Source: Hydrogenovibrio kuenenii DSM 12350
GTDB lineage: Bacteria; Pseudomonadota; Gammaproteobacteria; Thiomicrospirales; Thiomicrospiraceae
Reading direction: 5' to 3'
Assembly: GCF_000526715.1 (NCBI RefSeq)
Contig: NZ_JAGP01000001.1
Location: 1,116,001-1,180,000 of the forward strand
DNA: 64,000 nt
The notes beneath the pieces are model-generated. The model saw only the letters and a program-made list of their open reading frames with translations, was not told the origin of the DNA and searched no databases. The translations under genes and the position numbers were made by a program. Below, piece after piece: positions 1 through 64,000 of the stretch; position 1 is the first letter of the stretch, and each line of letters opens with the position of its first letter.

Positions 1-740
1 GGGTGGCGGAGTTGTCCGAAATGAGCCCAAATCACCTTGGCCTTGGGATATTGCGAGAGCATTTTGTCCAAGCCATCCAATAACCGATCTTCCGGCTCTA
101 AATGAATCACAAAAGGCACACCCGTTTGTTCTGAAAGTTGGAATAAACGATGCACGTTTTCACTGGTTATACCAATATCGACATCACGGTCGGTGCGTCC
201 TCGTTGGCATTGACCATTAGACAGGTAGTGGCGAATCTCCAGCTCACCCATGCTGGCGTATTGCCCCGTTTGGATTTCCTTTTCCATCTGGTCGATAAAG
301 TGTTTGGGCTTGCCGCTTTTACCTTGCGTCCAGTTTTTGTTGCTGCCGCCATTGGCAGTGGGAATAAAGTAGTTGGGGTAGGCTTTGACCAAGCTGTTGA
401 CATAGTAACTCCAGCGATAGCCTTTGCGACCATCTTTAGGTGCCTGGTAGCCATCGTAGGAAATAAGGGCAACACCAAGTTCATCTATTTCTGGAATAAT
501 GCCGGGAATGAATTCGTCCATCTGGTCTTTGGTGATGCTGGATTCCATATCGATAATCGGCACTTTGCCAGTGGCTTCAACCTGTAGAATACGGTTGCGC
601 CAATAGGGTTCCAAGTCTGATATGGATTGGTAGGAAATGTTTTTGGCCGGAATAACGGGGTTGGACTGGCAACCGGAAAATGAAAAAGGGATTAGGCCAA
701 TTGCCAAAAGTTTGAGTAGTTGATTCAACGTTTTGCTCAT
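1..740 (-). CDS. Amidohydrolase-family lipoprotein (C-terminus cut by window edge)
   Basis: The frame is open from an ATG at 740 to the window edge, about 246 codons, so the 3' end is missing. The N-terminus is a hydrophobic signal peptide ending in a lipobox (FSGC, Cys24), which predicts an outer- or inner-membrane lipoprotein. The body reads as a metal-dependent amidohydrolase (amidohydrolase_2-like TIM barrel), with segments such as PIIDMESS, FVIHLEPEDR and VIWAHFG. An AAGGGA ribosome site lies just upstream of the ATG. The gene starts 26 bp after the ppsA stop on the same strand, so it is probably co-transcribed with ppsA. The substrate cannot be deduced. Confidence 0.75.
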   Translation of the reverse strand, partial: MSKTLNQLLKLLAIGLIPFSFSGCQSNPVIPAKNISYQSISDLEPYWRNRILQVEATGKVPIIDMESSITKDQMDEFIPGIIPEIDELGVALISYDGYQAPKDGRKGYRWSYYVNSLVKAYPNYFIPTANGGSNKNWTQGKSGKPKHFIDQMEKEIQTGQYASMGELEIRHYLSNGQCQRGRTDRDVDIGITSENVHRLFQLSEQTGVPFVIHLEPEDRLLDGLDKMLSQYPKAKVIWAHFGQLRH

Positions 741-766
741 TTGATAATCCCTTTTTATTCAGAGAG

Positions 767-3181
767 TTAACGATTTAACTTCTTTTCCAGCTCAAGGATA
801 ACTTGCGTGGTTTTGAGCATGGAATCAGGGTTTAAACTAATGGAGTCTGTGCCCAGTTCAACCATGAACTCTGCCATCTCTGGGTAATCCGATGGTGCTT
901 GACCGCAGATGCCTGAATGAAGTCCGTTGCGTTTCGCCCCTTCAATCGCCCATTTAATCATGGTTTTAACGCCTTGATCTCGCTCGTCGTAGTCGAATGC
1001 AACAAGCTCGGAATCTCTATCGACCCCTAAGACCAATTGCGTCAAATCATTGGACCCAATTGAAATGCCGTCAAACAGCGGTGCGAAATGGTCGATTTCA
1101 ATAACGTTGTTTGGAATCTCACACATCATGTAAACCTTGAGGCCGTTTTCAGTGCGCTTGAGGCCATTTTTCTCCATGACTTTTAGCACTTGTTCGGCTT
1201 CTTTTACACGTCTTACGAAGGGAATCATGACAATCAAATTGTTCAGTCCCATTTTTTCACGCACGGTTTTGATGGCTTGGCATTCGAGTTCAAATGCGGG
1301 TTTAAACTCGTCCGAAATATAGCGTGAAGCTCCGCGGAAACCAATCATCGGATTTTCTTCTTTGGGTTCAAATGCACTGCCGCCCAATAGGCTGGCGTAT
1401 TCATTGGACTTGAAGTCGGACATACGTACGACGACGGGTTTTGGATAAAAAGCTGCGGCAATGGTGCCTATACCTTCGGATAATTCATGAAGGAAGAAAT
1501 CTTTGCCGGAAGCATGACCGTCAATGAGCGTTTGAATCTGTTTGCGCTCTTGTTCACTCTCGATTTTATCGACATTCAACAGTGCGAGAGGGTGCGCTTT
1601 GATGGATTCGTTAATAATGAATTCCATACGCGCCAAGCCGACACCTTGGTTAGGTAGAAAACTGGTTTTGAATGCCATATCGGGATTGGCGATATTGATC
1701 ATCATTTCCGTTTTTGGAGTGCCCAAGTCGGATAGATCGGTCTTTTCGATGTCAAAAGGTACTTTGCCGGCATAGACGTGACCGGTATCGCCTTCTGCAC
1801 AAGAAACAGTTACTTTTGGATTGGATTCCAGCACCTCGGTGGCATCTTCACAACCGACGATGGCGGGGATGCCTAATTCTCTTGCGATAATGGCTGCATG
1901 ACAGGTGCGCCCACCTCGGTTGGTGATAATGGCGGAAGCGATTTTCATCACCGGTTCCCAGTCGGGCGTGGTGATGTCTGAAACCAATATTTCACCTGGC
2001 TTGAATTCATGCATGAAAGAAGCATCACGAATTACATGAGCTTTGCCGTAGGCGACTTTACTACCAACTGCTCGGCCTGTGACAAGCGTTTGAGTTTTTT
2101 CATCATTGTGCACGTGATAGGTTTCAAGTAGGTTGGCTTTGGTTTGTGAAGCAACCGTTTCTGGGCGCGCTTGTACGATGTAGAGCGTGTTGTCTAATCC
2201 GTCTTTGGCCCACTCCATATCCATCGGTTTGTGATAACCGGCTTTGTCACTGTAATGCTTCTCGATTTTGATGGCGTATTCCGCCAGCTTCAACACTTCC
2301 TGATCGGTGATACAGAAAGAGTTTTGTTCGCTTTTTGAAGTAGGGATATTGCGCACAGGCGATTTGGTAATGTCTGGCGAATAGACCATCTTAATGCCTT
2401 TAGAGCCTCTATGGCGGCGCAGGATATGACGGTAGCCTTGCTCATAGGTCGGTTTATGGACATAAAACTCGTCTGGATCAACAGCACCTTGCACGACGTT
2501 TTCACCCAAACCAAAGGCACCGGTAATAAAGACGGTATCACGGAAACCACTTTCGGTATCTAATGAGAACATAACCCCAGAGGCTGATAAGTCAGAACGT
2601 ACCATCTTTTGCACACCGATAGACAAGCCAACATCAAAATGGTCAAAGCCTTTTTCTACACGGTAGTGAATGGCTCGGTCAGTAAACAAGCTGGCAAAAC
2701 AACGTTTACAGGCATCTAGTAATGACCCTTTACCGTGAATGTTTAGGTAGGTGTCTTGTTGCCCTGCAAAACTGGCGGTGACCAAGTCTTCTGCGGTGGC
2801 AGAACTTCGCACGGCCAAACTGATATTTTCGTCAAATTGGTCTTTTAGGATTTCATAAGCTTCGATGATTTCAAGCTCAAGCGCTTTGGGTAGCGGTGCA
2901 TGGTAAATGAGGTCTCTGGCGTGATGGCCTCGTTCTGCCAAGTCTCGGACGTCTGTTATATCCAATGGATCGATGATGCGATGAAGTTCGTTCCAAACCT
3001 GTCCTTCATTCAGCAGTAGGCGATAGGCTTCGGAAGTAATGGCGAAACCGTTAGGAACGGGAACCCCTTTAGGCGTCAACGCTTGATACATTTCTCCCAA
3101 GGAAGCATTTTTACCGCCCACTAGTGGGATGTCTTCAATCCCGATTTCGTCAAAGAACTTGATATAAGCAAAACGTGACAT
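767..3181 (-). CDS. ppsA: Phosphoenolpyruvate synthase
   Basis: This is a full-length 804-residue PEP synthase (pyruvate, water dikinase), which converts pyruvate, ATP and water to PEP, AMP and phosphate. The N-terminal ATP-grasp domain starts with the LVGGKNASLGEM signature. The central swivelling domain carries the phosphohistidine motif GGRTCHAAI (His428). The C-terminal barrel has SIGSNDLTQL and the catalytic-cysteine segment GICGQAPSD. A perfect AGGAGG precedes the ATG by about 5 bp. In an autotroph it would feed triose units into gluconeogenesis. A lipoprotein gene follows after 26 bp, and upstream lie the SDR terminator and a copy of the dispersed repeat. Confidence 0.96.
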   Translation of the reverse strand: MSRFAYIKFFDEIGIEDIPLVGGKNASLGEMYQALTPKGVPVPNGFAITSEAYRLLLNEGQVWNELHRIIDPLDITDVRDLAERGHHARDLIYHAPLPKALELEIIEAYEILKDQFDENISLAVRSSATAEDLVTASFAGQQDTYLNIHGKGSLLDACKRCFASLFTDRAIHYRVEKGFDHFDVGLSIGVQKMVRSDLSASGVMFSLDTESGFRDTVFITGAFGLGENVVQGAVDPDEFYVHKPTYEQGYRHILRRHRGSKGIKMVYSPDITKSPVRNIPTSKSEQNSFCITDQEVLKLAEYAIKIEKHYSDKAGYHKPMDMEWAKDGLDNTLYIVQARPETVASQTKANLLETYHVHNDEKTQTLVTGRAVGSKVAYGKAHVIRDASFMHEFKPGEILVSDITTPDWEPVMKIASAIITNRGGRTCHAAIIARELGIPAIVGCEDATEVLESNPKVTVSCAEGDTGHVYAGKVPFDIEKTDLSDLGTPKTEMMINIANPDMAFKTSFLPNQGVGLARMEFIINESIKAHPLALLNVDKIESEQERKQIQTLIDGHASGKDFFLHELSEGIGTIAAAFYPKPVVVRMSDFKSNEYASLLGGSAFEPKEENPMIGFRGASRYISDEFKPAFELECQAIKTVREKMGLNNLIVMIPFVRRVKEAEQVLKVMEKNGLKRTENGLKVYMMCEIPNNVIEIDHFAPLFDGISIGSNDLTQLVLGVDRDSELVAFDYDERDQGVKTMIKWAIEGAKRNGLHSGICGQAPSDYPEMAEFMVELGTDSISLNPDSMLKTTQVILELEKKLNR

Positions 3182-3270
3182 AACATCCTCCTGAAGAAAG
3201 TAGTACCCAAGTGTTAAAAAGCATAACAGAGTTTTTGGTGGAAAATCACCTTGAAAAGTGAGGAAATAAT

Positions 3271-3297
3271 GAAAAAGGGTAAGTTGACTACTTACCC
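3271..3297 (-). terminator. Intrinsic terminator after the SDR gene
   Basis: On the minus strand an 8-bp stem (GGGTAAGT / ACTTACCC, loop of 5) is followed by five T. The outer arm is the last part of the dispersed-repeat copy at 3291-3314, so the repeat supplies half of the terminator stem. It separates ubiG-mupP-SDR from ppsA. Confidence 0.7.
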
Positions 3298-3314
3298 CAG
3301 CCTGGCAGATTTTT
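3291..3314 (-). repeat. Dispersed 23-24 bp repeat, copy 1
   Basis: On the minus strand this is five A followed by TCTGCCAGGCTGGGGTAAG. It begins 7 bp after the stop codon of the SDR gene. It contains the odd palindrome CCAG-G/C-CTGG core shared by all copies, and its GGGTAAG end forms one arm of the adjacent terminator hairpin. Confidence 0.85.
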
Positions 3315-3320
3315 GTGGTT

Positions 3321-4028
3321 TTAAGCCAAGTCGTTTAGTTTGGCAATATCTTCTGCATGTAAGCCTTCCAGTACGATTTGTAGAAGGTGATTCGCCATGG
3401 TATCAGCAGTTGGCAGTTGAGTAGGATCTTCACTCGGGAATTGTCTGCTACGCGTTGCTGATTGAAACGGTGAAAGCTTGGCATTGTAGAAATCTATGGT
3501 TTCCGATGGGTTTTCAACTGCTGTGGTAATCATCAATTGTTCTAAACCGGCTTTAGCGACGCCATAGGCACCATAGTAAGCAGGGTGGTCTTCAATGCTT
3601 TGATCTAATATGGCAACCAACTTACTTTGTGTTTCACCGGCTTTTAACAAAGGAAGACATTGTTGGATCAAGTGAAAGTTTGCATTTAGGTTGGTGTGAA
3701 GCACTTCATACCATTGCTTATAGTCAAAATACTCAATGGGCGTAAAGGCTGGCAAGGTAACCGCATTCAGAAACACACCGTCAAGATGACCATATTCTTT
3801 GGAAAGGGTTTCCTGTAATTGTCCGTAGTGATCGATATTTGCCCCTAATAAATCCATAGGGAAAAGTGCGGGTTCACAGTTTCCAGCAGCAACAAGTTCA
3901 TCATAAATTAGATTTAAAGCTTCAAGGTCTTTATCCAGTAAAATCAAATTGTTATTGTCACCTGCTAAACCTAAAGCGAGCGAGCGACCAAGTCCTTGTG
4001 CGGCGCCAGTAATTAGATAGTTGCTCAT
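3321..4028 (-). CDS. Short-chain dehydrogenase/reductase, YciK-like
   Basis: The 235-residue protein has a Rossmann fold with the cofactor motif TGAAQGLG at residues 7-14 and a catalytic YxxxK (YGVAK). The usual NNAG motif is replaced by LNAVTLP. In Pseudomonas an SDR of the YciK type sits in the same place, after ubiG and mupP, which supports the family call. The gene follows the phosphatase by 20 bp in one operon and ends with its own terminator. Its substrate is unknown; NAD(P)-dependent oxidoreduction is inferred from the fold only. Confidence 0.85.
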   Translation of the reverse strand: MSNYLITGAAQGLGRSLALGLAGDNNNLILLDKDLEALNLIYDELVAAGNCEPALFPMDLLGANIDHYGQLQETLSKEYGHLDGVFLNAVTLPAFTPIEYFDYKQWYEVLHTNLNANFHLIQQCLPLLKAGETQSKLVAILDQSIEDHPAYYGAYGVAKAGLEQLMITTAVENPSETIDFYNAKLSPFQSATRSRQFPSEDPTQLPTADTMANHLLQIVLEGLHAEDIAKLNDLA

Positions 4029-4048
4029 GATTCTTATGCTGTCCTTGT

Positions 4049-4708
4049 TTACTTTAATTGATTGATGAACTCACTGATTTCAAATGGCGTGTCAAAGAAA
4101 TAGTCTGCCGGCCAGGCGGAGTCATCTGAAGATTCTGGTAAATAACCGAATAAGGCTGCACCTGTTTTCATTTGTGCATTGATGCCTGCTTCTATGTCAC
4201 GAGGGTGGTCGCCAATATAAATACAGTTTTCTGGCGAAATGCCACATTCTTCAGCGGCCTTATACATCGGTTCAGGGTGAGGTTTTCTGACATTCAGCGT
4301 GTCACCGGCAATAACTGATAGTGGTGTAGAAGGGAACGCAATATTGGAAAGTAGTTTTTCCGTTAGCCAGCCCGGTTTATTGGTGACAATTCCCCAAGGT
4401 AGTTTCTTTTCTTTAATGAGGTTTAAGCCTCTTTCTAAACCAGGGAAAACGCGAGTATGGTGATCGATATTATCGAAATAGACTTTAAGAAAAAACTGAC
4501 GTTTTTCTTCTAGTTCATCACCTTGCAAATCAGGAAAGGCAAGCTGTGTCATTGCTAAACCACCTTGAGAAACGGTTTTGCGAATATCCTGATAACGTAA
4601 ATGTGGCGCGTTAAAGTGTTTGCATGTTTTGTTTAATGCGTAGGCAAAATCATATGAGGTATCAAGTAGGGTACCGTCTAGATCGAAAAGAATGCAGTCG
4701 ATGCTCAT
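4049..4708 (-). CDS. mupP: HAD phosphatase, probable N-acetylmuramate 6-phosphate phosphatase (MupP/Gph family)
   Basis: The 219-residue HAD-superfamily hydrolase has motif I DLDGT (Asp9 nucleophile, Asp11), motif II in VTNKPG, a lysine in RKPHPEP and motif IV GDHPRDIEAG. Sequence alone cannot separate phosphoglycolate phosphatase (Gph) from MupP, which acts in peptidoglycan recycling. The position between ubiG and a YciK-like SDR matches the mupP locus of Pseudomonas, so MupP is preferred. In an autotroph a phosphoglycolate phosphatase is also needed, so Gph activity stays possible. It is co-transcribed with ubiG (35-bp gap). Confidence 0.7.
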   Translation of the reverse strand: MSIDCILFDLDGTLLDTSYDFAYALNKTCKHFNAPHLRYQDIRKTVSQGGLAMTQLAFPDLQGDELEEKRQFFLKVYFDNIDHHTRVFPGLERGLNLIKEKKLPWGIVTNKPGWLTEKLLSNIAFPSTPLSVIAGDTLNVRKPHPEPMYKAAEECGISPENCIYIGDHPRDIEAGINAQMKTGAALFGYLPESSDDSAWPADYFFDTPFEISEFINQLK

Positions 4709-4743
4709 AAAGGCCTTGTAAATAAATGAAGTTTAAATATTTT

Positions 4744-5448
4744 TTATAGTTTTTGGTATGCCAATAGATAATTGACATCTAGCTTGTCTGAAAGACCGTA
4801 TTGGTTGAGAACAGGGTTGAAATCAATACCTGCTCCTTCAACCAAGTGTAAACCCGCTTGGCGAGCCATTTGATCTAGCTCGGCAGGCTTAATGAATTTA
4901 TCATAAGTATGCGTACCTTTTGGAACCAGATTCATTATATTTTCGGCCGCAAATATGCCTAACAAGTAGGCTTTGTAATTGCGGTTTAGTGTTGAAAAGA
5001 ATACCCAGCCGCCCGGTTTGACGCAATCTGCAGCGGCTTGAATAATAGATGCAGGATCAGGCACGTGCTCAAGCATTTCCATACAAGTAACGACATCATA
5101 GTGTCCCGCAAATTCTTTTGCATGAGATTCAGCGGAAATACACTGGTAGTTAATGCTTAACTCTGATTCCAAGCTGTGTAGTTTGGCAATTGTTAAAACT
5201 TCTTCGGCTAAGTCGATACCAGTGGTTTGTGCACCAGCTTTTGCTAGAGACTCTGACAAAATGCCACCGCCGCAGCCAATATCCAATGCTTGTGTACCTT
5301 TTAGAGAGATAAAGGTTTTGATAAATTCCAAGCGAAAAGGGTTGATGGTGTGCAAGGCGCCAAACTCACCTGATTCATCCCACCATGTATGGGCAAATTG
5401 ATTGAAATTGTTTAGCTCTGAAAGATCAGCATTTGAATGTGCGGACAT
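4744..5448 (-). CDS. ubiG: Ubiquinone biosynthesis O-methyltransferase
   Basis: The 234-residue class I SAM-dependent methyltransferase carries the SAM-binding motif ALDIGCGGGILSESLA followed by the acidic GIDLAE. The N-terminal FNQFAHTWWDESGEFGALH segment and the LNRNYKAY stretch are typical of UbiG, which performs both O-methylations in ubiquinone synthesis. Length matches the family. It is the first gene of a minus-strand operon with mupP and an SDR, and is divergent from gyrA across a 263-bp spacer. Confidence 0.95.
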   Translation of the reverse strand: MSAHSNADLSELNNFNQFAHTWWDESGEFGALHTINPFRLEFIKTFISLKGTQALDIGCGGGILSESLAKAGAQTTGIDLAEEVLTIAKLHSLESELSINYQCISAESHAKEFAGHYDVVTCMEMLEHVPDPASIIQAAADCVKPGGWVFFSTLNRNYKAYLLGIFAAENIMNLVPKGTHTYDKFIKPAELDQMARQAGLHLVEGAGIDFNPVLNQYGLSDKLDVNYLLAYQKL

Positions 5449-5666
5449 AGTTGTTGTGACATTGAATTTAATTGCTTTGAATTATAAACAACTTCTAAGG
5501 CCTTTTGAGATGACTTTGAAAACGAAGCCTGTTTTATTGTAATCTTGCCATAAATTGGTAGCTAAAATTTCCACTAAATAAAGGCCGGAGAAAGGTTGTA
5601 GAAATTGATTGTGTTACAAAATTCACTAAAACGTAACAAAACCCACTCCAAACGCGATTTTTTCGT

Positions 5667-5672
5667 TATAAT
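5667..5672 (+). promoter_or_regulatory. Possible -10 element of gyrA
   Basis: A perfect TATAAT lies 40 bp upstream of the gyrA start in the ubiG-gyrA divergent spacer. I see no good -35 hexamer at the expected distance, so the call rests on the -10 alone. The rest of the 5449-5711 spacer is AT-rich and shows no other clear element. Confidence 0.4.
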
Positions 5673-5711
5673 CTTTGGCTAATTTCAACTCAATAAAAGA
5701 CGATTTTTTAT

Positions 5712-8330
5712 ATGTCAGATTTTGCAAGAGAAATACTTCCCATCTCACTTGAAGATGAGATGAAGCAATCCTACTTGAGTTATGCCATGAGCGTCATCAT
5801 CGGGCGTGCATTACCAGACGTCCGTGACGGTTTAAAACCGGTTCATAGGCGAGTTCTTTATGCGATGAACGAACTGGGCAATGGCTGGAATAAATCATAT
5901 AAAAAATCCGCACGTATCGTCGGTGATGTGATCGGTAAATACCATCCACACGGTGATACAGCAGTCTACGACACGATTGTTCGTATGGCTCAACCTTTCT
6001 CATTACGCTATATGCTGGTGGACGGTCAGGGGAACTTCGGTTCGATTGACGGTGATGCACCTGCTGCAATGCGTTATACCGAAGTGCGTATGGCAAAAAT
6101 CGCCCATGAACTTCTGGCTGACCTAGATAAAGAAACTGTTGATTTCACGCCGAACTATGATGGCTCTGAGTTTGAACCAAACGTATTGCCAACGCGTATC
6201 CCGAACTTATTGGTGAATGGTTCTTCTGGGATTGCGGTGGGTATGGCGACGAATATCCCGCCACACAACCTTACTGAAACGGTTAATGCGTGTGTTGCAT
6301 TGATTGATAACCCTGATTTGACTATCGATGACTTGATGGGGTACTTGCCGGGCCCAGATTTCCCTACGCAAGGGATTATTAACGGCAATAAAGGGATTCG
6401 AGAAGCTTACGAGACGGGTCGTGGTCGAGTACAAATTCGTGCGAAAACGGCTATTGAAACGGATAAGTCAGGTAAGACTTCTATCATTGTTAATGAAATT
6501 CCTTATCAAGTTAACAAAGCGAAGTTAATTGAACGTATCGCTGAGTTGGTTAAAGAAAAGAAAATCGAAGGGATTACAGGATTGCGCGATGAGTCTGATA
6601 AAGACGGCATGCGCATCGTAATCGAGATTCGTAGAAACGAAGTGCCTGAAGTTATTATCAATAACTTGTACAAACAAACTGCAATGCAAACAGTGTTTGG
6701 TATCAATATGGTTGCTTTGATTGATGGGCAACCTAAGTTGTTGAACCTTCGTCAAATCCTTGATGCATTTATCAAGCACCGTAGAGAAGTGGTGACGCGT
6801 CGTACTATTTACGATTTGCGCAAGGCAAGAGAAAAAGCACATTTGTTAGAAGGTTTGACCGTTGCGTTGAACAATATCGATGAAATGATCGAGTTGATTA
6901 AATCTTCGGCAAACCCTGCTCTTGCAAAAGAGCGTATGCTTGAGCGTGATTGGCCTGTAGGAAGTGTTGAGCAATTACTTGAAAAGGTAGATTTGAGTGA
7001 TGTTCGCCCTGAAGACCTAGAAGAAGGTTACGGCGCTGAAAACGGTATTTATAAACTGTCACCAGTACAGGCGCAAGCTATCCTAGAAATGCGTTTACAT
7101 CGCTTAACAGGATTAGAGCAAGACAAGATTATTGCTGAGTATCGTGAGTTAGTCGAAAAAATTGCAGGGTTCTTAGATATTTTAAGAAACTCTGATCGTT
7201 TGACTGAAGTGGTTCGTACTGAATTGCTAGAAGTCATTGATAGTTTCGGAGATGAACGTCGTACTGAGATTGATCACAATTATCAAGATTTGGATGCGGA
7301 AGATCTAATTGCTGTTGAAGATAGAATTGTAACGCTGTCTCAAGATGGTTATATCAAAACGCAGCCTGTGTCTGATTACCAGGCACAAAAACGTGGTGGT
7401 CGAGGTAAGTCTGCGACTCAGATGAAAGAAGATGATGAAGTTGGTCAACTGTTGGTTGCTAGTACGCACGATATGCTGCTGTGCTTCTCTAACCGCGGTA
7501 AGTTATATTGGCAGAAAACGTGGCAATTACCTTTGGCTAGCCGAGGCTCTAAAGGTAAGCCAATCGTAAATGTCTTCCCTCTTGAAGGTGGCGAGTACAT
7601 TACTTCGATTTTGCCAGTTTCTGAGTTTGTAGAAGACAAGTATGTCTTTATGGCGACGAAAAACTCTGTTGTTAAGCGTGTTTCTTTGACAGACTTCTCT
7701 CGTCCTCGTGCTAACGGTATTATCGCTGTTGATTTGACTGAAGGTGATGAATTGGTTGGTACTGCGCTTACTGATGGCTCACACGAAATTATGTTGTTTA
7801 GCAATATCGGTAAAGCCATTCGTTTCGATGAGAATGATGTGCGTGTCATGGGGCGTCAAGCACGTGGTGTACGTGGTATGAAGCTCAAAGATGACATGCA
7901 AGTTATTAGCATGCAAGTAGCTGAGCCAGACACATTAATTCTAACGGCTACCGAGAATGGTTTCGGTAAGTGTACGCCTGTTGATGATTATTCAACCATC
8001 AATAGAGGTGGGCAGGGTGTTATTTCAATCAAGACATCTGAACGTAATGGTAAGGTGGTCTCAGCATTGTCTGTAACGCCGGAACAAGAAGTTGTGTTGA
8101 TTACTAACAAGGGTACGTTAGTGCGTACACGTGTTTCAGAAATTTCCGTTGTCGGTCGTAATACTCAAGGTGTCAAGCTTATCAATGTAGGTAAGGGTGA
8201 ACTTGTTGTTGGCCTAGCTGTGGTTGATGTTAAAGAAGAATTGATTGATGAAGAAGGTCTGGAAACAGAAGAGCTTACATCAGCAAGTGATGTGCAGACT
8301 GAAGCTACCGATACACCTGAAAGCGAATAA
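5712..8330 (+). CDS. gyrA: DNA gyrase subunit A
   Basis: The 872-residue protein is the cleavage and rejoining subunit of DNA gyrase, acting as a GyrA2GyrB2 tetramer to introduce negative supercoils. The winged-helix region contains the catalytic tyrosine in AAMRYTE (Tyr122). The quinolone-determining segment reads [10 protein letters not shown], with threonine at position 83 and aspartate at 87; Thr83 is the wild-type residue in Pseudomonas. The C-terminal beta-pinwheel starts with a GyrA box (QKRGGRG, about residues 558-564), and an acidic tail ends the protein. It stands alone between the ubiG spacer and a terminator. Confidence 0.98.
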
Positions 8331-8346
8331 CAATAAAACCTAACAG

Positions 8347-8384
8347 ACAGGTGCTTAAGAAGTTTTCTTACGCACCTGTTTTTA
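8347..8384 (+). terminator. Intrinsic terminator of gyrA
   Basis: ACAGGTGC pairs with GCACCTGT, with a further inner TAAGAA/TTCTTA pairing, and is followed by TTTTTAATT. It lies 17 bp after the gyrA stop. Confidence 0.85.
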
Positions 8385-8461
8385 ATTAGGTATCTGAATA
8401 CTTTAACTCAACACTTTGTACGTTTTGATTTTCAGATTTTTTATAGGACGAACAAGAAAAA

Positions 8462-9526
8462 ATGAGAGCATTTAATTTTAGTGCTGGCCCAGCAATGATG
8501 CCTGAAGAAGTGATGCGTAAAGCACAAGCCGAGTTTTTGGACTGGCAAAATACAGGCATGTCGGTGATGGAAGTTAGTCATCGAAGTAAAGAGTTTATGG
8601 CGCTTGCTCATAAAACGGAACGTGATTTACGAGATATTATGCATATCCCGGATAATTACAAAGTTTTGTTTGTGCATGGTGGGGCATCACTTCAGTTTGC
8701 TTCAATTCCAATGAATCTTTCGAATGAGAATGACACGGTTGATTATGTCAATACGGGTGTTTGGTCAACTAAAGCGATCAAAGAAGCTTCTCGTTATGTG
8801 AATGTGAATGTAGTTTCTACATCTGAAACATCTATTCCGGATTATGCTGAGATGAATTTCAGTCCCGATGCTAAATATATTCATATTTGCCAAAATGAAA
8901 CTATTACTGGCGTTGAATTTCAGAATTTACCGAAAACCGATAAAATCATTGTTTCGGATTTTTCTTCTACCATTCTTTCTCGTCCTATTCGGGTTGAAGA
9001 TTATGGTGTGATCTATGCCGGCGCACAAAAGAATATCGGCCCTGCAGGCTTGGCGATTGTAATTGTTCGTGAAGATTTGATTGGTCATGCTCGACCTGAT
9101 ACGCCAACACTGATGAACTGGCAAACTTACAATGATAATGAATCCATGTTCAATACTCCTTCTACCTATGCATGGTACTTAGCAAGCTTGGTGTTTGAAT
9201 GGATTAAAGAGAAGGGTGGCGTTGAAAAAATAGCTGAAATCAACAAACGTAAGGCCAGCAAACTTTATGATTTGATTGATGCATCTGATTTTTACTACAA
9301 CGAAATAGAACCTTCTGTCCGTTCTTGGATGAATGTTACCTTTAAGCTTAAAAATACTGACTTGGATGCGGCATTTTTGGAAGAGTCAAAGGCTGCGGGC
9401 CTATTGAGCCTTAAAGGACATAAAGTCTATGGCGGCATGAGAGCAAGCATTTACAATGCTATGCCAGAGGAAGGAATTGATGCATTGGTCGCTTTCATGA
9501 AAGCTTTTGAACAAAAATACGCTTAG
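8462..9526 (+). CDS. serC: Phosphoserine aminotransferase
   Basis: The 354-residue PLP enzyme makes 3-phosphoserine from 3-phosphohydroxypyruvate and glutamate, and can also act in pyridoxine synthesis. The start FNFSAGPAMMPEEV and the PLP-lysine segment YAGAQKNIGPAG (Lys190) are diagnostic. It is the first gene of a six-gene serine/aromatic operon (serC-pheA-hisC-tyrA-aroA-cmk), the same order as in Pseudomonas. The upstream spacer after the gyrA terminator presumably holds the promoter, but I could not find a convincing -35/-10 pair. Confidence 0.97.
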   Translation: MRAFNFSAGPAMMPEEVMRKAQAEFLDWQNTGMSVMEVSHRSKEFMALAHKTERDLRDIMHIPDNYKVLFVHGGASLQFASIPMNLSNENDTVDYVNTGVWSTKAIKEASRYVNVNVVSTSETSIPDYAEMNFSPDAKYIHICQNETITGVEFQNLPKTDKIIVSDFSSTILSRPIRVEDYGVIYAGAQKNIGPAGLAIVIVREDLIGHARPDTPTLMNWQTYNDNESMFNTPSTYAWYLASLVFEWIKEKGGVEKIAEINKRKASKLYDLIDASDFYYNEIEPSVRSWMNVTFKLKNTDLDAAFLEESKAAGLLSLKGHKVYGGMRASIYNAMPEEGIDALVAFMKAFEQKYA

Positions 9527-9544
9527 GCAATTGTTAATAGATTT

Positions 9545-10648
9545 ATGAATATTTCACAGGCAGAAAAGGAAAAATTACTCGAAATCCGCAATGAAATTGA
9601 CTCGATTGATGCGGAAATTCAAACTTTGATTGCAAGGCGTGCTGAATGTGCTCAACAAGTTGCACATGCAAAAACGCAAGGCGGTAAAGTTGAGGTTGTG
9701 TTTTATCGTCCTGAGCGTGAGGCTCAAGTGTTACGCGCAGTAAAAGAACGCAACAAAAGTTTAATTTCTGACGATGACATGATGCGCTTATTTCGCGAGA
9801 TTATGTCTGTTTGCTTGGCACTAGAACAGCCAGTTAAAATTGCTTACTTGGGGCCTGAAGGAAGTTACTCTCATGCAAGTGTCATTAAGCAGTTTGGTAC
9901 ATCTGCCCATACCTTAGCTGTCTCTTCTATCGAAGAAGTGTTCAATGTCGTTGAAAGAGGCGAAGCCAATTATGGTTTGGTTCCTGTTGAAAATTCATCT
10001 GAAGGGGCTGTTAAACAAACTCAGCAAGCCTTAATGAAAACTTCTCTTAAGGTGACTGGTGAAATTGACCTAGTCATTCATCATTGCATGATGTCGCAAA
10101 GTGATAATCTTGAAAGTATTAAAAAAGTTGTTGCTCACGCCCAAGCGCTTGGACAATGTGAGCAATGGTTAAAAAATAATATGCCGTGGGTTGAGATTGA
10201 GGCAGTCGCTTCAAATGCTTTGGCTGCTCAAATGGCAACACAAGACAATACGTTAGGTGCAATTGCTTCAGAGCAAGCTGCGCAGCTATATGGTTTACGT
10301 GTATTGGAATCTCATATTGAAGATAGCCATGAAAATACGACCAAGTTTTGGGCCGTTGGATCAGAAGCAACCGAAGCAAGTGGTGATGATAAAACTGCAA
10401 TGATAGTTTCCATGCCCAATAAGGCTGGCGCCTTATTGGATGTACTGTCTAGTTTCGCTGGCCGACAAATTTCTATGACGAGAATTATTTCGGTTCCATC
10501 AACAGATACCAAGTGGGACTATTTGTTCTTTATTGATATTCTTGGTCACAAGGATAATGCATCTGTTTCAGAGGCTATTGATGAAGTAAAACAAAAGACT
10601 TCATATTTTAAACTGCTAGGTTCTTTCCCAACTTCTCCTTTTAATTGA
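9545..10648 (+). CDS. pheA: Bifunctional chorismate mutase/prephenate dehydratase (P-protein)
   Basis: The 367-residue fusion converts chorismate to phenylpyruvate. Residues 1-90 are an AroQ chorismate mutase (LLEIRNEIDSIDAEI, IARRAE). The prephenate dehydratase domain begins at IAYLGPEGSYSH and includes NYGLVPVENSSEG and the Thr-containing ENTTKFW. The C-terminal ACT domain (MPNKAGALLDVLSSFA) is the phenylalanine feedback site; the usual ESRP is replaced by MTRIISVPS. It lies 18 bp after serC. Confidence 0.96.
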   Translation: MNISQAEKEKLLEIRNEIDSIDAEIQTLIARRAECAQQVAHAKTQGGKVEVVFYRPEREAQVLRAVKERNKSLISDDDMMRLFREIMSVCLALEQPVKIAYLGPEGSYSHASVIKQFGTSAHTLAVSSIEEVFNVVERGEANYGLVPVENSSEGAVKQTQQALMKTSLKVTGEIDLVIHHCMMSQSDNLESIKKVVAHAQALGQCEQWLKNNMPWVEIEAVASNALAAQMATQDNTLGAIASEQAAQLYGLRVLESHIEDSHENTTKFWAVGSEATEASGDDKTAMIVSMPNKAGALLDVLSSFAGRQISMTRIISVPSTDTKWDYLFFIDILGHKDNASVSEAIDEVKQKTSYFKLLGSFPTSPFN

Positions 10649-10664
10649 CAGTTGTTTGACGCAC

Positions 10665-11765
10665 ATGACTAAATCTTTTGAAAAACAGATACAACCCCAA
10701 ATTTCTGGTATTCAACCTTACGTTCCAGGAAAACCTATTTCTGAACTTCAGCGTGAATTCAACCTTTCTCGTATTTCCAAATTAGCATCCAATGAAAATC
10801 CGTTGGGAGCTAGTCCAAAAGTGCTTCAAGCTATTCGCGATCAGTTGGTTGATATCGCCAGATACCCAGACGGTAGTGCTTATTATCTAAACCTGGAAAT
10901 GGCTAAATTCCTGGGTCGTGAAATTGATGAAGTTGCATTCGGTAATGGTTCAAATGAGTTATTAGAGTTGGTTGCTAGGATTTTTGCTGCTGAAGGTGAT
11001 GAGATTGTTTACTCTCAATATGCTTTTGCGATTTATGGTATTAGTGCACAAATAGTAGGTGCGACAGGCGTTGAAGTGCCTGCTAAGGGTTGGAGTCATG
11101 ATTTGCCAGCCATGTTAGCTGCGATTACCCCTAAAACAAAAATCGTTTACTTAGCGAATCCTAACAACCCAACAGGCACATTGTTTACAAAAGAAGAGTG
11201 GGATGTGTTTATCTCTAAAGTGCCGTCTAATGTTATTGTGGTTTTGGATGAAGCCTACTATGAATATGTAGATAATTCTGAATATGCGAACGGATTGGAT
11301 TATATAGACGAGTATCCAAACCTGTTAGTTTCCAGAACCTTTTCAAAAGCTTACGGGCTCGCTTCACTGCGCCTGGGTTATATGGTTGGAAATAAAGAGT
11401 TAATTAGTTATATCAATCGCTTACGCGCGCCATTCAATGTTAATCATTATGCGCAAATTGCAGCCGTTGCCGCCATTAAAGACCAAAATTTTGTGAAGAA
11501 AACGATTGAGTTTAATCGACAAGGAATGGCTCAATTTTTAGCGGTATTCGAGAAGTTGAAACTGGATTACATTCCATCTTACGGTAACTTTATTTGTGTT
11601 TCTTTTGGCGACAAAACTGAAGAAGTGAATAAGGCTTTGCTCGAAAAGGGTGTAATTGTGCGGCCTATGGGTGGATATGATATGGCGGAATATCTGCGTG
11701 TATCTATCGGTAGTTCAACAGAAAATCAGCATTTTATTAATGTTGTTACGTCATTAATGAAATAA
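10665..11765 (+). CDS. hisC: Histidinol-phosphate aminotransferase (HisC2 type)
   Basis: This PLP-dependent class I/II aminotransferase shows KLASNENPLG near the N-terminus, YLANPNNPTG, the VLDEAYYEY aspartate and the PLP lysine in SRTFSKAYGLA. Its place between pheA and tyrA is that of hisC2 in Pseudomonas. Such enzymes can also transaminate aromatic keto acids, which would suit this operon. I chose the ATG at 10665; an in-frame TTG at 10656 would add three residues. The start is 16 bp after the pheA stop. Confidence 0.93.
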   Translation: MTKSFEKQIQPQISGIQPYVPGKPISELQREFNLSRISKLASNENPLGASPKVLQAIRDQLVDIARYPDGSAYYLNLEMAKFLGREIDEVAFGNGSNELLELVARIFAAEGDEIVYSQYAFAIYGISAQIVGATGVEVPAKGWSHDLPAMLAAITPKTKIVYLANPNNPTGTLFTKEEWDVFISKVPSNVIVVLDEAYYEYVDNSEYANGLDYIDEYPNLLVSRTFSKAYGLASLRLGYMVGNKELISYINRLRAPFNVNHYAQIAAVAAIKDQNFVKKTIEFNRQGMAQFLAVFEKLKLDYIPSYGNFICVSFGDKTEEVNKALLEKGVIVRPMGGYDMAEYLRVSIGSSTENQHFINVVTSLMK

Positions 11766-11770
11766 GTGCG

Positions 11771-12649
11771 ATGAATATAAAAAAAATTACGGTTGTTGGT
11801 GTCGGTTTAATTGGCGGTTCTTTTGCAAAAGGATTAAAGGCAAAAGGGTCGGGCGACCGCTATGAAATTACTGGCTATGACCCTAGTATTGAAAGTATGG
11901 ATAAGGCGGTTGAACTTAACGTTATTGACCGTTACGAAACTACTTTATCTCAAGCCGTAAAGAGCGCAGACCTTATTTTGTTGGCTGTTCCTTTGGGGTC
12001 AATGGCACAAGTTTTAAGAGATATTGAGCCTTGTATCAAGCCTTCTACAATTATTACAGATGTTGGTAGCGCCAAGATGAGTGTTATTAACGCGGTTAAA
12101 GAGGTGTTTGGAGAAGTCTTACCAAGCTTCGTTGCAGGACATCCAATAGCAGGAAAAGAAAAAAGTGGCGTTGAAGCAGCTTGTGTTGATTTGTTTGTTG
12201 ATCATAGAGTCGTTTTAGCACCAACAAAAGAAACCTCGGTTGATGCGTTATCGGAAGTTAGAAAGCTATGGGAAAGCCTTGGTGCTTGTATTACGGAAAT
12301 GGCACCTGACTTTCACGATGAAGTGTTTGCGGCAACCAGCCACCTTCCACACCTTTTAGCGTTTAGTTTGGTTGATCTGCTTAATGAACATGAAGAGCTT
12401 GGCAATGTGTTTCAGTACACAGCGGGAGGTTTTAGAGATTTTACCCGTATTGCTTCAAGTGATGCGACCATGTGGCGTGACATATCAATGAATAACGCTT
12501 CTGCGATTGTTAAGTGGTTGAGAAATTATCAGGCTGAAATTGACAACCTAGTTGGTTTAATCGAAAACAAAGAGTCGGATGCACTATTTAATTTGTTTCA
12601 TAATGCAAAAACTGCACGCGACAAGCATATCGTCAAAGATACGCTTTGA
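11771..12649 (+). CDS. tyrA: Prephenate dehydrogenase
   Basis: The 292-residue NAD-dependent enzyme oxidises prephenate to 4-hydroxyphenylpyruvate for tyrosine synthesis. The Rossmann motif GVGLIGGSFAKGL is at residues 10-22, and GHPIAGKEKSG and the substrate-binding ATSHLPHLLAF are present. In Pseudomonas the equivalent gene is fused to aroA; here tyrA and aroA are separate, 48 bp apart. The tyrA stop codon lies in a 7-bp hairpin (12647-12666) with no T-run. Confidence 0.95.
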   Translation: MNIKKITVVGVGLIGGSFAKGLKAKGSGDRYEITGYDPSIESMDKAVELNVIDRYETTLSQAVKSADLILLAVPLGSMAQVLRDIEPCIKPSTIITDVGSAKMSVINAVKEVFGEVLPSFVAGHPIAGKEKSGVEAACVDLFVDHRVVLAPTKETSVDALSEVRKLWESLGACITEMAPDFHDEVFAATSHLPHLLAFSLVDLLNEHEELGNVFQYTAGGFRDFTRIASSDATMWRDISMNNASAIVKWLRNYQAEIDNLVGLIENKESDALFNLFHNAKTARDKHIVKDTL

Positions 12650-12697
12650 GTAAAAAAGATTACTCAACATCAGAATTTCAAGTTTAAGGTTTTAAAA

Positions 12698-14044
12698 ATG
12701 TCTAAAAATGTACAGTTTAATGTAAAGCCGGGTGGCACTCTTAAAGGAAGGATTCGTGTTCCTGGAGACAAGTCAGTTTCTCACCGAAGCATTATGCTTG
12801 GCTCTATTGCCGAAGGTACGACACATGTCACAGGTTTTCTAGAGGGTGATGATAGTCTAGCTACTTTACAAGCGTTTAAAGATATGGGCGTTCAGATAGA
12901 AGGTCCTAACGAAGGTAAGGTAACTATTCACGGAGTAGGCCTAAGAGGGCTAAAAAAGCCTTTAAACCCTTTGGATATGGGCAATTCTGGTACAGCGATG
13001 CGCTTAATGGCTGGTATCTTGGCTGGCCAAAATTTTGAATGTACTTTAATAGGTGATGCCTCTCTTTCTAAGCGTCCTATGAAACGTGTAACAGACCCTC
13101 TTAGACAGATGGGAGCGGATATTTATACTGCAGATGGTGGTATGCCGCCGCTAAATATAAAACCAACGGTTTCAGGTTTAAAATCAATTGATTACACATT
13201 GCCAATGGCGAGTGCTCAGGTTAAGTCTTGTGTATTGCTGGCAGGGCTTTATGCTGATGGTGAAACGAAAGTTGTCGAGCCTGCGCCTACGCGAGACCAT
13301 ACAGAACGAATGCTACAAGGATTTGGCTATCAAGTCGAAAGTACAAAGCTTGATGGTATGCAGACGCAAGTGACGCTTGTTGGTGGTGGAAGCTTAAAGG
13401 CAATGGATATTGATGTACCATCTGATATATCATCGGCAGCTTTTTTTATGGTAGCAGCCTCCATTGCACCAGAAGCTGATTTAGTCATTGAGCATGTTGG
13501 CATCAATCCTACAAGAACAGGTGTGATTGATATTTTAAAGTTGATGGGTGCAGATATAACACTTGAAAATGAATCAATTGTTGGCGGGGAACCTGTCGCA
13601 GACATTCATGTAAAGTCTTCTAAATTGAAGGGAGTTAAGATTCCAGAAAACTTGGTTCCTTTGGCGATAGATGAATTTCCTGTTCTATTTGTGGCAGCTT
13701 CAGCAGCTGAAGGAAAAACTGTTTTGACTGGAGCTGAAGAGCTTAGAGTTAAAGAGTCTGACCGTATTCAGGTCATGGCAGACGCCCTTAAAGCTGTTGG
13801 TGTTGATGCTCAGCCAACCCCTGACGGCATGATTATTAATGGTGGTGTGCAAAAGCCGCAATCTACAGTAATTGAAAGTCATCATGACCATAGAATTTCC
13901 ATGGCCATGACAATTGCAGGCTTAAATGCCGTAGATGACGTTCTGATTGATGACTGTGCCAATGTAAACACATCTTTCCCAACCTTTGTTGACCTAGTAA
14001 ATCAGATTGGCATGACGGTTAGCGTCATTAAGGAGAATGGATAA
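12698..14044 (+). CDS. aroA: 3-phosphoshikimate 1-carboxyvinyltransferase (EPSP synthase)
   Basis: The 448-residue enzyme joins shikimate 3-phosphate and PEP in the shikimate pathway. The PEP/S3P site VPGDKSVSHR is at about residues 22-31, and DMGNSGTAMRLMAG and LRVKESDRI are present. The loop motif NSGTAMR, rather than NAGTAMR, and the 448-residue length suggest a class II-like enzyme, the type often less sensitive to glyphosate; that is inference. Its stop overlaps the cmk start (TAATG), so the two are translationally coupled. Confidence 0.95.
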   Translation: MSKNVQFNVKPGGTLKGRIRVPGDKSVSHRSIMLGSIAEGTTHVTGFLEGDDSLATLQAFKDMGVQIEGPNEGKVTIHGVGLRGLKKPLNPLDMGNSGTAMRLMAGILAGQNFECTLIGDASLSKRPMKRVTDPLRQMGADIYTADGGMPPLNIKPTVSGLKSIDYTLPMASAQVKSCVLLAGLYADGETKVVEPAPTRDHTERMLQGFGYQVESTKLDGMQTQVTLVGGGSLKAMDIDVPSDISSAAFFMVAASIAPEADLVIEHVGINPTRTGVIDILKLMGADITLENESIVGGEPVADIHVKSSKLKGVKIPENLVPLAIDEFPVLFVAASAAEGKTVLTGAEELRVKESDRIQVMADALKAVGVDAQPTPDGMIINGGVQKPQSTVIESHHDHRISMAMTIAGLNAVDDVLIDDCANVNTSFPTFVDLVNQIGMTVSVIKENG

Positions 14045-14703
14045 TGTCATCCCCAATTATCGCAATTGATGGGCCTAGTGGTGTCGGAAAGGGTACTTTA
14101 GCGCAATGGCTGTGTTGTAAAACTGGATTTCATCTTTTAGATAGCGGAGCAATTTACCGAGCCTTGGCTTATGGCGTTTCTAAAGCTGGTATTGACCTTG
14201 CAGACGTTGATAATTTGGTTAACTTAGCGGAAGTACTTCCTGTTGAATTTAAAGCAACCAGTGTTATCTATGATGGAGAAGATGTTACTTCTACAATTCG
14301 CACAGAAGAGGTGGCTGCTATCGCATCAAAAGTGGCTGCAATTCCAGAGGTGAGAACATCACTTCTTAAGCGTCAAAAAGACTTTGCACAAGCGCCTGGA
14401 TTGGTTGCTGATGGCCGAGATATGGGAACAGTCGTGTTCCCAAATGCGAATGTTAAGCTGTTTTTAACCGCTTCAGCTGAAGAAAGAGCAAAAAGACGTG
14501 TTAACCAGTTGAAAAATCAAGGGGTTAGTGCTAACATTGCGCGAATTACTCAAGACATCATGGAAAGAGACGAACGTGATCGTACTCGTTCATCCTCTCC
14601 ATTGGTGCCAGCTGAAGACGCTTTAATCATAGATACAACGGATTTAAGCATTCAAGAAGTCTGCGAAAAAGCGCAAAATGCGTTAAGCGAAGCTGGCATT
14701 TAA
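14044..14703 (+). CDS. cmk: Cytidylate kinase
   Basis: The 219-residue (d)CMP kinase has a P-loop GPSGVGKGT at residues 10-18, the LDSGAIYRAL nucleotide site and the DGRDMGTVVFP and RxxQ segments typical of Cmk. It produces CDP and dCDP for nucleic acid and lipid synthesis. The ATG overlaps the aroA stop by one base. A strong terminator follows and ends the serC-cmk operon. Confidence 0.96.
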   Translation: MSSPIIAIDGPSGVGKGTLAQWLCCKTGFHLLDSGAIYRALAYGVSKAGIDLADVDNLVNLAEVLPVEFKATSVIYDGEDVTSTIRTEEVAAIASKVAAIPEVRTSLLKRQKDFAQAPGLVADGRDMGTVVFPNANVKLFLTASAEERAKRRVNQLKNQGVSANIARITQDIMERDERDRTRSSSPLVPAEDALIIDTTDLSIQEVCEKAQNALSEAGI

Positions 14704-14749
14704 AAATTGATTAATAATTAATAACATATTGTTATTTAAAAAGAATTCG

Positions 14750-14783
14750 ATCTTTATTCGAACATTCGAGTAAAGATTTTTTT
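14750..14783 (+). terminator. Intrinsic terminator of the serC-cmk operon
   Basis: A 13-bp stem (ATCTTTATTCGAA / TTCGAGTAAAGAT, one G-U pair, very short loop) is followed by a run of seven T. It separates cmk from rpsA, so rpsA should have its own promoter in 14784-14926. I saw no convincing -35/-10 pair there. Confidence 0.88.
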
Positions 14784-14926
14784 GCTTTTGTAATTTTAAA
14801 TTAGAAATTACAAAATTTATTTTGTTGGGTATTTGGGAACCTGGCGATTAACATAACTGACCCGATTATATCTTTTAGACCCCAATAGGAAGACATAAAC
14901 GGCTTTTTTAATTTTGGTATAACCCC

Positions 14927-16600
14927 ATGAGTGAATTATCTTTCGCTGAATTATTTGAACAATCCTTACAAGAAGACAAATTCCAAACTGGTTCTCTAAT
15001 CATAGGAACCGTTGTTGCTATCGACAAAGAAGCAGTCCTAGTTGATGCAGGTATGAAATCTGAGTCTGCAATCCCTAGATATCAATTCGAAACTGCTAAC
15101 GGTGAACTAGAAGTTGCCGTAGGTGATGAAGTTGAAGTTTATCTAGAAACACTAGAAGATGGCTTTGGTGAAACTCGTTTGTCACGTGAAAAAGCTAAGC
15201 GCGCTAAGACTTGGGACCGTTTGGAAACTGCCCTTGAAGAGAATGAAACAGTTACTGGTCTTGTTACTGGTAAAGTTAAAGGTGGTTTAACCGTTGATGT
15301 AGAAGGTGTTCGCGGTTTCTTACCTGGTTCACTTGTGGATGTTCGTCCTATTCGTGATTTCGGTTTCCTTGAAGGTAAAGAAGTTGAAATGAAACTTGTT
15401 AAGCTTGATCGTAAGCGTAACAACGTTGTTGTTTCTCGTCGTGCTGTTATCGAAGCTGAAAACTCTGTTGAAAGAGAAGCATTGCTTGCTAACATGGAAG
15501 AAGGTTCAACACTTAAAGGTATCGTTAAAAACCTTACTGATTACGGTGCATTTATCGACCTTGGTGGTATTGATGGTCTTCTACATATCACAGATATGGC
15601 ATGGCGTCGTGTTAACCACCCATCTGAAGTTATTCAGGTTGGTGATGAGATCGAAGTTAAAGTATTGAAGTTCGACAGAGAGAAAAACCGTGTTTCTCTA
15701 GGTATGAAGCAACTTCAAGAAGATCCTTGGTCAGATATGGTTGCTCGTTACCCAATCGGTGCGGAAATCATGGGTAAAGTTGCCAACATTACTGATTACG
15801 GTGCTTTCATCGAAATCGAAGATGGTATTGAAGGTTTGGTTCACACATCTGAATTGGATTGGACTAACCGTAACATTCACCCATCTAAAGTAGTTCACCT
15901 AGGTCAAGAGCTTAAAGTTAAGATCCTAGATGTTGATCAAGAGCGTCGTCGTATCTCATTGTCTATCAAGCAATGTACTGTTAACCCTTGGGAAGCATTC
16001 TCTGCAACTCATACTAAAGGTGACAAAATTGCTGGTAACATTAAATCAATCACTGATTTCGGTATCTTTATTGGTTTAGAAGGCAATATCGATGGCCTTG
16101 TTCACCTAACTGACATTTCTTGGTCTCAAGCTGGTGAAGAAGCGGTTCGTGACTTCAAAAAAGGTGATGAGCTAGAAACAGTTATCCTTTCAATCGACCC
16201 AGAACGTGAAAGAATTTCACTTGGTCTTAAGCAATTAGAACAAGATCCTTTTGGTGAGTTTGTTGCTGAAAACGGAAAAAATAGCATCGTAACTGGTACT
16301 GTTAAGTCTGTTGATGAGAAAGGTGCAGTAATTGATCTAGCTGATGATGTTGAAGGTTATTTACGAGCTTCTGAACTAGCTGAAGATACTCGTGATGCTA
16401 GCTCAGTTCTTAAAGTTGGTGATACTGTCGAAGCTAAGGTGATGAACGTTGATCGCAAAAACCGTTCGCTTTCTTTATCTGTAAAAGGTAAAGATGCTCA
16501 GGAAGAAGCGAATGCGGTTAAGGACTACTCTTCATCACAGCCTAAAGCTGCAAGTACTCTTGGTGACCTATTAAAAGGTCAACTTTCTGGTGACGAATAA
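14927..16600 (+). CDS. rpsA: 30S ribosomal protein S1
   Basis: The 557-residue protein binds mRNA at the ribosome and helps initiation, especially on mRNAs with weak ribosome sites. Six S1 RNA-binding repeats are visible, for example [58 protein letters not shown] and [22 protein letters not shown]. Length equals the six-domain form of proteobacteria. Codons are strikingly biased, as expected for a highly expressed gene. It is preceded by the cmk terminator and followed by a hairpin. Confidence 0.98.
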
Positions 16601-16610
16601 GATCTAACCT

Positions 16611-16636
16611 AAGAGCCGCTAGTAATAGCGGTTCTT
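16611..16636 (+). terminator. Hairpin after rpsA (weak or non-terminating)
   Basis: A 10-bp stem (AAGAGCCGCT / AGCGGTTCTT, one G-U pair, 6-base loop) lies just after the rpsA stop but has no T-run, only AAATTCC. It may reduce or stabilise readthrough into ihfB rather than end transcription. Confidence 0.45.
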
Positions 16637-16741
16637 AAATTCCTTTGTTATTTAAAAAGGACAGGTTGAAGGTGTTTATTTATATGCCTAAACAGATTTT
16701 ACTCTTGTCAGAAGAGACTTCTATAAAAGAGACAGTAAAGA

Positions 16742-17047
16742 ATGACTAAGTCAGAATTGATCGAATTGATTGCAAGACGTCAAACTCAATTTAGTCAAAA
16801 AGACGTTGAGTTAGCAGTGAATGAAATTATTGACTCCATGATAGAAAGCCTATCAGAAGGGGATAGAATTGAAATTCGCGGCTTTGGAAGTTTTAGTCTT
16901 CATCATCGCCAAGCACGTGTTGGGAGAAACCCCAAAACTGGTGAAAATGTTGAGTTAGGTGAAAAGCGAGTTCCTCACTTTAAGCCTGGAAAGTCATTAA
17001 GAGACAGTGTGGACGAGTCTAAGGACATGTACGACATTATTTCTTAA
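16742..17047 (+). CDS. ihfB: Integration host factor subunit beta
   Basis: The 101-residue DNA-bending protein of the HU/IHF family carries the IHF-beta signature [23 protein letters not shown], in which the proline of NPKTG intercalates into DNA. It forms a heterodimer with IHF-alpha (not in this window). The rpsA-ihfB-lapA-pyrF order is conserved in gammaproteobacteria. An intrinsic terminator follows directly. Confidence 0.96.
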
Positions 17048-17073
17048 CAGTAAAAACTCACATTCTATTTTTG

Positions 17074-17113
17074 AAAAGGGTACAATATTTTTAAAATATT
17101 GTGCCCTTTTTTT
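17074..17113 (+). terminator. Intrinsic terminator of ihfB, abutting the lapA start codon
   Basis: An 18-base arm at 17074-17091 and its near-perfect complement at 17093-17110 (one U-G pair) form a long hairpin followed by a run of seven T at 17107-17113. The very next base is the A of the lapA ATG at 17114, so terminator and start codon leave no room for a ribosome site. Confidence 0.85.
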
Positions 17114-17458
17114 ATGCTTAAAACTATCTCAATCATCATTACACTGCTTTTCTTATCACTCGGCATTTTTTTAGGAGTGTTGAATCCCAGCATAGTTAAA
17201 TTTGACCTAATTTATAAAGTGGTTGAATTGCCACTATCTATATTATTAGCGATTACTTTTTCTCTTGGAATGTTACTATCTGGTTTTTATTTCTCTTTTG
17301 TGTTGATTGGTAAGCAATGGGAGATAAGAAAAAATAGCAAGAAAAACAACAAGTTATCTAGTGAAGTTGTTGAATTAAATAAACAGCTTTCTGAAGTGAA
17401 AAATCAATTATCACAACAATCATTACCTAACAAAACAAACGAAATCACCTCCTTATAA
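17114..17458 (+). CDS. lapA: LapA-domain inner membrane protein (lipopolysaccharide assembly protein A)
   Basis: The protein of about 114 residues has two N-terminal membrane helices (about 3-22 and 35-62) and a cytoplasmic coiled coil (SSEVVELNKQLSEVKNQL), the layout of LapA/YciS (DUF1049). With LapB it regulates LPS synthesis in E. coli. I start it at the ATG at 17114. An in-frame TTG at 17099 would lie inside the ihfB terminator and is unlikely. No Shine-Dalgarno sequence is possible next to this ATG, which directly follows the T-run. lapB was not seen here. Confidence 0.85.
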   Translation: MLKTISIIITLLFLSLGIFLGVLNPSIVKFDLIYKVVELPLSILLAITFSLGMLLSGFYFSFVLIGKQWEIRKNSKKNNKLSSEVVELNKQLSEVKNQLSQQSLPNKTNEITSL

Positions 17459-17484
17459 AGAAACACACAAAGAGAAGTACTTAT

Positions 17485-18201
17485 ATGCATAAAAGAACAG
17501 GACTTCCTGATCCAAAAGTTGTTATCGCATTAGATTTTCCTTCTGTATCAAGAGCAAATTCTTTTATCCATCAAATGGATCCAAGTATTTGTCGGTTAAA
17601 GATAGGAAAAGAATTATTTGCTATTGGTGGCCCAGCTTTTGTTGAGAGCTGCATTGATAAGGGTTTTGATGTTTTTTTAGATTTAAAGTATCACGACATT
17701 CCAAATACGGTAGCAAAAGCTTGTCAGGCTGCCGCTAAGATGGGTGTGTGGATGTTAAATGTTCATGCGCTTGGTGGTCGTAGAATGATGGAAGCGGCAA
17801 AAGAGGGTGTCTTACAAAGTTCTCACCAACCTATTTTAATTGCTGTTACGATCTTGACCAGTATGGAAGAGGGGGATCTACGAGATATTGGTCTACAAGG
17901 AACACCTCATGACAATGTGATGCGCTTAGCAAAATTAGCTGCTGATTCAGGCTTGGATGGTGTTGTATGTTCTGCACAAGAAGCCTCAGACATTCGTGCC
18001 GAAATTGATAGAAATTTTTGCTTGGTTACACCAGGAATTAGACCTCGTGATGCGGATGTTAATGATCAAAAGCGCATTATGACGCCAGATGAAGCGTTGA
18101 AAGCCGGATCTAGTTATCTAGTGATTGGTCGTCCAATTACTCAGGCTAAAGATCCAATTCAAGCATTAATAGATATTAACGAATCTATTAAAGGTATGTA
18201 A
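17485..18201 (+). CDS. pyrF: Orotidine 5'-phosphate decarboxylase
   Basis: The 238-residue TIM-barrel enzyme makes UMP from OMP. The catalytic Lys/Asp array is seen in FLDLKYHDIPNTV, and VIALDFPS, LKIGKELF and the phosphate-binding VTPGIRP and VIGRPITQA are typical. An AGAGAAG ribosome site lies upstream. It ends the gyrA-to-pyrF plus-strand block and converges with the histidine kinase gene with only one base between the stop codons and no visible terminator. Confidence 0.96.
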   Translation: MHKRTGLPDPKVVIALDFPSVSRANSFIHQMDPSICRLKIGKELFAIGGPAFVESCIDKGFDVFLDLKYHDIPNTVAKACQAAAKMGVWMLNVHALGGRRMMEAAKEGVLQSSHQPILIAVTILTSMEEGDLRDIGLQGTPHDNVMRLAKLAADSGLDGVVCSAQEASDIRAEIDRNFCLVTPGIRPRDADVNDQKRIMTPDEALKAGSSYLVIGRPITQAKDPIQALIDINESIKGM

Positions 18202-18202
18202 A

Positions 18203-19747
18203 TTAAGCTTTCAATACTGGCAGGATAATTTTAACAACGACACCAATGGGCTTTCCATTCAAGTCCATGTAATTAAATGCCTCTGCTTTACCATTGTGAA
18301 AATCTGCTATTAACTTAACGATATAAAGCCCTAAGCCCAAGTGTGCTTGATTATCAGCATTTGTTTCTCGAATTGATGTCATACCGTCAAAAATTTGTTT
18401 CTCAATAGTTTTAGGAAGAGGTTTTCCTGTATTTTGTACAAGAATTTCGACTTCATTTTGTCCGTTAAGTACAACACTAATCGTTATAGGTTCTTTAGCA
18501 TCATCAAAATCTTTCGCATTACTAATCAATTTATCCATTAATTGCTCAATCATAAAGCCATCCCCAACGACCTGAGTTTCTTCAGGAATATTCAGCTGAG
18601 TTCTAAATTTATGTTCGGGGTTGAGTATGACAATATTTTCCAGATAGTGTTTAAGCATCTCCTGAATTGCGAAAGGTTCAGGCTCTTGCATGGATAAACT
18701 CTCTTCTATGCTGTTAGCTTCTGAAAGTGAACTAATAATTTGCTTTAGCTGCTCTAATGCATGTTTTGAATACCGTACTTGTTTGTGATCCACGTCTTGC
18801 TCAAGTAATGAAAGTGACATGGATAAACGATTCATAGGGTTATGGAGTTCGTGCCGCAGAGTTTTAGGTAGTTGCTTTAGATAACGCTCGTAAGATGACA
18901 ATTGGCTTAACATGTCATGAATATGATGACGTAAATCAGAGATTTCATCGTAGTAATGCCTTGGCATACTGTCAGGGAAGTTCATCTTATTAACTTTGCC
19001 ATAGGCATCAAAGGTATTTCTAACATCATAATCTAGTCGAGCAATACGTTTGGACAGAGACGCTATGTAGAATACTGCGCCAAAAAAAACGACAAAAAAG
19101 ATGAGTGCTCCCATACCGATAAGACGATAAAAACGTTTTAGGGAGTCGGTCAATAAGCTATTCATCGTTTGCTCAAGAACAATCGCCCCTATGATGTGCC
19201 CTTGAAGCTTTAAAGGCGTAGCTGACATTAAAGAAATAGGAGTGTTTTTATACATTCTATACTGCTGGAAAGTATGACCAGAAATTGCCTGACGAATCAG
19301 CGCAACCTCGGGGTTAGTGCTTTGGGGGTAGGGGTAAGGTAATGTAAAAGGGATGACATTCGATAATGTTTTGATTAAAAAATAACCAATTTTTGCGAAT
19401 AAATCCTTATCAAGAGCGGTAGCTTGCTGAGATAAACGACCAACCACATAAGTTACCTGCCCAAACTCATTAACAATCCAGAGTACCGATTTATCTAAAT
19501 TGAGGTGGCTGAGTTGATTTGTTGGGCGGCCGGATAAAATCTGCTGAGCCCATAGGTCTGTGCGGTTTTCAAGTACGTAGGAGAGGTTGATAACCGTTTG
19601 TTGTTGAATCACTGCTTGGTTTTCAAGCAGCATTCTGTGTAGGTCAATCGCAAATCGGTAAGCGAGAGCGGGGAGCAGGGTTAACATCAAGAGTAAGATA
19701 TAAAACCTTGATCTGATGGTTAACCTCATTTTAAAAGAAGGCTTCAT
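18203..19747 (-). CDS. Membrane sensor histidine kinase
   Basis: The 514-residue kinase has a transmembrane helix near residues 12-30, a large periplasmic domain, a second helix near 200-225, and cytoplasmic HisKA/HATPase domains. The H-box is LRHELHNPMNRL (His299), with N-box LMDKLISNAKDF and G-box LGLGLYIVKLI. Its ATG overlaps the stop of the response regulator by four bases, so the two are one system. The signal is unknown. The partner resembles the response regulator of the proteobacterial dedicated sortase system, but no sortase gene is nearby. Confidence 0.92.
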   Translation of the reverse strand: MKPSFKMRLTIRSRFYILLLMLTLLPALAYRFAIDLHRMLLENQAVIQQQTVINLSYVLENRTDLWAQQILSGRPTNQLSHLNLDKSVLWIVNEFGQVTYVVGRLSQQATALDKDLFAKIGYFLIKTLSNVIPFTLPYPYPQSTNPEVALIRQAISGHTFQQYRMYKNTPISLMSATPLKLQGHIIGAIVLEQTMNSLLTDSLKRFYRLIGMGALIFFVVFFGAVFYIASLSKRIARLDYDVRNTFDAYGKVNKMNFPDSMPRHYYDEISDLRHHIHDMLSQLSSYERYLKQLPKTLRHELHNPMNRLSMSLSLLEQDVDHKQVRYSKHALEQLKQIISSLSEANSIEESLSMQEPEPFAIQEMLKHYLENIVILNPEHKFRTQLNIPEETQVVGDGFMIEQLMDKLISNAKDFDDAKEPITISVVLNGQNEVEILVQNTGKPLPKTIEKQIFDGMTSIRETNADNQAHLGLGLYIVKLIADFHNGKAEAFNYMDLNGKPIGVVVKIILPVLKA

Positions 19748-20451
19748 TTTTGTCGCCAGCTGTATCCTCGGCCGTATTCGTTATGAATCAAATCAAAACC
19801 TTGATCGACCTTTTTGAAGGCGTTTCGAATTCTACATATATGCGTATTGATCGTATTTCTTTCAACAACACCTTGTGTAGATTCTTGTAATTTATCATAG
19901 GTGACGACACCTTTTTCACCCGTCAAGGCAAACTGTTTGAGCATTTCAAACTCTGTTGCCGTTAAATCCAGAACTTGATCGTGCCAGTAAGCCTTAAATT
20001 CGTTATTGGCTAGGTTAAGACCATTAATCAATGATTTACCGCCATCATCACTGACCTGTATCGAACCTGTGATGCGCAATAGGTTTTTAACTTTTGCTGT
20101 CAAGACGCCTAAACTGATTGGTTTTGGTAAGTAATCAATTGCGCCTAGTGCATGGCCTGTATAAATATCAAACTCCGACTGCCTTTCTGAAAGAAAGATA
20201 ACTGGGATAGCTGTTTCAAATGATAAAAGATGTTTTGCTAGCTCAAAGCCGCCATCAATCTCATTCCCTAAAATAATATCCGAAATCACTAGATCCGGCA
20301 GGGCTTCATCAAAACTAGCTTCTGCCGTAGCTCGGTCAGTAAAAGCTTTGATTTTAAAGCCTTGTTCAGAAAGTGCGGTCGCTAAATTTTCCAGTTGTAG
20401 AGGGTCATCTTCTACAATTGTAATGGTGTAATCGTTATTCAACATTGCCAT
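19744..20451 (-). CDS. OmpR-like response regulator
   Basis: The receiver domain has acidic residues EDD (14-16), phospho-Asp58 in VISDIIL and Lys110 in LPKPISL. The C-terminal winged helix (ATEFEMLKQF, NTINTHICRIRNAF, YGRGYSW) binds DNA. The stretch GNEIDGGFELAKHL followed by IPVIFLSERQSEFDI resembles, from memory, the regulators annotated as proteobacterial dedicated sortase system (PdsR). I chose the ATG at 20451, preceded by AGGAAAAG; an upstream in-frame TTG at 20472 is less likely. It lies 48 bp after the cupin gene and may be part of an rpoN-cupin-regulator-kinase operon. Confidence 0.9.
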   Translation of the reverse strand: MAMLNNDYTITIVEDDPLQLENLATALSEQGFKIKAFTDRATAEASFDEALPDLVISDIILGNEIDGGFELAKHLLSFETAIPVIFLSERQSEFDIYTGHALGAIDYLPKPISLGVLTAKVKNLLRITGSIQVSDDGGKSLINGLNLANNEFKAYWHDQVLDLTATEFEMLKQFALTGEKGVVTYDKLQESTQGVVERNTINTHICRIRNAFKKVDQGFDLIHNEYGRGYSWRQK

Positions 20452-20499
20452 AAACTTTTCCTGTAAGAGCAAAATACTATAGAGCCCATTTTACACAGC

Positions 20500-21432
20500 T
20501 TAACGGATGTACTGGAAGTCTAAAACCTGCATATTCATAATTAATCCAGCATCTTGAATTGGTAAGACAATTGCATCCTCACCTGAATGGTTATGATGAG
20601 AGTGCCACCAACCTGGAGGTGTAACAAAAACTGCTCCTGGTTCCCACATTGCTTTAATGGGGTTTACTAATTCACCATTTTCATCAACTTCTTCACTTAT
20701 GAGTGTGTAGGTGTCTGGCCCAGCCGCAACACAATAATCAATGGCCACAGAATTATGTCTGTGTGGTTTTTGCACAACGCCTGCGGGTAGGGCGTTATAT
20801 AGTGACCACAAAGTATGCGTGAGCGTCATGGTTTTCGGGAAGTTTGGGTTCGACAAAAGAATTCCTGTTCTATTTCTTCCTTCACCTTCTTGTCTAACCT
20901 TTTCTAATTCATGGTCTAAGTGCTCTTTTGTATAAAGCACAGGTGTAAAGCGTTTCTCAGCGGGCTGAACACCTAAGTATTTCAATAGAGGGGAGTCATT
21001 TACCCAGTAAATTGAAGTATCCTCGGTTGCTGAATGCAATGCACTTTCAACAGAAGGGAGTGTAAAAAGATCACCAGTTTTCCACTCAATAGTACCTTCC
21101 GACATCTGGGTTTTACCTTGCCCATTGATGACATAAAACATCTGAGAGGTCACTTTGGCTGAAGTTTTTAAAGACTCACCTTTGCATATGCGCACGAAGT
21201 TAGCCATAAGGTTAGGTGAGGTAGCTGGGTACTCGATATCTAAAGCTTTCGATAAATCAAATGGGATAACGCGCGTTGCCCCGGATTGATGCAAAGAAGC
21301 AGGAAAGCTTTCAACATCAATTTTGGGCATAGGAGGGTTAACAGCCGACATATATTCTTTAACGTCAGCTTGAGCTTGCCATTGTTGTTGCGAAACTTCT
21401 TGGCGTAGTTCAACACTATGATTTGGAATCAT
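20500..21432 (-). CDS. Bicupin protein, gentisate dioxygenase-like
   Basis: The protein of about 310 residues has two cupin halves: an N-terminal one around SQMFYVINGQGKT and KTGDLFTLPS, and a C-terminal one with PHRHNSVAIDYCV and PGWWHSHHNHSGEDAIVLP. These histidine sets resemble gentisate 1,2-dioxygenase and related ring-cleaving cupins that bind Fe(II). The true substrate is unknown, and no aromatic-degradation genes are nearby. I start at the ATG at 21432, preceded by GAGAG; longer forms would overlap the rpoN 3' end. It lies 31 bp downstream of rpoN. Confidence 0.75.
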   Translation of the reverse strand: MIPNHSVELRQEVSQQQWQAQADVKEYMSAVNPPMPKIDVESFPASLHQSGATRVIPFDLSKALDIEYPATSPNLMANFVRICKGESLKTSAKVTSQMFYVINGQGKTQMSEGTIEWKTGDLFTLPSVESALHSATEDTSIYWVNDSPLLKYLGVQPAEKRFTPVLYTKEHLDHELEKVRQEGEGRNRTGILLSNPNFPKTMTLTHTLWSLYNALPAGVVQKPHRHNSVAIDYCVAAGPDTYTLISEEVDENGELVNPIKAMWEPGAVFVTPPGWWHSHHNHSGEDAIVLPIQDAGLIMNMQVLDFQYIR

Positions 21433-21463
21433 GTTTAATACTCTCATTAAAATTTTTAGGAAA

Positions 21464-22963
21464 CTATTTGAATTTGTTGAGTTTTTTTCGATCGCTTGAG
21501 GAGGGGATTCCCATGGATTCTCGGTATTTAGCGATTGTACGTCGAGCAACGTTAATTTCTTTCTCTTCAAGTAAAGACATCAACTTGTTGTCACTTAACG
21601 GTTTGTTTGGGTCTTCTGCATCAATGAGCTGTCTAATGTGAGATTTGATGGCAATAGCAGACTGATCTTCGCTGCCATATTGTGATACACCAGTTGAAAA
21701 AAAGTATTTCAACTCAAAGGTACCGCGAGGTGTTTGCATATACTTTTGGTTTGTTGCTCTGGAGATAGTAGATTCATGCAATTCTAATGACTCTGCTACA
21801 TCTCTAAGAACCATAGGTTGCATGGCTTGTTCACCTTCATCAAAAAAGCGAGCTTGTTTTTCGATAATGTATTTACCAACACGCAATAGGGTTTCACCAC
21901 GGCTTTGAACGCTCTTAATCAGTCCTTTTGCCTCAATTAATTGCTCTTTTATTTTTTTAGACTCATCAGAGCTTCCTGATAAGCCTGAAGCCATATTAAG
22001 GTAGGTCGAGTTAATGGTTAGCCTAGGGAAAGCATCCTGGTTTAATTCGATCATAAAACCATTTTTAGTGCGCGTTAAAATAAGATCTGGTGTAATTAAT
22101 TCACCTTGTGAGGAGGAGTAGGCACGTCCCGGACGAGGATTAAGCGACTGAATAACTTGAATAACTTGATGCAATTCTTCGTCATCCAGAAAATAGATTT
22201 TCTTTAGTCTCTTGTAATCTCTAACCGTTAACAGCTCAAAGTTTTCTTCAATGATTTTAGTTGCCGTAACAACATAAGGGTTTTGCTGTAGCGATTTTAG
22301 TTGCAGAATCAAGGTTTCAGATAGGTCTCTAGCAGCAACACCGGTAGGCTCAAAATCCTGAATAATCAATAAAACTTCTTCAACATCAGCAAGATTGACA
22401 TCGATATCAGGCTCTTTAGCTAAAAGGTCATCTAAAATTTCTTGTATAGATACTAATAAGAAGCCCTCATCATTGATTTCATCAATAACATAAGAGGCGA
22501 TTAATTCTTGATAATCTTTCCATGGGTAAATGTCTGACTGCCAATAAAGTTTATCTTTTAAAGTTAGTTCGGCTGATGTATAGCTTTCAGGGGAGTTATA
22601 ATCATCAAGGGATTGTGCCTTAGAAGACAGCTGTGAAGCGCCATAGTCGGTATAAACTTCTTCCCATTCGCAATCAATTTCCATATTATCGGAAATGGCG
22701 TCAGCCTTCTCAATATCGAGATCAGACTCGGAAGTGTCCTTTGTGTCTTTAGAAGTATCCTCAAGATCTGGACTCAATTCTTCCATTTCATCTTGCGCAT
22801 CAGACTCTTCTACTTCCAACATAAAGTTGCTTTCTAAGGTTGTGGCAATGGTTTGTTGGACTTCAAGAGCAGAGTACTGCAATATTTTGATGGACTGCTG
22901 CAGTTGAGGTGTTAACTTAAGTTGCTGACCAATATTGAGTTGTAATCCAGGCATTAATGCCAT
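21464..22963 (-). CDS. rpoN: RNA polymerase sigma-54 factor
   Basis: The 499-residue protein has region I (LKLTPQLQQSIKILQYSALEV), a strongly acidic region II (about residues 50-110), a core-binding region III with ATGVAARDL-like FEPTGVAARDLSET, the helix-turn-helix, and the C-terminal RpoN box ARRTIAKYRESMGIPSS. A GGAGA site precedes the ATG. It is not in the usual lptB-rpoN-hpf-ptsN cluster but heads a minus-strand run with a cupin gene and a two-component system. Confidence 0.96.
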   Translation of the reverse strand: MALMPGLQLNIGQQLKLTPQLQQSIKILQYSALEVQQTIATTLESNFMLEVEESDAQDEMEELSPDLEDTSKDTKDTSESDLDIEKADAISDNMEIDCEWEEVYTDYGASQLSSKAQSLDDYNSPESYTSAELTLKDKLYWQSDIYPWKDYQELIASYVIDEINDEGFLLVSIQEILDDLLAKEPDIDVNLADVEEVLLIIQDFEPTGVAARDLSETLILQLKSLQQNPYVVTATKIIEENFELLTVRDYKRLKKIYFLDDEELHQVIQVIQSLNPRPGRAYSSSQGELITPDLILTRTKNGFMIELNQDAFPRLTINSTYLNMASGLSGSSDESKKIKEQLIEAKGLIKSVQSRGETLLRVGKYIIEKQARFFDEGEQAMQPMVLRDVAESLELHESTISRATNQKYMQTPRGTFELKYFFSTGVSQYGSEDQSAIAIKSHIRQLIDAEDPNKPLSDNKLMSLLEEKEINVARRTIAKYRESMGIPSSSDRKKLNKFK

Positions 22964-23068
22964 TAGACGTTTCTCCTTGAAACCTGAAATTCGCTTTTAA
23001 ATCTTATTTAACACTATAATAATCGAAAATCCTTAAAATCGGTATGTTTCTTGTTAGAGTTTTTTGCA

Positions 23069-23074
23069 TATAAT
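23069..23074 (+). promoter_or_regulatory. Possible -10 element for the 23140 gene
   Basis: A perfect TATAAT lies about 66 bp upstream of the GTG start in the rpoN-divergent spacer. No good -35 hexamer is at the right distance, so this is a weak call. Confidence 0.3.
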
Positions 23075-23139
23075 GTGACACAGAAACACTACTATGTAAT
23101 GTGAAATAAAGAAGATAATGGAATAACTGGAGGGTTATC

Positions 23140-23586
23140 GTGTCAATTAAAGAAGATGCAATAAAGCTTGTTGAACAGCTTCCTGAAAAAGCTACCTGGA
23201 ATGATTTAGTTAAGAGCTTGATTCGTGAAAGAAAAGTTACTCTAGGACTAACGGATATTGAAGTTGTTCAAGATCACTTAACAGAAGAAGAATTATCAGC
23301 GGTTATTGCAAGGCTTGAATCTGCGAGCTCAGCTCATGATGACATGAGAAACACCCGTAAATACAATCCAGATAATGCACTAACAACTAGCTGGATAATG
23401 GTTTCGCTAGCGCCATTATTATTTATTTCTATTTTGATTGCACCGGCAGCTTATTTATTGTCTGCACTGGGTATTGTTTTTGGTTTCAAGGCCTGTATGT
23501 CAAAAGTAAAAGGTGCATGGCTACCAACAGTTGTTGGTGTTATTGAGCTAATCTTGTTTGTGGCATTGCCTTCGAGTGTAGGCTAA
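23140..23586 (+). CDS. Small membrane protein with antitoxin-like N-terminus
   Basis: The 148-residue protein starts at a GTG with a strong GGAGGG ribosome site. Residues 1-65 (KLVEQLPEKATWNDLVKSLI, then a helix ending EELSAVIARLE) resemble the short helical addiction-module or antitoxin-type domain of the form lxxLPexatWeDi. Two hydrophobic helices follow at about residues 82-112 and 122-145, like DUF4190-type membrane segments. No toxin gene is adjacent, so an antitoxin role is unproven. I do not know the function. Confidence 0.7.
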   Translation: MSIKEDAIKLVEQLPEKATWNDLVKSLIRERKVTLGLTDIEVVQDHLTEEELSAVIARLESASSAHDDMRNTRKYNPDNALTTSWIMVSLAPLLFISILIAPAAYLLSALGIVFGFKACMSKVKGAWLPTVVGVIELILFVALPSSVG

Positions 23587-23607
23587 CTAACTTGTCATAA
23601 TGACAAA

Positions 23608-23624
23608 CCCAGCCTGGTAGATTT
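23608..23624 (-). repeat. Dispersed repeat, copy 2 (diverged)
   Basis: On the minus strand this reads AAATCTACCAGGCTGGG, with one substitution in the core and without the TAAG end. It lies 22 bp after the stop codon of the 23140 gene. A 7-bp palindrome (TTGTCAT-A-ATGACAA, 23592-23606) sits directly on its GGG side. Confidence 0.75.
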
Positions 23625-23639
23625 CGTCAGGCACTTAAG

Positions 23640-23664
23640 AAGCGGCAATAAGCTGCTTTTTTAT
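23640..23664 (+). terminator. Intrinsic terminator of the 23140 gene
   Basis: AAGCGGC pairs with GCTGCTT (one G-U pair, 5-base loop), followed by TTTTTTA. It lies just beyond repeat copy 2. Confidence 0.8.
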
Positions 23665-23761
23665 TGTCTGTAGATTTTGTTGAAACTATATTTAACTTCG
23701 CATAATGTATATTATGTTAAATTGGATAAAATTCATACAAAGTGTCCTTTAAAATATAGAA

Positions 23762-23791
23762 TCCAGAAATTATTATTCTGGAGAATTTTTT
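23762..23791. terminator. Hairpin, possible bidirectional terminator
   Basis: TCCAGAA pairs with TTCTGGA (7-base loop), followed on the plus strand by GAATTTTTT. It lies 28 bp beyond the stop of the minus-strand 23819 gene and could stop transcripts from either side. The flanking DNA between 23665 and 23818 is AT-rich and shows nothing else. Confidence 0.4.
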
Positions 23792-23818
23792 CAGGAAGTT
23801 TAAAGGTTGTTGGTTTAG

Positions 23819-25045
23819 TTAATCATCTGCTTGTGCAGACTGATCATTACGAAAGTAATTTCTAAATGCGTTTTCCAAATGCAATTGGTAGTCCAATGAA
23901 ATGTGTCCTTTCTGAAAAGGTTCATCAGGTTTAAGGTTTCTGAAGTAATGCATTTTTTCAGCTTCAGTTTTTCCCTTTGGAATTTTCGCTAAGGGTTTTG
24001 GCCATTGAGCCATACTATGACAACCTAAACATGAAAACCCGTAAAAATCTAATGGGCCGTTAAGACGACTACCGTAACCAAGACGTCGTCGCGCATAGTC
24101 CGGGATTTTACCCATAATGACACTTTCTTTTAGTTTGGTACCGTTTTTCACCATAGTTGGCGTAATGGTTGGGTCATTTCCCCATTGAACACCCAAAGGT
24201 ACCATTTTGTCCCAAATGCCGTTTTTACCTTGTTTGGCATTGCTGTCATAGACAAATGCCCCCATAATCCAACTTGTTGTGCTGTCAGCACGTTTATCTC
24301 TTATTGAGAAATCGATTTGTACTAATCTAACAGGTAAAACTTTTTTAGGACTTTTACGGTCAATTGTTTCATTAATATTCGCCAGCACTGTTGGTGCACC
24401 TTTCATGAAAGGTAATTGTTTATCTGTGCCAGTTATAAAAACAAACTTCGCTATAAAACTTCCTTCAGGAAATTCAGTTTTGGTTAGGTCTGGCTCGCCT
24501 ACCTTTAAGCCTGTTTTGCCCTTATGGCACCATATTTGGCCAATCTGATATGCGGCGTAATTGTTGTAAAAACTCAGCTCCCACTTTTGCTGAGGTTTCG
24601 ATTGTGTAGGGGCTAGCTCGTAGGGCTTTGTGTCTGCATTTCTATTAAGCCCCCTCACCCCTTCTCTAGCGCGTCTTCCCATTGTTACCCACGGCATGTG
24701 GTACCAGTGATGCACTTTATTTTGCCCTGGGCGCCAATCAGCTTCTTTCATGCCCGCAAAAATATAAGCTTTTATCTTATTAAGGTAGGCTTGAGGATCA
24801 CTTTTAAAGTTCCAGTTTTCCCAAGGTTTAGATGTATTTGGAAACTCTTTGGGATAATGATCGCTGAGCTGAAACAGCTGTCCTTGGTAGTTACTGCTTA
24901 TTGTGTCTTGATAGCTAGGAAAGCCGCAGTTATCGCCCGTTTTGTTTGCTGCATCTGCAGCAGAAATGCTGAGAATACTTATGCTTATACCTAAACAAAA
25001 GCTGAATTTCTTAGATATTTGAGATGATAAAAGTGAATAAGGCAT
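23819..25045 (-). CDS. Secreted monohaem c-type cytochrome-like protein
   Basis: The 408-residue protein has a signal peptide (hydrophobic about 14-30, cleavage after ADA) and a single covalent-haem motif CLGCH at residues 339-343, close to the C-terminus. The remaining 300 residues, with many tryptophans and tyrosines (WYHMPW, FIAKFVFITG, SWIMGAFVY), do not look like a standard cytochrome c fold. Family members are usually left as hypothetical. It starts 22 bp after arsC on the same strand and may be the last gene of the dusA operon. A periplasmic redox role is inferred. Confidence 0.8.
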   Translation of the reverse strand: MPYSLLSSQISKKFSFCLGISISILSISAADAANKTGDNCGFPSYQDTISSNYQGQLFQLSDHYPKEFPNTSKPWENWNFKSDPQAYLNKIKAYIFAGMKEADWRPGQNKVHHWYHMPWVTMGRRAREGVRGLNRNADTKPYELAPTQSKPQQKWELSFYNNYAAYQIGQIWCHKGKTGLKVGEPDLTKTEFPEGSFIAKFVFITGTDKQLPFMKGAPTVLANINETIDRKSPKKVLPVRLVQIDFSIRDKRADSTTSWIMGAFVYDSNAKQGKNGIWDKMVPLGVQWGNDPTITPTMVKNGTKLKESVIMGKIPDYARRRLGYGSRLNGPLDFYGFSCLGCHSMAQWPKPLAKIPKGKTEAEKMHYFRNLKPDEPFQKGHISLDYQLHLENAFRNYFRNDQSAQADD

Positions 25046-25067
25046 GAAGTAACTTATATAAGGTAAT

Positions 25068-25430
25068 TTAACTGAGATTATTCAACAATGCTTCTACATT
25101 CTCAGGTGGGCGACCAATGACAAAGTTTTTGTCAATTTGCACAATAGGTCGCTCTATCAGCTTGGGATTGCTATGTAATATTTCAAGCCATTCTTTACGG
25201 GATTTCTGATCGTCAACTGACAACCCTAAATCTTTAAACAACTGCTCTTTAGTGCGAATAATTTGCTGAGGTTCAATGCCCAATCCCGTACAAATACCAT
25301 CAATTTTTTCAACGCTAAGCGGTGTTTTTTGATAATCCACAACATCTATTTCGATATTGTGATTTTCTAGAATTTGTAGTGTCTGTCGGCTTTTAGAACA
25401 TCTAGGGTTGTGATAAATGGTGGCTTTCAT
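25068..25430 (-). CDS. ArsC-family arsenate reductase-like protein
   Basis: The 120-residue thioredoxin-fold protein has the ArsC start TIYHNPRCSKSRQTL (Cys11) and the C-terminal RPIVQIDKNFVIGRPPE motif of glutaredoxin-coupled arsenate reductases (ArsC/YfgD type). It would reduce arsenate to arsenite, but no arsenite pump or ArsR regulator is adjacent. Many chromosomal members of this family have an unproven substrate. It lies 3 bp after xseB. Confidence 0.85.
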   Translation of the reverse strand: MKATIYHNPRCSKSRQTLQILENHNIEIDVVDYQKTPLSVEKIDGICTGLGIEPQQIIRTKEQLFKDLGLSVDDQKSRKEWLEILHSNPKLIERPIVQIDKNFVIGRPPENVEALLNNLS

Positions 25431-25433
25431 TTT

Positions 25434-25655
25434 TTATGCGTCTTCGTCAGTATCTTCAACTTTATCTAAACGTTTATTCAACGCGGTTTCTACAGCTTCA
25501 ATACGAGACTGGCAAAGTGTATAAGCCCTAGTCGCCTCATCAACCATTGGCACCAATTCGTCAATATCAACATTGTCTGACTGAGATAGCTTTTGCGCTA
25601 TTTCTTGAAGTTTTTCATAGTTTTTCTGGTAACTATTTTCTGTAGTTTGAGCCAT
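25434..25655 (-). CDS. xseB: Exodeoxyribonuclease VII small subunit
   Basis: The 73-residue all-helical protein (NYEKLQEIAQKLSQ, IDELVPMVDEATRAY, then a helix ending KRLDKVE) matches XseB, several copies of which bind one XseA. It lies 36 bp after xseA and 3 bp before arsC, which supports the assignment. Confidence 0.93.
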   Translation of the reverse strand: MAQTTENSYQKNYEKLQEIAQKLSQSDNVDIDELVPMVDEATRAYTLCQSRIEAVETALNKRLDKVEDTDEDA

Positions 25656-25691
25656 CTTTTAACTCCGTTTGTTTAAGACCTTGGTAAAGGT

Positions 25692-27281
25692 TTATTTCAC
25701 ATCTTTTAAAACTGTAACATCAACTGAGCCATCTGAAAATTGAACCTCAAAGGCGTCTTGTGTCAGTGCTTGCTTTTTAGTTGTAATAGGTTTGTGGTCA
25801 GTTTTGCTTTTAGCCATAGCAAAACCTCGGTTTAATTGTGTTTTAGGCCCGGAACTTAAAATAAATGCAATCAGCTGTTGGGTTGTTTGTTTAGCAGAAT
25901 CAAGTATTTTGACAGGGCGATTATTTAGTACTTCTCTATATTGTGACAAGGCTTGCTTTTGTAACTGTACTTGGTTGCTAGCTTGATGAAAAATGGCGTC
26001 CACACATTGTTCTAGTAAGTGTTGCTGTTGATTCAAAGTACGCATGCTTTGCTGCTGAATATGCATTATTAGAGGCGTTAAGTTTTGTTTATTTAAATGC
26101 AGAAGCTGCAGGCTTTTAGTTTGAATGCGAGACTCCATTTCATTTAGCTGCTGCTTTTGTCTTTGAACAAACAATTGGCTCGCCTTTTCAATAAACAACC
26201 AGTTTTGCTTAGCTGTTTGAGCTGCCGTGAAAATGGTGCGTTGCAATGCGGCTATCACTTTACTGGGCGTATCAAATCTCACAGCACTCACCTCATCCAA
26301 TAAAGTGTTGTCACGCTCATGCCCTATCCCTGTTAGTACGGGTAGCTCCATATTGGCCACTGCTTTAGCCAGTTCGTAGTTATTTAAATACTGTAAATCA
26401 AGTTTTGCACCGCCACCTCGGATAATAATGAGTGCATCAAAATGATTCGACTGGTGTAATGCTAAAAACGCATCAAAAGCCCCCAGCATTTCTTTCTCGA
26501 CATTATCCCCCTGAAAGGTGGAATAAAAATATTTAAACTCACAAAGTTTACTCTTAACCAGCAAATCAGCATCCGCTCGAAAGTCTCCTAAACCGGCAGC
26601 TGAAGGCGGTGCAATGACCGCGACACGGTAAAAGTCTTTAGGCATGGAATAGAACTTGTTTTTATCGTAAAGCTTTTCAGTAATTAACTGCTTACGTACT
26701 GCTTGAAGCGAGGCTTCCAGTTCGCCGAGTGTAAAACTTGGATCGATATCTTGAATGACTAAAGAAAATCCAAATTTTTCATGAAAGGTGGGCTCGACCA
26801 TCAAAAGAACTTTTTGCCCTGCTGCCAGTTTAGAGCCTGTTTCAGACTCAAACTTAGTCAACAAGCGTTCTGCTTGACTCTGCCAAATCATTGCACGGCA
26901 GCTCGCTAGCTGAATATTGTCTTCTGTGTTTTCGGTCAATTCAAAATACCAGTGCCCTCTTCTTTCATTGATGTTGGCGACTTCCGCCATTATCCAAACT
27001 GCACCGGTAAACTGTTTACGAATAGCCGTTTGCACTTGTTGCATTAACTGACTAAGCGGAATTCCTTTTTCTTTTTCATTGGAAGAGGTAGCGCTATTGC
27101 TACCGGGTAATACAATTTGTTGAGGCGAATTATCGTTATCTTGAGGTAACCAACGCTCAAATGGTGTGAGGTCAGTTTCCAAGTCACCTGGAACATACCA
27201 TTTCTTCTCAACAGGGTTCCAACGAGCCCCTACTGATTTTGCTAAATCTTTTTCTGCGAAAGGTACTTCCAGCAAAATCAT
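25692..27281 (-). CDS. xseA: Exodeoxyribonuclease VII large subunit with N-terminal DUF5710 domain
   Basis: The 529-residue protein degrades single-stranded DNA to oligonucleotides. From about residue 75 it is a standard XseA: OB domain (AVWIMAEVANINERRGHWYFEL), catalytic domain with IIRGGGAKLDLQ and TGIGHERDNTLLDEV, a coiled-coil arm, and a C-terminal XseB-binding part. Residues 1-45 are an extra domain (VPFAEKDLAKSVGARWNP and KKWYVP) typical of DUF5710, joined by a Ser/Asn-rich linker. Its ATG overlaps the dusA stop by four bases, so this long start is well supported. Confidence 0.93.
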   Translation of the reverse strand: MILLEVPFAEKDLAKSVGARWNPVEKKWYVPGDLETDLTPFERWLPQDNDNSPQQIVLPGSNSATSSNEKEKGIPLSQLMQQVQTAIRKQFTGAVWIMAEVANINERRGHWYFELTENTEDNIQLASCRAMIWQSQAERLLTKFESETGSKLAAGQKVLLMVEPTFHEKFGFSLVIQDIDPSFTLGELEASLQAVRKQLITEKLYDKNKFYSMPKDFYRVAVIAPPSAAGLGDFRADADLLVKSKLCEFKYFYSTFQGDNVEKEMLGAFDAFLALHQSNHFDALIIIRGGGAKLDLQYLNNYELAKAVANMELPVLTGIGHERDNTLLDEVSAVRFDTPSKVIAALQRTIFTAAQTAKQNWLFIEKASQLFVQRQKQQLNEMESRIQTKSLQLLHLNKQNLTPLIMHIQQQSMRTLNQQQHLLEQCVDAIFHQASNQVQLQKQALSQYREVLNNRPVKILDSAKQTTQQLIAFILSSGPKTQLNRGFAMAKSKTDHKPITTKKQALTQDAFEVQFSDGSVDVTVLKDVK

Positions 27282-28309
27282 GAAGCTTGCTCCATTCGAT
27301 AAATTTCATCATTTACCTTTTGCAAAGCTGTTTCTACCACTTCAAGTCCAGCACCTTCTTTAAAGGCATTTTCAGAAAGATAACGTCGCCATAGACGACC
27401 ACCAGGCATACCGTGGAATAAACCCAAAATATGGCGTGATACTTGATGTAATTTACCACCGTCTTGCAAATGAGATTCTATATAAGGATAAAGAGATTCA
27501 AGGACTTGTTGTCTGCTTGGTATAGGAGCATTATCTTGATAATAGAGGTTATCGACACTCGACAACAAATAAGGATTTTCATAAGCAGCACGCCCTAGCA
27601 TCACACCGTCTAAAGCTGGTAGGTCCTGCTCATTCTTAAGAAAATCTAATCCAGATTCTGGCGTGGCGATGCCGCCATTGATGGCAATCGAAAAGTCTGG
27701 AAACGTTTGTTTGATACGTCTGACCCAGTCATATCTCAATGGAGGCACTTCACGGTTTTCTTTAGGTGAAAGTCCTTGCAGCCAAGCGTTTCGTGCATGG
27801 AGGATAACACCATTTCCACCAGCTTCAATAATGCCGCCAACGAAATCAACTAGCTTATTGAAATCCTCGTTGTCATCCAGTCCGATTCTGGATTTAACGG
27901 TGACAGGAATAGAAACCTTTTGCTTCATAGCATCCACCCCTTCAGAAACTATCTTGGGATGATCCATTAAACAAGCACCAATCATGTTGTTTTGAACTCT
28001 GTCTGATGGACAACCAACATTTAAGTTGATTTCGTTGTAGCCCCACTCTTCGCCAAGCTTTGCGCAGTGCGCTAATTCAAGGGCATCGGCTCCGCCAAGT
28101 TGCAACACTACAGGTTCATCAAATTCGTGACCCAAAAAGCGTGGCAGATTGTTTCCGTAAATAATCGCACCGGTTGTAACCATTTCACTGTACAACCATG
28201 CATGACGTGTTAACTTTCGATGAAACACTCTACAATGTCTGTCGGTCCAATCCAGCATGGGGGCTACTGAAAAACCATGTGCGCTATTTTTGTATTCAAT
28301 TAATGACAT
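27278..28309 (-). CDS. dusA: tRNA-dihydrouridine synthase A
   Basis: The 343-residue FMN enzyme reduces U20/U20a in tRNA D-loops. The start segment SVAPMLDWTDRHCR and EMVTTGAIIYGN are specific to DusA rather than DusB or DusC. The active-site cysteine is in NLNVGCPSDRVQNN, and GGI and GVMLGRAAYENP bind FMN phosphate. It heads a minus-strand run with xseA, xseB, arsC and the haem protein. Confidence 0.96.
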   Translation of the reverse strand: MSLIEYKNSAHGFSVAPMLDWTDRHCRVFHRKLTRHAWLYSEMVTTGAIIYGNNLPRFLGHEFDEPVVLQLGGADALELAHCAKLGEEWGYNEINLNVGCPSDRVQNNMIGACLMDHPKIVSEGVDAMKQKVSIPVTVKSRIGLDDNEDFNKLVDFVGGIIEAGGNGVILHARNAWLQGLSPKENREVPPLRYDWVRRIKQTFPDFSIAINGGIATPESGLDFLKNEQDLPALDGVMLGRAAYENPYLLSSVDNLYYQDNAPIPSRQQVLESLYPYIESHLQDGGKLHQVSRHILGLFHGMPGGRLWRRYLSENAFKEGAGLEVVETALQKVNDEIYRMEQAS

Positions 28310-28489
28310 TTTTTAAAGGTTCTTGTCTCGTAAAATAGAAGCGGTCATAGCACCGCATTATCGCATTTTCTAATTTCAAATACAGTTTTTCACTGCGATT
28401 ATTCTGGTTTCCTGAGTATAAATAAGTAAACTACACGGTTATACGAAATAAATACAAAAATAACTCTAGAGAAGAGCAATACGACAGCA

Positions 28490-30667
28490 ATGACAACTCA
28501 TGAACTCTATCAGCAGGTTTTTCATAAAAAAATCGAAACCACAGATGAAGATACGCTAGGCCTAAAAGCCTGTGAACTCGCAATAGAGGCTTATAACTCA
28601 ACGTCAAACAGCATTGTTAGAAGTGCTGAAGTTGCCATTGTTTTGGCCGAATTAAAACTGGATAGAGACACACTAATAGCGACGCTTTTGAGTGATGGAA
28701 ACCTCGAGCCAGCCTATTCATTAGACAAGCTTAAATCTATCTTCTCCAGCAACATCATTCAGATGGTTAAAGAGATTAGACGATTAAATGCCATTAAAGA
28801 TTTTAGCGTAGCATCCGCAACTAATGAAGTTCAAACTGAACGCCTAAGGCAGATGCTGTTGGCGATGACCTCAGATATTCGCATTATGATTGTTAAGTTG
28901 GCTTATCGAGTGGTTCGTCTACGAAATTTAAAAAACGAAGCAGATCATGTTAAGCAACAGATTTCTAATGAAACGCAATTGATTTTTGCACCGCTAGCTA
29001 ATCGTTTAGGTATTGCTCAACTTAAGTGGGAACTGGAAGACCTTTCGTTTCGTTACCTACAGCCGGATGTTTACAAGTCCATCGCACAACAGCTTGATTC
29101 AAAGCGTGCGGGTCGAGAAGCATTTATTAATAATGTTATTGATACCTTAAAAAACATGTTTGACGATAAAGCCATGGATTTTAAGATTTCGGGTCGCCCT
29201 AAACACATCTATAGCATCTGGAAAAAGATGACTAAGAAAAATCTGCCGATTGATGAGCTTTACGACCTTCGTGCCGTTCGTATTTATGTAGATACTATAG
29301 AGCAATGCTATGAAGTATTGGGGATGATCCATAGTCGCTGGAACTATATTAAAGATGAGTTTGATGACTATATTGCAACCCCTAAAGAGAATGGGTATCA
29401 ATCAATTCATACAGTCATAATCGGCGCCGAAAATAAAACGGTTGAGATTCAAATTCGTACATATGAAATGCACCGACATGCTGAATATGGGGTGGCGGCA
29501 CATTGGCGTTACAAAGAAGGTGGTAAAAAGCTCGATGCAAGGCTTGAACAAAGCATTAATCTTGTTCGTCAAATGCTTGAGTACAATGACAACCCGGATC
29601 TATTGAATGAAATCAGTACAGAGCTTCTTTCAGAGCATATTTATGCAATGACGCCTACTGATGAGATTATTACCCTGAGCAAAGGATCAACAGCACTAGA
29701 CTTTGCCTACTATATTCATACTGAATTAGGGCATCGTTGCCGTGGTGCCAAGGTCAATGGTCGAATAGTACCGCTCACCTATCAACTCAAAACAGGTGAT
29801 AAAGTTGAAGTTCTAACGGTTAAATCAGGTGAACCCAGCCGTAACTGGCTAAATCCCAACTTAGGTTATTTGGGAAGCAGCCGTTCTAGAACCAAAGTTC
29901 GTCACTGGTTTAACCATCAAAACAAAGAAGCCAACCGAGATGCTGGTGAAGCCATATTCAATAAAGAAGTGCGTCGACTACATGCGCACGAGATTAAACT
30001 CGAGCAATTAGTTAAGTATTTCAAATGTGAAACTACGGCTGAATTCTATGAAGCATTAGGTAAAGGTCAAATCAATGACCGTCAGCTAAATAGCGCTATT
30101 CAGAAACAAGTTAAGCCACAGCAACCACGAGTAGCGCCACAGGATCCTGACAAAACCAAAGTTACCGATTCCATTCATTTAACGGATAACTTAAATGAAC
30201 CAGCAAGAGCCTATGTCGTAGGTTCACCACAGTTAAAAACACAGCTTGCCCCCTGCTGCCACCCGACCGAAAATAATGAAATCATCGGTTATGTCACACG
30301 AGGCAGAGGGATTACGGTTCATAAAAAAGACTGTAACAACATTCTTAACCTAAGCTATGAAGAGCAAAAACGATTAATTACCGTTTCGTGGACAAGACAT
30401 CAAACAGAGTTAGTTGAAACCTATGAAGCTGAATTGAGTGTGCTGTGTTTTGACCGTAAGGGCTTGTTGCGTGACATTATGACGCTTTTAGCTATGCAGG
30501 ACATCAATATTATTAAATCTGATACTCAATCCGATAAGACTGATGGTACGGTTACCATGCAGTTTGTTATAGAGCTGGATTCACATACAAGTGCAGGTAA
30601 TTTGCTCGATCAGCTTGAACAAGTTGATAATGTTGAGAGCGCATCGATAAACTTAAATAAACAATAA
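28490..30667 (+). CDS. relA: RelA-type (p)ppGpp synthetase
   Basis: The 725-residue stringent-response protein has a degenerate N-terminal HD domain (LLSDGNLEP at 66-74 in place of LLHDVVEDT), so hydrolase activity is probably lost, as in RelA and unlike SpoT. The synthetase domain (RPKHIYSIWKKM near 233, LYDLRAVRIYV, PKENGYQSIHT) looks intact. TGS (about 383-445), zinc-finger (LAPCCHPTENNEIIGY near 584) and ACT (from about 644) domains follow. It should make ppGpp on amino acid-starved ribosomes. Its stop codon touches repeat copy 3. Confidence 0.95.
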   Translation: MTTHELYQQVFHKKIETTDEDTLGLKACELAIEAYNSTSNSIVRSAEVAIVLAELKLDRDTLIATLLSDGNLEPAYSLDKLKSIFSSNIIQMVKEIRRLNAIKDFSVASATNEVQTERLRQMLLAMTSDIRIMIVKLAYRVVRLRNLKNEADHVKQQISNETQLIFAPLANRLGIAQLKWELEDLSFRYLQPDVYKSIAQQLDSKRAGREAFINNVIDTLKNMFDDKAMDFKISGRPKHIYSIWKKMTKKNLPIDELYDLRAVRIYVDTIEQCYEVLGMIHSRWNYIKDEFDDYIATPKENGYQSIHTVIIGAENKTVEIQIRTYEMHRHAEYGVAAHWRYKEGGKKLDARLEQSINLVRQMLEYNDNPDLLNEISTELLSEHIYAMTPTDEIITLSKGSTALDFAYYIHTELGHRCRGAKVNGRIVPLTYQLKTGDKVEVLTVKSGEPSRNWLNPNLGYLGSSRSRTKVRHWFNHQNKEANRDAGEAIFNKEVRRLHAHEIKLEQLVKYFKCETTAEFYEALGKGQINDRQLNSAIQKQVKPQQPRVAPQDPDKTKVTDSIHLTDNLNEPARAYVVGSPQLKTQLAPCCHPTENNEIIGYVTRGRGITVHKKDCNNILNLSYEEQKRLITVSWTRHQTELVETYEAELSVLCFDRKGLLRDIMTLLAMQDINIIKSDTQSDKTDGTVTMQFVIELDSHTSAGNLLDQLEQVDNVESASINLNKQ

Positions 30668-30688
30668 AAATCTGCCAGGCTGGGTAAG
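30666..30688 (+). repeat. Dispersed repeat, copy 3
   Basis: Five A followed by TCTGCCAGGCTGGGTAAG, overlapping the last bases of the relA stop codon region. A 7-bp hairpin (GAATTAT-GTCA-ATAATTC, 30691-30708) follows immediately but has no T-run. The relA-pgl convergent spacer holds nothing else. Confidence 0.88.
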
Positions 30689-30739
30689 AGGAATTATGTC
30701 AATAATTCAACAACTTAAAGAAAAATATTAAAAGCTAAC

Positions 30740-31459
30740 TTAAGCCAGACCAGTGTTGTCTGATAAAACATCAGAACTTAAATAAGTTAGAGTTTTCTTC
30801 AAACCATAAACATTGGCAACAGGAAGGTTTTCCCCTTTTAACCACTGTTGCACTGCATCGTGTTTAGATTTTCCAGTAATAAGCTTAATAACGGCTTGGC
30901 TATTACAGAGTGTTTCAAAAGACAAGCTTAAGCGTTCGCTTGGGGGTTTTGGTGATTGATACTCTAAAACTGTATATTGGTTTTCAATATAAAAATGCCC
31001 TGGAAACAAACTGGCAGTATGGCCATCCTCTCCCATCCCAAGTAAACATAAGTCAAAACATTCACCTGATGAAAACAAGCTTTCAACCACCATGTTGTAT
31101 TCCTTAGCAGAAGCCTCTAACCCTAGCTCCGTGGACATAAAGTGAATTTGTGTTTGAGGAATAGAGGTTTGCTTTGATAGCCAGTGGGTTTGCAAAGCAA
31201 CGCTATTTCGTTCAGAGTGATCTGCGGGGTAACAACGTTCATCCCCCATATAGAGATGCCAGTTTTGCCAGTCGGATTTTTGTGTCGCCAACAATTCATA
31301 ACAGCGGTTTGGCGTACTACCGCCTGCTGTTACCAGGTGAAAACTTCCTTTTTCCGAAATGGCTTTATCAGCAGTTTGAAGAATATGGGTTGTAACAGCT
31401 TGTGCAACATCCTCTGCTGTTTGCAGTTCAATCCAATTTTCGGGAAGCGTCCTGTTCAT
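30740..31459 (-). CDS. pgl: 6-phosphogluconolactonase
   Basis: The protein of about 239 residues is of the DevB/SOL type and hydrolyses 6-phosphogluconolactone. FHLVTAGGSTPNRCYELLA, WHLYMGDERCYPADHSERN and LLGMGEDGHTASLFPG are diagnostic. I start at the ATG at 31459 (MNRTLPENW); longer forms would overlap zwf. It is the last gene of gnd-zwf-pgl, the complete oxidative pentose phosphate branch. Confidence 0.93.
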   Translation of the reverse strand: MNRTLPENWIELQTAEDVAQAVTTHILQTADKAISEKGSFHLVTAGGSTPNRCYELLATQKSDWQNWHLYMGDERCYPADHSERNSVALQTHWLSKQTSIPQTQIHFMSTELGLEASAKEYNMVVESLFSSGECFDLCLLGMGEDGHTASLFPGHFYIENQYTVLEYQSPKPPSERLSLSFETLCNSQAVIKLITGKSKHDAVQQWLKGENLPVANVYGLKKTLTYLSSDVLSDNTGLA

Positions 31460-31488
31460 TTTTGTCTCAATAACCCTAAACCATGATA

Positions 31489-32979
31489 CTACTGATTTGC
31501 ACACTCAGGGTTGATATGCAAACGCCAGCCTTGGTCCGGTTGGTCAAAAAGTTTTTCTGCCCCTTTTGGCCCCCAAGAACCAGACGCATAGGTATCAATA
31601 TAACTAGTGTCCGATGCCCATACTTCAAGAACGGGATCCACCACTTTCCAAGCAGCTTTCACTTCATCATAGCGAAGGAAAAGAGAGCGATCCCCTTTTA
31701 TGACATCTAGTAATAATTCTTCGTAAGCATCAATGGAATCAGCATCATCAAGCTTCATTGCGGCATCAAGGCTAATCTGCTGAGTATTAATTTCCAACCC
31801 AGGTTCCTTGGCGGTCATCTCTATTTTGATGGACTCCCTTGGCTGAATACCAAACACAATCCAGTTTGGGTCCATTTTCTTAACTTGAGACTCTCTGAAA
31901 AACTGCTTCGGTGGATGTTTAAAACAAATAGATACCAAAGTCTTGGATGCAGCCATGTTTTTTCCGGTTTGAATGTAGAAAGGCACGCCTGCCCAGCGCC
32001 AATTGTCGATATAAAGTTTAAGCGCAGCATAGGTTTCAGTCACACTGTCTTCTGCGACATCCGGTTCTTCAAGATAGCTTGGCACCTGTTTATCATTAAC
32101 CTTTCCTGCAGCATATTGGGCACGGTAAGCTTGTGACTTAACATTGTTTTTTGAAATCAATCGGATTGATTTTAGTAGTTTAACTTTTTCATCACGCAGT
32201 TCTTCAGCATCCATTGATGCAGGTGGCTCCATAGCAACCAAGGCCAACAACTGCAATAAGTGGCTTTGAATCATATCTCGCATAGCGCCACTTGTATCGT
32301 AATAACCGGCACGACTTCCAATAGGCCGGTCTTCTGCATGGGTAATCTGAATATGATCGATGTAATTGCGATTCCAAAGCGGTTCCATTAAAAGGTTGGC
32401 AAAACGGAATACCATGATATTTTGTACCATTCCTTTACCTAAGTAATGGTCAATGCGATAGGTTTGCGATTCATCTAAATATTTATTTAATTCCAATTGC
32501 AATGCTTTTGCACTAGATGAATCATAGCCAAACGGCTTTTCAAGAACAACACGACGCCATCCTTTAGATTCATCCAGCATGCCAGCTTTATTAAGGTTTC
32601 TAACGACTTTGGCAAAGTGATCAGGGCCTAGAGATAAATAAAATGCTATGTTGGAAGGCATGTTTTCTGCACAGAGCAAATCAGACAGTTGATGGTAAGA
32701 GTCTATTTGGTCAGCATCCATTGCAAAGTACTGCATCCGTTTGGCAAACCGCTCAAAAACATCAGTTTTCAAACCCCCTCGCGCTTTTGGAGACACAGCC
32801 TCTTTAATAATGGCTAACCACTCTTCCTGTGAGTATTTCTTTCGCCCTAGTGTGATTAGACGCATTCCGTCTGTTAAACGATTCATTTCATCTAGGTGAT
32901 AAAAAGCAGGCATTAATTTGGTTAGTGATAAGTTACCTGTTGCGCCAAATACGACAAATGTACAATCTTGCGGCATCAA
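31489..32979 (-). CDS. zwf: Glucose-6-phosphate 1-dehydrogenase
   Basis: The 496-residue enzyme oxidises glucose 6-phosphate with NADP. The cofactor motif [16 protein letters not shown] is at residues 9-24, [14 protein letters not shown] follows, and the active-site signature [14 protein letters not shown] contains the catalytic histidine. The start codon lies directly against the gnd stop and pgl follows after 29 bp, so the three genes form one operon. It would supply NADPH, or regenerate pentoses from stored sugar in an autotroph. Confidence 0.96.
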
Positions 32980-34428
32980 TTAAACCTCATAAGTTGTTGA
33001 GCTGACATTTCCGCCAGATTTGATCCAGTCTGTATGAAAGAACTCACCGCGGGCTTTATCGACACGCTCATAGGTATGTGCGCCGAAATAATCTCTTTGT
33101 GCTTGTAACAAGTTAGCAGGCAAGGTTTCGCTGCGATAGCCATCAAAGAATGCCAATGCGGAGCTTAATGCTGGCGTTGGTATTTGGTTTTGAATACCAA
33201 AAATAATTGCCTGGCGCCAGTTGGCTTCAGCCCCTTTAATGGCTGATTCAAAGAAGTCGGCATGAAGCAGGTTTTGCAAATCGGGTTGCTTATCGTAAGC
33301 GGCTTTAATTTCACCTAAAAACTTACTGCGAATAATACAGCCACCACGCCACATAAGAGCAATACCACCATAATTAAGCTCCCAGCCAAACTCATTAGCA
33401 GCTTCTGACATCAGCATGTAGCCTTGAGTGTAGGAAATAATTTTCGAGGCATAAAGTGCATCATGAATTGCTGCTAAGGCTTCTTGTTTGTCTACAGTCA
33501 AATTACTTTTTTGTTTAGGGAATATTTTCGCTGCAGTCTGTCTTTCTGTTTTGAATGACGATAAACAGCGACTATAGACAGATTCGGTAATTAAGGTCAA
33601 TGGAATACCAAGATCAAGTGAACTGATACCAGTCCATTTTCCGGTACCCTTTTGCCCTGCAGCGTCCAGGATCTTATCAACCAAAGGTTCACCATCGGTA
33701 TCTTTAAAAGAAAGAATGTTAGCTGTAATTTCAATTAAATAGGAATCAAGAACCCCTTGGTTCCATTCTGCAAAAATTTTCTGACATTCATCTGCGGTTA
33801 AACCGAGACCTTCACGCATAAGTTGGTAGGCTTCAGTAATTAATTGCATATCACCATACTCAATGCCGTTATGAACCATTTTTACATAATGTCCAGCACC
33901 ACCTTGCCCTACCCAGTCACAACAAGCTTCCCCATGGCTTTTAGCGGCTATGTCTTGAAAAATAGGTTTAACAGCTGCCCATGCACTAGGATTGCCTCCA
34001 GGCATAATTGATGGTCCAGAGCGAGCGCCTTCTTCTCCACCTGATACCCCTGTTCCAATAAACAAAATGCCTTTTTCAGCTAAAGATTTTGTTCTGCGGT
34101 CAGAATCAGTATAAAGAGAGTTACCGCCATCAATAATAATGTCGCCTTTATCAAGAAGTGGAAGCAGAAGGTCAATAAAGTGGTCTACGACCTCGCCTGC
34201 TTTAACCATTAACATGATTTTTCTAGGTGCACTTAAGCTTTCAACAAGCTCTTCCAAAGAGTAGGCACCAATAATCGGACGCGCTTCAACACGCTGCTGT
34301 AAAAAGGTTTCTGTTTTGTCGGCAGAACGATTGTAAACTGTCACGCGATATCCGTGATCAGCCATATTTAAAACAAGGTTTTGTCCCATCACAGCCAAAC
34401 CAATTAAGCCGATATCCGATTTTGCCAT
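32980..34428 (-). CDS. gnd: 6-phosphogluconate dehydrogenase (decarboxylating)
   Basis: The protein of about 482 residues has the NADP motif IGLIGLAVMGQNLVLN, the substrate site GVSGGEEGARSGPSIMPGG, HNGIEYGDMQLI with the catalytic lysine and asparagine, and the C-terminal GYRSETLPANLLQAQRDYFGAHTYER, cited here in part. It is the long dimeric form. I use the ATG at 34428 with AGGAG about 6 bp upstream, rather than an in-frame GTG at 34434. It is the first gene of gnd-zwf-pgl. Confidence 0.96.
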   Translation of the reverse strand: MAKSDIGLIGLAVMGQNLVLNMADHGYRVTVYNRSADKTETFLQQRVEARPIIGAYSLEELVESLSAPRKIMLMVKAGEVVDHFIDLLLPLLDKGDIIIDGGNSLYTDSDRRTKSLAEKGILFIGTGVSGGEEGARSGPSIMPGGNPSAWAAVKPIFQDIAAKSHGEACCDWVGQGGAGHYVKMVHNGIEYGDMQLITEAYQLMREGLGLTADECQKIFAEWNQGVLDSYLIEITANILSFKDTDGEPLVDKILDAAGQKGTGKWTGISSLDLGIPLTLITESVYSRCLSSFKTERQTAAKIFPKQKSNLTVDKQEALAAIHDALYASKIISYTQGYMLMSEAANEFGWELNYGGIALMWRGGCIIRSKFLGEIKAAYDKQPDLQNLLHADFFESAIKGAEANWRQAIIFGIQNQIPTPALSSALAFFDGYRSETLPANLLQAQRDYFGAHTYERVDKARGEFFHTDWIKSGGNVSSTTYEV

Positions 34429-34613
34429 AGCCACTCCTTAGTGAAATACATTTTTATAGTATTGAACGCCATTTCAATCAGCGTACTTTAAAAACGTAAA
34501 TTGAATGTGAAATAAATTTTAAGAAAAGAAACTATAAGAGTCGCACGACGGTGTGCTGCTTTGGATTTAGTTTATCAGGAAAAACTTGTCCGAGAAAGAC
34601 AAAAAAATAAGAT

Positions 34614-34650
34614 ATAAAAAAACCCACTACAAAATAAATTGTAGCAGGTT
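34614..34650 (-). terminator. Intrinsic terminator of the tRNA operon
   Basis: On the minus strand AACCTGCTACAA pairs with TTGTAGTGGGTT (two imperfect pairs, 6-base loop), followed by TTTTTTT. It ends the four-tRNA transcript 12 bp after tRNA-Glu. The 34429-34613 stretch between it and gnd shows no gene. Confidence 0.8.
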
Positions 34651-34661
34651 CTTTCAGAAAG

Positions 34662-34737
34662 TGGCGTCCCGTAGGGGAGTCGAACCCCTGTTACCGCCGT
34701 GAAAGGGCGGTGTCCTAGGCCTCTAGACGAACGGGAC
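34662..34737 (-). tRNA. tRNA-Glu (TTC), copy 2
   Basis: A 76-base cloverleaf on the minus strand: acceptor GTCCCGT/ACGGGAC, anticodon loop CTTTCAC with anticodon TTC, T-loop GGTTCGACTCC, discriminator G and an encoded CCA. Its sequence is identical to the copy at 34916-34991. Confidence 0.97.
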
Positions 34738-34836
34738 AAAAGTGAGCGTCCGCTCAAGTACTTGTATTTCAACAAGCGATAAATTGAAAGGTTTTGTGTA
34801 CGGACCTAGACGTACCCTATTCAATCTACCTAAAAA

Positions 34837-34911
34837 TGGAGCGGGAAACGAGGATCGAACTCGCGACCCCAACCTTGGCAAGGTTGTGCTCTACCGCTGA
34901 GCTATTCCCGC
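34837..34911 (-). tRNA. tRNA-Gly (GCC)
   Basis: A 75-base cloverleaf on the minus strand: acceptor GCGGGAA/TTCCCGC, D-arm AGCTCAGCGGTAGAGC, anticodon loop TTGCCAA (GCC), T-loop AGTTCGATCCT, discriminator T and an encoded CCA. Confidence 0.97.
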
Positions 34912-34915
34912 ATAG

Positions 34916-34991
34916 TGGCGTCCCGTAGGGGAGTCGAACCCCTGTTACCGCCGTGAAAGGGCGGTGTCCTAGGCCTCTAGACGAACGGGAC
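34916..34991 (-). tRNA. tRNA-Glu (TTC), copy 1
   Basis: A 76-base cloverleaf identical to the one at 34662-34737, with anticodon TTC and an encoded CCA. The gltX gene for the cognate synthetase lies just upstream. Confidence 0.97.
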
Positions 34992-35058
34992 ACTTTGAAA
35001 ACTGTCATACAAACTATGACGCGATTATGGCCTAGTATAATCGGTTATCAGTTAAAAT

Positions 35059-35134
35059 TGGTGGAGCTAAGCGGGATCGAACCGCTGACCTCAACACTGC
35101 CAGTGTTGCGCTCTCCCAGCTGAGCTATAGCCCC
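35059..35134 (-). tRNA. tRNA-Ala (GGC)
   Basis: A 76-base cloverleaf on the minus strand: acceptor GGGGCTA/TAGCTCC with a G-U pair, D-arm AGCTCAGCTGGGAGAGC, anticodon loop CTGGCAG (GGC), T-loop GGTTCGATCCC, discriminator A and an encoded CCA. It is the first tRNA of the operon. Confidence 0.97.
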
Positions 35135-35199
35135 ATGTTTCCACTCTATCGATAAGATTGTGAAGTCTTAGTCAGGAGCCATGTAACTGATAGGCGCGT

Positions 35200-35227
35200 A
35201 TTATAAAGATATGCCGCCTTGGGTCAA
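35200..35227 (-). promoter_or_regulatory. Sigma-70 promoter of the tRNA operon
   Basis: On the minus strand TTGACC (-35) and a perfect TATAAT (-10) are 16 bp apart, about 65 bp upstream of tRNA-Ala. The bases after the -10 are ACGCGCC, a GC-rich discriminator typical of stringently controlled stable-RNA promoters. Confidence 0.8.
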
Positions 35228-35298
35228 GGCATTTTTTCATAAAACGGTAAATATTTTTTTAACAATCAATATTTACTAAACGCTAACATTATCTACCC

Positions 35299-35338
35299 AA
35301 AAAACAAACGGACAAACTTGATATCAAGTTGTCCGTTT
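35299..35338 (-). terminator. Intrinsic terminator of gltX
   Basis: A long hairpin (AAACGGACA and ACTTGAT arms with their complements, one bulged base) is followed on the minus strand by six T. It lies 31 bp after the gltX stop and separates gltX from the tRNA promoter. Confidence 0.85.
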
Positions 35339-35368
35339 ATTCTTAATAAAAACAATCTAGTAGGTTGT

Positions 35369-36781
35369 TCAGGCGTTTTTAATGCGTTCTTGAATATACT
35401 CAATGGCCATAGAAATTCTATCCAAACAACGTTGTTGACCAATCAATTCAGCAGTGCCATCAATAGAAGGTGACTGCCCTCCTCCAGTAATTGCAACACG
35501 TAAAGGCATGCCTACTTTACCCATACCGATTTCTAATTCATCAGCGGCTTCCTGAATGGCATGGTGAATCGCTTCTTTACTCCAGTCTGACAAAGCTGCA
35601 AATTTTTCCTGAACTTTTTGCAATGGTTCTTCAGCAACCCCTCGTAAATGCTTTTTCGCTGCGCCTTCTTCAAAAGATTTAAAATCTTGATAAAAATAAA
35701 CCGCACCATCTGCCATCTCGATAAGAGTTTTAGCACGCTCACGAAGTAAGTCCGCAACTAAAGCCAGATCAGGTCCTTGTGTGGCATCAAGATCTTTTGC
35801 TTGCATAAATGGCGCTAAGTTTTTAACTAGGTTTTCAATATCAGTATTTTGAATATGCTGTTGGTTAATCCACAGCAATTTTTCAGTATTGAATGTTGAT
35901 GGTGCAGAATTGACTGTTTCTAAATCGAAATGCTCAATCATTTCTTGAATCGAAAAAATTTCTTGATCCTTATAAGACCACCCTAGACGTACCAAATAAT
36001 TCAATAAAGCTTCAGGTAAGAAACCTTCTTCTTTGTACTGTAAAACAGAAACCGCACCATGACGTTTTGATAAACGGCTTCCATCAGGGCCTAGAACCAT
36101 CGGGATATGTGCAAACTTGGGTAAAGATGCACCCAATGCATGGTAAAGATTGATTTGTCTTGGTGTGTTGTTTAGGTGGTCATCCCCTCTAATAACATGA
36201 GTGACCTTCATATCCCAGTCATCCACAACAACCGTTAAGTTATAAGTTGGTGTGCCATCAGAACGCGCAATAATTAGGTCATCCAGTTCTTTATTGGAAA
36301 CGGTTACTTTGCCCTTCACGATATCGTCAATCACTACATCACCATCTAATGGGTTTTTAAAGCGAATAACTGGCTTAACACCTTCTGGTGGTGTACCTGT
36401 AAAGTTACGATAACGACCGTCATAACGTGGTTTCTCACCGCGTTCACGTTGTTGTTCACGCATATCGTCCAGTTCTTCTGATGTCGCATAACAATAGTAA
36501 GCCAAGTCGTTATCCATCAATTGTTGGATAACGGCTTTATAACGATCAAATCTTTGCGTTTGATAATAAGGCCCTTCTGTATGCTCAAGACCTAGCCATT
36601 CCATGCCTTCCATAATGGCATCAACAGACTCTTGAGTAGAGCGTTCAAGATCCGTATCTTCGATTCGTAAAATAAAGTCGCCGCCCTTTTGCTTGGCGTA
36701 TAACCAAGAATAAAGTGCTGTTCTAACACCACCTATATGTAAATAACCTGTTGGACTGGGTGCAAAGCGAGTTTTTACCAC
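35369..36781 (-). CDS. gltX: Glutamyl-tRNA synthetase
   Basis: The 470-residue class I synthetase has the HIGH motif in [45 protein letters not shown] and the KMSKS motif as RLSKRHGAV. It charges tRNA-Glu; two tRNA-Glu genes lie just downstream. Sequence alone does not show whether it is the discriminating form. A terminator follows and the tRNA operon has its own promoter, so the two are not one transcript. Confidence 0.96.
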
Positions 36782-36865
36782 GAAATTCTCCTAAAAAATG
36801 AGTCTGAAAGTGCGCTTATTATAAAGCATCTTAACGGCTGGGTGATGACACATCGTCACTCAAAA

Positions 36866-37879
36866 TTATTCTTCAACAACGGTTCTGGTCAATAGAGTTC
36901 GAACCATGTGATATAGCAAAATACAGGACAATACGATATTGGTTACCATCACAACAAAAGCCAAGCTTAATATCAATGGATTATTCGTTAAATGATAGAT
37001 GACCTGTAAAGACACGTCATATGATGCAAGCGGATAAATAAAGGCCCAACCAATCATCGTTAAGCGAATTTTGCGAAAAAACCTTTGCATCAAAAACCAC
37101 ATTCCAAAAAAGAAAGTCGCAAAACTGAATAACACCCACGTCACGGCAGACATTTGCGTTGCATGAGACAAGAGCGCATAAGCAATTAAGCCCAATGATG
37201 GCGGCGAAAGAACAATAAATAAACTAGGTCGTAAAGTATCTTGAATGCTTACCTCAAAAATCAGCCTATAAAACAAAATAAAGACGAAGGTAAACCATAA
37301 AAATAAACTGACCGAAAAGTAAAACCAAAGAAACTCGTCATAGATCTTGGGGAGATAAAAATCACCAACAATCACGACCATAAAGTTACCAGACAATAAA
37401 ATAAAGAAAGTTGGCCGGATATCTTGTAGTTTTAGATTGTTGTCATGAAGCCAACGTGTCAGTATTTCGATATTAAAATAGGTGTGAGTAATAACGATCA
37501 TGCCAAAGACAGCTAACCACCCCACCTCCTTTTGGCTAAAATCCTCAAGTGAGAGTAATAAGAGCAAGGCCGTTAAAGTCAAAATAGGGAAATCAAGCAG
37601 GCTTATTGAATTTTGCCACTGTAATTTTAGGAATTGGCGCCCTTCTGTTTTTAGTAACTTAACCAAAGAAAATATTGCCATTATGGCAAGAAGAGTCCAC
37701 GCAAACTGCAAAACCCATGAGCTAAAATCATCTGGTAAAGCCGAAATTTTTTCAAAATGGTGTGCTTCGATACCTAACCCAAGCAGACCCATTGGCATTG
37801 AGAAGTAACTTACAGGCAGTTTAAAAAAATCTTGTTTTTCAAACATGAGGCTTTTTTGCATTTGTCTTTGTTGTTCCAT
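36866..37879 (-). CDS. SLAC1/TehA-family (TDT) membrane channel or transporter, copy A
   Basis: The 337-residue protein has about ten membrane helices and family landmarks FSMPMGLLGLG near residue 28, FVFILFYRLIF, and RPSLFIVLSPPSLGLIAYALL. The TDT/SLAC1 family includes plant anion channels, bacterial TehA, and yeast malate (Mae1) and sulfite (Ssu1) transporters. A paralogue lies divergently at 38059. The N-terminus is uncertain, with internal Met codons at residues 7 and 12. The substrate is unknown; sulfite, bicarbonate or dicarboxylates are possible in an autotroph. Confidence 0.8.
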   Translation of the reverse strand: MEQQRQMQKSLMFEKQDFFKLPVSYFSMPMGLLGLGIEAHHFEKISALPDDFSSWVLQFAWTLLAIMAIFSLVKLLKTEGRQFLKLQWQNSISLLDFPILTLTALLLLLSLEDFSQKEVGWLAVFGMIVITHTYFNIEILTRWLHDNNLKLQDIRPTFFILLSGNFMVVIVGDFYLPKIYDEFLWFYFSVSLFLWFTFVFILFYRLIFEVSIQDTLRPSLFIVLSPPSLGLIAYALLSHATQMSAVTWVLFSFATFFFGMWFLMQRFFRKIRLTMIGWAFIYPLASYDVSLQVIYHLTNNPLILSLAFVVMVTNIVLSCILLYHMVRTLLTRTVVEE

Positions 37880-38058
37880 ATATTAGCCATAAAATGAATA
37901 GCTTATTTTAAGAATAGTTCATTATAGAAAGTGAAAGGTTCATTTGTTAGAAAACGACCTTAGTAAAGTTATTAACTTTCCAATCAAGTCATTATAATAG
38001 CCATTAGTTTATCAATCTCTTTCATATATTGAGTTCTTTATTGGCACACGAGGGTACT

Positions 38059-39087
38059 ATGACAGATCAGCAAACACCTGCAGCAGACAACACACCAAAT
38101 CGCATGGCATTCTTCCCTATTACTTTATTTGGTGCCATTATGGGCTATGCGGGTTTAACCATCGGTTTCAACAATGCACATAACATTTTAGAAATGTCGT
38201 CTAAAATTGGGCTCATTTTGACAGTGCTAACGACTTTTTTCTTTATTTTAATTGCTTTAGCTTACGGCTTTAAATTATTGAAATACAAGAACGCTGTTAC
38301 TAAAGAAATCAATCACCCCATTGCCGTTAACTTCTTTCCTGCTGTCAGCATCAGTCTAATGCTAATGTCTATCTTATATAAAGATATTAGCCCGATTTTA
38401 TCTGAAGGCATGTTTTATATCGGTGCCATTGCACAACTTTTGCTGACTTTTTATGTGGTTCAATCATGGATTTTGCACGAAAAGTGGCAAATAAACCAAA
38501 TGACACCAGCTTGGTTTATCCCTATTGTGGGGAATATTGTTGCACCACTTCCTGCTATGCTGTTTGGTTATCATGAAATTGCTTGGTTCTATTTTAGTAT
38601 CGGGTTGATTTTCTGGCTAGTGCTCTTAGCAATTGTTATGTATCGCTTGTTCTTTCACCCACCAATGTTAAAAATGCTTGAGCCAACGTTATTTATTTTG
38701 ATAGCACCACCTGCCATGGGTTTTTTATCCTACTTAGCTCTTCAACAAGGTCAGCCAATTGATAATTTTGGTCGCGTGCTTTACTACACAGGCTTGTTTT
38801 TTACTTTACTCATGTTTTCACAAGCTTGGCGTTTTATTAAAGTCCCTTTTTCACTGTCTTGGTGGGCCTACACCTTCCCTATTTCTGCCATAGCTAACGC
38901 CAGCTTTATGATGTATGAACAGTTACATATGAACGCATTCGGTTTCTTTGCGGCTTTCTTTTTGTCTGTACTGTCCGCTTTGGTTTTGCATTTAACGTTA
39001 AAAACATTCGTTGCAATTAAAAATAAAAAACTTTGCGTGCCACCGCCAGCAGAACCTAAGCCTGAAGTAGAAGCCTCACAAAGATAA
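38059..39087 (+). CDS. SLAC1/TehA-family (TDT) membrane channel or transporter, copy B
   Basis: The 342-residue protein of about ten helices is a paralogue of the 36866 gene, with matching segments FFPITLFGAIMGYAGL, FWLVLLAIVMYRLFF and EPTLFILIAPPAMGFLSYLAL. I start at the ATG at 38059, preceded by GAGGG; an in-frame TTG at 38029 is less likely. The C-terminal tail is charged. The next gene (M61 peptidase) starts 6 bp after its stop. Substrate unknown. Confidence 0.8.
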   Translation: MTDQQTPAADNTPNRMAFFPITLFGAIMGYAGLTIGFNNAHNILEMSSKIGLILTVLTTFFFILIALAYGFKLLKYKNAVTKEINHPIAVNFFPAVSISLMLMSILYKDISPILSEGMFYIGAIAQLLLTFYVVQSWILHEKWQINQMTPAWFIPIVGNIVAPLPAMLFGYHEIAWFYFSIGLIFWLVLLAIVMYRLFFHPPMLKMLEPTLFILIAPPAMGFLSYLALQQGQPIDNFGRVLYYTGLFFTLLMFSQAWRFIKVPFSLSWWAYTFPISAIANASFMMYEQLHMNAFGFFAAFFLSVLSALVLHLTLKTFVAIKNKKLCVPPPAEPKPEVEASQR

Positions 39088-39093
39088 TATTAA

Positions 39094-40899
39094 ATGACCA
39101 TACATTACACAGTTACCCTTCAGAATGCTCATGCCCATTTAATCGATGTTCGCTTGCGTATCAATAACATTAAAGAATCCACCTTAAATCTAAGTTTGCC
39201 AAATTGGATCCCTGGCAGTTACTTAATTAGAGACTTTGCTAAAAACCTAATCGGTATGGAAGCACAGGATAAACAAGGGACATTCTTAGCTATTGCGCCG
39301 CTAGACAAATCTCACTGGCAGATTTCCAGTGAAAGCCCCCTTGAATCGGTTGAAATAACTTATCAGGTTTATGCTTGGGACTTGTCTGTACGTACTGCAC
39401 ACTTTGATCAAACTCACGCGTTTTTTAATGGCACATCTATCTTTTTAAAAATTGATAACTTTCTGGATACGCCTTATCAAGTATCCTTACCAAAAACCGA
39501 TGTCACAGAACGACATGGCTGGAAAGTGGCTACAACTATGCCTAGTACAGACATAGATTCTTCAGGTTTTGGAGAGTATCAAGCCGAAAATTATCGCGAT
39601 TTAATTGAATACCCAATTGAAGTCAGCGATTTCACTTCTATCGAATTTGTTGCCAATAATATTCCACACCGTGTTGCTTTTACCGGAAATTTTGAAAGAC
39701 AGAAGCTGGATAAATCACAACTTATCAAAGACTTAATTGCCATTTGTGAGACCGAGTTAAACTTATTTGGCGAGCCTTATCCGTTTGAGGAATATCTATT
39801 TCAAGTAATGGTAACTGACAATGGTTATGGTGGGTTGGAACATACCAATTCTACTGCCCTTTTGTGCTCTAGAAGTGATTTACCTTATACCACTGACGAT
39901 AAACGAACTGATGGCTACATACAGTTTTTGGAACTTTGCGCCCATGAGCACTTTCATAGTTGGAATGTTAAACGTATTCAGCCGGATGTTTATCAAAAAT
40001 CTGACCTTTCGCAACCTGTTTATACCAACCAGCTTTGGTGGTTTGAAGGTATTACGTCCTACTTTGACGGTTTGTTTTTGAATATGGCAGGCTTAGTTGA
40101 TTCTGAAACCTACTTGAAGCGTCTAGCAAAAGAAATGACACGTGTATATCGTATGCCCGGGCGCTTTAATCAATCTGTTGCTGAGTCCAGCCTAATGACT
40201 TGGACTAAGTTTTATCAACAAGATGAAAATGCTCCTAATGCAATTATCAGTTACTACTCCAAAGGTAGCTTAATTGGTTTGGGACTTGATCTATTGATTC
40301 GACAACAAACTGATAATCAAAAAGAGTTGGTTGAAGTTTTAAAAGCACTTTGGCAAAGAAACGGTGTGACTCGTATAGGTTTACAAGAAGGCGAAATAGA
40401 ACAAGTTTGCTCTGAAGTTTCAGGCATAGATTTAACCGAATTTTTCCAACAATATCTGTTTGGCACTGAAGATCTGCCTTTTGAATCCTTATTTACCCCG
40501 TTTGGCGTTGACTTCACTTTGCGTCCAGCTACCGGCATAAAAGACACCGGCGGTGCAACAGAGGAAACTAACTTCCCAGTACAACTAGGTGCCAACCTAC
40601 AAACAACAGAGCATCAAACTGTTCGAGTAACTCATGTTTGGAATGACCAACCGCTTTATTCTGCTGGCGTTAGTGCTTCTGATGAAATTATCGCACTTAA
40701 CGGTTATAAGATGTCATCCGTAGAGACACTAGAGAACTTTTTGAAAGGATGTGAACTTGGAGAAAAACTTACTTGCCACTACTTTAGACGTGACGAGTTA
40801 ATGCAGGCAGAAATTCATCTTAACACGCTCATTTCAGATCGTGTCGTACTGGAAAAAAACAATCAATATCAGGATGCTTTACCATGGCTAACGAACTAG
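39094..40899 (+). CDS. M61-family glycyl aminopeptidase with PDZ domain
   Basis: The 601-residue protein begins with the beta-rich M61 N-terminal domain (LPNWIPGSYLIRDFAKNL). The metalloprotease centre HEHFH is at residues 284-288 (ELCAHEHFHSWNVKRIQP) with the downstream glutamate in WFEGITSYFDG. A C-terminal PDZ domain (about 500-580) contains SAGVSASDEIIALNG. There is no clear signal peptide, so it looks cytoplasmic. slyX overlaps its last 16 bases. A partial 11-base match to the dispersed repeat lies at 39315-39325. Confidence 0.9.
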   Translation: MTIHYTVTLQNAHAHLIDVRLRINNIKESTLNLSLPNWIPGSYLIRDFAKNLIGMEAQDKQGTFLAIAPLDKSHWQISSESPLESVEITYQVYAWDLSVRTAHFDQTHAFFNGTSIFLKIDNFLDTPYQVSLPKTDVTERHGWKVATTMPSTDIDSSGFGEYQAENYRDLIEYPIEVSDFTSIEFVANNIPHRVAFTGNFERQKLDKSQLIKDLIAICETELNLFGEPYPFEEYLFQVMVTDNGYGGLEHTNSTALLCSRSDLPYTTDDKRTDGYIQFLELCAHEHFHSWNVKRIQPDVYQKSDLSQPVYTNQLWWFEGITSYFDGLFLNMAGLVDSETYLKRLAKEMTRVYRMPGRFNQSVAESSLMTWTKFYQQDENAPNAIISYYSKGSLIGLGLDLLIRQQTDNQKELVEVLKALWQRNGVTRIGLQEGEIEQVCSEVSGIDLTEFFQQYLFGTEDLPFESLFTPFGVDFTLRPATGIKDTGGATEETNFPVQLGANLQTTEHQTVRVTHVWNDQPLYSAGVSASDEIIALNGYKMSSVETLENFLKGCELGEKLTCHYFRRDELMQAEIHLNTLISDRVVLEKNNQYQDALPWLTN

Positions 40900-41129
40900 A
40901 ACCTCGTGTTTCCGAGTTGGAAGAAAAGATTCTTCATCTGGAAATTCACCAAGCCTATCAAGATGAAACCGCCGATCAGTTAAATCATCTGGTGGCAAAG
41001 CAGCAACAAGACATTAACGAGCTCAAGCACCAATTAAAAGTACTCTCAGAATTTTTAAGAAACATGAAATCTGAAGCGGGCAGTCAAATTAAACTACCAA
41101 GCGAAGAAACGCCTCCACCCCATTATTAA
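40884..41129 (+). CDS. slyX: SlyX-family coiled-coil protein
   Basis: The 81-residue coiled-coil protein (SELEEKILHLEIHQAYQDE, then LNHLVAKQQQDINELKHQL) ends in PPPHY, the conserved SlyX tail. The molecular role of SlyX is not known. It starts 16 bases inside the M61 gene in another frame, indicating translational coupling. Confidence 0.88.
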   Translation: MANELEPRVSELEEKILHLEIHQAYQDETADQLNHLVAKQQQDINELKHQLKVLSEFLRNMKSEAGSQIKLPSEETPPPHY

Positions 41130-41138
41130 ACGATTCTT

Positions 41139-42047
41139 TTAGTCTTTATCTGGTCGCCAAACTGCGGCCAGCATAGAGCCGGATAAATTGTGCCAAATGC
41201 TGAATAAAGCACCCGGCAAAGCACTCAATGGACTAAAGTATTTCAGTGCTAAAGCAACGCTCAAACCTGAGTTTTGCATCCCTACTTCGATAGCAACCGT
41301 TCTACATGTTTGCTTGTCATACCCCAGTAAACGCGTCAAACTATAACCAGACACCAGACCAATGGCATTGTGAAGTATGACTGCTGCAATAACAGCTAGG
41401 CCCACTGTGGTTATTTTGTCGTGATTCAATGCGACCACAATAGCAATAATCAACACAATTGCTGCCATTGAAATTAAAGGTAAATACGGCTGCACAGTTA
41501 GAAGCTTTTCTTTAAGAAAATGCATCACCAGCATGCCGAAAGTAACTGGCAAAAGCACGATCATAACTAGGCTTGATAGCATTTGACCTATCGGCACGAC
41601 AATCATCTGGTTTAAATAGAGCCAAGTCAAAAGAGGCATTAAACCCACAGCTAAAAGTGTCGCAACGAGCGTCATACTAATTGATAAGGCAACGCGCCCA
41701 CCAATCAAATACACAATCACATTAGATGCCGTTCCACCAGCCGTGGTACCAACAAGCATCATTCCTATTGTTAATTCTGGAGAAAACCCCATTGTCTTGG
41801 AAATGATAAATGCAGCTAGAGGCATGACTACAAACTGAATGCCAACACCCAACATGACTAAACGTTTCTCAGACAAAACACGCTGAAAATCCTGCCAATG
41901 AAGTGTTAAGCCCATGCTGAACATAATGAGCGCTAATAAAGATGTGATCCACGGCTTTAAAGCAACAAAATCGGCAGGCTGTTGATATGCCCAAAATCCT
42001 GCTAAAAAAACCCAAAGTGGAAAAAATCTAGTTAATAATCCGAGCAT
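41139..42047 (-). CDS. Bile acid:sodium symporter (BASS) family transporter
   Basis: The 302-residue protein has nine to ten hydrophobic helices and BASS signatures: SMGLTLHWQDFQRVL near residue 45, VGTTAGGTASNVIVYLIGG, and EVGMQNSGLSVALA. The family moves organic anions with sodium; substrates in bacteria are diverse (pantoate, pyruvate, bicarbonate via SbtA-unrelated members), so none is assigned. It converges with slyX, 9 bp apart. Confidence 0.88.
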   Translation of the reverse strand: MLGLLTRFFPLWVFLAGFWAYQQPADFVALKPWITSLLALIMFSMGLTLHWQDFQRVLSEKRLVMLGVGIQFVVMPLAAFIISKTMGFSPELTIGMMLVGTTAGGTASNVIVYLIGGRVALSISMTLVATLLAVGLMPLLTWLYLNQMIVVPIGQMLSSLVMIVLLPVTFGMLVMHFLKEKLLTVQPYLPLISMAAIVLIIAIVVALNHDKITTVGLAVIAAVILHNAIGLVSGYSLTRLLGYDKQTCRTVAIEVGMQNSGLSVALALKYFSPLSALPGALFSIWHNLSGSMLAAVWRPDKD

Positions 42048-42061
42048 AGTTGAATTGTGAC

Positions 42062-42084
42062 CTTACCCAGCCTGGTAGATTTTT
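42062..42084 (-). repeat. Dispersed repeat, copy 4
   Basis: On the minus strand this is five A followed by TCTACCAGGCTGGGTAAG, with one substitution from copy 3. It lies 15 bp after the stop codon of the DUF445 gene and in the same orientation relative to the gene as copies 1 and 3. Confidence 0.87.
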
Positions 42085-42099
42085 AATAAGTGAAAGTGT

Positions 42100-42813
42100 T
42101 TAAACAACCTGTGAAATAAATGCAGATGCCAAACCGATAAGGCCGCCAAATACACCACCCCAAACGACTAACCAGCCCAAGTGTTCTTTAATGATTTGCT
42201 GAACCATCTGTTTAACGAGTTGTGGTGTAAGCTCTGCCAAACGCGATTCAATAATAGATTCAACTTGTTGACGAATTTCAGCAATGACGCTAGGTTGATC
42301 GATTTCCGTTTGAAGTAACGCCGTAAATTCTTCTTTTTGTGTTATTTCAATTAACGCTTCTTTCATATTGATAATAAAAGGATTTTTTAATGGCGTTAGC
42401 GCATCAGCGCCACCAAACATACCCAGCATACTACCAAAACTGGAATGCATAATGACATCGACCAATTTGTCGAATGCCGGTGTCAAATCAACTTGTTCAA
42501 TAACCGGTGCTAATTTTAATTGAGGAGACTTGGTTTCGGCTTGAACGAAACGGTCAATGTTTTCTTGTGTAAAAAACTGCTCCATCATTAAGTTTTTGAT
42601 AGCAGATTTAAATTCCTCGAATTGGTTAGGGATTACACCTGAACCAACCAAACCGGGTACACGCTCAAACAACATGTAAATTGCCAACCAATTCGTTAAA
42701 GCACCGGATAACGCAAAAGCCCCCATCATCATTATCCAATGATTTTGGAAAGCGATACCTACTAAAACAATAATTAGACTGATGACATTCGTCAGTAAGT
42801 TTTTATCTAACAT
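42100..42813 (-). CDS. DUF445 membrane protein
   Basis: The 237-residue protein has two helices at the N-terminus (about 8-42) and one at the C-terminus (about 215-235), enclosing a soluble helical domain. NWLAIYMLFERVPGLVGSGVIPNQFEEFK, cited in part, is the DUF445 signature. The function of the family is not established. Repeat copies 4 and 5 flank the gene on both sides. Confidence 0.88.
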   Translation of the reverse strand: MLDKNLLTNVISLIIVLVGIAFQNHWIMMMGAFALSGALTNWLAIYMLFERVPGLVGSGVIPNQFEEFKSAIKNLMMEQFFTQENIDRFVQAETKSPQLKLAPVIEQVDLTPAFDKLVDVIMHSSFGSMLGMFGGADALTPLKNPFIINMKEALIEITQKEEFTALLQTEIDQPSVIAEIRQQVESIIESRLAELTPQLVKQMVQQIIKEHLGWLVVWGGVFGGLIGLASAFISQVV

Positions 42814-42837
42814 AATCGTAACTTTATTTAATAACTT

Positions 42838-42858
42838 AAAATCTGCCAGGCTGGGGTA
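42838..42858 (+). repeat. Dispersed repeat, copy 5
   Basis: Four A followed by TCTGCCAGGCTGGGGTA. It lies about 28 bp after the rluB stop, in the opposite orientation to copies 1, 3 and 4 relative to the upstream gene. GGGG (42853-42856) can pair with CCCC (42865-42868), giving a small hairpin at its end. Confidence 0.85.
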
Positions 42859-42885
42859 TACACTCCCCTTTACTTCAATTAAAGC

Positions 42886-43821
42886 TTAGTCTCTCCGGCG
42901 CCCTTTGTACGGACTTGAAGATGTGCGTTTAGATTGAGGTCGATCACCTGTAGGCTTTCTCGAACTCTTGTCACTTCTAGGACTCTTCTCTTGAGCTTTA
43001 GGTGTTAAATCCGGTCTTGGCTCTGCTGATAAATCAACACTTTTTAACAACTGATTAACTTGCTTCCAGGTTAAAGGTTCCGTCTTGCCGCGACGTAAGT
43101 TTCTAGGCAGACTAAATTCACCATAGCGCGTACGAATCAAACGGCTTACTTTTACACCTTGAGATTCCCACATACGTCGAACTTCGCGGTTTTTACCTTC
43201 TTTAAGAACAACACGATACCATTGATTAACAGAGTCTTCTTCTTGCATTTGCAGACGATCAACTTTATCGAATTTAGCCACACCATCTTCTAGTTTGACG
43301 CCTTTTTTCAAAGTTTTAATGATCTCATCTGTTACTTCACCAAATACTCTGACCGAATACTCACGTTCAATTTCATAGGACGGATGCATCATGCGATTAG
43401 CCAACTCACCGTTGTTGGTAAAAATGAGTAAACCAGATGTGTTTAAATCAAGACGACCTATACTCACCCAACGACCATTAATAATGCGTGGCAAGTGTAA
43501 ATAAACCGTGTCTCTTCCTTTTTCATCTTTGCGAGAGCAAACTTGACCTTCAGGCTTGTTATACAGAATAACTTGAGTAGCCTGCTTAGCAAGACGCGTT
43601 TCTTTTACTGCCTGGTCTCTGACTTTAATATTGTCATCAGGCATTGCTCTGTCACCCAAAGTGGCTACTTTGTTATTAACCTTAACCAAGCCAGATTCAA
43701 TGAGGCGCTCAACTTCTCTTCGCGAACCAAAACCAGCACGAGCCAGAATCTTTTGTAGTTTTTCACCAGATGGGTTAGCTGTAGGTTGTGAAGGTGAGGA
43801 TTTATTCGAAGTTTTATTCAT
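42886..43821 (-). CDS. rluB: Ribosomal large subunit pseudouridine synthase B
   Basis: The 311-residue enzyme has an N-terminal S4 domain (KLQKILARAGFGSRREVERLI) and a RsuA/RluB catalytic domain with the active aspartate in IGRLDLNTSGLLIFTN. It modifies 23S rRNA near position 2605. The C-terminal 60 residues are basic, low-complexity and rich in Ser/Arg/Lys, as in many RluB proteins. Its start directly abuts the stop of the M50 protease gene. The rnm-yciO-protease-rluB order is conserved. Confidence 0.93.
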   Translation of the reverse strand: MNKTSNKSSPSQPTANPSGEKLQKILARAGFGSRREVERLIESGLVKVNNKVATLGDRAMPDDNIKVRDQAVKETRLAKQATQVILYNKPEGQVCSRKDEKGRDTVYLHLPRIINGRWVSIGRLDLNTSGLLIFTNNGELANRMMHPSYEIEREYSVRVFGEVTDEIIKTLKKGVKLEDGVAKFDKVDRLQMQEEDSVNQWYRVVLKEGKNREVRRMWESQGVKVSRLIRTRYGEFSLPRNLRRGKTEPLTWKQVNQLLKSVDLSAEPRPDLTPKAQEKSPRSDKSSRKPTGDRPQSKRTSSSPYKGRRRD

Positions 43822-44475
43822 TTAAGCTAAGCCAACCATTTGATAAATTAATTGCTGAAATGCTTGATAAGGTCCGGCGATAATTGGACCAAGGAAGCCA
43901 AGCAACATTAAACCTAATAGGATAAAGAAACCATAAGGTTCTATTCGATTATAAGTATAGGCCAGTCGAGGCGATAAGAATGCTGACAACACTCGACTAC
44001 CATCCAGAGGTGGAATTGGAATCAAGTTTAGCACCATTAGCACCAGGTTGATAGCAACACCGGCCGCACCGGTATAAGCCATAAACTGACCGATACCTGG
44101 TTGAGTGTCCAACCCATAACCAATACGGGCGATTATCGCCCAGAAAATTGCCATGACCAAGTTTGATACAGGGCCCGCTACCGCAACCCAAGCCATATCT
44201 CGGCGAGGGTTTTTAAAGTTCCCCGGGTTCACAGGAACGGCTTTTGCCCAACCAAAAATAAAGCCTCCCATCACTAGTAGCGCAATAGGCACAATAATCG
44301 TTCCTATCGGGTCGATATGCTTAAGCGGATTGGCTGTAAGGCGCCCTTGAAGTTGGGCTGTTCTATCACCGAACTTCATCGCAACCCATCCGTGTGCCAC
44401 TTCATGCAGCGTAATTGCAAAAATAACGGGGATCGACCAAACCGCAATTTTTTGCATAATCGTTAATTCATCCAT
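43822..44475 (-). CDS. Site-2 protease family (M50) membrane metalloprotease
   Basis: The 217-residue protein has five to six membrane helices. HEVAH at residues 24-28 supplies the zinc ligands, and IPIPPLDGSRVL gives the third ligand, the S2P/M50 pattern. It lacks a PDZ domain, so it belongs to the short Rv-type group rather than RseP. The substrate is unknown. It sits in the conserved rnm-yciO-protease-rluB run. Confidence 0.9.
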   Translation of the reverse strand: MDELTIMQKIAVWSIPVIFAITLHEVAHGWVAMKFGDRTAQLQGRLTANPLKHIDPIGTIIVPIALLVMGGFIFGWAKAVPVNPGNFKNPRRDMAWVAVAGPVSNLVMAIFWAIIARIGYGLDTQPGIGQFMAYTGAAGVAINLVLMVLNLIPIPPLDGSRVLSAFLSPRLAYTYNRIEPYGFFILLGLMLLGFLGPIIAGPYQAFQQLIYQMVGLA

Positions 44476-44521
44476 TCGGAATCCTTTTTAGTTGAGTGTC
44501 ATGAATATATGACACAAACTT

Positions 44522-45145
44522 TTATTCGTTAAACTCACCTTGGCCTTGACGAATCAATTGAGGGACATCTTCGGTAAGATCAATAACAGTTGTTGGCTCA
44601 AAGCCACTAAATCCGCCATCAAGTACCGCATCCAAAACATGCGCTAGCTGTTCTTGTATAAACCAACCATCAGTCATCGGCAGTTCTTCATCAGGTAATA
44701 TCAGTGATACAGAAATCAACGGCTTGTCGAAATATTCTAGCAAGTGATTCGTGACAATGTTTGGAGTAACCCTTAAACCTATGGTTTTCTTTTTTGGTAC
44801 TTGCAATCGTCTAGGAACTTCTCGGCTGGCTGGTAGAATAAAAGTATAAGGTCCTGGTAAATGCGATTTAAGGTAACGAAACTGAATATTTCCAACTTTA
44901 GCATACTCAGATAAGTTACTAAGATCCTTGCACATTAAAGTAAATGGATGCTTTTCATCAAGACGTCTTATTGCACGAATACGGTCCGCCCCGTCTTTGT
45001 TATCAAGCAAACAACCCAATGCATAACCCGATTCTGTCGGATAGGCGATAACGCCATTTCGATTAAGAATCTCGACGACGTGTTTTAGTTGCCGCTCTTG
45101 AGGATTATCAGGATGAACTGAAATGTATTGAGAGTCTTTTCGCAC
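44522..45145 (-). CDS. yciO: YciO-family Sua5/YrdC-type protein
   Basis: The 207-residue YrdC-fold protein has VIAYPTESGYALGCLL, HPFTLMCKDLSNLSEYAKV, GPYTFILPASREVPRRL and PTTVIDLTED. These match YciO more closely than TsaC, the threonylcarbamoyl-AMP synthase. Whether YciO makes the same intermediate for tRNA modification in vivo is unclear. It lies downstream of rnm, as in E. coli. Confidence 0.9.
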   Translation of the reverse strand: MRKDSQYISVHPDNPQERQLKHVVEILNRNGVIAYPTESGYALGCLLDNKDGADRIRAIRRLDEKHPFTLMCKDLSNLSEYAKVGNIQFRYLKSHLPGPYTFILPASREVPRRLQVPKKKTIGLRVTPNIVTNHLLEYFDKPLISVSLILPDEELPMTDGWFIQEQLAHVLDAVLDGGFSGFEPTTVIDLTEDVPQLIRQGQGEFNE

Positions 45146-45232
45146 AGCTTCTACCAGTGATATTTAGATGCTGCGTATTATATGAAAAACCGACGTGAAA
45201 TGTGCAGAACTATTGAGATAGATTTGAGTTGG

Positions 45233-46075
45233 TTACACAGTTTGTTTAAAGTGATTCCAAACAGGATCAACACCCTCAGGCATTTGAGATAACCAGCCCA
45301 AACCACGCCATGTATGTTCAGGTTTATGAAAGTCACTTCCCAATGACGCATAAAGGTTAAAACGTTTTGCGCGTTCAGCCATGCCAATTTGTTCTGAGCA
45401 AACTCTCGGCTGATTCACCACTTCAATCGCTTCTCCACCTGCATCCTTAAAAGTTTCAATCATTTTATTTAGCTTGTTTGCACTCATCTTATAGATGTGA
45501 GGATGTGCAATAACCGCAATTCCACCTGCGCTAACAATCCAATCAACAACTTCCGTAATATCAGGCCAATTAACAGGTACATACAAAGAGCGCCCTTGCT
45601 TCAAAAAACGATCAAATGCTTTTTGTTGGTCTGGAACAATACCTTTTTCAATTAATGCTTGCGCAAAATGGTTGCGCCCAATCATCCCTGACTCTAATTT
45701 TGGCAATATTGAAGTCAATAAACTTGGAAAACGTTTTTGCGCTTTAATATCCATTTCAAATGCTCTTAACCAGCGTTTGATTCTGTTAATTTTTAAACCA
45801 GACTGCAGCTTTTGGTTTTCTACATCTACATCCAGCCCAACTACATGAATGGTATGCCCTTGCCATTGGCAAGAAATTTCAGTACCAGAAATTAGATTAA
45901 TACCTCGCTTCTCCGCAAAAGGTTGTGCGAGCTCGTAGCCCAAAGTTGTATCGTGGTCCGTAATGGCTAAATGCGTAATCTGCTGTTCTGCGGCCAGATC
46001 AATTAATGCCTCCGGAGACAATGTTCCGTCTGAAATATGAGTGTGGCAATGAAAGTCTGCTTTAAAATCAGTCAT
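45233..46075 (-). CDS. rnm: RNase AM, PHP-family 5'-3' exonuclease (YciV)
   Basis: The 280-residue PHP metalloenzyme begins with the metal site DFHCHTHISDGTLSPEALIDLA and continues with LAITDHDTTLGY, HPHIYKMS and the C-terminal SLGSDFHKPEHTWRGLG, all metal-binding PHP motifs. YciV/RnaseAM trims 5' ends of rRNA and degrades short oligonucleotides. It is divergent from yciB across 152 bp. Confidence 0.92.
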   Translation of the reverse strand: MTDFKADFHCHTHISDGTLSPEALIDLAAEQQITHLAITDHDTTLGYELAQPFAEKRGINLISGTEISCQWQGHTIHVVGLDVDVENQKLQSGLKINRIKRWLRAFEMDIKAQKRFPSLLTSILPKLESGMIGRNHFAQALIEKGIVPDQQKAFDRFLKQGRSLYVPVNWPDITEVVDWIVSAGGIAVIAHPHIYKMSANKLNKMIETFKDAGGEAIEVVNQPRVCSEQIGMAERAKRFNLYASLGSDFHKPEHTWRGLGWLSQMPEGVDPVWNHFKQTV

Positions 46076-46227
46076 GAGTGCTTAGGCTTTGTTTATTAGG
46101 GTTTAGGGTACTTAATCGTCAAGTTTCCACTTTATCTAAAGCATTTTAACTTTATTTAGTGGGGTAACCCAGATAAAATGCCAGAACTATAAAAAACTAA
46201 CTCTAACGAGACGCCTTACCAACTCTT

Positions 46228-46887
46228 ATGAAACTATTATTCGATTTTTTTCCTATCCTTCTATTTTTTATCGCATTTAAGCTGTTTGGCATTTATGTCG
46301 CCACCGCCGTTGCGATTGCCGCTTCTGTGCTTCAAGTAGCCTATGTGTACCTAAAAAACAAACGCATTGAAAATATGCATTTAGTTACCTTGGCATTGAT
46401 CGTTATCCTAGGGGGTGCCACGCTTATTTTTCATGATGAAACTTTCATTAAATGGAAGCCTTCAATTGTTAACTGGGGGTTTGCGCTTGCATTCTTAGGT
46501 AGCCATTTCATAGGTAAAAAACCAATCGTCCGTCGATTGATGGATCAAGCTCTCTATTTACCTGATAAAGTCTGGAATCGACTAAGTTATATGTGGGTAG
46601 TCTTTTTCATCCTCTCTGGTATTGCCAATATTTATGTTGCCTATCATTACGATACGGACACTTGGGTCAACTTCAAATTATTCGGTCTCATGGGGCTTAC
46701 ACTAGCGTTTATCTTGGTTCAGGGGCTTTATATTTCCAGATATATTCAAGATGACAAAGTGACCAATGAGGTAAATGAAAAAGCGATGGAAGCCCTTGCT
46801 GATGTAGAGATGGATTCTGTTGTCGTTGCGCCTCACTCATCAGAAAATAAAGATGACCAAAAAACAACTTCAACCGATACAAAATAA
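46228..46887 (+). CDS. yciB: Inner membrane septation protein YciB (IspZ)
   Basis: The 219-residue protein has five to six membrane helices and the family start KLLFDFFPILLFFIAFKLFG, cited in part, with FIKWKPSIVNW and WVNFKLFGLMGLT. YciB is linked to cell envelope synthesis and septation. The C-terminal 40 residues are a charged extension. yciI follows after 26 bp, as is common in proteobacteria. Confidence 0.93.
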   Translation: MKLLFDFFPILLFFIAFKLFGIYVATAVAIAASVLQVAYVYLKNKRIENMHLVTLALIVILGGATLIFHDETFIKWKPSIVNWGFALAFLGSHFIGKKPIVRRLMDQALYLPDKVWNRLSYMWVVFFILSGIANIYVAYHYDTDTWVNFKLFGLMGLTLAFILVQGLYISRYIQDDKVTNEVNEKAMEALADVEMDSVVVAPHSSENKDDQKTTSTDTK

Positions 46888-46913
46888 ATATTTACGATTA
46901 GGAATACTACCCT

Positions 46914-47213
46914 ATGTATTACTCAATTTTTGCTTATGACGTTCCAAATAGCCTACCCTTGCGTGCATCAGCACGACCAGACCACATTGCCCGATTAAAA
47001 GCGCTTTCAGAAAGCGGTCGACTACTTGTTGCGGGCCCTAACCCTGCTATTGACACTGAAGAACCTGGTGAAGCTGGTTTTACAGGCAGTTTGATTGTTG
47101 CAGAATTCGATTCTTTGGACGCTGCACAAACATGGGCAAATGCTGATCCTTACCTTGCGGCAGGCGTTTATGAGAAGGTTGACGTCAAGCCTTTTAAAAA
47201 AGTGTTACCTTAA
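46914..47213 (+). CDS. yciI: YciI-family protein
   Basis: The 99-residue ferredoxin-like fold protein has [35 protein letters not shown] and [13 protein letters not shown], the YciI pattern with the conserved His and Asp. Its enzymatic role is unknown; the fold resembles dehalogenases and muconolactone isomerase. Confidence 0.92.
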
Positions 47214-47270
47214 TCAACTCTAATCGTTAGAATAGAAGACTATTGGGCAAACGAGAACCTGAGGTGTGCA

Positions 47271-47732
47271 ATGTCGAATGTGGCTTATCTGATTCCAAAA
47301 CGTAATCAAAAACTTCAACTGGCTGAAGTAGCCCCCCTTGAAATGGTTGATGTAGATTTCGTAAAAATTCCATTACTTGGTTGGACATCAGCCGGACAGC
47401 CTATTCAAATGGAAATGGATTACGACACCGTCTCCGTTCCCACAACCATGGTTAAAAAAGAAACTTTTGCATTGCGTGTAAAAGGAAATTCGATGATTGA
47501 AGAAAACATCGAAGATGGTGATATCGTTATTATTGAACGCCGCTCTACAGCTGAAAATGGTGAATCCGTTGTTGTTCGTATCAACAATGAAGAAGTGACC
47601 ATGAAAAAGTTCTATATCGAAAAGAACGGTATACGTTTGCAGCCTGCTAACAGCGAAATGGAACCTATCTACATCACTAACGAACAAATTGAAATTTTAG
47701 GTATTGTAACGGGAATCCTTCGGCAGCCATGA
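47271..47732 (+). CDS. LexA-like S24 autoprotease without a DNA-binding domain
   Basis: The 153-residue protein is almost only the LexA/UmuD S24 peptidase fold. It has an Ala41-Gly42 cleavage site (WTSAGQP), the catalytic serine in KGNSMIEENIEDGD (Ser74) and the catalytic lysine in EEVTMKKFY (Lys112). The first 35 residues are too short for the LexA winged helix and do not resemble one. The sequence is closer to the LexA C-terminus than to UmuD. A GAGGT site precedes the ATG, and no umuC is adjacent. Its end overlaps the next gene by four bases. Confidence 0.85.
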   Translation: MSNVAYLIPKRNQKLQLAEVAPLEMVDVDFVKIPLLGWTSAGQPIQMEMDYDTVSVPTTMVKKETFALRVKGNSMIEENIEDGDIVIIERRSTAENGESVVVRINNEEVTMKKFYIEKNGIRLQPANSEMEPIYITNEQIEILGIVTGILRQP

Positions 47733-48265
47733 ATGAACAGCCTCCCTCATCCATTGCAACAAATAATGAAAGCTTACTGCTACTGGTAACGGGTGGCACG
47801 CTAGATAAAAACTACGATGCGATTTCTGGCGAGCTTAACTTTTCAACTACTCACCTTCCCCAAATTCTATCTCAGGCTAACATCACCCTTGATTTGTCTA
47901 TTGAGACGTTAATGCTAAAAGACAGTCTTGAAATGACGCAGACTGATCGTGAATACATTGCGGAAACCTGTGTCAAAGCTGCCCAAACTCGCATTCTGAT
48001 TACGCATGGTACAGATACCATGACAGAAACAGCCGATTATTTAAGCTCTATTGGCCAACTATCGGGAAAAACGCTTGTTCTTACCGGCGCTATGAGACCT
48101 TTTATGCTGGGGGATTCTGATGCCAGCTTTAACCTTGGCGCTGCAATCATGGCTGCCAACTTATCTTCAAATGGTGTCTATATCGTAATGAACGGTATGC
48201 GCTTTGATGCCAACAATGTTCGCAAAAACAAATTGCTTGGTGAGTTCGAACGACTTCGACGCTAA
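47729..48265 (+). CDS. Single-domain asparaginase-like protein
   Basis: The 178-residue protein is the N-terminal domain of type I/II asparaginases: the first threonine motif LLLVTGGTLDKNYD and the second ILITHGTDTMTETA are present, with VLTGAMRPFMLGDSDA. The C-terminal domain is absent. Short proteins of this size recur in proteobacteria, so it is probably a real family rather than a truncation. Its ATG overlaps the stop of the LexA-like gene (ATGA), indicating coupling. The substrate is unknown. Confidence 0.85.
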   Translation: MNEQPPSSIATNNESLLLLVTGGTLDKNYDAISGELNFSTTHLPQILSQANITLDLSIETLMLKDSLEMTQTDREYIAETCVKAAQTRILITHGTDTMTETADYLSSIGQLSGKTLVLTGAMRPFMLGDSDASFNLGAAIMAANLSSNGVYIVMNGMRFDANNVRKNKLLGEFERLRR

Positions 48266-48327
48266 ACAAAACACGAGCACTTTTCAACTCCCCTTATTCA
48301 CCCCTTAAAAGACTTAACGACCCGAGC

Positions 48328-49206
48328 ATGAATGTATCTATCGCCTATTTTTTAGTAATCCTTATTTGGTCTACAACACCTCTAGCTATCCAGTGGAGCG
48401 GACATCAAGACTGGTTTTTTGGTATTGCGGCACGGATTCTAATCAGTGCTATTATCGTGATTCCATTGGTTTTTATTTTTGGTAAAGCAAAGTTTTCCTT
48501 AAAACCCTCTGCTCTAAAAGTGTATGCAGCGGCTAGCTTGGGCATGCTGGGGGGGATGACGCCTATTTATTATGCGGCGCAAACCATGCCTTCTGGCTGG
48601 ATTTCTATTATTTTTGGTCTAACGCCTATTCTAATGGGCATATTTTCTTATTTTTTATTGAAAAACTTTACTTTAACTTCAAACAAGATTTTAGGCATTA
48701 TTATCAGCTTTGCAGGCCTGATTGTTATCTTCAGTCCACATTTGAACTGGCAGTCATCGTTGGCATTACAGGGTTTATTGTTTGCTTTATTGGGAACTAG
48801 CTTTCATTCTCTAAGCACGGTCTTAGTGAAGCGTTTAAATCATGAAGTGCCTCATTCGCATGTTGTTGCAGGAACGGTATGGATAAGTGCGGTAGTTTAT
48901 ACATTATTTCATCCAAGCTACATTATGGAATTTCCAGGAATGGATATCAAAGCGCTCGGTGCTATCTTTTATTTAGGCAGTATCGGTTCAGTATTTGGCT
49001 TTATTCTTTATTACTATATTTTGAAGCGCTTGGATGCGGTGAGAATAGGTCTTATCACACTGATTACCCCCATAGTGGCGGTATTATTAGGGCACTTCTT
49101 AAATAATGAACCATTGGATGCGATTATATTGCTGGGCGTTTTATTGGTTATCTCTGGATTGGTGGTTTACGAGTTCGGCCATAAAATTCGCAAACCAAAA
49201 CATTGA
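48328..49206 (+). CDS. EamA/DMT-family transporter
   Basis: The 292-residue protein has ten hydrophobic helices in two EamA repeats (about 5-130 and 145-285). The first has PLAIQWSGHQDWFFGIAAR and the second ends with LITPIVAVLLGHFLNNEPL. The drug/metabolite transporter superfamily exports amino acids and other metabolites; no substrate can be assigned. It converges with darP, 19 bp apart. Confidence 0.88.
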   Translation: MNVSIAYFLVILIWSTTPLAIQWSGHQDWFFGIAARILISAIIVIPLVFIFGKAKFSLKPSALKVYAAASLGMLGGMTPIYYAAQTMPSGWISIIFGLTPILMGIFSYFLLKNFTLTSNKILGIIISFAGLIVIFSPHLNWQSSLALQGLLFALLGTSFHSLSTVLVKRLNHEVPHSHVVAGTVWISAVVYTLFHPSYIMEFPGMDIKALGAIFYLGSIGSVFGFILYYYILKRLDAVRIGLITLITPIVAVLLGHFLNNEPLDAIILLGVLLVISGLVVYEFGHKIRKPKH

Positions 49207-49225
49207 TACTAGGCCTCTCAATAAA

Positions 49226-49771
49226 CTACCACTCAAGGCCTCTTAGATACTTAAAAATAGCTCTTGATGACTTAGGTGGTTTATTTTGCTCTGCTTCTTT
49301 TTGGGCGTTACGAATGGCTTGTCTCAAAAAGCTTCTATCAACCTGAGGATAAACTTCAATGAACTCATTTAGTGCATCATCACCCTCCTCTACTAAACGA
49401 TCGCGCCATTTTTCTAAACGTTGAAAATGTGCGTTCTGTTGTTGCGCCTTCAACTCTTCTTCCATAAGTTTTTCTTTAATATCAACAATTAAATATTCAT
49501 TCTTACGAAGAAACTTACCCACAAAAGCTTTTTGTCTCTTTACTGCTGGGCCTTTATCCAAACGCTTTAATAAAAGAATCGCGTTAAGCAGCTCATCCGG
49601 AAGATTAAGTGTTCTGATTTTTGATTCAGTCATTTCCGCCAGCTTTTCACCTAGGTCTGTCACCGCTTGGGCTGCTTTTTTGATGTCTGTACGGCTTTCA
49701 AACTCTTCCTGTTCCCAATCTGGAACGGTTTTAGGAGCCTTAGTCCGATTTACATTACGAGGTCTAACCAT
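49226..49771 (-). CDS. darP: Ribosome biogenesis factor DarP (YjgA, DUF615)
   Basis: The 181-residue basic helical protein has LEKWRDRLVEEGDDALNEFI and RNAQKEAEQNKPPKSSRAIFKYLR, cited in part, the hallmark of YjgA/DarP. DarP associates with late 50S assembly intermediates in E. coli. It lies 27 bp downstream of ligA on the same strand. Confidence 0.92.
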   Translation of the reverse strand: MVRPRNVNRTKAPKTVPDWEQEEFESRTDIKKAAQAVTDLGEKLAEMTESKIRTLNLPDELLNAILLLKRLDKGPAVKRQKAFVGKFLRKNEYLIVDIKEKLMEEELKAQQQNAHFQRLEKWRDRLVEEGDDALNEFIEVYPQVDRSFLRQAIRNAQKEAEQNKPPKSSRAIFKYLRGLEW

Positions 49772-49798
49772 TTTTTATCCTTCTGTCTTTTGCAGAGA

Positions 49799-52796
<2,998 letters not shown>

Positions 52797-53016
52797 TTAA
52801 CTTTATCCTCTGATTATTCTTGGCCTGAGCAGGGTTTGATCTTTTAAGTCAACGCGTAGAGTTTACACCAATAGTATTTCGTAAAAATGAAGAAACCTAT
52901 GATTCACCCTTCAGTGAAGTTCGTTCGACTTATCCGATCAAATTTTACTTGAAATCCAAGCCAATGAAAAGGCAAGATACAAAACCTCTTAAGAGAAATA
53001 ACATCAAAGGAAATAA

Positions 53017-54315
53017 ATGGCTTTAAACACTAAGCTAGAAGGCAATATTCTCGGAATAGATTTAGGTACATCAGGTATTCGTGCCGTCATCGTTTCTCTA
53101 CAAAACACCTTGCTACATGAAATACAGGTGGCTATGCCATTTCCTAAAAGAGATAACAATACTAGCCAACAAGATATTACTATCTGGCACACCGCACTAG
53201 ATAACTTATTAACTAGACTCAATGAAGTAGCTGACCTCAGCACTGTTCGGCATATCGTAGCCGATGCAACTTCATCAACAGTTTTACTCATCGATAACAA
53301 ACTTGCACCGCTAACACCTGCATTAATGTACGACGACAGCAGAGCAACAAAGCAAGCAGATCAAATCAAAACTTACGCAACAACTAGCACTGCGGCGCAA
53401 GGAGCATCTTCAACCCTAGCCAAAGTTATGTGGCTTGAAGGATCACGTCCCTTTGAAGAAGGCCAAACAGTACAATACTTTATTTGCCATCAAATCGATT
53501 GGTTAAACAGCTTTTTTACCCAAAAAATAGTTCCTACCGATGCCAACAATGCATTAAAGCTTGGTTATGATGTAATAAACCGCTGTTGGCCAGACTGGGT
53601 AAAGAATTGCATTAAAACGTCTTTACCGAAGGTCGTTATGCCTGGTGCAGCCATTGATACTATAGCTGCTGCTATAGCTGACAAATACCACTTTCATCCT
53701 GAAACAAAAATTCATGCGGGAACAACAGATTCCATTGCCGCCTTTTTAGCATCTGGCGCAAACCAAATTGGTGATGCAACAACATCTCTTGGTTCAACAC
53801 TAAGTTTAAAACTTTTATCTGATAAGCCGATTTTTAGTCCGACACATGGTATCTACAGTCATATCCTTGGTGACTTATGGCTAATAGGAGGGGCATCTAA
53901 TTGCGGTGGTGCTGTATTGTTGAAATACTTCTCATTGGATCAGATAATCACATTGCTCAGTGAAATAAACATTCATAAACCAACTGGACTTAATTACTAT
54001 CCACTCATTACAAAGGGCGAGCGCTTTCCAATCGCTGATAGCCATTTAGAACCTAAAGTTTCGCCAAGACCCAAGTTAGACAGTGAGTTTTTACACACTT
54101 TGATTGAAGGACTGGTCTCTGTCGAAAAACTCGCTTATGAAACATTAGAGAATTTAGGTGCGACCAATGTTAAACAAGTTTACGCCGTTGGTGGCGGCAC
54201 GAAAAACCCCATTTGGATGACATTAAGAGAACAAAACCTAGGCTATAAAACAAAAAAAGCGGCTCATATAGATGCCGCTTTTGGTGTAACGCAATTGCTT
54301 ATAAAAGCGTTATAA
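53017..54315 (+). CDS. FGGY-family carbohydrate kinase, possible D-ribulose/xylulose kinase
   Basis: The 432-residue kinase has the N-terminal phosphate motif LGIDLGTSGIRAVIV, TDSIAAFLASGA in the middle and the C-terminal adenosine motif AVGGGTKNPIWM. It is shorter than glycerol kinase or XylB (480-520). This short type, with neighbouring cbbY, suggests a D-ribulose or xylulose kinase linked to the Calvin cycle; that is inference. It converges with cbbY 9 bp apart, and a terminator for cbbY is embedded in its 3' end. Confidence 0.85.
   Translation: MALNTKLEGNILGIDLGTSGIRAVIVSLQNTLLHEIQVAMPFPKRDNNTSQQDITIWHTALDNLLTRLNEVADLSTVRHIVADATSSTVLLIDNKLAPLTPALMYDDSRATKQADQIKTYATTSTAAQGASSTLAKVMWLEGSRPFEEGQTVQYFICHQIDWLNSFFTQKIVPTDANNALKLGYDVINRCWPDWVKNCIKTSLPKVVMPGAAIDTIAAAIADKYHFHPETKIHAGTTDSIAAFLASGANQIGDATTSLGSTLSLKLLSDKPIFSPTHGIYSHILGDLWLIGGASNCGGAVLLKYFSLDQIITLLSEINIHKPTGLNYYPLITKGERFPIADSHLEPKVSPRPKLDSEFLHTLIEGLVSVEKLAYETLENLGATNVKQVYAVGGGTKNPIWMTLREQNLGYKTKKAAHIDAAFGVTQLLIKAL
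54252..54281 (-). terminator. Minus-strand terminator inside the FGGY kinase gene
   Basis: On the minus strand AAAGCGGC pairs with GCCGCTTT (10-base loop), followed by seven T. It lies about 45 bp beyond the cbbY stop and within the last 65 bp of the convergent kinase gene. Confidence 0.75.
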
Positions 54316-54324
54316 TCACTAATA

Positions 54325-55086
54325 TTATGCATTCGCGATTTTATGAACCAAATCTAGGTTCAGGTAGTCTTGACCAAAAGTATCACCCGACAATAGTGTG
54401 AATGATTGTTCAGGTTCACCCATATGATCTAACACAACAACTGCATCAGAAAAATCATCATCTTTTGTGTATTCATTAATTGTAACGATAGTTTTTAGAT
54501 TCGCAGCAGACGAAGATTTAATACCATTTGAAGAGTCTTCAAAAGCAATGGCTTCTTCTGGTGTTAAATCCATTTGCTCTAACGCCCAGTCATAAATATC
54601 CGGTGCTGGTTTTTTGGCCGGTACAATATCGCCAGCAGCAATAACTTCAAACCAAGACTCTGAATCAGGACCTAAAGTACTTTCTAAAAGTGCCGTCACA
54701 TTTGCAGGAGTTGTTGTTGTAACAACAGCCATACGCATACCCGCTTCTTTTGCCTCTTTAATCAAACGTTCAACCCCTGTTCGCAAAGGGATTTTCCCTT
54801 CAGCCATTAACTGAGTGTAGAAATTTGTTTTTGACTCGTGCAGTCCTTTTACAAAGTCATCAAAATTCGCTGGCTTTTCAAAACCAGTATTAAACTCATC
54901 AAGATAAAAACGAATACGTTCTTTTCCACCGGTAACGGCTAGTAAATCACCATAAAGCGCTTCATCCCAATTCCAGTCTAGTCCAGCATCTTTAAATGCC
55001 ATATTAAATGCGACACGATGACCGTCTCTTTCTGTATCCGCTAAAGTGCCATCAACATCAAACAACAGTGCCTTCAATTTTGACAT
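54325..55086 (-). CDS. cbbY: CbbY-type HAD phosphatase (xylulose-1,5-bisphosphate phosphatase)
   Basis: The protein of about 253 residues has HAD motif I FDVDGTLADTERDGH (Asp10, Asp12), the CbbY cap signature VTGGKERIRFYLDEF, MAEGKIPLRTGVERLI, VTTTTPANV, and AAGDIVPAKKPAPDIY with EDSSNGIKSS. These match CbbY of autotrophs, which removes xylulose 1,5-bisphosphate, an inhibitor of Rubisco. I start at the ATG at 55086 with GGAGAG upstream. It is the clearest sign in the window of a Calvin-cycle organism. It is divergent from dksA across 203 bp. Confidence 0.88.
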   Translation of the reverse strand: MSKLKALLFDVDGTLADTERDGHRVAFNMAFKDAGLDWNWDEALYGDLLAVTGGKERIRFYLDEFNTGFEKPANFDDFVKGLHESKTNFYTQLMAEGKIPLRTGVERLIKEAKEAGMRMAVVTTTTPANVTALLESTLGPDSESWFEVIAAGDIVPAKKPAPDIYDWALEQMDLTPEEAIAFEDSSNGIKSSSAANLKTIVTINEYTKDDDFSDAVVVLDHMGEPEQSFTLLSGDTFGQDYLNLDLVHKIANA

Positions 55087-55219
55087 ACTTCTCTCCAAAG
55101 TTATTTCAATACAAAATGTATTGTTTTTTAATTCAATTAGTTAGCGCGACATTATCCTTTGTTTATCAATTTTTTCAATCTTTAACCGAAATAATTTATG
55201 GCAATTTAGCCATTAAATA

Positions 55220-55249
55220 TTGTGTAGTCTGTTTTTTATATGGTATAAA
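55220..55249 (+). promoter_or_regulatory. Possible promoter of dksA
   Basis: An extended -10 (TGGTATAAA, hexamer 55244-55249) lies 40 bp upstream of dksA, with a weak -35 TTGTGT 18 bp before it. The rest of the 55087-55289 spacer shows no other clear site. Confidence 0.45.
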
Positions 55250-55289
55250 TCCCGGTTAGTAAATTTTTTCACTAAAAGAAGATAAAAAA

Positions 55290-55718
55290 ATGAACATTGA
55301 AACAGATTTCATTGAAGACTACCCAGTATATAAAGCGGCTCCGAACGAAGATTATATGAGCCCTCAAATGCTTGAGCATTTCAAAAACAAATTGCTTGCT
55401 TGGAAAAAGCAATTGATAGAAGAAGCTTCAACAACTGTTAGTCATCTAAAGTCGGACTCAAGTACACCTGCGGACCCTAATGACCGTGCTTCTCAGGAAG
55501 AAGAATTTGCTCTTGAACTTCGTACTCGCGATCGCGAAAGAAAGCTGATTGCAAAAATCGATAAATCACTGAAAGATATTGAAACGGGTGAATATGGTTA
55601 TTGCAAAATGTCTGGCGAAGAAATTGGTCTTGCTAGAATGGAAGCACGCCCTACAGCAACATTAACTGTTGAAATGAAAACCAAACAAGAAATGCGTGAA
55701 AAACAAGGTATTGCCTAA
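55290..55718 (+). CDS. dksA: DksA-family RNA polymerase factor lacking most zinc ligands
   Basis: The 142-residue protein has the coiled-coil tip DPNDRA (Asp62, Asp65, Ala67), followed by SQEEEFALELRTRDRERKL, as in functional DksA. The C4 zinc finger is degraded: of the four usual cysteines only Cys105 remains, while Ser108, Thr126 and Met129 occupy the other positions (YCKMSGEE and LTVEMKT). This resembles the zinc-independent DksA2 of Pseudomonas. It should act with ppGpp at the secondary channel of RNA polymerase. A promoter-like extended -10 lies 40 bp upstream. Confidence 0.93.
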   Translation: MNIETDFIEDYPVYKAAPNEDYMSPQMLEHFKNKLLAWKKQLIEEASTTVSHLKSDSSTPADPNDRASQEEEFALELRTRDRERKLIAKIDKSLKDIETGEYGYCKMSGEEIGLARMEARPTATLTVEMKTKQEMREKQGIA

Positions 55719-55816
55719 TCAATACTTTACTTCTCACCATCGTGGAATGTTCGGTTGATACTTTTACAAATCAGCTGAACAGTTTACTTGTAACGCTTTA
55801 ACTTCTCTCTGACTCA

Positions 55817-57385
55817 ATGGATTTAACTACCCTCATTGATCAGCTTTCCTGTAGTGATATCTACCCACATCCAGTGGAAGTAATTACAACTATTGAAACA
55901 CATATTTCTATTGTTTTTCTGACTGGCCAATATGCCTATAAACTGAAAAAGCCTGTTAATTTTGGCTTCTTAGACTTTTCAACACTTGAACAAAGAAAAA
56001 AGTTCTGTCACCTTGAATTACATCTAAACAAAAGAACCTCACCTGAAATTTATTTAGAGGTCTGCCCTCTTTATATTCAAAAAGGAAATCTTTCTTTTTT
56101 TCCTGACAATGAACATGATGAACCTATAGAGTATCTGGTCAAAATGAATCAGTTTGATCCAAATTTTGTTTTGGGTCGTTTTTTACGTGAACACACTCTT
56201 AGCATTAAACAAGTTGAAAATCTTTCAACACAGATAGCCATGTTTCACCAACAAGCAGAAACATGCCCCCAGGGCTTGATCTACGGCCACCCGGATGATG
56301 CTGTACATCCTATGCTTGAAAACTTTCCCTCATTAATGCAAACCTTTGATGACCCTGAAACCAGTTATCGTTTAAGACAACTGGCTCAATGGACACACTT
56401 CAAACAAAAGCAACTTTATCCCGTATTAGAAAACCGAAAACAGGATGGTTTTGTAAAAGCTTGTCATGGCGATATGCACTTAGACAACATCACACTAATT
56501 GATGATAAACCGACTCTGTTTGATGGTATTGAATTCAACGACCAGTTTCGTTGGATTGATACCATTAATGACTTAGCATTTCTATTGATTGATCTCGGTT
56601 ATAGGAAGCAAACGACTTTAAGACGCCAGCTACTTTCACTATATATGAATCAAACTTCCGACTATAAGGCTTTGGAATTATTAAGGTTTTATCAAACCTA
56701 CCGAGCTATGGTTCGTGCCAAAATTACAGCATTACGCTACCATCAACTGGATAAAAACAGCCATGAAGCCGAAGAATGTTGGCAAACAGCTTTAGACTAT
56801 ATAAAGCAAGCTGAAGGTTACGCTTATGAAGTTCCTGAAACCAAGATTATCTTAATGCAAGGTGTTGCAGGCTCCGGTAAAAGTCACTACGCCAAACAAC
56901 TTCTATGCGAACTCGACGCTATTATTATCAGCTCGGATATTGAACGAAAACGCCTCTATGGCATTTCGCCACTTCATCGAGTTTCAGAAAAAGAAAAGCA
57001 GTTACTTTATTCTGCTGAAATGAATCAAAAAACCTATGAAACACTTTACGACCTTACTGAAACCATTATAAAAGCTGGTTATAGTGTAATTGTTGATGCC
57101 ACATTCCTAAAATATCAACACCGCGAAGTTTTTATAGAATTGGCCGAAAAATTAAATGCTGATTATCGCGTGGTTTATATTGAACCAGATATTGAGCTTA
57201 TACAGCAGAACATTAAGATACGTGAACAAAATAACGACAACCCTTCCGATGCGACAGTTGATATTATGCATCGTCATGTCCAGCAGCTTGAACCACCTAC
57301 AAGACAAGAAGATGTATTTAGGTTAAATCCCCATGAAAACATCTGCCAGGAAACTTTCAAGTCTTGGTTAAGTCGGCCGATATAA
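55817..57385 (+). CDS. Two-domain kinase: aminoglycoside phosphotransferase-like plus P-loop kinase
   Basis: The 522-residue protein has an N-terminal APH/choline-kinase-like domain with the catalytic ACHGDMHLDNITLI and LFDGIEFNDQFRWIDTINDLA, cited in part, and a C-terminal AAA/zeta-like kinase domain with P-loop GVAGSGKS (about 349-356) and ISSDIERKRLYG. This fusion is widespread in proteobacteria, usually annotated AAA family ATPase, and has no established substrate. A 10-base partial match to the dispersed repeat lies at 57341-57350. Confidence 0.85.
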   Translation: MDLTTLIDQLSCSDIYPHPVEVITTIETHISIVFLTGQYAYKLKKPVNFGFLDFSTLEQRKKFCHLELHLNKRTSPEIYLEVCPLYIQKGNLSFFPDNEHDEPIEYLVKMNQFDPNFVLGRFLREHTLSIKQVENLSTQIAMFHQQAETCPQGLIYGHPDDAVHPMLENFPSLMQTFDDPETSYRLRQLAQWTHFKQKQLYPVLENRKQDGFVKACHGDMHLDNITLIDDKPTLFDGIEFNDQFRWIDTINDLAFLLIDLGYRKQTTLRRQLLSLYMNQTSDYKALELLRFYQTYRAMVRAKITALRYHQLDKNSHEAEECWQTALDYIKQAEGYAYEVPETKIILMQGVAGSGKSHYAKQLLCELDAIIISSDIERKRLYGISPLHRVSEKEKQLLYSAEMNQKTYETLYDLTETIIKAGYSVIVDATFLKYQHREVFIELAEKLNADYRVVYIEPDIELIQQNIKIREQNNDNPSDATVDIMHRHVQQLEPPTRQEDVFRLNPHENICQETFKSWLSRPI

Positions 57386-57429
57386 ACAGATATCCCAGTA
57401 AGATAACTTAATATTTGGTCAGTGTTTTT

Positions 57430-58041
57430 ATGAAAAAATGGCTCGCAATCCCACTATTGGTACTCTGCGCCTTACCTCAAACGGTCAACGCTGCTGACAA
57501 CCAAAAACCAACCAAACCTAAATTTAAGGCTCCGCCACCGCCGCCAAAGGGAACTCAAGGAACGCCTGATGGCATTACTTTGTTTGGTGTTGCTTTGAAC
57601 GGTGCAGAAAGAGATTTAATTAATACTCAACTGAAAGATATTGAGGGGTTTTCCGAAGCCCGATCAACTCAAAAAGAGCACACCTTTGATAAATACTTTC
57701 CGACTTTTAGAAAACGTGAACTTTATTATGTAGAGTTCCACTACACACCAGATGGTCAGCTTTATTCGGCCAAAGAAGTTTACCGTCCTGTTTCCACGCG
57801 TTTTGAAAATAAGCTTTCCCCTATCCAAACGCATGAAGTTGCATTGAAACTATCAGAAAAAATCGGACAACCTAGTCGAATAGAGCGAAAATCTGCCGAT
57901 GGCACACCAAGCTACAGAGCCTATGTTTGGGATGGTAAGAATGTCACTGTGACGGTTGATAGAGTTGGTAGCGAAATCTATGGAGATGTATTTGTACTCT
58001 ATCAAATGAAAATTAACCCCTATTTGGTTGCTTCAAGATAA
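57430..58041 (+). CDS. Secreted protein of unknown function
   Basis: The protein of about 203 residues has a signal peptide (KKWLAIPLLVLCALPQTVNA, cleaved after VNA), a Pro/Lys-rich linker (KFKAPPPPPKG), and a folded domain with FHYTPDGQLYSAKEVYRP and TVTVDRVGSEIYGDVFVLY. It is predicted to be periplasmic. I start at the ATG at 57430; an upstream in-frame TTG at 57415 is possible. I do not recognise the family. Confidence 0.75.
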   Translation: MKKWLAIPLLVLCALPQTVNAADNQKPTKPKFKAPPPPPKGTQGTPDGITLFGVALNGAERDLINTQLKDIEGFSEARSTQKEHTFDKYFPTFRKRELYYVEFHYTPDGQLYSAKEVYRPVSTRFENKLSPIQTHEVALKLSEKIGQPSRIERKSADGTPSYRAYVWDGKNVTVTVDRVGSEIYGDVFVLYQMKINPYLVASR

Positions 58042-58083
58042 TACCGGCGTTATGATTGTTAGAAAGAACAAGAGGTTAAGCTA

Positions 58084-58305
58084 ATGGAAGTTTCAGGCTC
58101 AGCATCACAATACTCAATTCAAGGCATGCAAAAAGGTTTTAATCAACTCGACCAAGCCAGCAAAGATATTGCAAACCCAAACCAAACAGATAAGGCACCG
58201 GATTTAATTCAAACCAAGCAAAGTGAAAATCAAGTTGAAGCTTCTGCAAAAAGCTTTAAAGCGGCTAATGATCGTATTGGAACTCTTCTCGACATCATGG
58301 CTTAA
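58084..58305 (+). CDS. Small flagellar rod/hook-like protein
   Basis: The 73-residue protein resembles only the two ends of flagellar rod and hook proteins. The N-terminus SASQYSIQGMQKGFNQLDQASKDIANPN recalls the conserved N-terminal helix (cited in part), and the C-terminus VEASAKSFKAANDRIGTLLDIMA recalls the C-terminal helix. The central domain is missing. AAGAGG-like bases precede the ATG. No flagellar genes are nearby. The function is unknown. Confidence 0.65.
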   Translation: MEVSGSASQYSIQGMQKGFNQLDQASKDIANPNQTDKAPDLIQTKQSENQVEASAKSFKAANDRIGTLLDIMA

Positions 58306-58316
58306 TCAATTAGTGA

Positions 58317-58916
58317 TTAACCACTAGTCTTAAATCCTTCAACAAAAGTTTTCACATTCTGCCAAGCATCTTCTAAATGCTGAAAAGCATGGTCTCCGCC
58401 TTCAAATGCAAGAGTCTTTGATTGTTGTACATTTTGATATTTTTGATAGGCAAATTCGTAGGGAACGGTTTCATCTTCCTTATCCAGTAGCAGCCTACTT
58501 GGTGCACTAACAGGATTTTGCGTAATCAGCTTTTCTATCGCCTCAATAAAGTCATCATCAATAACGAACCTCTCCCCTGTTATAGGGTGCTCATATTCAC
58601 CATAATGTTGTTTAAAAATAGAGACAGGATTAAGTGCGGGATTAATCATTACCAATGGCACGCCATATAGTTCAGATAAATACTCCCCATAAAAGCCCCC
58701 CATAGAAGATCCAAAAATCTGCCAGGCTGGGGTCGCTCCAAGTTTTAATATATCTTCTTCGATAACGCTCTTTAAATAGGCAATCGTTTTTTCTGGCGAA
58801 GCCAGAGGGTAAGTCGGCGTCAAAACCTCTATGCCAAGCTCAGCAAAAGCTTTTTTGAACCACTGTGCTTTATAACTTTTGCCTGTACTTAAAAAACCAT
58901 GCAAATAAAGAATCAT
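58317..58916 (-). CDS. yqiA: YqiA-like alpha/beta-hydrolase esterase
   Basis: The 199-residue hydrolase has YLHGFLSTGKSYKA at the N-terminus, the nucleophile elbow GSSMGG (Ser71), Asp in LDKEDETVPYE and His in EGGDHAFQ, the YqiA/UPF0227 pattern. Residues 63-68 (PAWQIF), the strand leading into the elbow, are encoded by repeat copy 6. Its start is only 17 bp from the divergent recJ start. Confidence 0.88.
   Translation of the reverse strand: MILYLHGFLSTGKSYKAQWFKKAFAELGIEVLTPTYPLASPEKTIAYLKSVIEEDILKLGATPAWQIFGSSMGGFYGEYLSELYGVPLVMINPALNPVSIFKQHYGEYEHPITGERFVIDDDFIEAIEKLITQNPVSAPSRLLLDKEDETVPYEFAYQKYQNVQQSKTLAFEGGDHAFQHLEDAWQNVKTFVEGFKTSG
58713..58731 (+). repeat. Dispersed repeat, copy 6 (inside yqiA)
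   Basis: Five A followed by TCTGCCAGGCTGGG, within the yqiA coding region. On the gene strand it encodes PAWQIF just before the catalytic serine. The TAAG end is not conserved (GTCG). Confidence 0.85.
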
Positions 58917-58933
58917 GCTAAAATTTATAACCT

Positions 58934-60763
58934 ATGTTAATGAATGCTAAAGCCTCGTCCCACAAACCATTTGAACTGCAACAACCTGAAATTGTTGAGC
59001 GCCCCTTTTCACAAAAAGTTTTTGATGCTGCAAATCAACTCGGATTAACCCAGCTTCAAGCTCGCTTGGTCGCCATGCGTTTGTCTGATGAAGATTTTGA
59101 AAACCATGATAATAACATGTCAGAAATGCTGGAAAAAATCGTTTTTCCCAAGCTTCGTCATCTGCAACATCCTCAAAACCTTAAAAATGCCGACCAAGCA
59201 GCCAAACATATTGCCGATGCGATTCTTTCAGATGGACAAATTGTCTTAGCAACGGATTACGATACCGATGGTGTCACTTCTGCTTGGGTTGCGACAAGGG
59301 CTCTAATTGATTATTTCCATGTTCCTGAAGAACGCATCACTCATGTACTTGGTGATCGAAAATCAGGCTATGGTATAACGGACAAAGTTGTTGAACGCAT
59401 TCTAGCTATTGATAAAAAAATTGATTTAGTCATCTCCGCGGACCAAGGTTCTAGCGATGAATTGAGAATTAAAAAGTTGGCTGATAAGGGGATTCCTGTC
59501 TGCGTAACAGACCACCATCAAATCCCAGCTAATGGCATCCCTGAAAGCGCAATCTGTACCGTCAATCCACAACAAGAGAACTGCCAATACGATAAAACTG
59601 TTGCAGGCTGTTTTGTGATTTTTCTGGTAATGGGACAAACAAGAAATGAACTTATTCATAGAGGCGTATTAGATGCCTCAGCCCCATCGCTAAAAGATTT
59701 GGTAATGAATGTATCTCTAGGCACAGTCGCCGACAGTGTTAGCCTAAAAGGTGTTAATAATCGCGCAGTGGTGCAAGCTGGTTTGACGATGATGAATGAA
59801 CTCAAGCACCCTAGCTGGCAGGCGATGCATGCATTAAATGATAATAACAACCGGCCTTTTAATGCTGAATACCTAGGTTTTCAAGTTGCTACACGCATTA
59901 ATGCAGCAAGTCGTGTCAGTGATGTAACCACAGCCTTTCGTTTTTTAAATGCTGAAGATTTTTACCAAGCACAGCAAATGCTTGATCAACTTGAAGCCGA
60001 TAACCTAAATAGGCGTGAACAACAAGAGAGCATGCTCTTACAGGCAAAACAAACTGCTGAATCCATTTATCACCCTGGGAAATTCACACTAGTTATTAAA
60101 ATGCAGGGTAATGCGGGTATTCAGGGCATTATTGCATCCCGTGTTGGTGAACAATATGGGTTACCAACAATTGCTATGACTGACTTACAGGACGGATTCT
60201 TAGCAGGAAGTGGTCGAGGCATTATTTCGAATATTGACTTGAGAGAAGCGTTTCAATGGATGTCTGAACAAGACAGAGAACTTTTTGAATCGATGGGTGG
60301 GCACAAAGGTGCTGCAGGATGCATGATTCCCATTGATAAGTTTGACTCTTTTTCAGAGCTGTTTGAGCAAGCCATTCGTGAGCAACTTGACAATAAAGTT
60401 CCCAGACTACAAATTGAAACCGATGGTGAGCTTGAGCCTTGGCAATTAACACCAGCGTTAATTGATGAAATTAATCTACTTGAACCCTATGGAAGAGATT
60501 GGCCTAAACCATTGTTTCATGGAAAGTTTTCCTTGAAAAGTTATCGTGTTGTAGGTCAAACCCAAACACATTTATCATTCAATCTAGCGACACAAGACGG
60601 TCGCCATCTTTCAGCAATCTTTTTTAATGCGCTAGACTCAGAAGGTGATCCTATCCCCTACCAAGCAGGACAAGAAATACTGTGTGTTTATCAACCTGCA
60701 TTGAATCACTATATGGGAAACACCAACCTGCAAATCAGACTGGTGCATGCTGAAGCAGTTTAA
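58934..60763 (+). CDS. recJ: Single-stranded-DNA-specific exonuclease RecJ
   Basis: The 609-residue DHH-family nuclease has motif I VLATDYDTDGVTSAW, VISADQGSSDE, the DHH motif VTDHHQIP and VNPQQENC, a DHHA1 domain with GRGIISNIDLREAFQWM and GGHKGAAG, and a C-terminal OB fold. It degrades 5' ends of single-stranded DNA in repair and recombination. The first ATG at 58934 has no clear ribosome site; a second in-frame ATG lies at 58940. Its stop overlaps the thrC stop by four bases. Confidence 0.93.
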   Translation: MLMNAKASSHKPFELQQPEIVERPFSQKVFDAANQLGLTQLQARLVAMRLSDEDFENHDNNMSEMLEKIVFPKLRHLQHPQNLKNADQAAKHIADAILSDGQIVLATDYDTDGVTSAWVATRALIDYFHVPEERITHVLGDRKSGYGITDKVVERILAIDKKIDLVISADQGSSDELRIKKLADKGIPVCVTDHHQIPANGIPESAICTVNPQQENCQYDKTVAGCFVIFLVMGQTRNELIHRGVLDASAPSLKDLVMNVSLGTVADSVSLKGVNNRAVVQAGLTMMNELKHPSWQAMHALNDNNNRPFNAEYLGFQVATRINAASRVSDVTTAFRFLNAEDFYQAQQMLDQLEADNLNRREQQESMLLQAKQTAESIYHPGKFTLVIKMQGNAGIQGIIASRVGEQYGLPTIAMTDLQDGFLAGSGRGIISNIDLREAFQWMSEQDRELFESMGGHKGAAGCMIPIDKFDSFSELFEQAIREQLDNKVPRLQIETDGELEPWQLTPALIDEINLLEPYGRDWPKPLFHGKFSLKSYRVVGQTQTHLSFNLATQDGRHLSAIFFNALDSEGDPIPYQAGQEILCVYQPALNHYMGNTNLQIRLVHAEAV

Positions 60764-62235
60764 GCTAAGAACTTTAAGATTTCGCTCTCAATGTCTTGCT
60801 TATCAATTACTGTTGATTGCGCAATAGGCTTTGAGAAAAGAGCTTCAATTTGACTTGGAATTGAAATCCCAGCTTTTTCCGCGATCATTTGCAAAGCTTC
60901 ATGATCATGCTCATAATTTTTACCAGTTAACGCTTTAGCAATAACAGGTGAAAACTTCGTCCATTCTGCAGTTGAGTAAGCTATGGTTTTCAAAGACTTA
61001 TCTTCACGACAAGAATCATAAGCTTTAAAACATGTTGCTGTGTGCGGACACATCAAATAACCAACAGTGAAAGCTTGTTTAATATACGCCAGCCCCTCTT
61101 CATCCGTACAGAAATCCGCAGCAAAAATAGTTTGTATTTGCGCAAGCTCATCTTCAGACAATTGATAGAACTTGTTTTTATCAAGTTCAAACATCAACTC
61201 TTTGGTACGCTCAGCGCCAAATAAATCAAACAATATACGTTCAATATTTGAAGATTTTAAAATATCCATTGCAGGCGAAGTGGTTGGAATAACAGAGATG
61301 TCTCGCAAGTCATAACGTCCAGTTGTAATAAACTTTGTCAAAACGTTATTCATATTGGACGCAATGTGGATTTGCTTAACCGGCAAGCCCATTTTCAAAG
61401 CATAGTACCCACCTAAAGCATTACCAAAATTTCCACTCGGTACATTTAGGTAAACCTGCTCACCCATTTCAATAACACTTTGACGAACCAACTCTAAATA
61501 GCTGTAAATGTGATAAATAGTTTGGAAAATAATGCGCCCGAAATTAACTGAGTTCGCAGCTGAAAGCGAAATATTATGTGCTTGTAATGCATCACGAAAC
61601 TTATCGGATACCAATAGGTTTTTTAGCGCTGTTTGTGCATCATCAAAATCACCGTGAATCCCAATAACTTTTAAGTTAGCTGCATCTTCAGTCACCATTT
61701 GCAAACGCTGAACGTCAGAAGTACCGCCATCTGGATACAAACACGCTACCTGTACATTGTCACGATTTTTAAAAGTTTCTAACGCTGCTGGCCCTGTATC
61801 GCCACTGGTCGCAGCCAAAATTAAATACTTTTCATTTCGTGCTTGGGCGATAGCAGACAAAACCTTACCGAAAGGTTGTAGCGCCATATCTTTAAAAGCA
61901 CGTGTTGGTCCGTGATACAGCTCACTTACATAAAGATCATCATAGACCTTAACCACTGGAACAGGGTTGCTAGGATCATCAAATTCATCATAGAGTGCTA
62001 ACGCTTCATCAATAATCTGCTCTTCGATATCAATCTCAAAGGCCTTAAGTACGCCTTTAGCTAACGTCTTATAGCCGGAATTAACGTGAGACTTGAAAAA
62101 AACTTCATCAAACGTAGGCAAAGATTCTGGCGAGTAAATACCGCCAAATGAAGACATAGGGCTTAAAATAGCCTGCGCAAAAGAAATATGTGTTGGACGT
62201 TGGCCGTCATTGCCACGTGTTTCTATAAATTTCAT
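60760..62235 (-). CDS. thrC: Threonine synthase
   Basis: The 491-residue PLP enzyme converts O-phosphohomoserine to threonine. It is the long form: FIETRGNDGQRPTHISFAQA at the N-terminus (cited in part), the PLP lysine in YHGPTRAFKDMALQ, and the phosphate cradle ILAATSGDTGPAAL and VPSGNFGNALGGY. hom lies two genes upstream on the same strand, completing homoserine-to-threonine synthesis. It converges with recJ with overlapping stops and no terminator. Confidence 0.95.
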   Translation of the reverse strand: MKFIETRGNDGQRPTHISFAQAILSPMSSFGGIYSPESLPTFDEVFFKSHVNSGYKTLAKGVLKAFEIDIEEQIIDEALALYDEFDDPSNPVPVVKVYDDLYVSELYHGPTRAFKDMALQPFGKVLSAIAQARNEKYLILAATSGDTGPAALETFKNRDNVQVACLYPDGGTSDVQRLQMVTEDAANLKVIGIHGDFDDAQTALKNLLVSDKFRDALQAHNISLSAANSVNFGRIIFQTIYHIYSYLELVRQSVIEMGEQVYLNVPSGNFGNALGGYYALKMGLPVKQIHIASNMNNVLTKFITTGRYDLRDISVIPTTSPAMDILKSSNIERILFDLFGAERTKELMFELDKNKFYQLSEDELAQIQTIFAADFCTDEEGLAYIKQAFTVGYLMCPHTATCFKAYDSCREDKSLKTIAYSTAEWTKFSPVIAKALTGKNYEHDHEALQMIAEKAGISIPSQIEALFSKPIAQSTVIDKQDIESEILKFLA

Positions 62236-62386
62236 ATTATCCCTATTGATAAATTCGCTATCGATAATCCAATCAATAAACGGTGGATATTCAATTATTT
62301 AACTAACGGCGAATTATACAGAAAACTAAGATTTTTTTCGCCGCGAAATCCTGTTTTAGTCAAGCATTTATCTTCTTAAATACAGT

Positions 62387-63430
62387 TTAAACAGTGTACA
62401 TACTAAGTGGCTTTTTCCAGCGCCAGAATTTTTTAAGGTGTTTGGGTGTCAGGTAGTAACGGTGAGACATACCCAAATCCAGTAACAGCGAATGAATTTG
62501 GCCACTTTTCAGTTGTTCTAACATTGGTGCAAACCAATCTTTCTCCATTCGCTGTAAAAGGACTAGCCATTCCTCCTCAGTCATTTCAGACAAGGCATCA
62601 TCAAGTACCACCATCTGTTCATTGCACCCAGTATCAACCATTAAAATCTGCCAGGCTGGGTAAGACTCTGGGGCTTCAAAAAAGCTGGATTGACTCAATT
62701 TAGCAAGGCCTTTTAAATAAGCGAGATTACCTGCCAACGCTGCATCTTGTCGTACATAAACATCATCTGCTTTATACTGCCCTTCTCCCCAAACCCAAAC
62801 ACCATTAATTTCTGGCAAGCCATTTGAGCGCCTTGCTTCATTAACAGGATGGGTAAAAAACAACATCTGCACTTCATTCATTAACTGACGCCAATAGGCA
62901 GATGCATTACCTTGTGGCATCGCATCCTGAATGGAGTAATAACTCATTGTTTCTAAAGAATGTGTCTGTACATCAATCGGTTGCAAAATACGAATATACC
63001 AACGCAAAGTATCGCCCATTTCCAACTCAACTCTGTCTTGTGCAAAATGCTGGTTAAAGGCATCAACTAGAGCTCTAGCTTCATCTTCACCAATACCTAG
63101 AGACTCTCCTGGAATTAAAACTAAAGTATCTCGATCTGGAATCATTTGCACTGGATCAACTCGTAGCCAAAAGTAAGAAGCATCGAAATTTTCTAAATCA
63201 AAAACGGCAGTTGTTGGCGCAACAGGCAACGTATTTTTTTGGTGGAACAAGTAACTGGCATTGGATGCAATCGAGTCTTTGTGTCTATTATCTTTGGGTA
63301 ATTTATCGGCCTTTGCCAATAATGTTTCAAGTGCAGGGCAGGATAGACTTTCAGCTCCGACATCGGTCTCGGCAATATTCTCTGGCGCCAAAAGATTTGG
63401 TATCCATAATGTTAAAGCAGATGAAGCCAT
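62387..63430 (-). CDS. Uncharacterised protein between hom and thrC (phosphoglycerate mutase-like annotation possible)
   Basis: The 347-residue soluble protein has no motif I can assign with certainty. VLIPGESLGIGEDEARALVDAFNQHF, cited in part, RWYIRILQP, and WVWGEGQ recall the COG4255-type proteins sometimes labelled phosphoglycerate mutase and often found near recJ or thrC. No catalytic residues of iPGM are evident. Residues 258-262 (PAWQI) are encoded by repeat copy 7. A terminator separates it from hom. Confidence 0.75.
   Translation of the reverse strand: MASSALTLWIPNLLAPENIAETDVGAESLSCPALETLLAKADKLPKDNRHKDSIASNASYLFHQKNTLPVAPTTAVFDLENFDASYFWLRVDPVQMIPDRDTLVLIPGESLGIGEDEARALVDAFNQHFAQDRVELEMGDTLRWYIRILQPIDVQTHSLETMSYYSIQDAMPQGNASAYWRQLMNEVQMLFFTHPVNEARRSNGLPEINGVWVWGEGQYKADDVYVRQDAALAGNLAYLKGLAKLSQSSFFEAPESYPAWQILMVDTGCNEQMVVLDDALSEMTEEEWLVLLQRMEKDWFAPMLEQLKSGQIHSLLLDLGMSHRYYLTPKHLKKFWRWKKPLSMYTV
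62643..62664 (+). repeat. Dispersed repeat, copy 7 (inside the 62387 gene)
   Basis: Four A followed by TCTGCCAGGCTGGGTAAG, a near-perfect copy inside a coding region. On the gene strand it encodes YPAWQIL, in the same frame as copy 6. Confidence 0.87.
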
Positions 63431-63479
63431 TCCCTTCCCTTAAATGAAATAAACATTGTTTTGTAAGCTATTGATACTT

Positions 63480-63506
63480 AATAAAAAGCCTTCTAAACAG
63501 AAGGCT
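63480..63506 (-). terminator. Intrinsic terminator of hom
   Basis: On the minus strand AGCCTTCT pairs with AGAAGGCT (4-base loop), followed by TTTTATT. It lies 36 bp after the hom stop. Confidence 0.85.
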
Positions 63507-63541
63507 TCTAAATCGTCGATAATAACAAGAAGTGTTAAAGG

Positions 63542-64000
63542 TTATTTAAAGTCAGCAACACGAATACGCATTATTTTTTCATCGATTTCTGGCATATTTT
63601 CCAATGCTGAAATTGCCTGATTCAAATCAGACTCTAGTACTTTATTGGTAATCATTACTAAAGTCGCATCATCTTCATTGCCTACATAGGGTTCTTGATG
63701 CAATAACTCAATACTGATTTGAGACTCAGCTAACACAGCAGAAACTTTTGCCAAAACCCCTGCGTGATCCTTGGCGTAAAACCTTAAGTAATAAGCCGAT
63801 TGTATGTCATCAATAGCAACAATCGGTGCCGAGGTTAGTTGACTCAAAGCAAAACCAAGTGCCGGAACACGGTCTTCTTTAGGTTGGTGAAGTGCACGAA
63901 TTACATCAATAATATCTGCAACCACTGCACTGGCGGTTGGTCCAGCACCAGCACCAGGTCCATAATAAAGTGTTTGTCCAACATGATCGCCTGAAACCAT
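63542..64000 (-). CDS. hom: Homoserine dehydrogenase (C-terminal part; gene continues beyond the window)
   Basis: The last 150 or so residues are present. LYYGPGAGAGPTASAVVADIIDV, cited in part, is the end of the catalytic domain, and LRFYAKDHAGVLAKVSAVLAE begins a C-terminal ACT domain, the likely threonine-feedback site. The N-terminal NADP domain lies outside the window. A terminator follows, so thrC is not simply in the same transcript. Confidence 0.9.
   Translation of the reverse strand: MVSGDHVGQTLYYGPGAGAGPTASAVVADIIDVIRALHQPKEDRVPALGFALSQLTSAPIVAIDDIQSAYYLRFYAKDHAGVLAKVSAVLAESQISIELLHQEPYVGNEDDATLVMITNKVLESDLNQAISALENMPEIDEKIMRIRVADFK

Follow-up and report, generated by a model that had tools for sequence, protein, structure and literature searches.

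SOS biology is usually framed by LexA, UmuD and the phage repressors. The N-terminal arm of UmuD is described as carrying docking sites for partner proteins and for Lon and ClpX (PMC5342242), and we therefore use UmuD as the working model for the protein considered here, a short S24 autoprotease of Hydrogenovibrio kuenenii. RecA-independent behaviour has been reported for IrvR, a LexA-like protein (PMC7101444). The gene that adjoins the short S24 gene belongs to a group described in a separate literature: RrA is presented as the prototype of short-chain asparaginases, which are attributed to about 7% of bacterial species (PMC10949315).

The locus lies in a 64,000-nucleotide stretch of the H. 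kuenenii DSM 12350 genome that was analysed as a whole (hereafter the window), and its features are listed in Table 1. The genome measures 2.45 Mb and is scored as 100% complete, and Hydrogenovibrio sp. JE_KL2, with 95% protein identity, is its closest named relative in a scan of contigs.

Table 1. Features of the short S24 locus; positions are counted from the first nucleotide of the window.
Feature	Position	Strand	Remarks
ispZ/yciB (septation protein A), at the head of the conserved block	46228..46887	+	PF04279, 5.4e-69
yciI, upstream in the conserved block	46914..47213	+	PF03795, 3.4e-29
Short LexA-type S24 autoprotease gene, 153 aa + stop	47271..47732	+	Peptidase_S24; TIGR00498 lexA
N-terminal tail, residues 1-41, conserved motif around AYLIPKR	47271..47393	+	Predicted release by self-cleavage
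Ala41-Gly42 codons, predicted self-cleavage bond	47391..47396	+	Invariant in 53 family members and 29 others
Ser74 codon, catalytic serine	47490..47492	+	Invariant in 53 family members and 29 others
Lys112 codon, catalytic lysine	47604..47606	+	Invariant in 53 family members and 29 others
Short-chain (RrA-type) asparaginase gene, 178 aa	47729..48265	+	PF00710 N-terminal domain alone, E 1.8e-27

An earlier note on this DNA had described a LexA-type autoprotease that lacks a DNA-binding domain, and the protein proved to be real, neither an artefact nor UmuD. Peptidase_S24 (PF00717; E 5.4e-32, residues 34-146) is its sole Pfam domain, and a Pfam profile search of the protein returned no winged-helix LexA_DNA_bind domain. 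The same note had asked whether a frameshift might conceal a winged helix upstream. This is excluded because the 57 bases that separate yciI from the S24 start cannot hold one; moreover, the same short form recurs in 53 intact relatives. The NCBI lexA model TIGR00498 is passed narrowly (115.2 bits, cut-off 110.95) through profile positions 79-201 only, and the UmuD model PRK10276 is missed (77 bits, cut-off 110). An AlphaFold prediction made from a 35-row alignment is confident for the core, with block means of at least 85 for residues 61 to 150, and is of low confidence for the greater part of residues 1-50, cleavage loop included. The top Foldseek matches are LexA structures, among them LexA on RecA filaments (8trg, 8gms), followed lower down by the lambda repressor core and UmuD'.

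Within the bacterial family to which H. kuenenii belongs (hereafter the host family), the gene was found in 54 of 62 genomes, intact in 53 and split in one. Homologues are missing from the remaining eight (G001-G004, G018, G019, G036 and G054), and some of these absences are unproven because the G036 contig begins inside the asparaginase gene and the G003 and G019 assemblies are 81 and 84% complete. The split copy (L068 in G020, C1:1404227-1404684) consists of two overlapping frames, which reflects either a frameshift or a sequencing error. The Ala-Gly site, Ser74 and Lys112 sit where the earlier note had placed them and, like Leu7 and Pro9 of the tail, never vary among the 53 intact proteins. 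Other tail positions are kept in most of these proteins (Tyr6 and Ile8 in 51 each, Lys14 in 52, Arg11 in 46 and Lys10 in 40), and residues 15-30 are mostly variable, with exceptions such as Glu24 (52). When the window gene is compared with seven relatives, pN is 0.015-0.074 and pS 0.55-0.88 in the core, and the tail evolves more quickly, with pN 0.03-0.20 and pS 0.44-0.77. Silent sites are nearly saturated in these comparisons, and amino-acid changes are few.

The conserved tail is not confined to the host family. A loose regular expression for the AYLIPKR-like motif, composed after the sequences had been inspected, matches 53 of 53 host-family proteins and 26 of 29 short proteins from elsewhere (27 if L197 is read from a GTG start); L220 and L221, both from outside the host family, lack it. 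Shuffled tails and long S24 proteins served as controls for this expression. Shuffling yields 1.7 matches per 53 and 1.0 per 29, and one of 31 long S24 proteins matches within its first 33 residues.

To place these proteins more broadly, a sample of 369 genomes representing the class Gammaproteobacteria was searched with a profile, which matched 33 genomes at 1e-30. Four of these belong to the host family, 26 from 15 other families carry the short S24 protein (E below 1e-54), and three hold only an ordinary LexA. Three further loci, from a Pseudomonadales assembly, an uncultured gammaproteobacterium and Litoricola, each place the short S24 gene beside a gene that we recognise as dusC-like. The cleavage site and the Ser-Lys dyad are invariant in all 29 of these short proteins from outside the host family. 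Full-length LexA, defined by a LexA_DNA_bind match over the cut-off, accompanies the short protein in 16 of the 26 genomes and is absent by this measure from 10, and three of the 26 (G118, G247 and G277) also hold a separate UmuD. Thus, the short S24 protein is a third protein, present in addition to LexA and UmuD.

Automated naming can obscure this distinction. Eight short S24 proteins from outside the host family were scored with both models: none passes for UmuD (70-78 bits, cut-off 110), and seven pass for LexA (116.6-122.8 bits), with L122 missing at 110.1. The TIGR00498 cut-off therefore admits eight of the nine short proteins tested, the window protein included, although all of them lack the DNA-binding domain. 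It follows that this model would name short S24 proteins LexA, and that a pass does not settle membership of LexA for any of them. Public genomes probably name many members of the family LexA.

Phylogenetic analysis of the S24 core separates the short proteins from both better-known groups. In a first tree of 81 rows, which included 18 of the 53 host-family proteins, 47 short proteins lie on one side of a branch with SH-aLRT 98. A second, more careful tree omitted five of the 81 rows, namely a UmuD, a duplicate LexA and three S24 repressors of genus g2 that sit on long branches, and again gave a short clade of 47 rows, with support 97/98 and a stem of about 1.0 change per column. Its sister is a group of 17 LexA proteins (support 84/92), and UmuD is placed elsewhere. 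A topology in which LexA forms a single clade is not rejected (p-AU 0.301, from 122 columns and with the bootstrap unsettled). The short S24 proteins are a clade of their own, apart from LexA and UmuD, and constitute a class-wide family. Genus g2 (L222, L223 and L224) is the only host-family genus with LexA_DNA_bind matches (E up to 0.001); its S24 repressor joins UmuD in the tree through a very long branch, a placement that may be an artefact.

The short protein has also changed less than LexA in the same genomes. Core identity is higher for the short protein than for LexA in all 55 pairs formed by 11 genomes that hold both (median 73.6 versus 56.6%; the pairs are non-independent). Sixteen genomes hold both proteins; of the five that were left out, G096, G149 and G331 have a LexA of the other type, and G278 and G404 are near copies.

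The earlier note had suggested looking for a full LexA elsewhere in the genome, and the search of the whole H. kuenenii genome gave no LexA_DNA_bind (PF01726) match over the cut-off. At E values up to 1, two S24 proteins are present, namely the short protein and a 222-residue protein that is encoded divergently from umuC (C1, about 1450.4 kb) and scores 163.5 bits on the UmuD model, which it passes. The claim in the earlier note that umuC is absent consequently holds for the surroundings of the short S24 gene and fails for the genome, where umuC stands with its own UmuD elsewhere. Because the genome has this UmuD-umuC pair and no recognisable LexA, the short S24 protein is an additional component. 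The UmuD itself (L002:1486-2154, minus strand; C1, about 1449.6-1450.3 kb) is extended at its N terminus by about 95 residues with the pattern GGxRxGAGRKxGSG...TKVxRVPxSKV. No Pfam family matches this extension, which by analogy with UmuDAb could be a DNA-binding part. A candidate operator between this UmuD and umuC, GTAAC-N9-GTTAC, was discarded, as it occurs in only one of 16 loci scanned, the H. kuenenii one.

We give slightly better than even weight to the reading that the window protein belongs to a distinct, class-wide gammaproteobacterial family and serves as a stand-alone self-cleaving switch that resembles UmuD in its action and is not UmuD. Under this proposal, the family would descend from a LexA-like ancestor, and the protein would be produced constitutively as a dimer. 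Self-cleavage at Ala41-Gly42 would be set off by stress, most likely signalled through the RecA-ssDNA filament; RecA-ssDNA is kept only as the most likely trigger because of the behaviour of IrvR. Cleavage would free the core from its tail, which is about 41 residues long. A partner protein might dock on this tail, or a protease such as Lon or ClpXP might do so, in which case cleavage would alter the binding partners of the core or its lifetime. The short protein would not repress genes directly, and the asparaginase would stand outside the switch. A more specific version, that this is a third cellular S24 damage switch, present throughout Gammaproteobacteria next to the repressor LexA and the polymerase V subunit UmuD, that is constitutive, is triggered by RecA, sheds a docking tail, controls a protein partner and persists without LexA, is in our estimation a serious possibility that falls somewhat short of being probable.

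Alternatively, the short protein might modulate other S24 proteins by forming mixed dimers with LexA or UmuD, either diluting a repressor or delivering its partner to cleavage or ClpXP, as UmuD does for UmuD'. UmuD is reported to hand its dimer partner to ClpXP (PMC5342242), the short S24 gene lies divergent from lexA in two genomes (G162 and G278), and the H. kuenenii genome does hold a UmuD. However, no LexA_DNA_bind match over the cut-off was found in 10 of the 26 class genomes or in the 58 host-family genomes outside genus g2, and the short protein is only 34% identical to its own UmuD over residues 46-149. We therefore judge such a role unlikely.

Another reading holds that the protein is a UmuD orthologue whose umuC was lost or came to lie elsewhere and which continues to serve polymerase V. 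The two proteins are similar in size and layout, with a short arm followed by an S24 core, and the UmuD model does give the window protein 77 bits. That score is well below the cut-off, which the other S24 protein of the genome, divergent from umuC, clearly exceeds; UmuD stands apart on the tree; and three genomes hold the short protein and UmuD together. These observations make orthology with UmuD quite improbable.

The association with the asparaginase gene requires closer consideration, as the earlier note had treated the two genes as coupled. They share the bases ATGA, as that note had pointed out, and this four-base overlap occurs in 12 of 46 host-family loci, so that it is not a general feature of the pair; the count covers 46 of 53 loci because our script assigned no asparaginase start in seven. 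The pair is conserved in relatives, with the order yciI-S24-asparaginase found in 54 of 54 host-family loci that carry the S24 gene (one yciI is cut by a contig end). In 53 of the 54, ispZ is also present, the remaining locus being cut by a contig end. An EamA transporter gene lies downstream of the asparaginase gene in the window. Outside the host family, one genome (G118) has the complete ispZ-yciI-S24-asparaginase block.

The wider counts point in the other direction. The short asparaginase occurs in 59 of the 369 class genomes. Outside the host family, 55 genomes have the asparaginase and 26 the short S24 protein, and only G118 has both, against about four expected by chance (26 x 55 / 365). 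At 25 other asparaginase loci, examined for up to 1.5 kb on each side, no yciI, ispZ or S24 gene was found. Four host-family genomes (G002, G003, G004 and G054) keep ispZ, yciI and the asparaginase gene joined in the absence of an S24 gene. We conclude from the counts outside the host family and from these S24-less blocks that the pairing is a lineage-specific gene order and not a general module. The proposal that the two proteins form one functional module, for example for stress-dependent control of asparagine hydrolysis, has adjacency at 54 of 54 host-family loci and in G118 and the occasional ATGA overlap in its favour. With 25 of 26 short-S24 genomes lacking the asparaginase, 54 of 55 asparaginase genomes lacking the short S24 protein, and yciI and asparaginase adjacent in the four S24-less genomes, we regard it as even less probable than orthology with UmuD, and the functional coupling put forward in the earlier note is not borne out. 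The asparaginase is most likely a mere neighbour of the S24 protein and not its functional partner.

As an enzyme, the neighbour is unremarkable. It was correctly described in the earlier note as a one-domain asparaginase, and its closest solved relative by profile match is PDB 8uoo (9.7e-49), which we take to be RrA, partly from its chain length. Five residues (T24, Y29, T95, D96 and K166) are invariant in 19 aligned asparaginases, and by these residues the active site is complete. Their spacing is identical to that given for T16, Y21, T87, D88 and K158 of RrA (PMC10949315).

Finally, the idea that the gene is a decaying LexA that has lost its DNA-binding half, to which the narrow pass of the lexA model (115.2 versus 110.95 bits) and the missing LexA of this genome might be thought to lend support, has a negligible probability and is effectively excluded because amino-acid changes are few against nearly saturated silent sites, to which can be added the invariant catalytic residues, the conserved tail, a class-wide clade that changes less than LexA, and the presence of LexA beside it in 16 of 26 class genomes.

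The chemistry of the protein makes a connection with SOS plausible, but upstream LexA boxes are missing in most lineages scanned. Exact CTGTN8ACAG or GTTCN7GTTC boxes, the latter a type known from alphaproteobacteria, occur upstream of the short S24 gene in none of 53 host-family loci and in one of 26 class loci, that of L213, whose upstream region also precedes a divergent lexA. The same scan applied to LexA genes recovered exact GTTCN7GTTC boxes in 8 of 24 (0.1 expected) and exact CTGTN8ACAG boxes in 3 of 24 (0.03 expected). Boxes with one mismatch are no more frequent than expected in the host-family and class sets, and a wider scan of 300 bases found an exact CTGTN8ACAG in none of 82 loci. 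The three Litoricola-like loci all have a CTGTN8ACAG box with one mismatch (0.2 expected). As far as these two types of box go, the short S24 gene is thus mostly outside LexA control, although some loci may be exceptions. A promoter scan was uninformative (five sites, 8.3 expected). Separately, the eight LexA genes with exact GTTCN7GTTC boxes (L264, L270, L273, L274, L277, L288, L290 and L291) all belong to the 17-member LexA group nearest to the short S24 clade.

Gene neighbourhoods outside the host family differ widely, and comparison of these loci revealed no consistent neighbour that would name a partner. They include genes for SCO1/SenC, PCuAC, PS decarboxylase, rhodanese and NadA, an RNase D-like exonuclease together with DUF3549, and the dusC-like gene. 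A phage origin was considered and rejected. The viral scan returned one relative, whose frame extends upstream into a stretch that we read from its letters as helix-turn-helix-like, and all phage and plasmid matches are below 60% identity. Among the 15 plasmid matches listed from 3469 records, 13 are annotated as LexA and two have no feature. PADLOC gave no defence-system match.

Our searches also uncovered, in several class genomes, five S24-like proteins of 103-129 residues (L295, L296, L297, L299 and L300) that have a GxSM serine and an arginine at the site of the catalytic lysine. These were considered as UmuD candidates and dismissed, given that the arginine replaces lysine in all five and that the one tested scores 30 bits on the UmuD model; it fits neither that model nor the LexA model. 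They probably represent a different S24 family that does not cleave itself.

The autoprotease half of the locus is more interesting than was first stated because the short S24 family is class-wide. An autoprotease family that diverges less than LexA, and that is retained in a bacterial family in which we found no LexA, points to an important output that may have been missed, in part because the NCBI lexA model would name the members LexA. A lexA annotation alone does not establish that a protein is an SOS repressor. In the literature searched, mostly papers outside subscription journals, we found none on a gammaproteobacterial LexA-type protein that lacks a DNA-binding domain, which is weak evidence of novelty.

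Among the known systems, UmuDAb, FddR and the Bacteroidetes SOS regulators resemble the short protein in being S24 proteins of lineages that lack a canonical LexA. However, these are described as DNA-binding repressors (PMC8565304, PMC13148647), and no such domain was found in the short S24 protein. The neighbouring asparaginase does not differ in kind from RrA, with which it shares a single N-terminal domain and five matching active-site residues; it is an ordinary member of its group that is unusual only in the S24 gene beside it. With UmuD (PRK10276; PDB 1umu, 8gmt) the short protein has in common a short N-terminal arm, an S24 core and the presumed release of the arm by self-cleavage, whereas it falls below the UmuD cut-off, lies apart from umuC and on a different part of the tree, and coexists with a separate UmuD. 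The best match in fold and sequence is LexA (TIGR00498; PDB 3k2z, 1jhf, 8trg), with the same C-terminal S24 core, Ala-Gly bond and Ser-Lys dyad. Unlike LexA, the short S24 protein carries a conserved tail, about 41 residues long, in place of the winged helix, and its relatives form a clade of their own.
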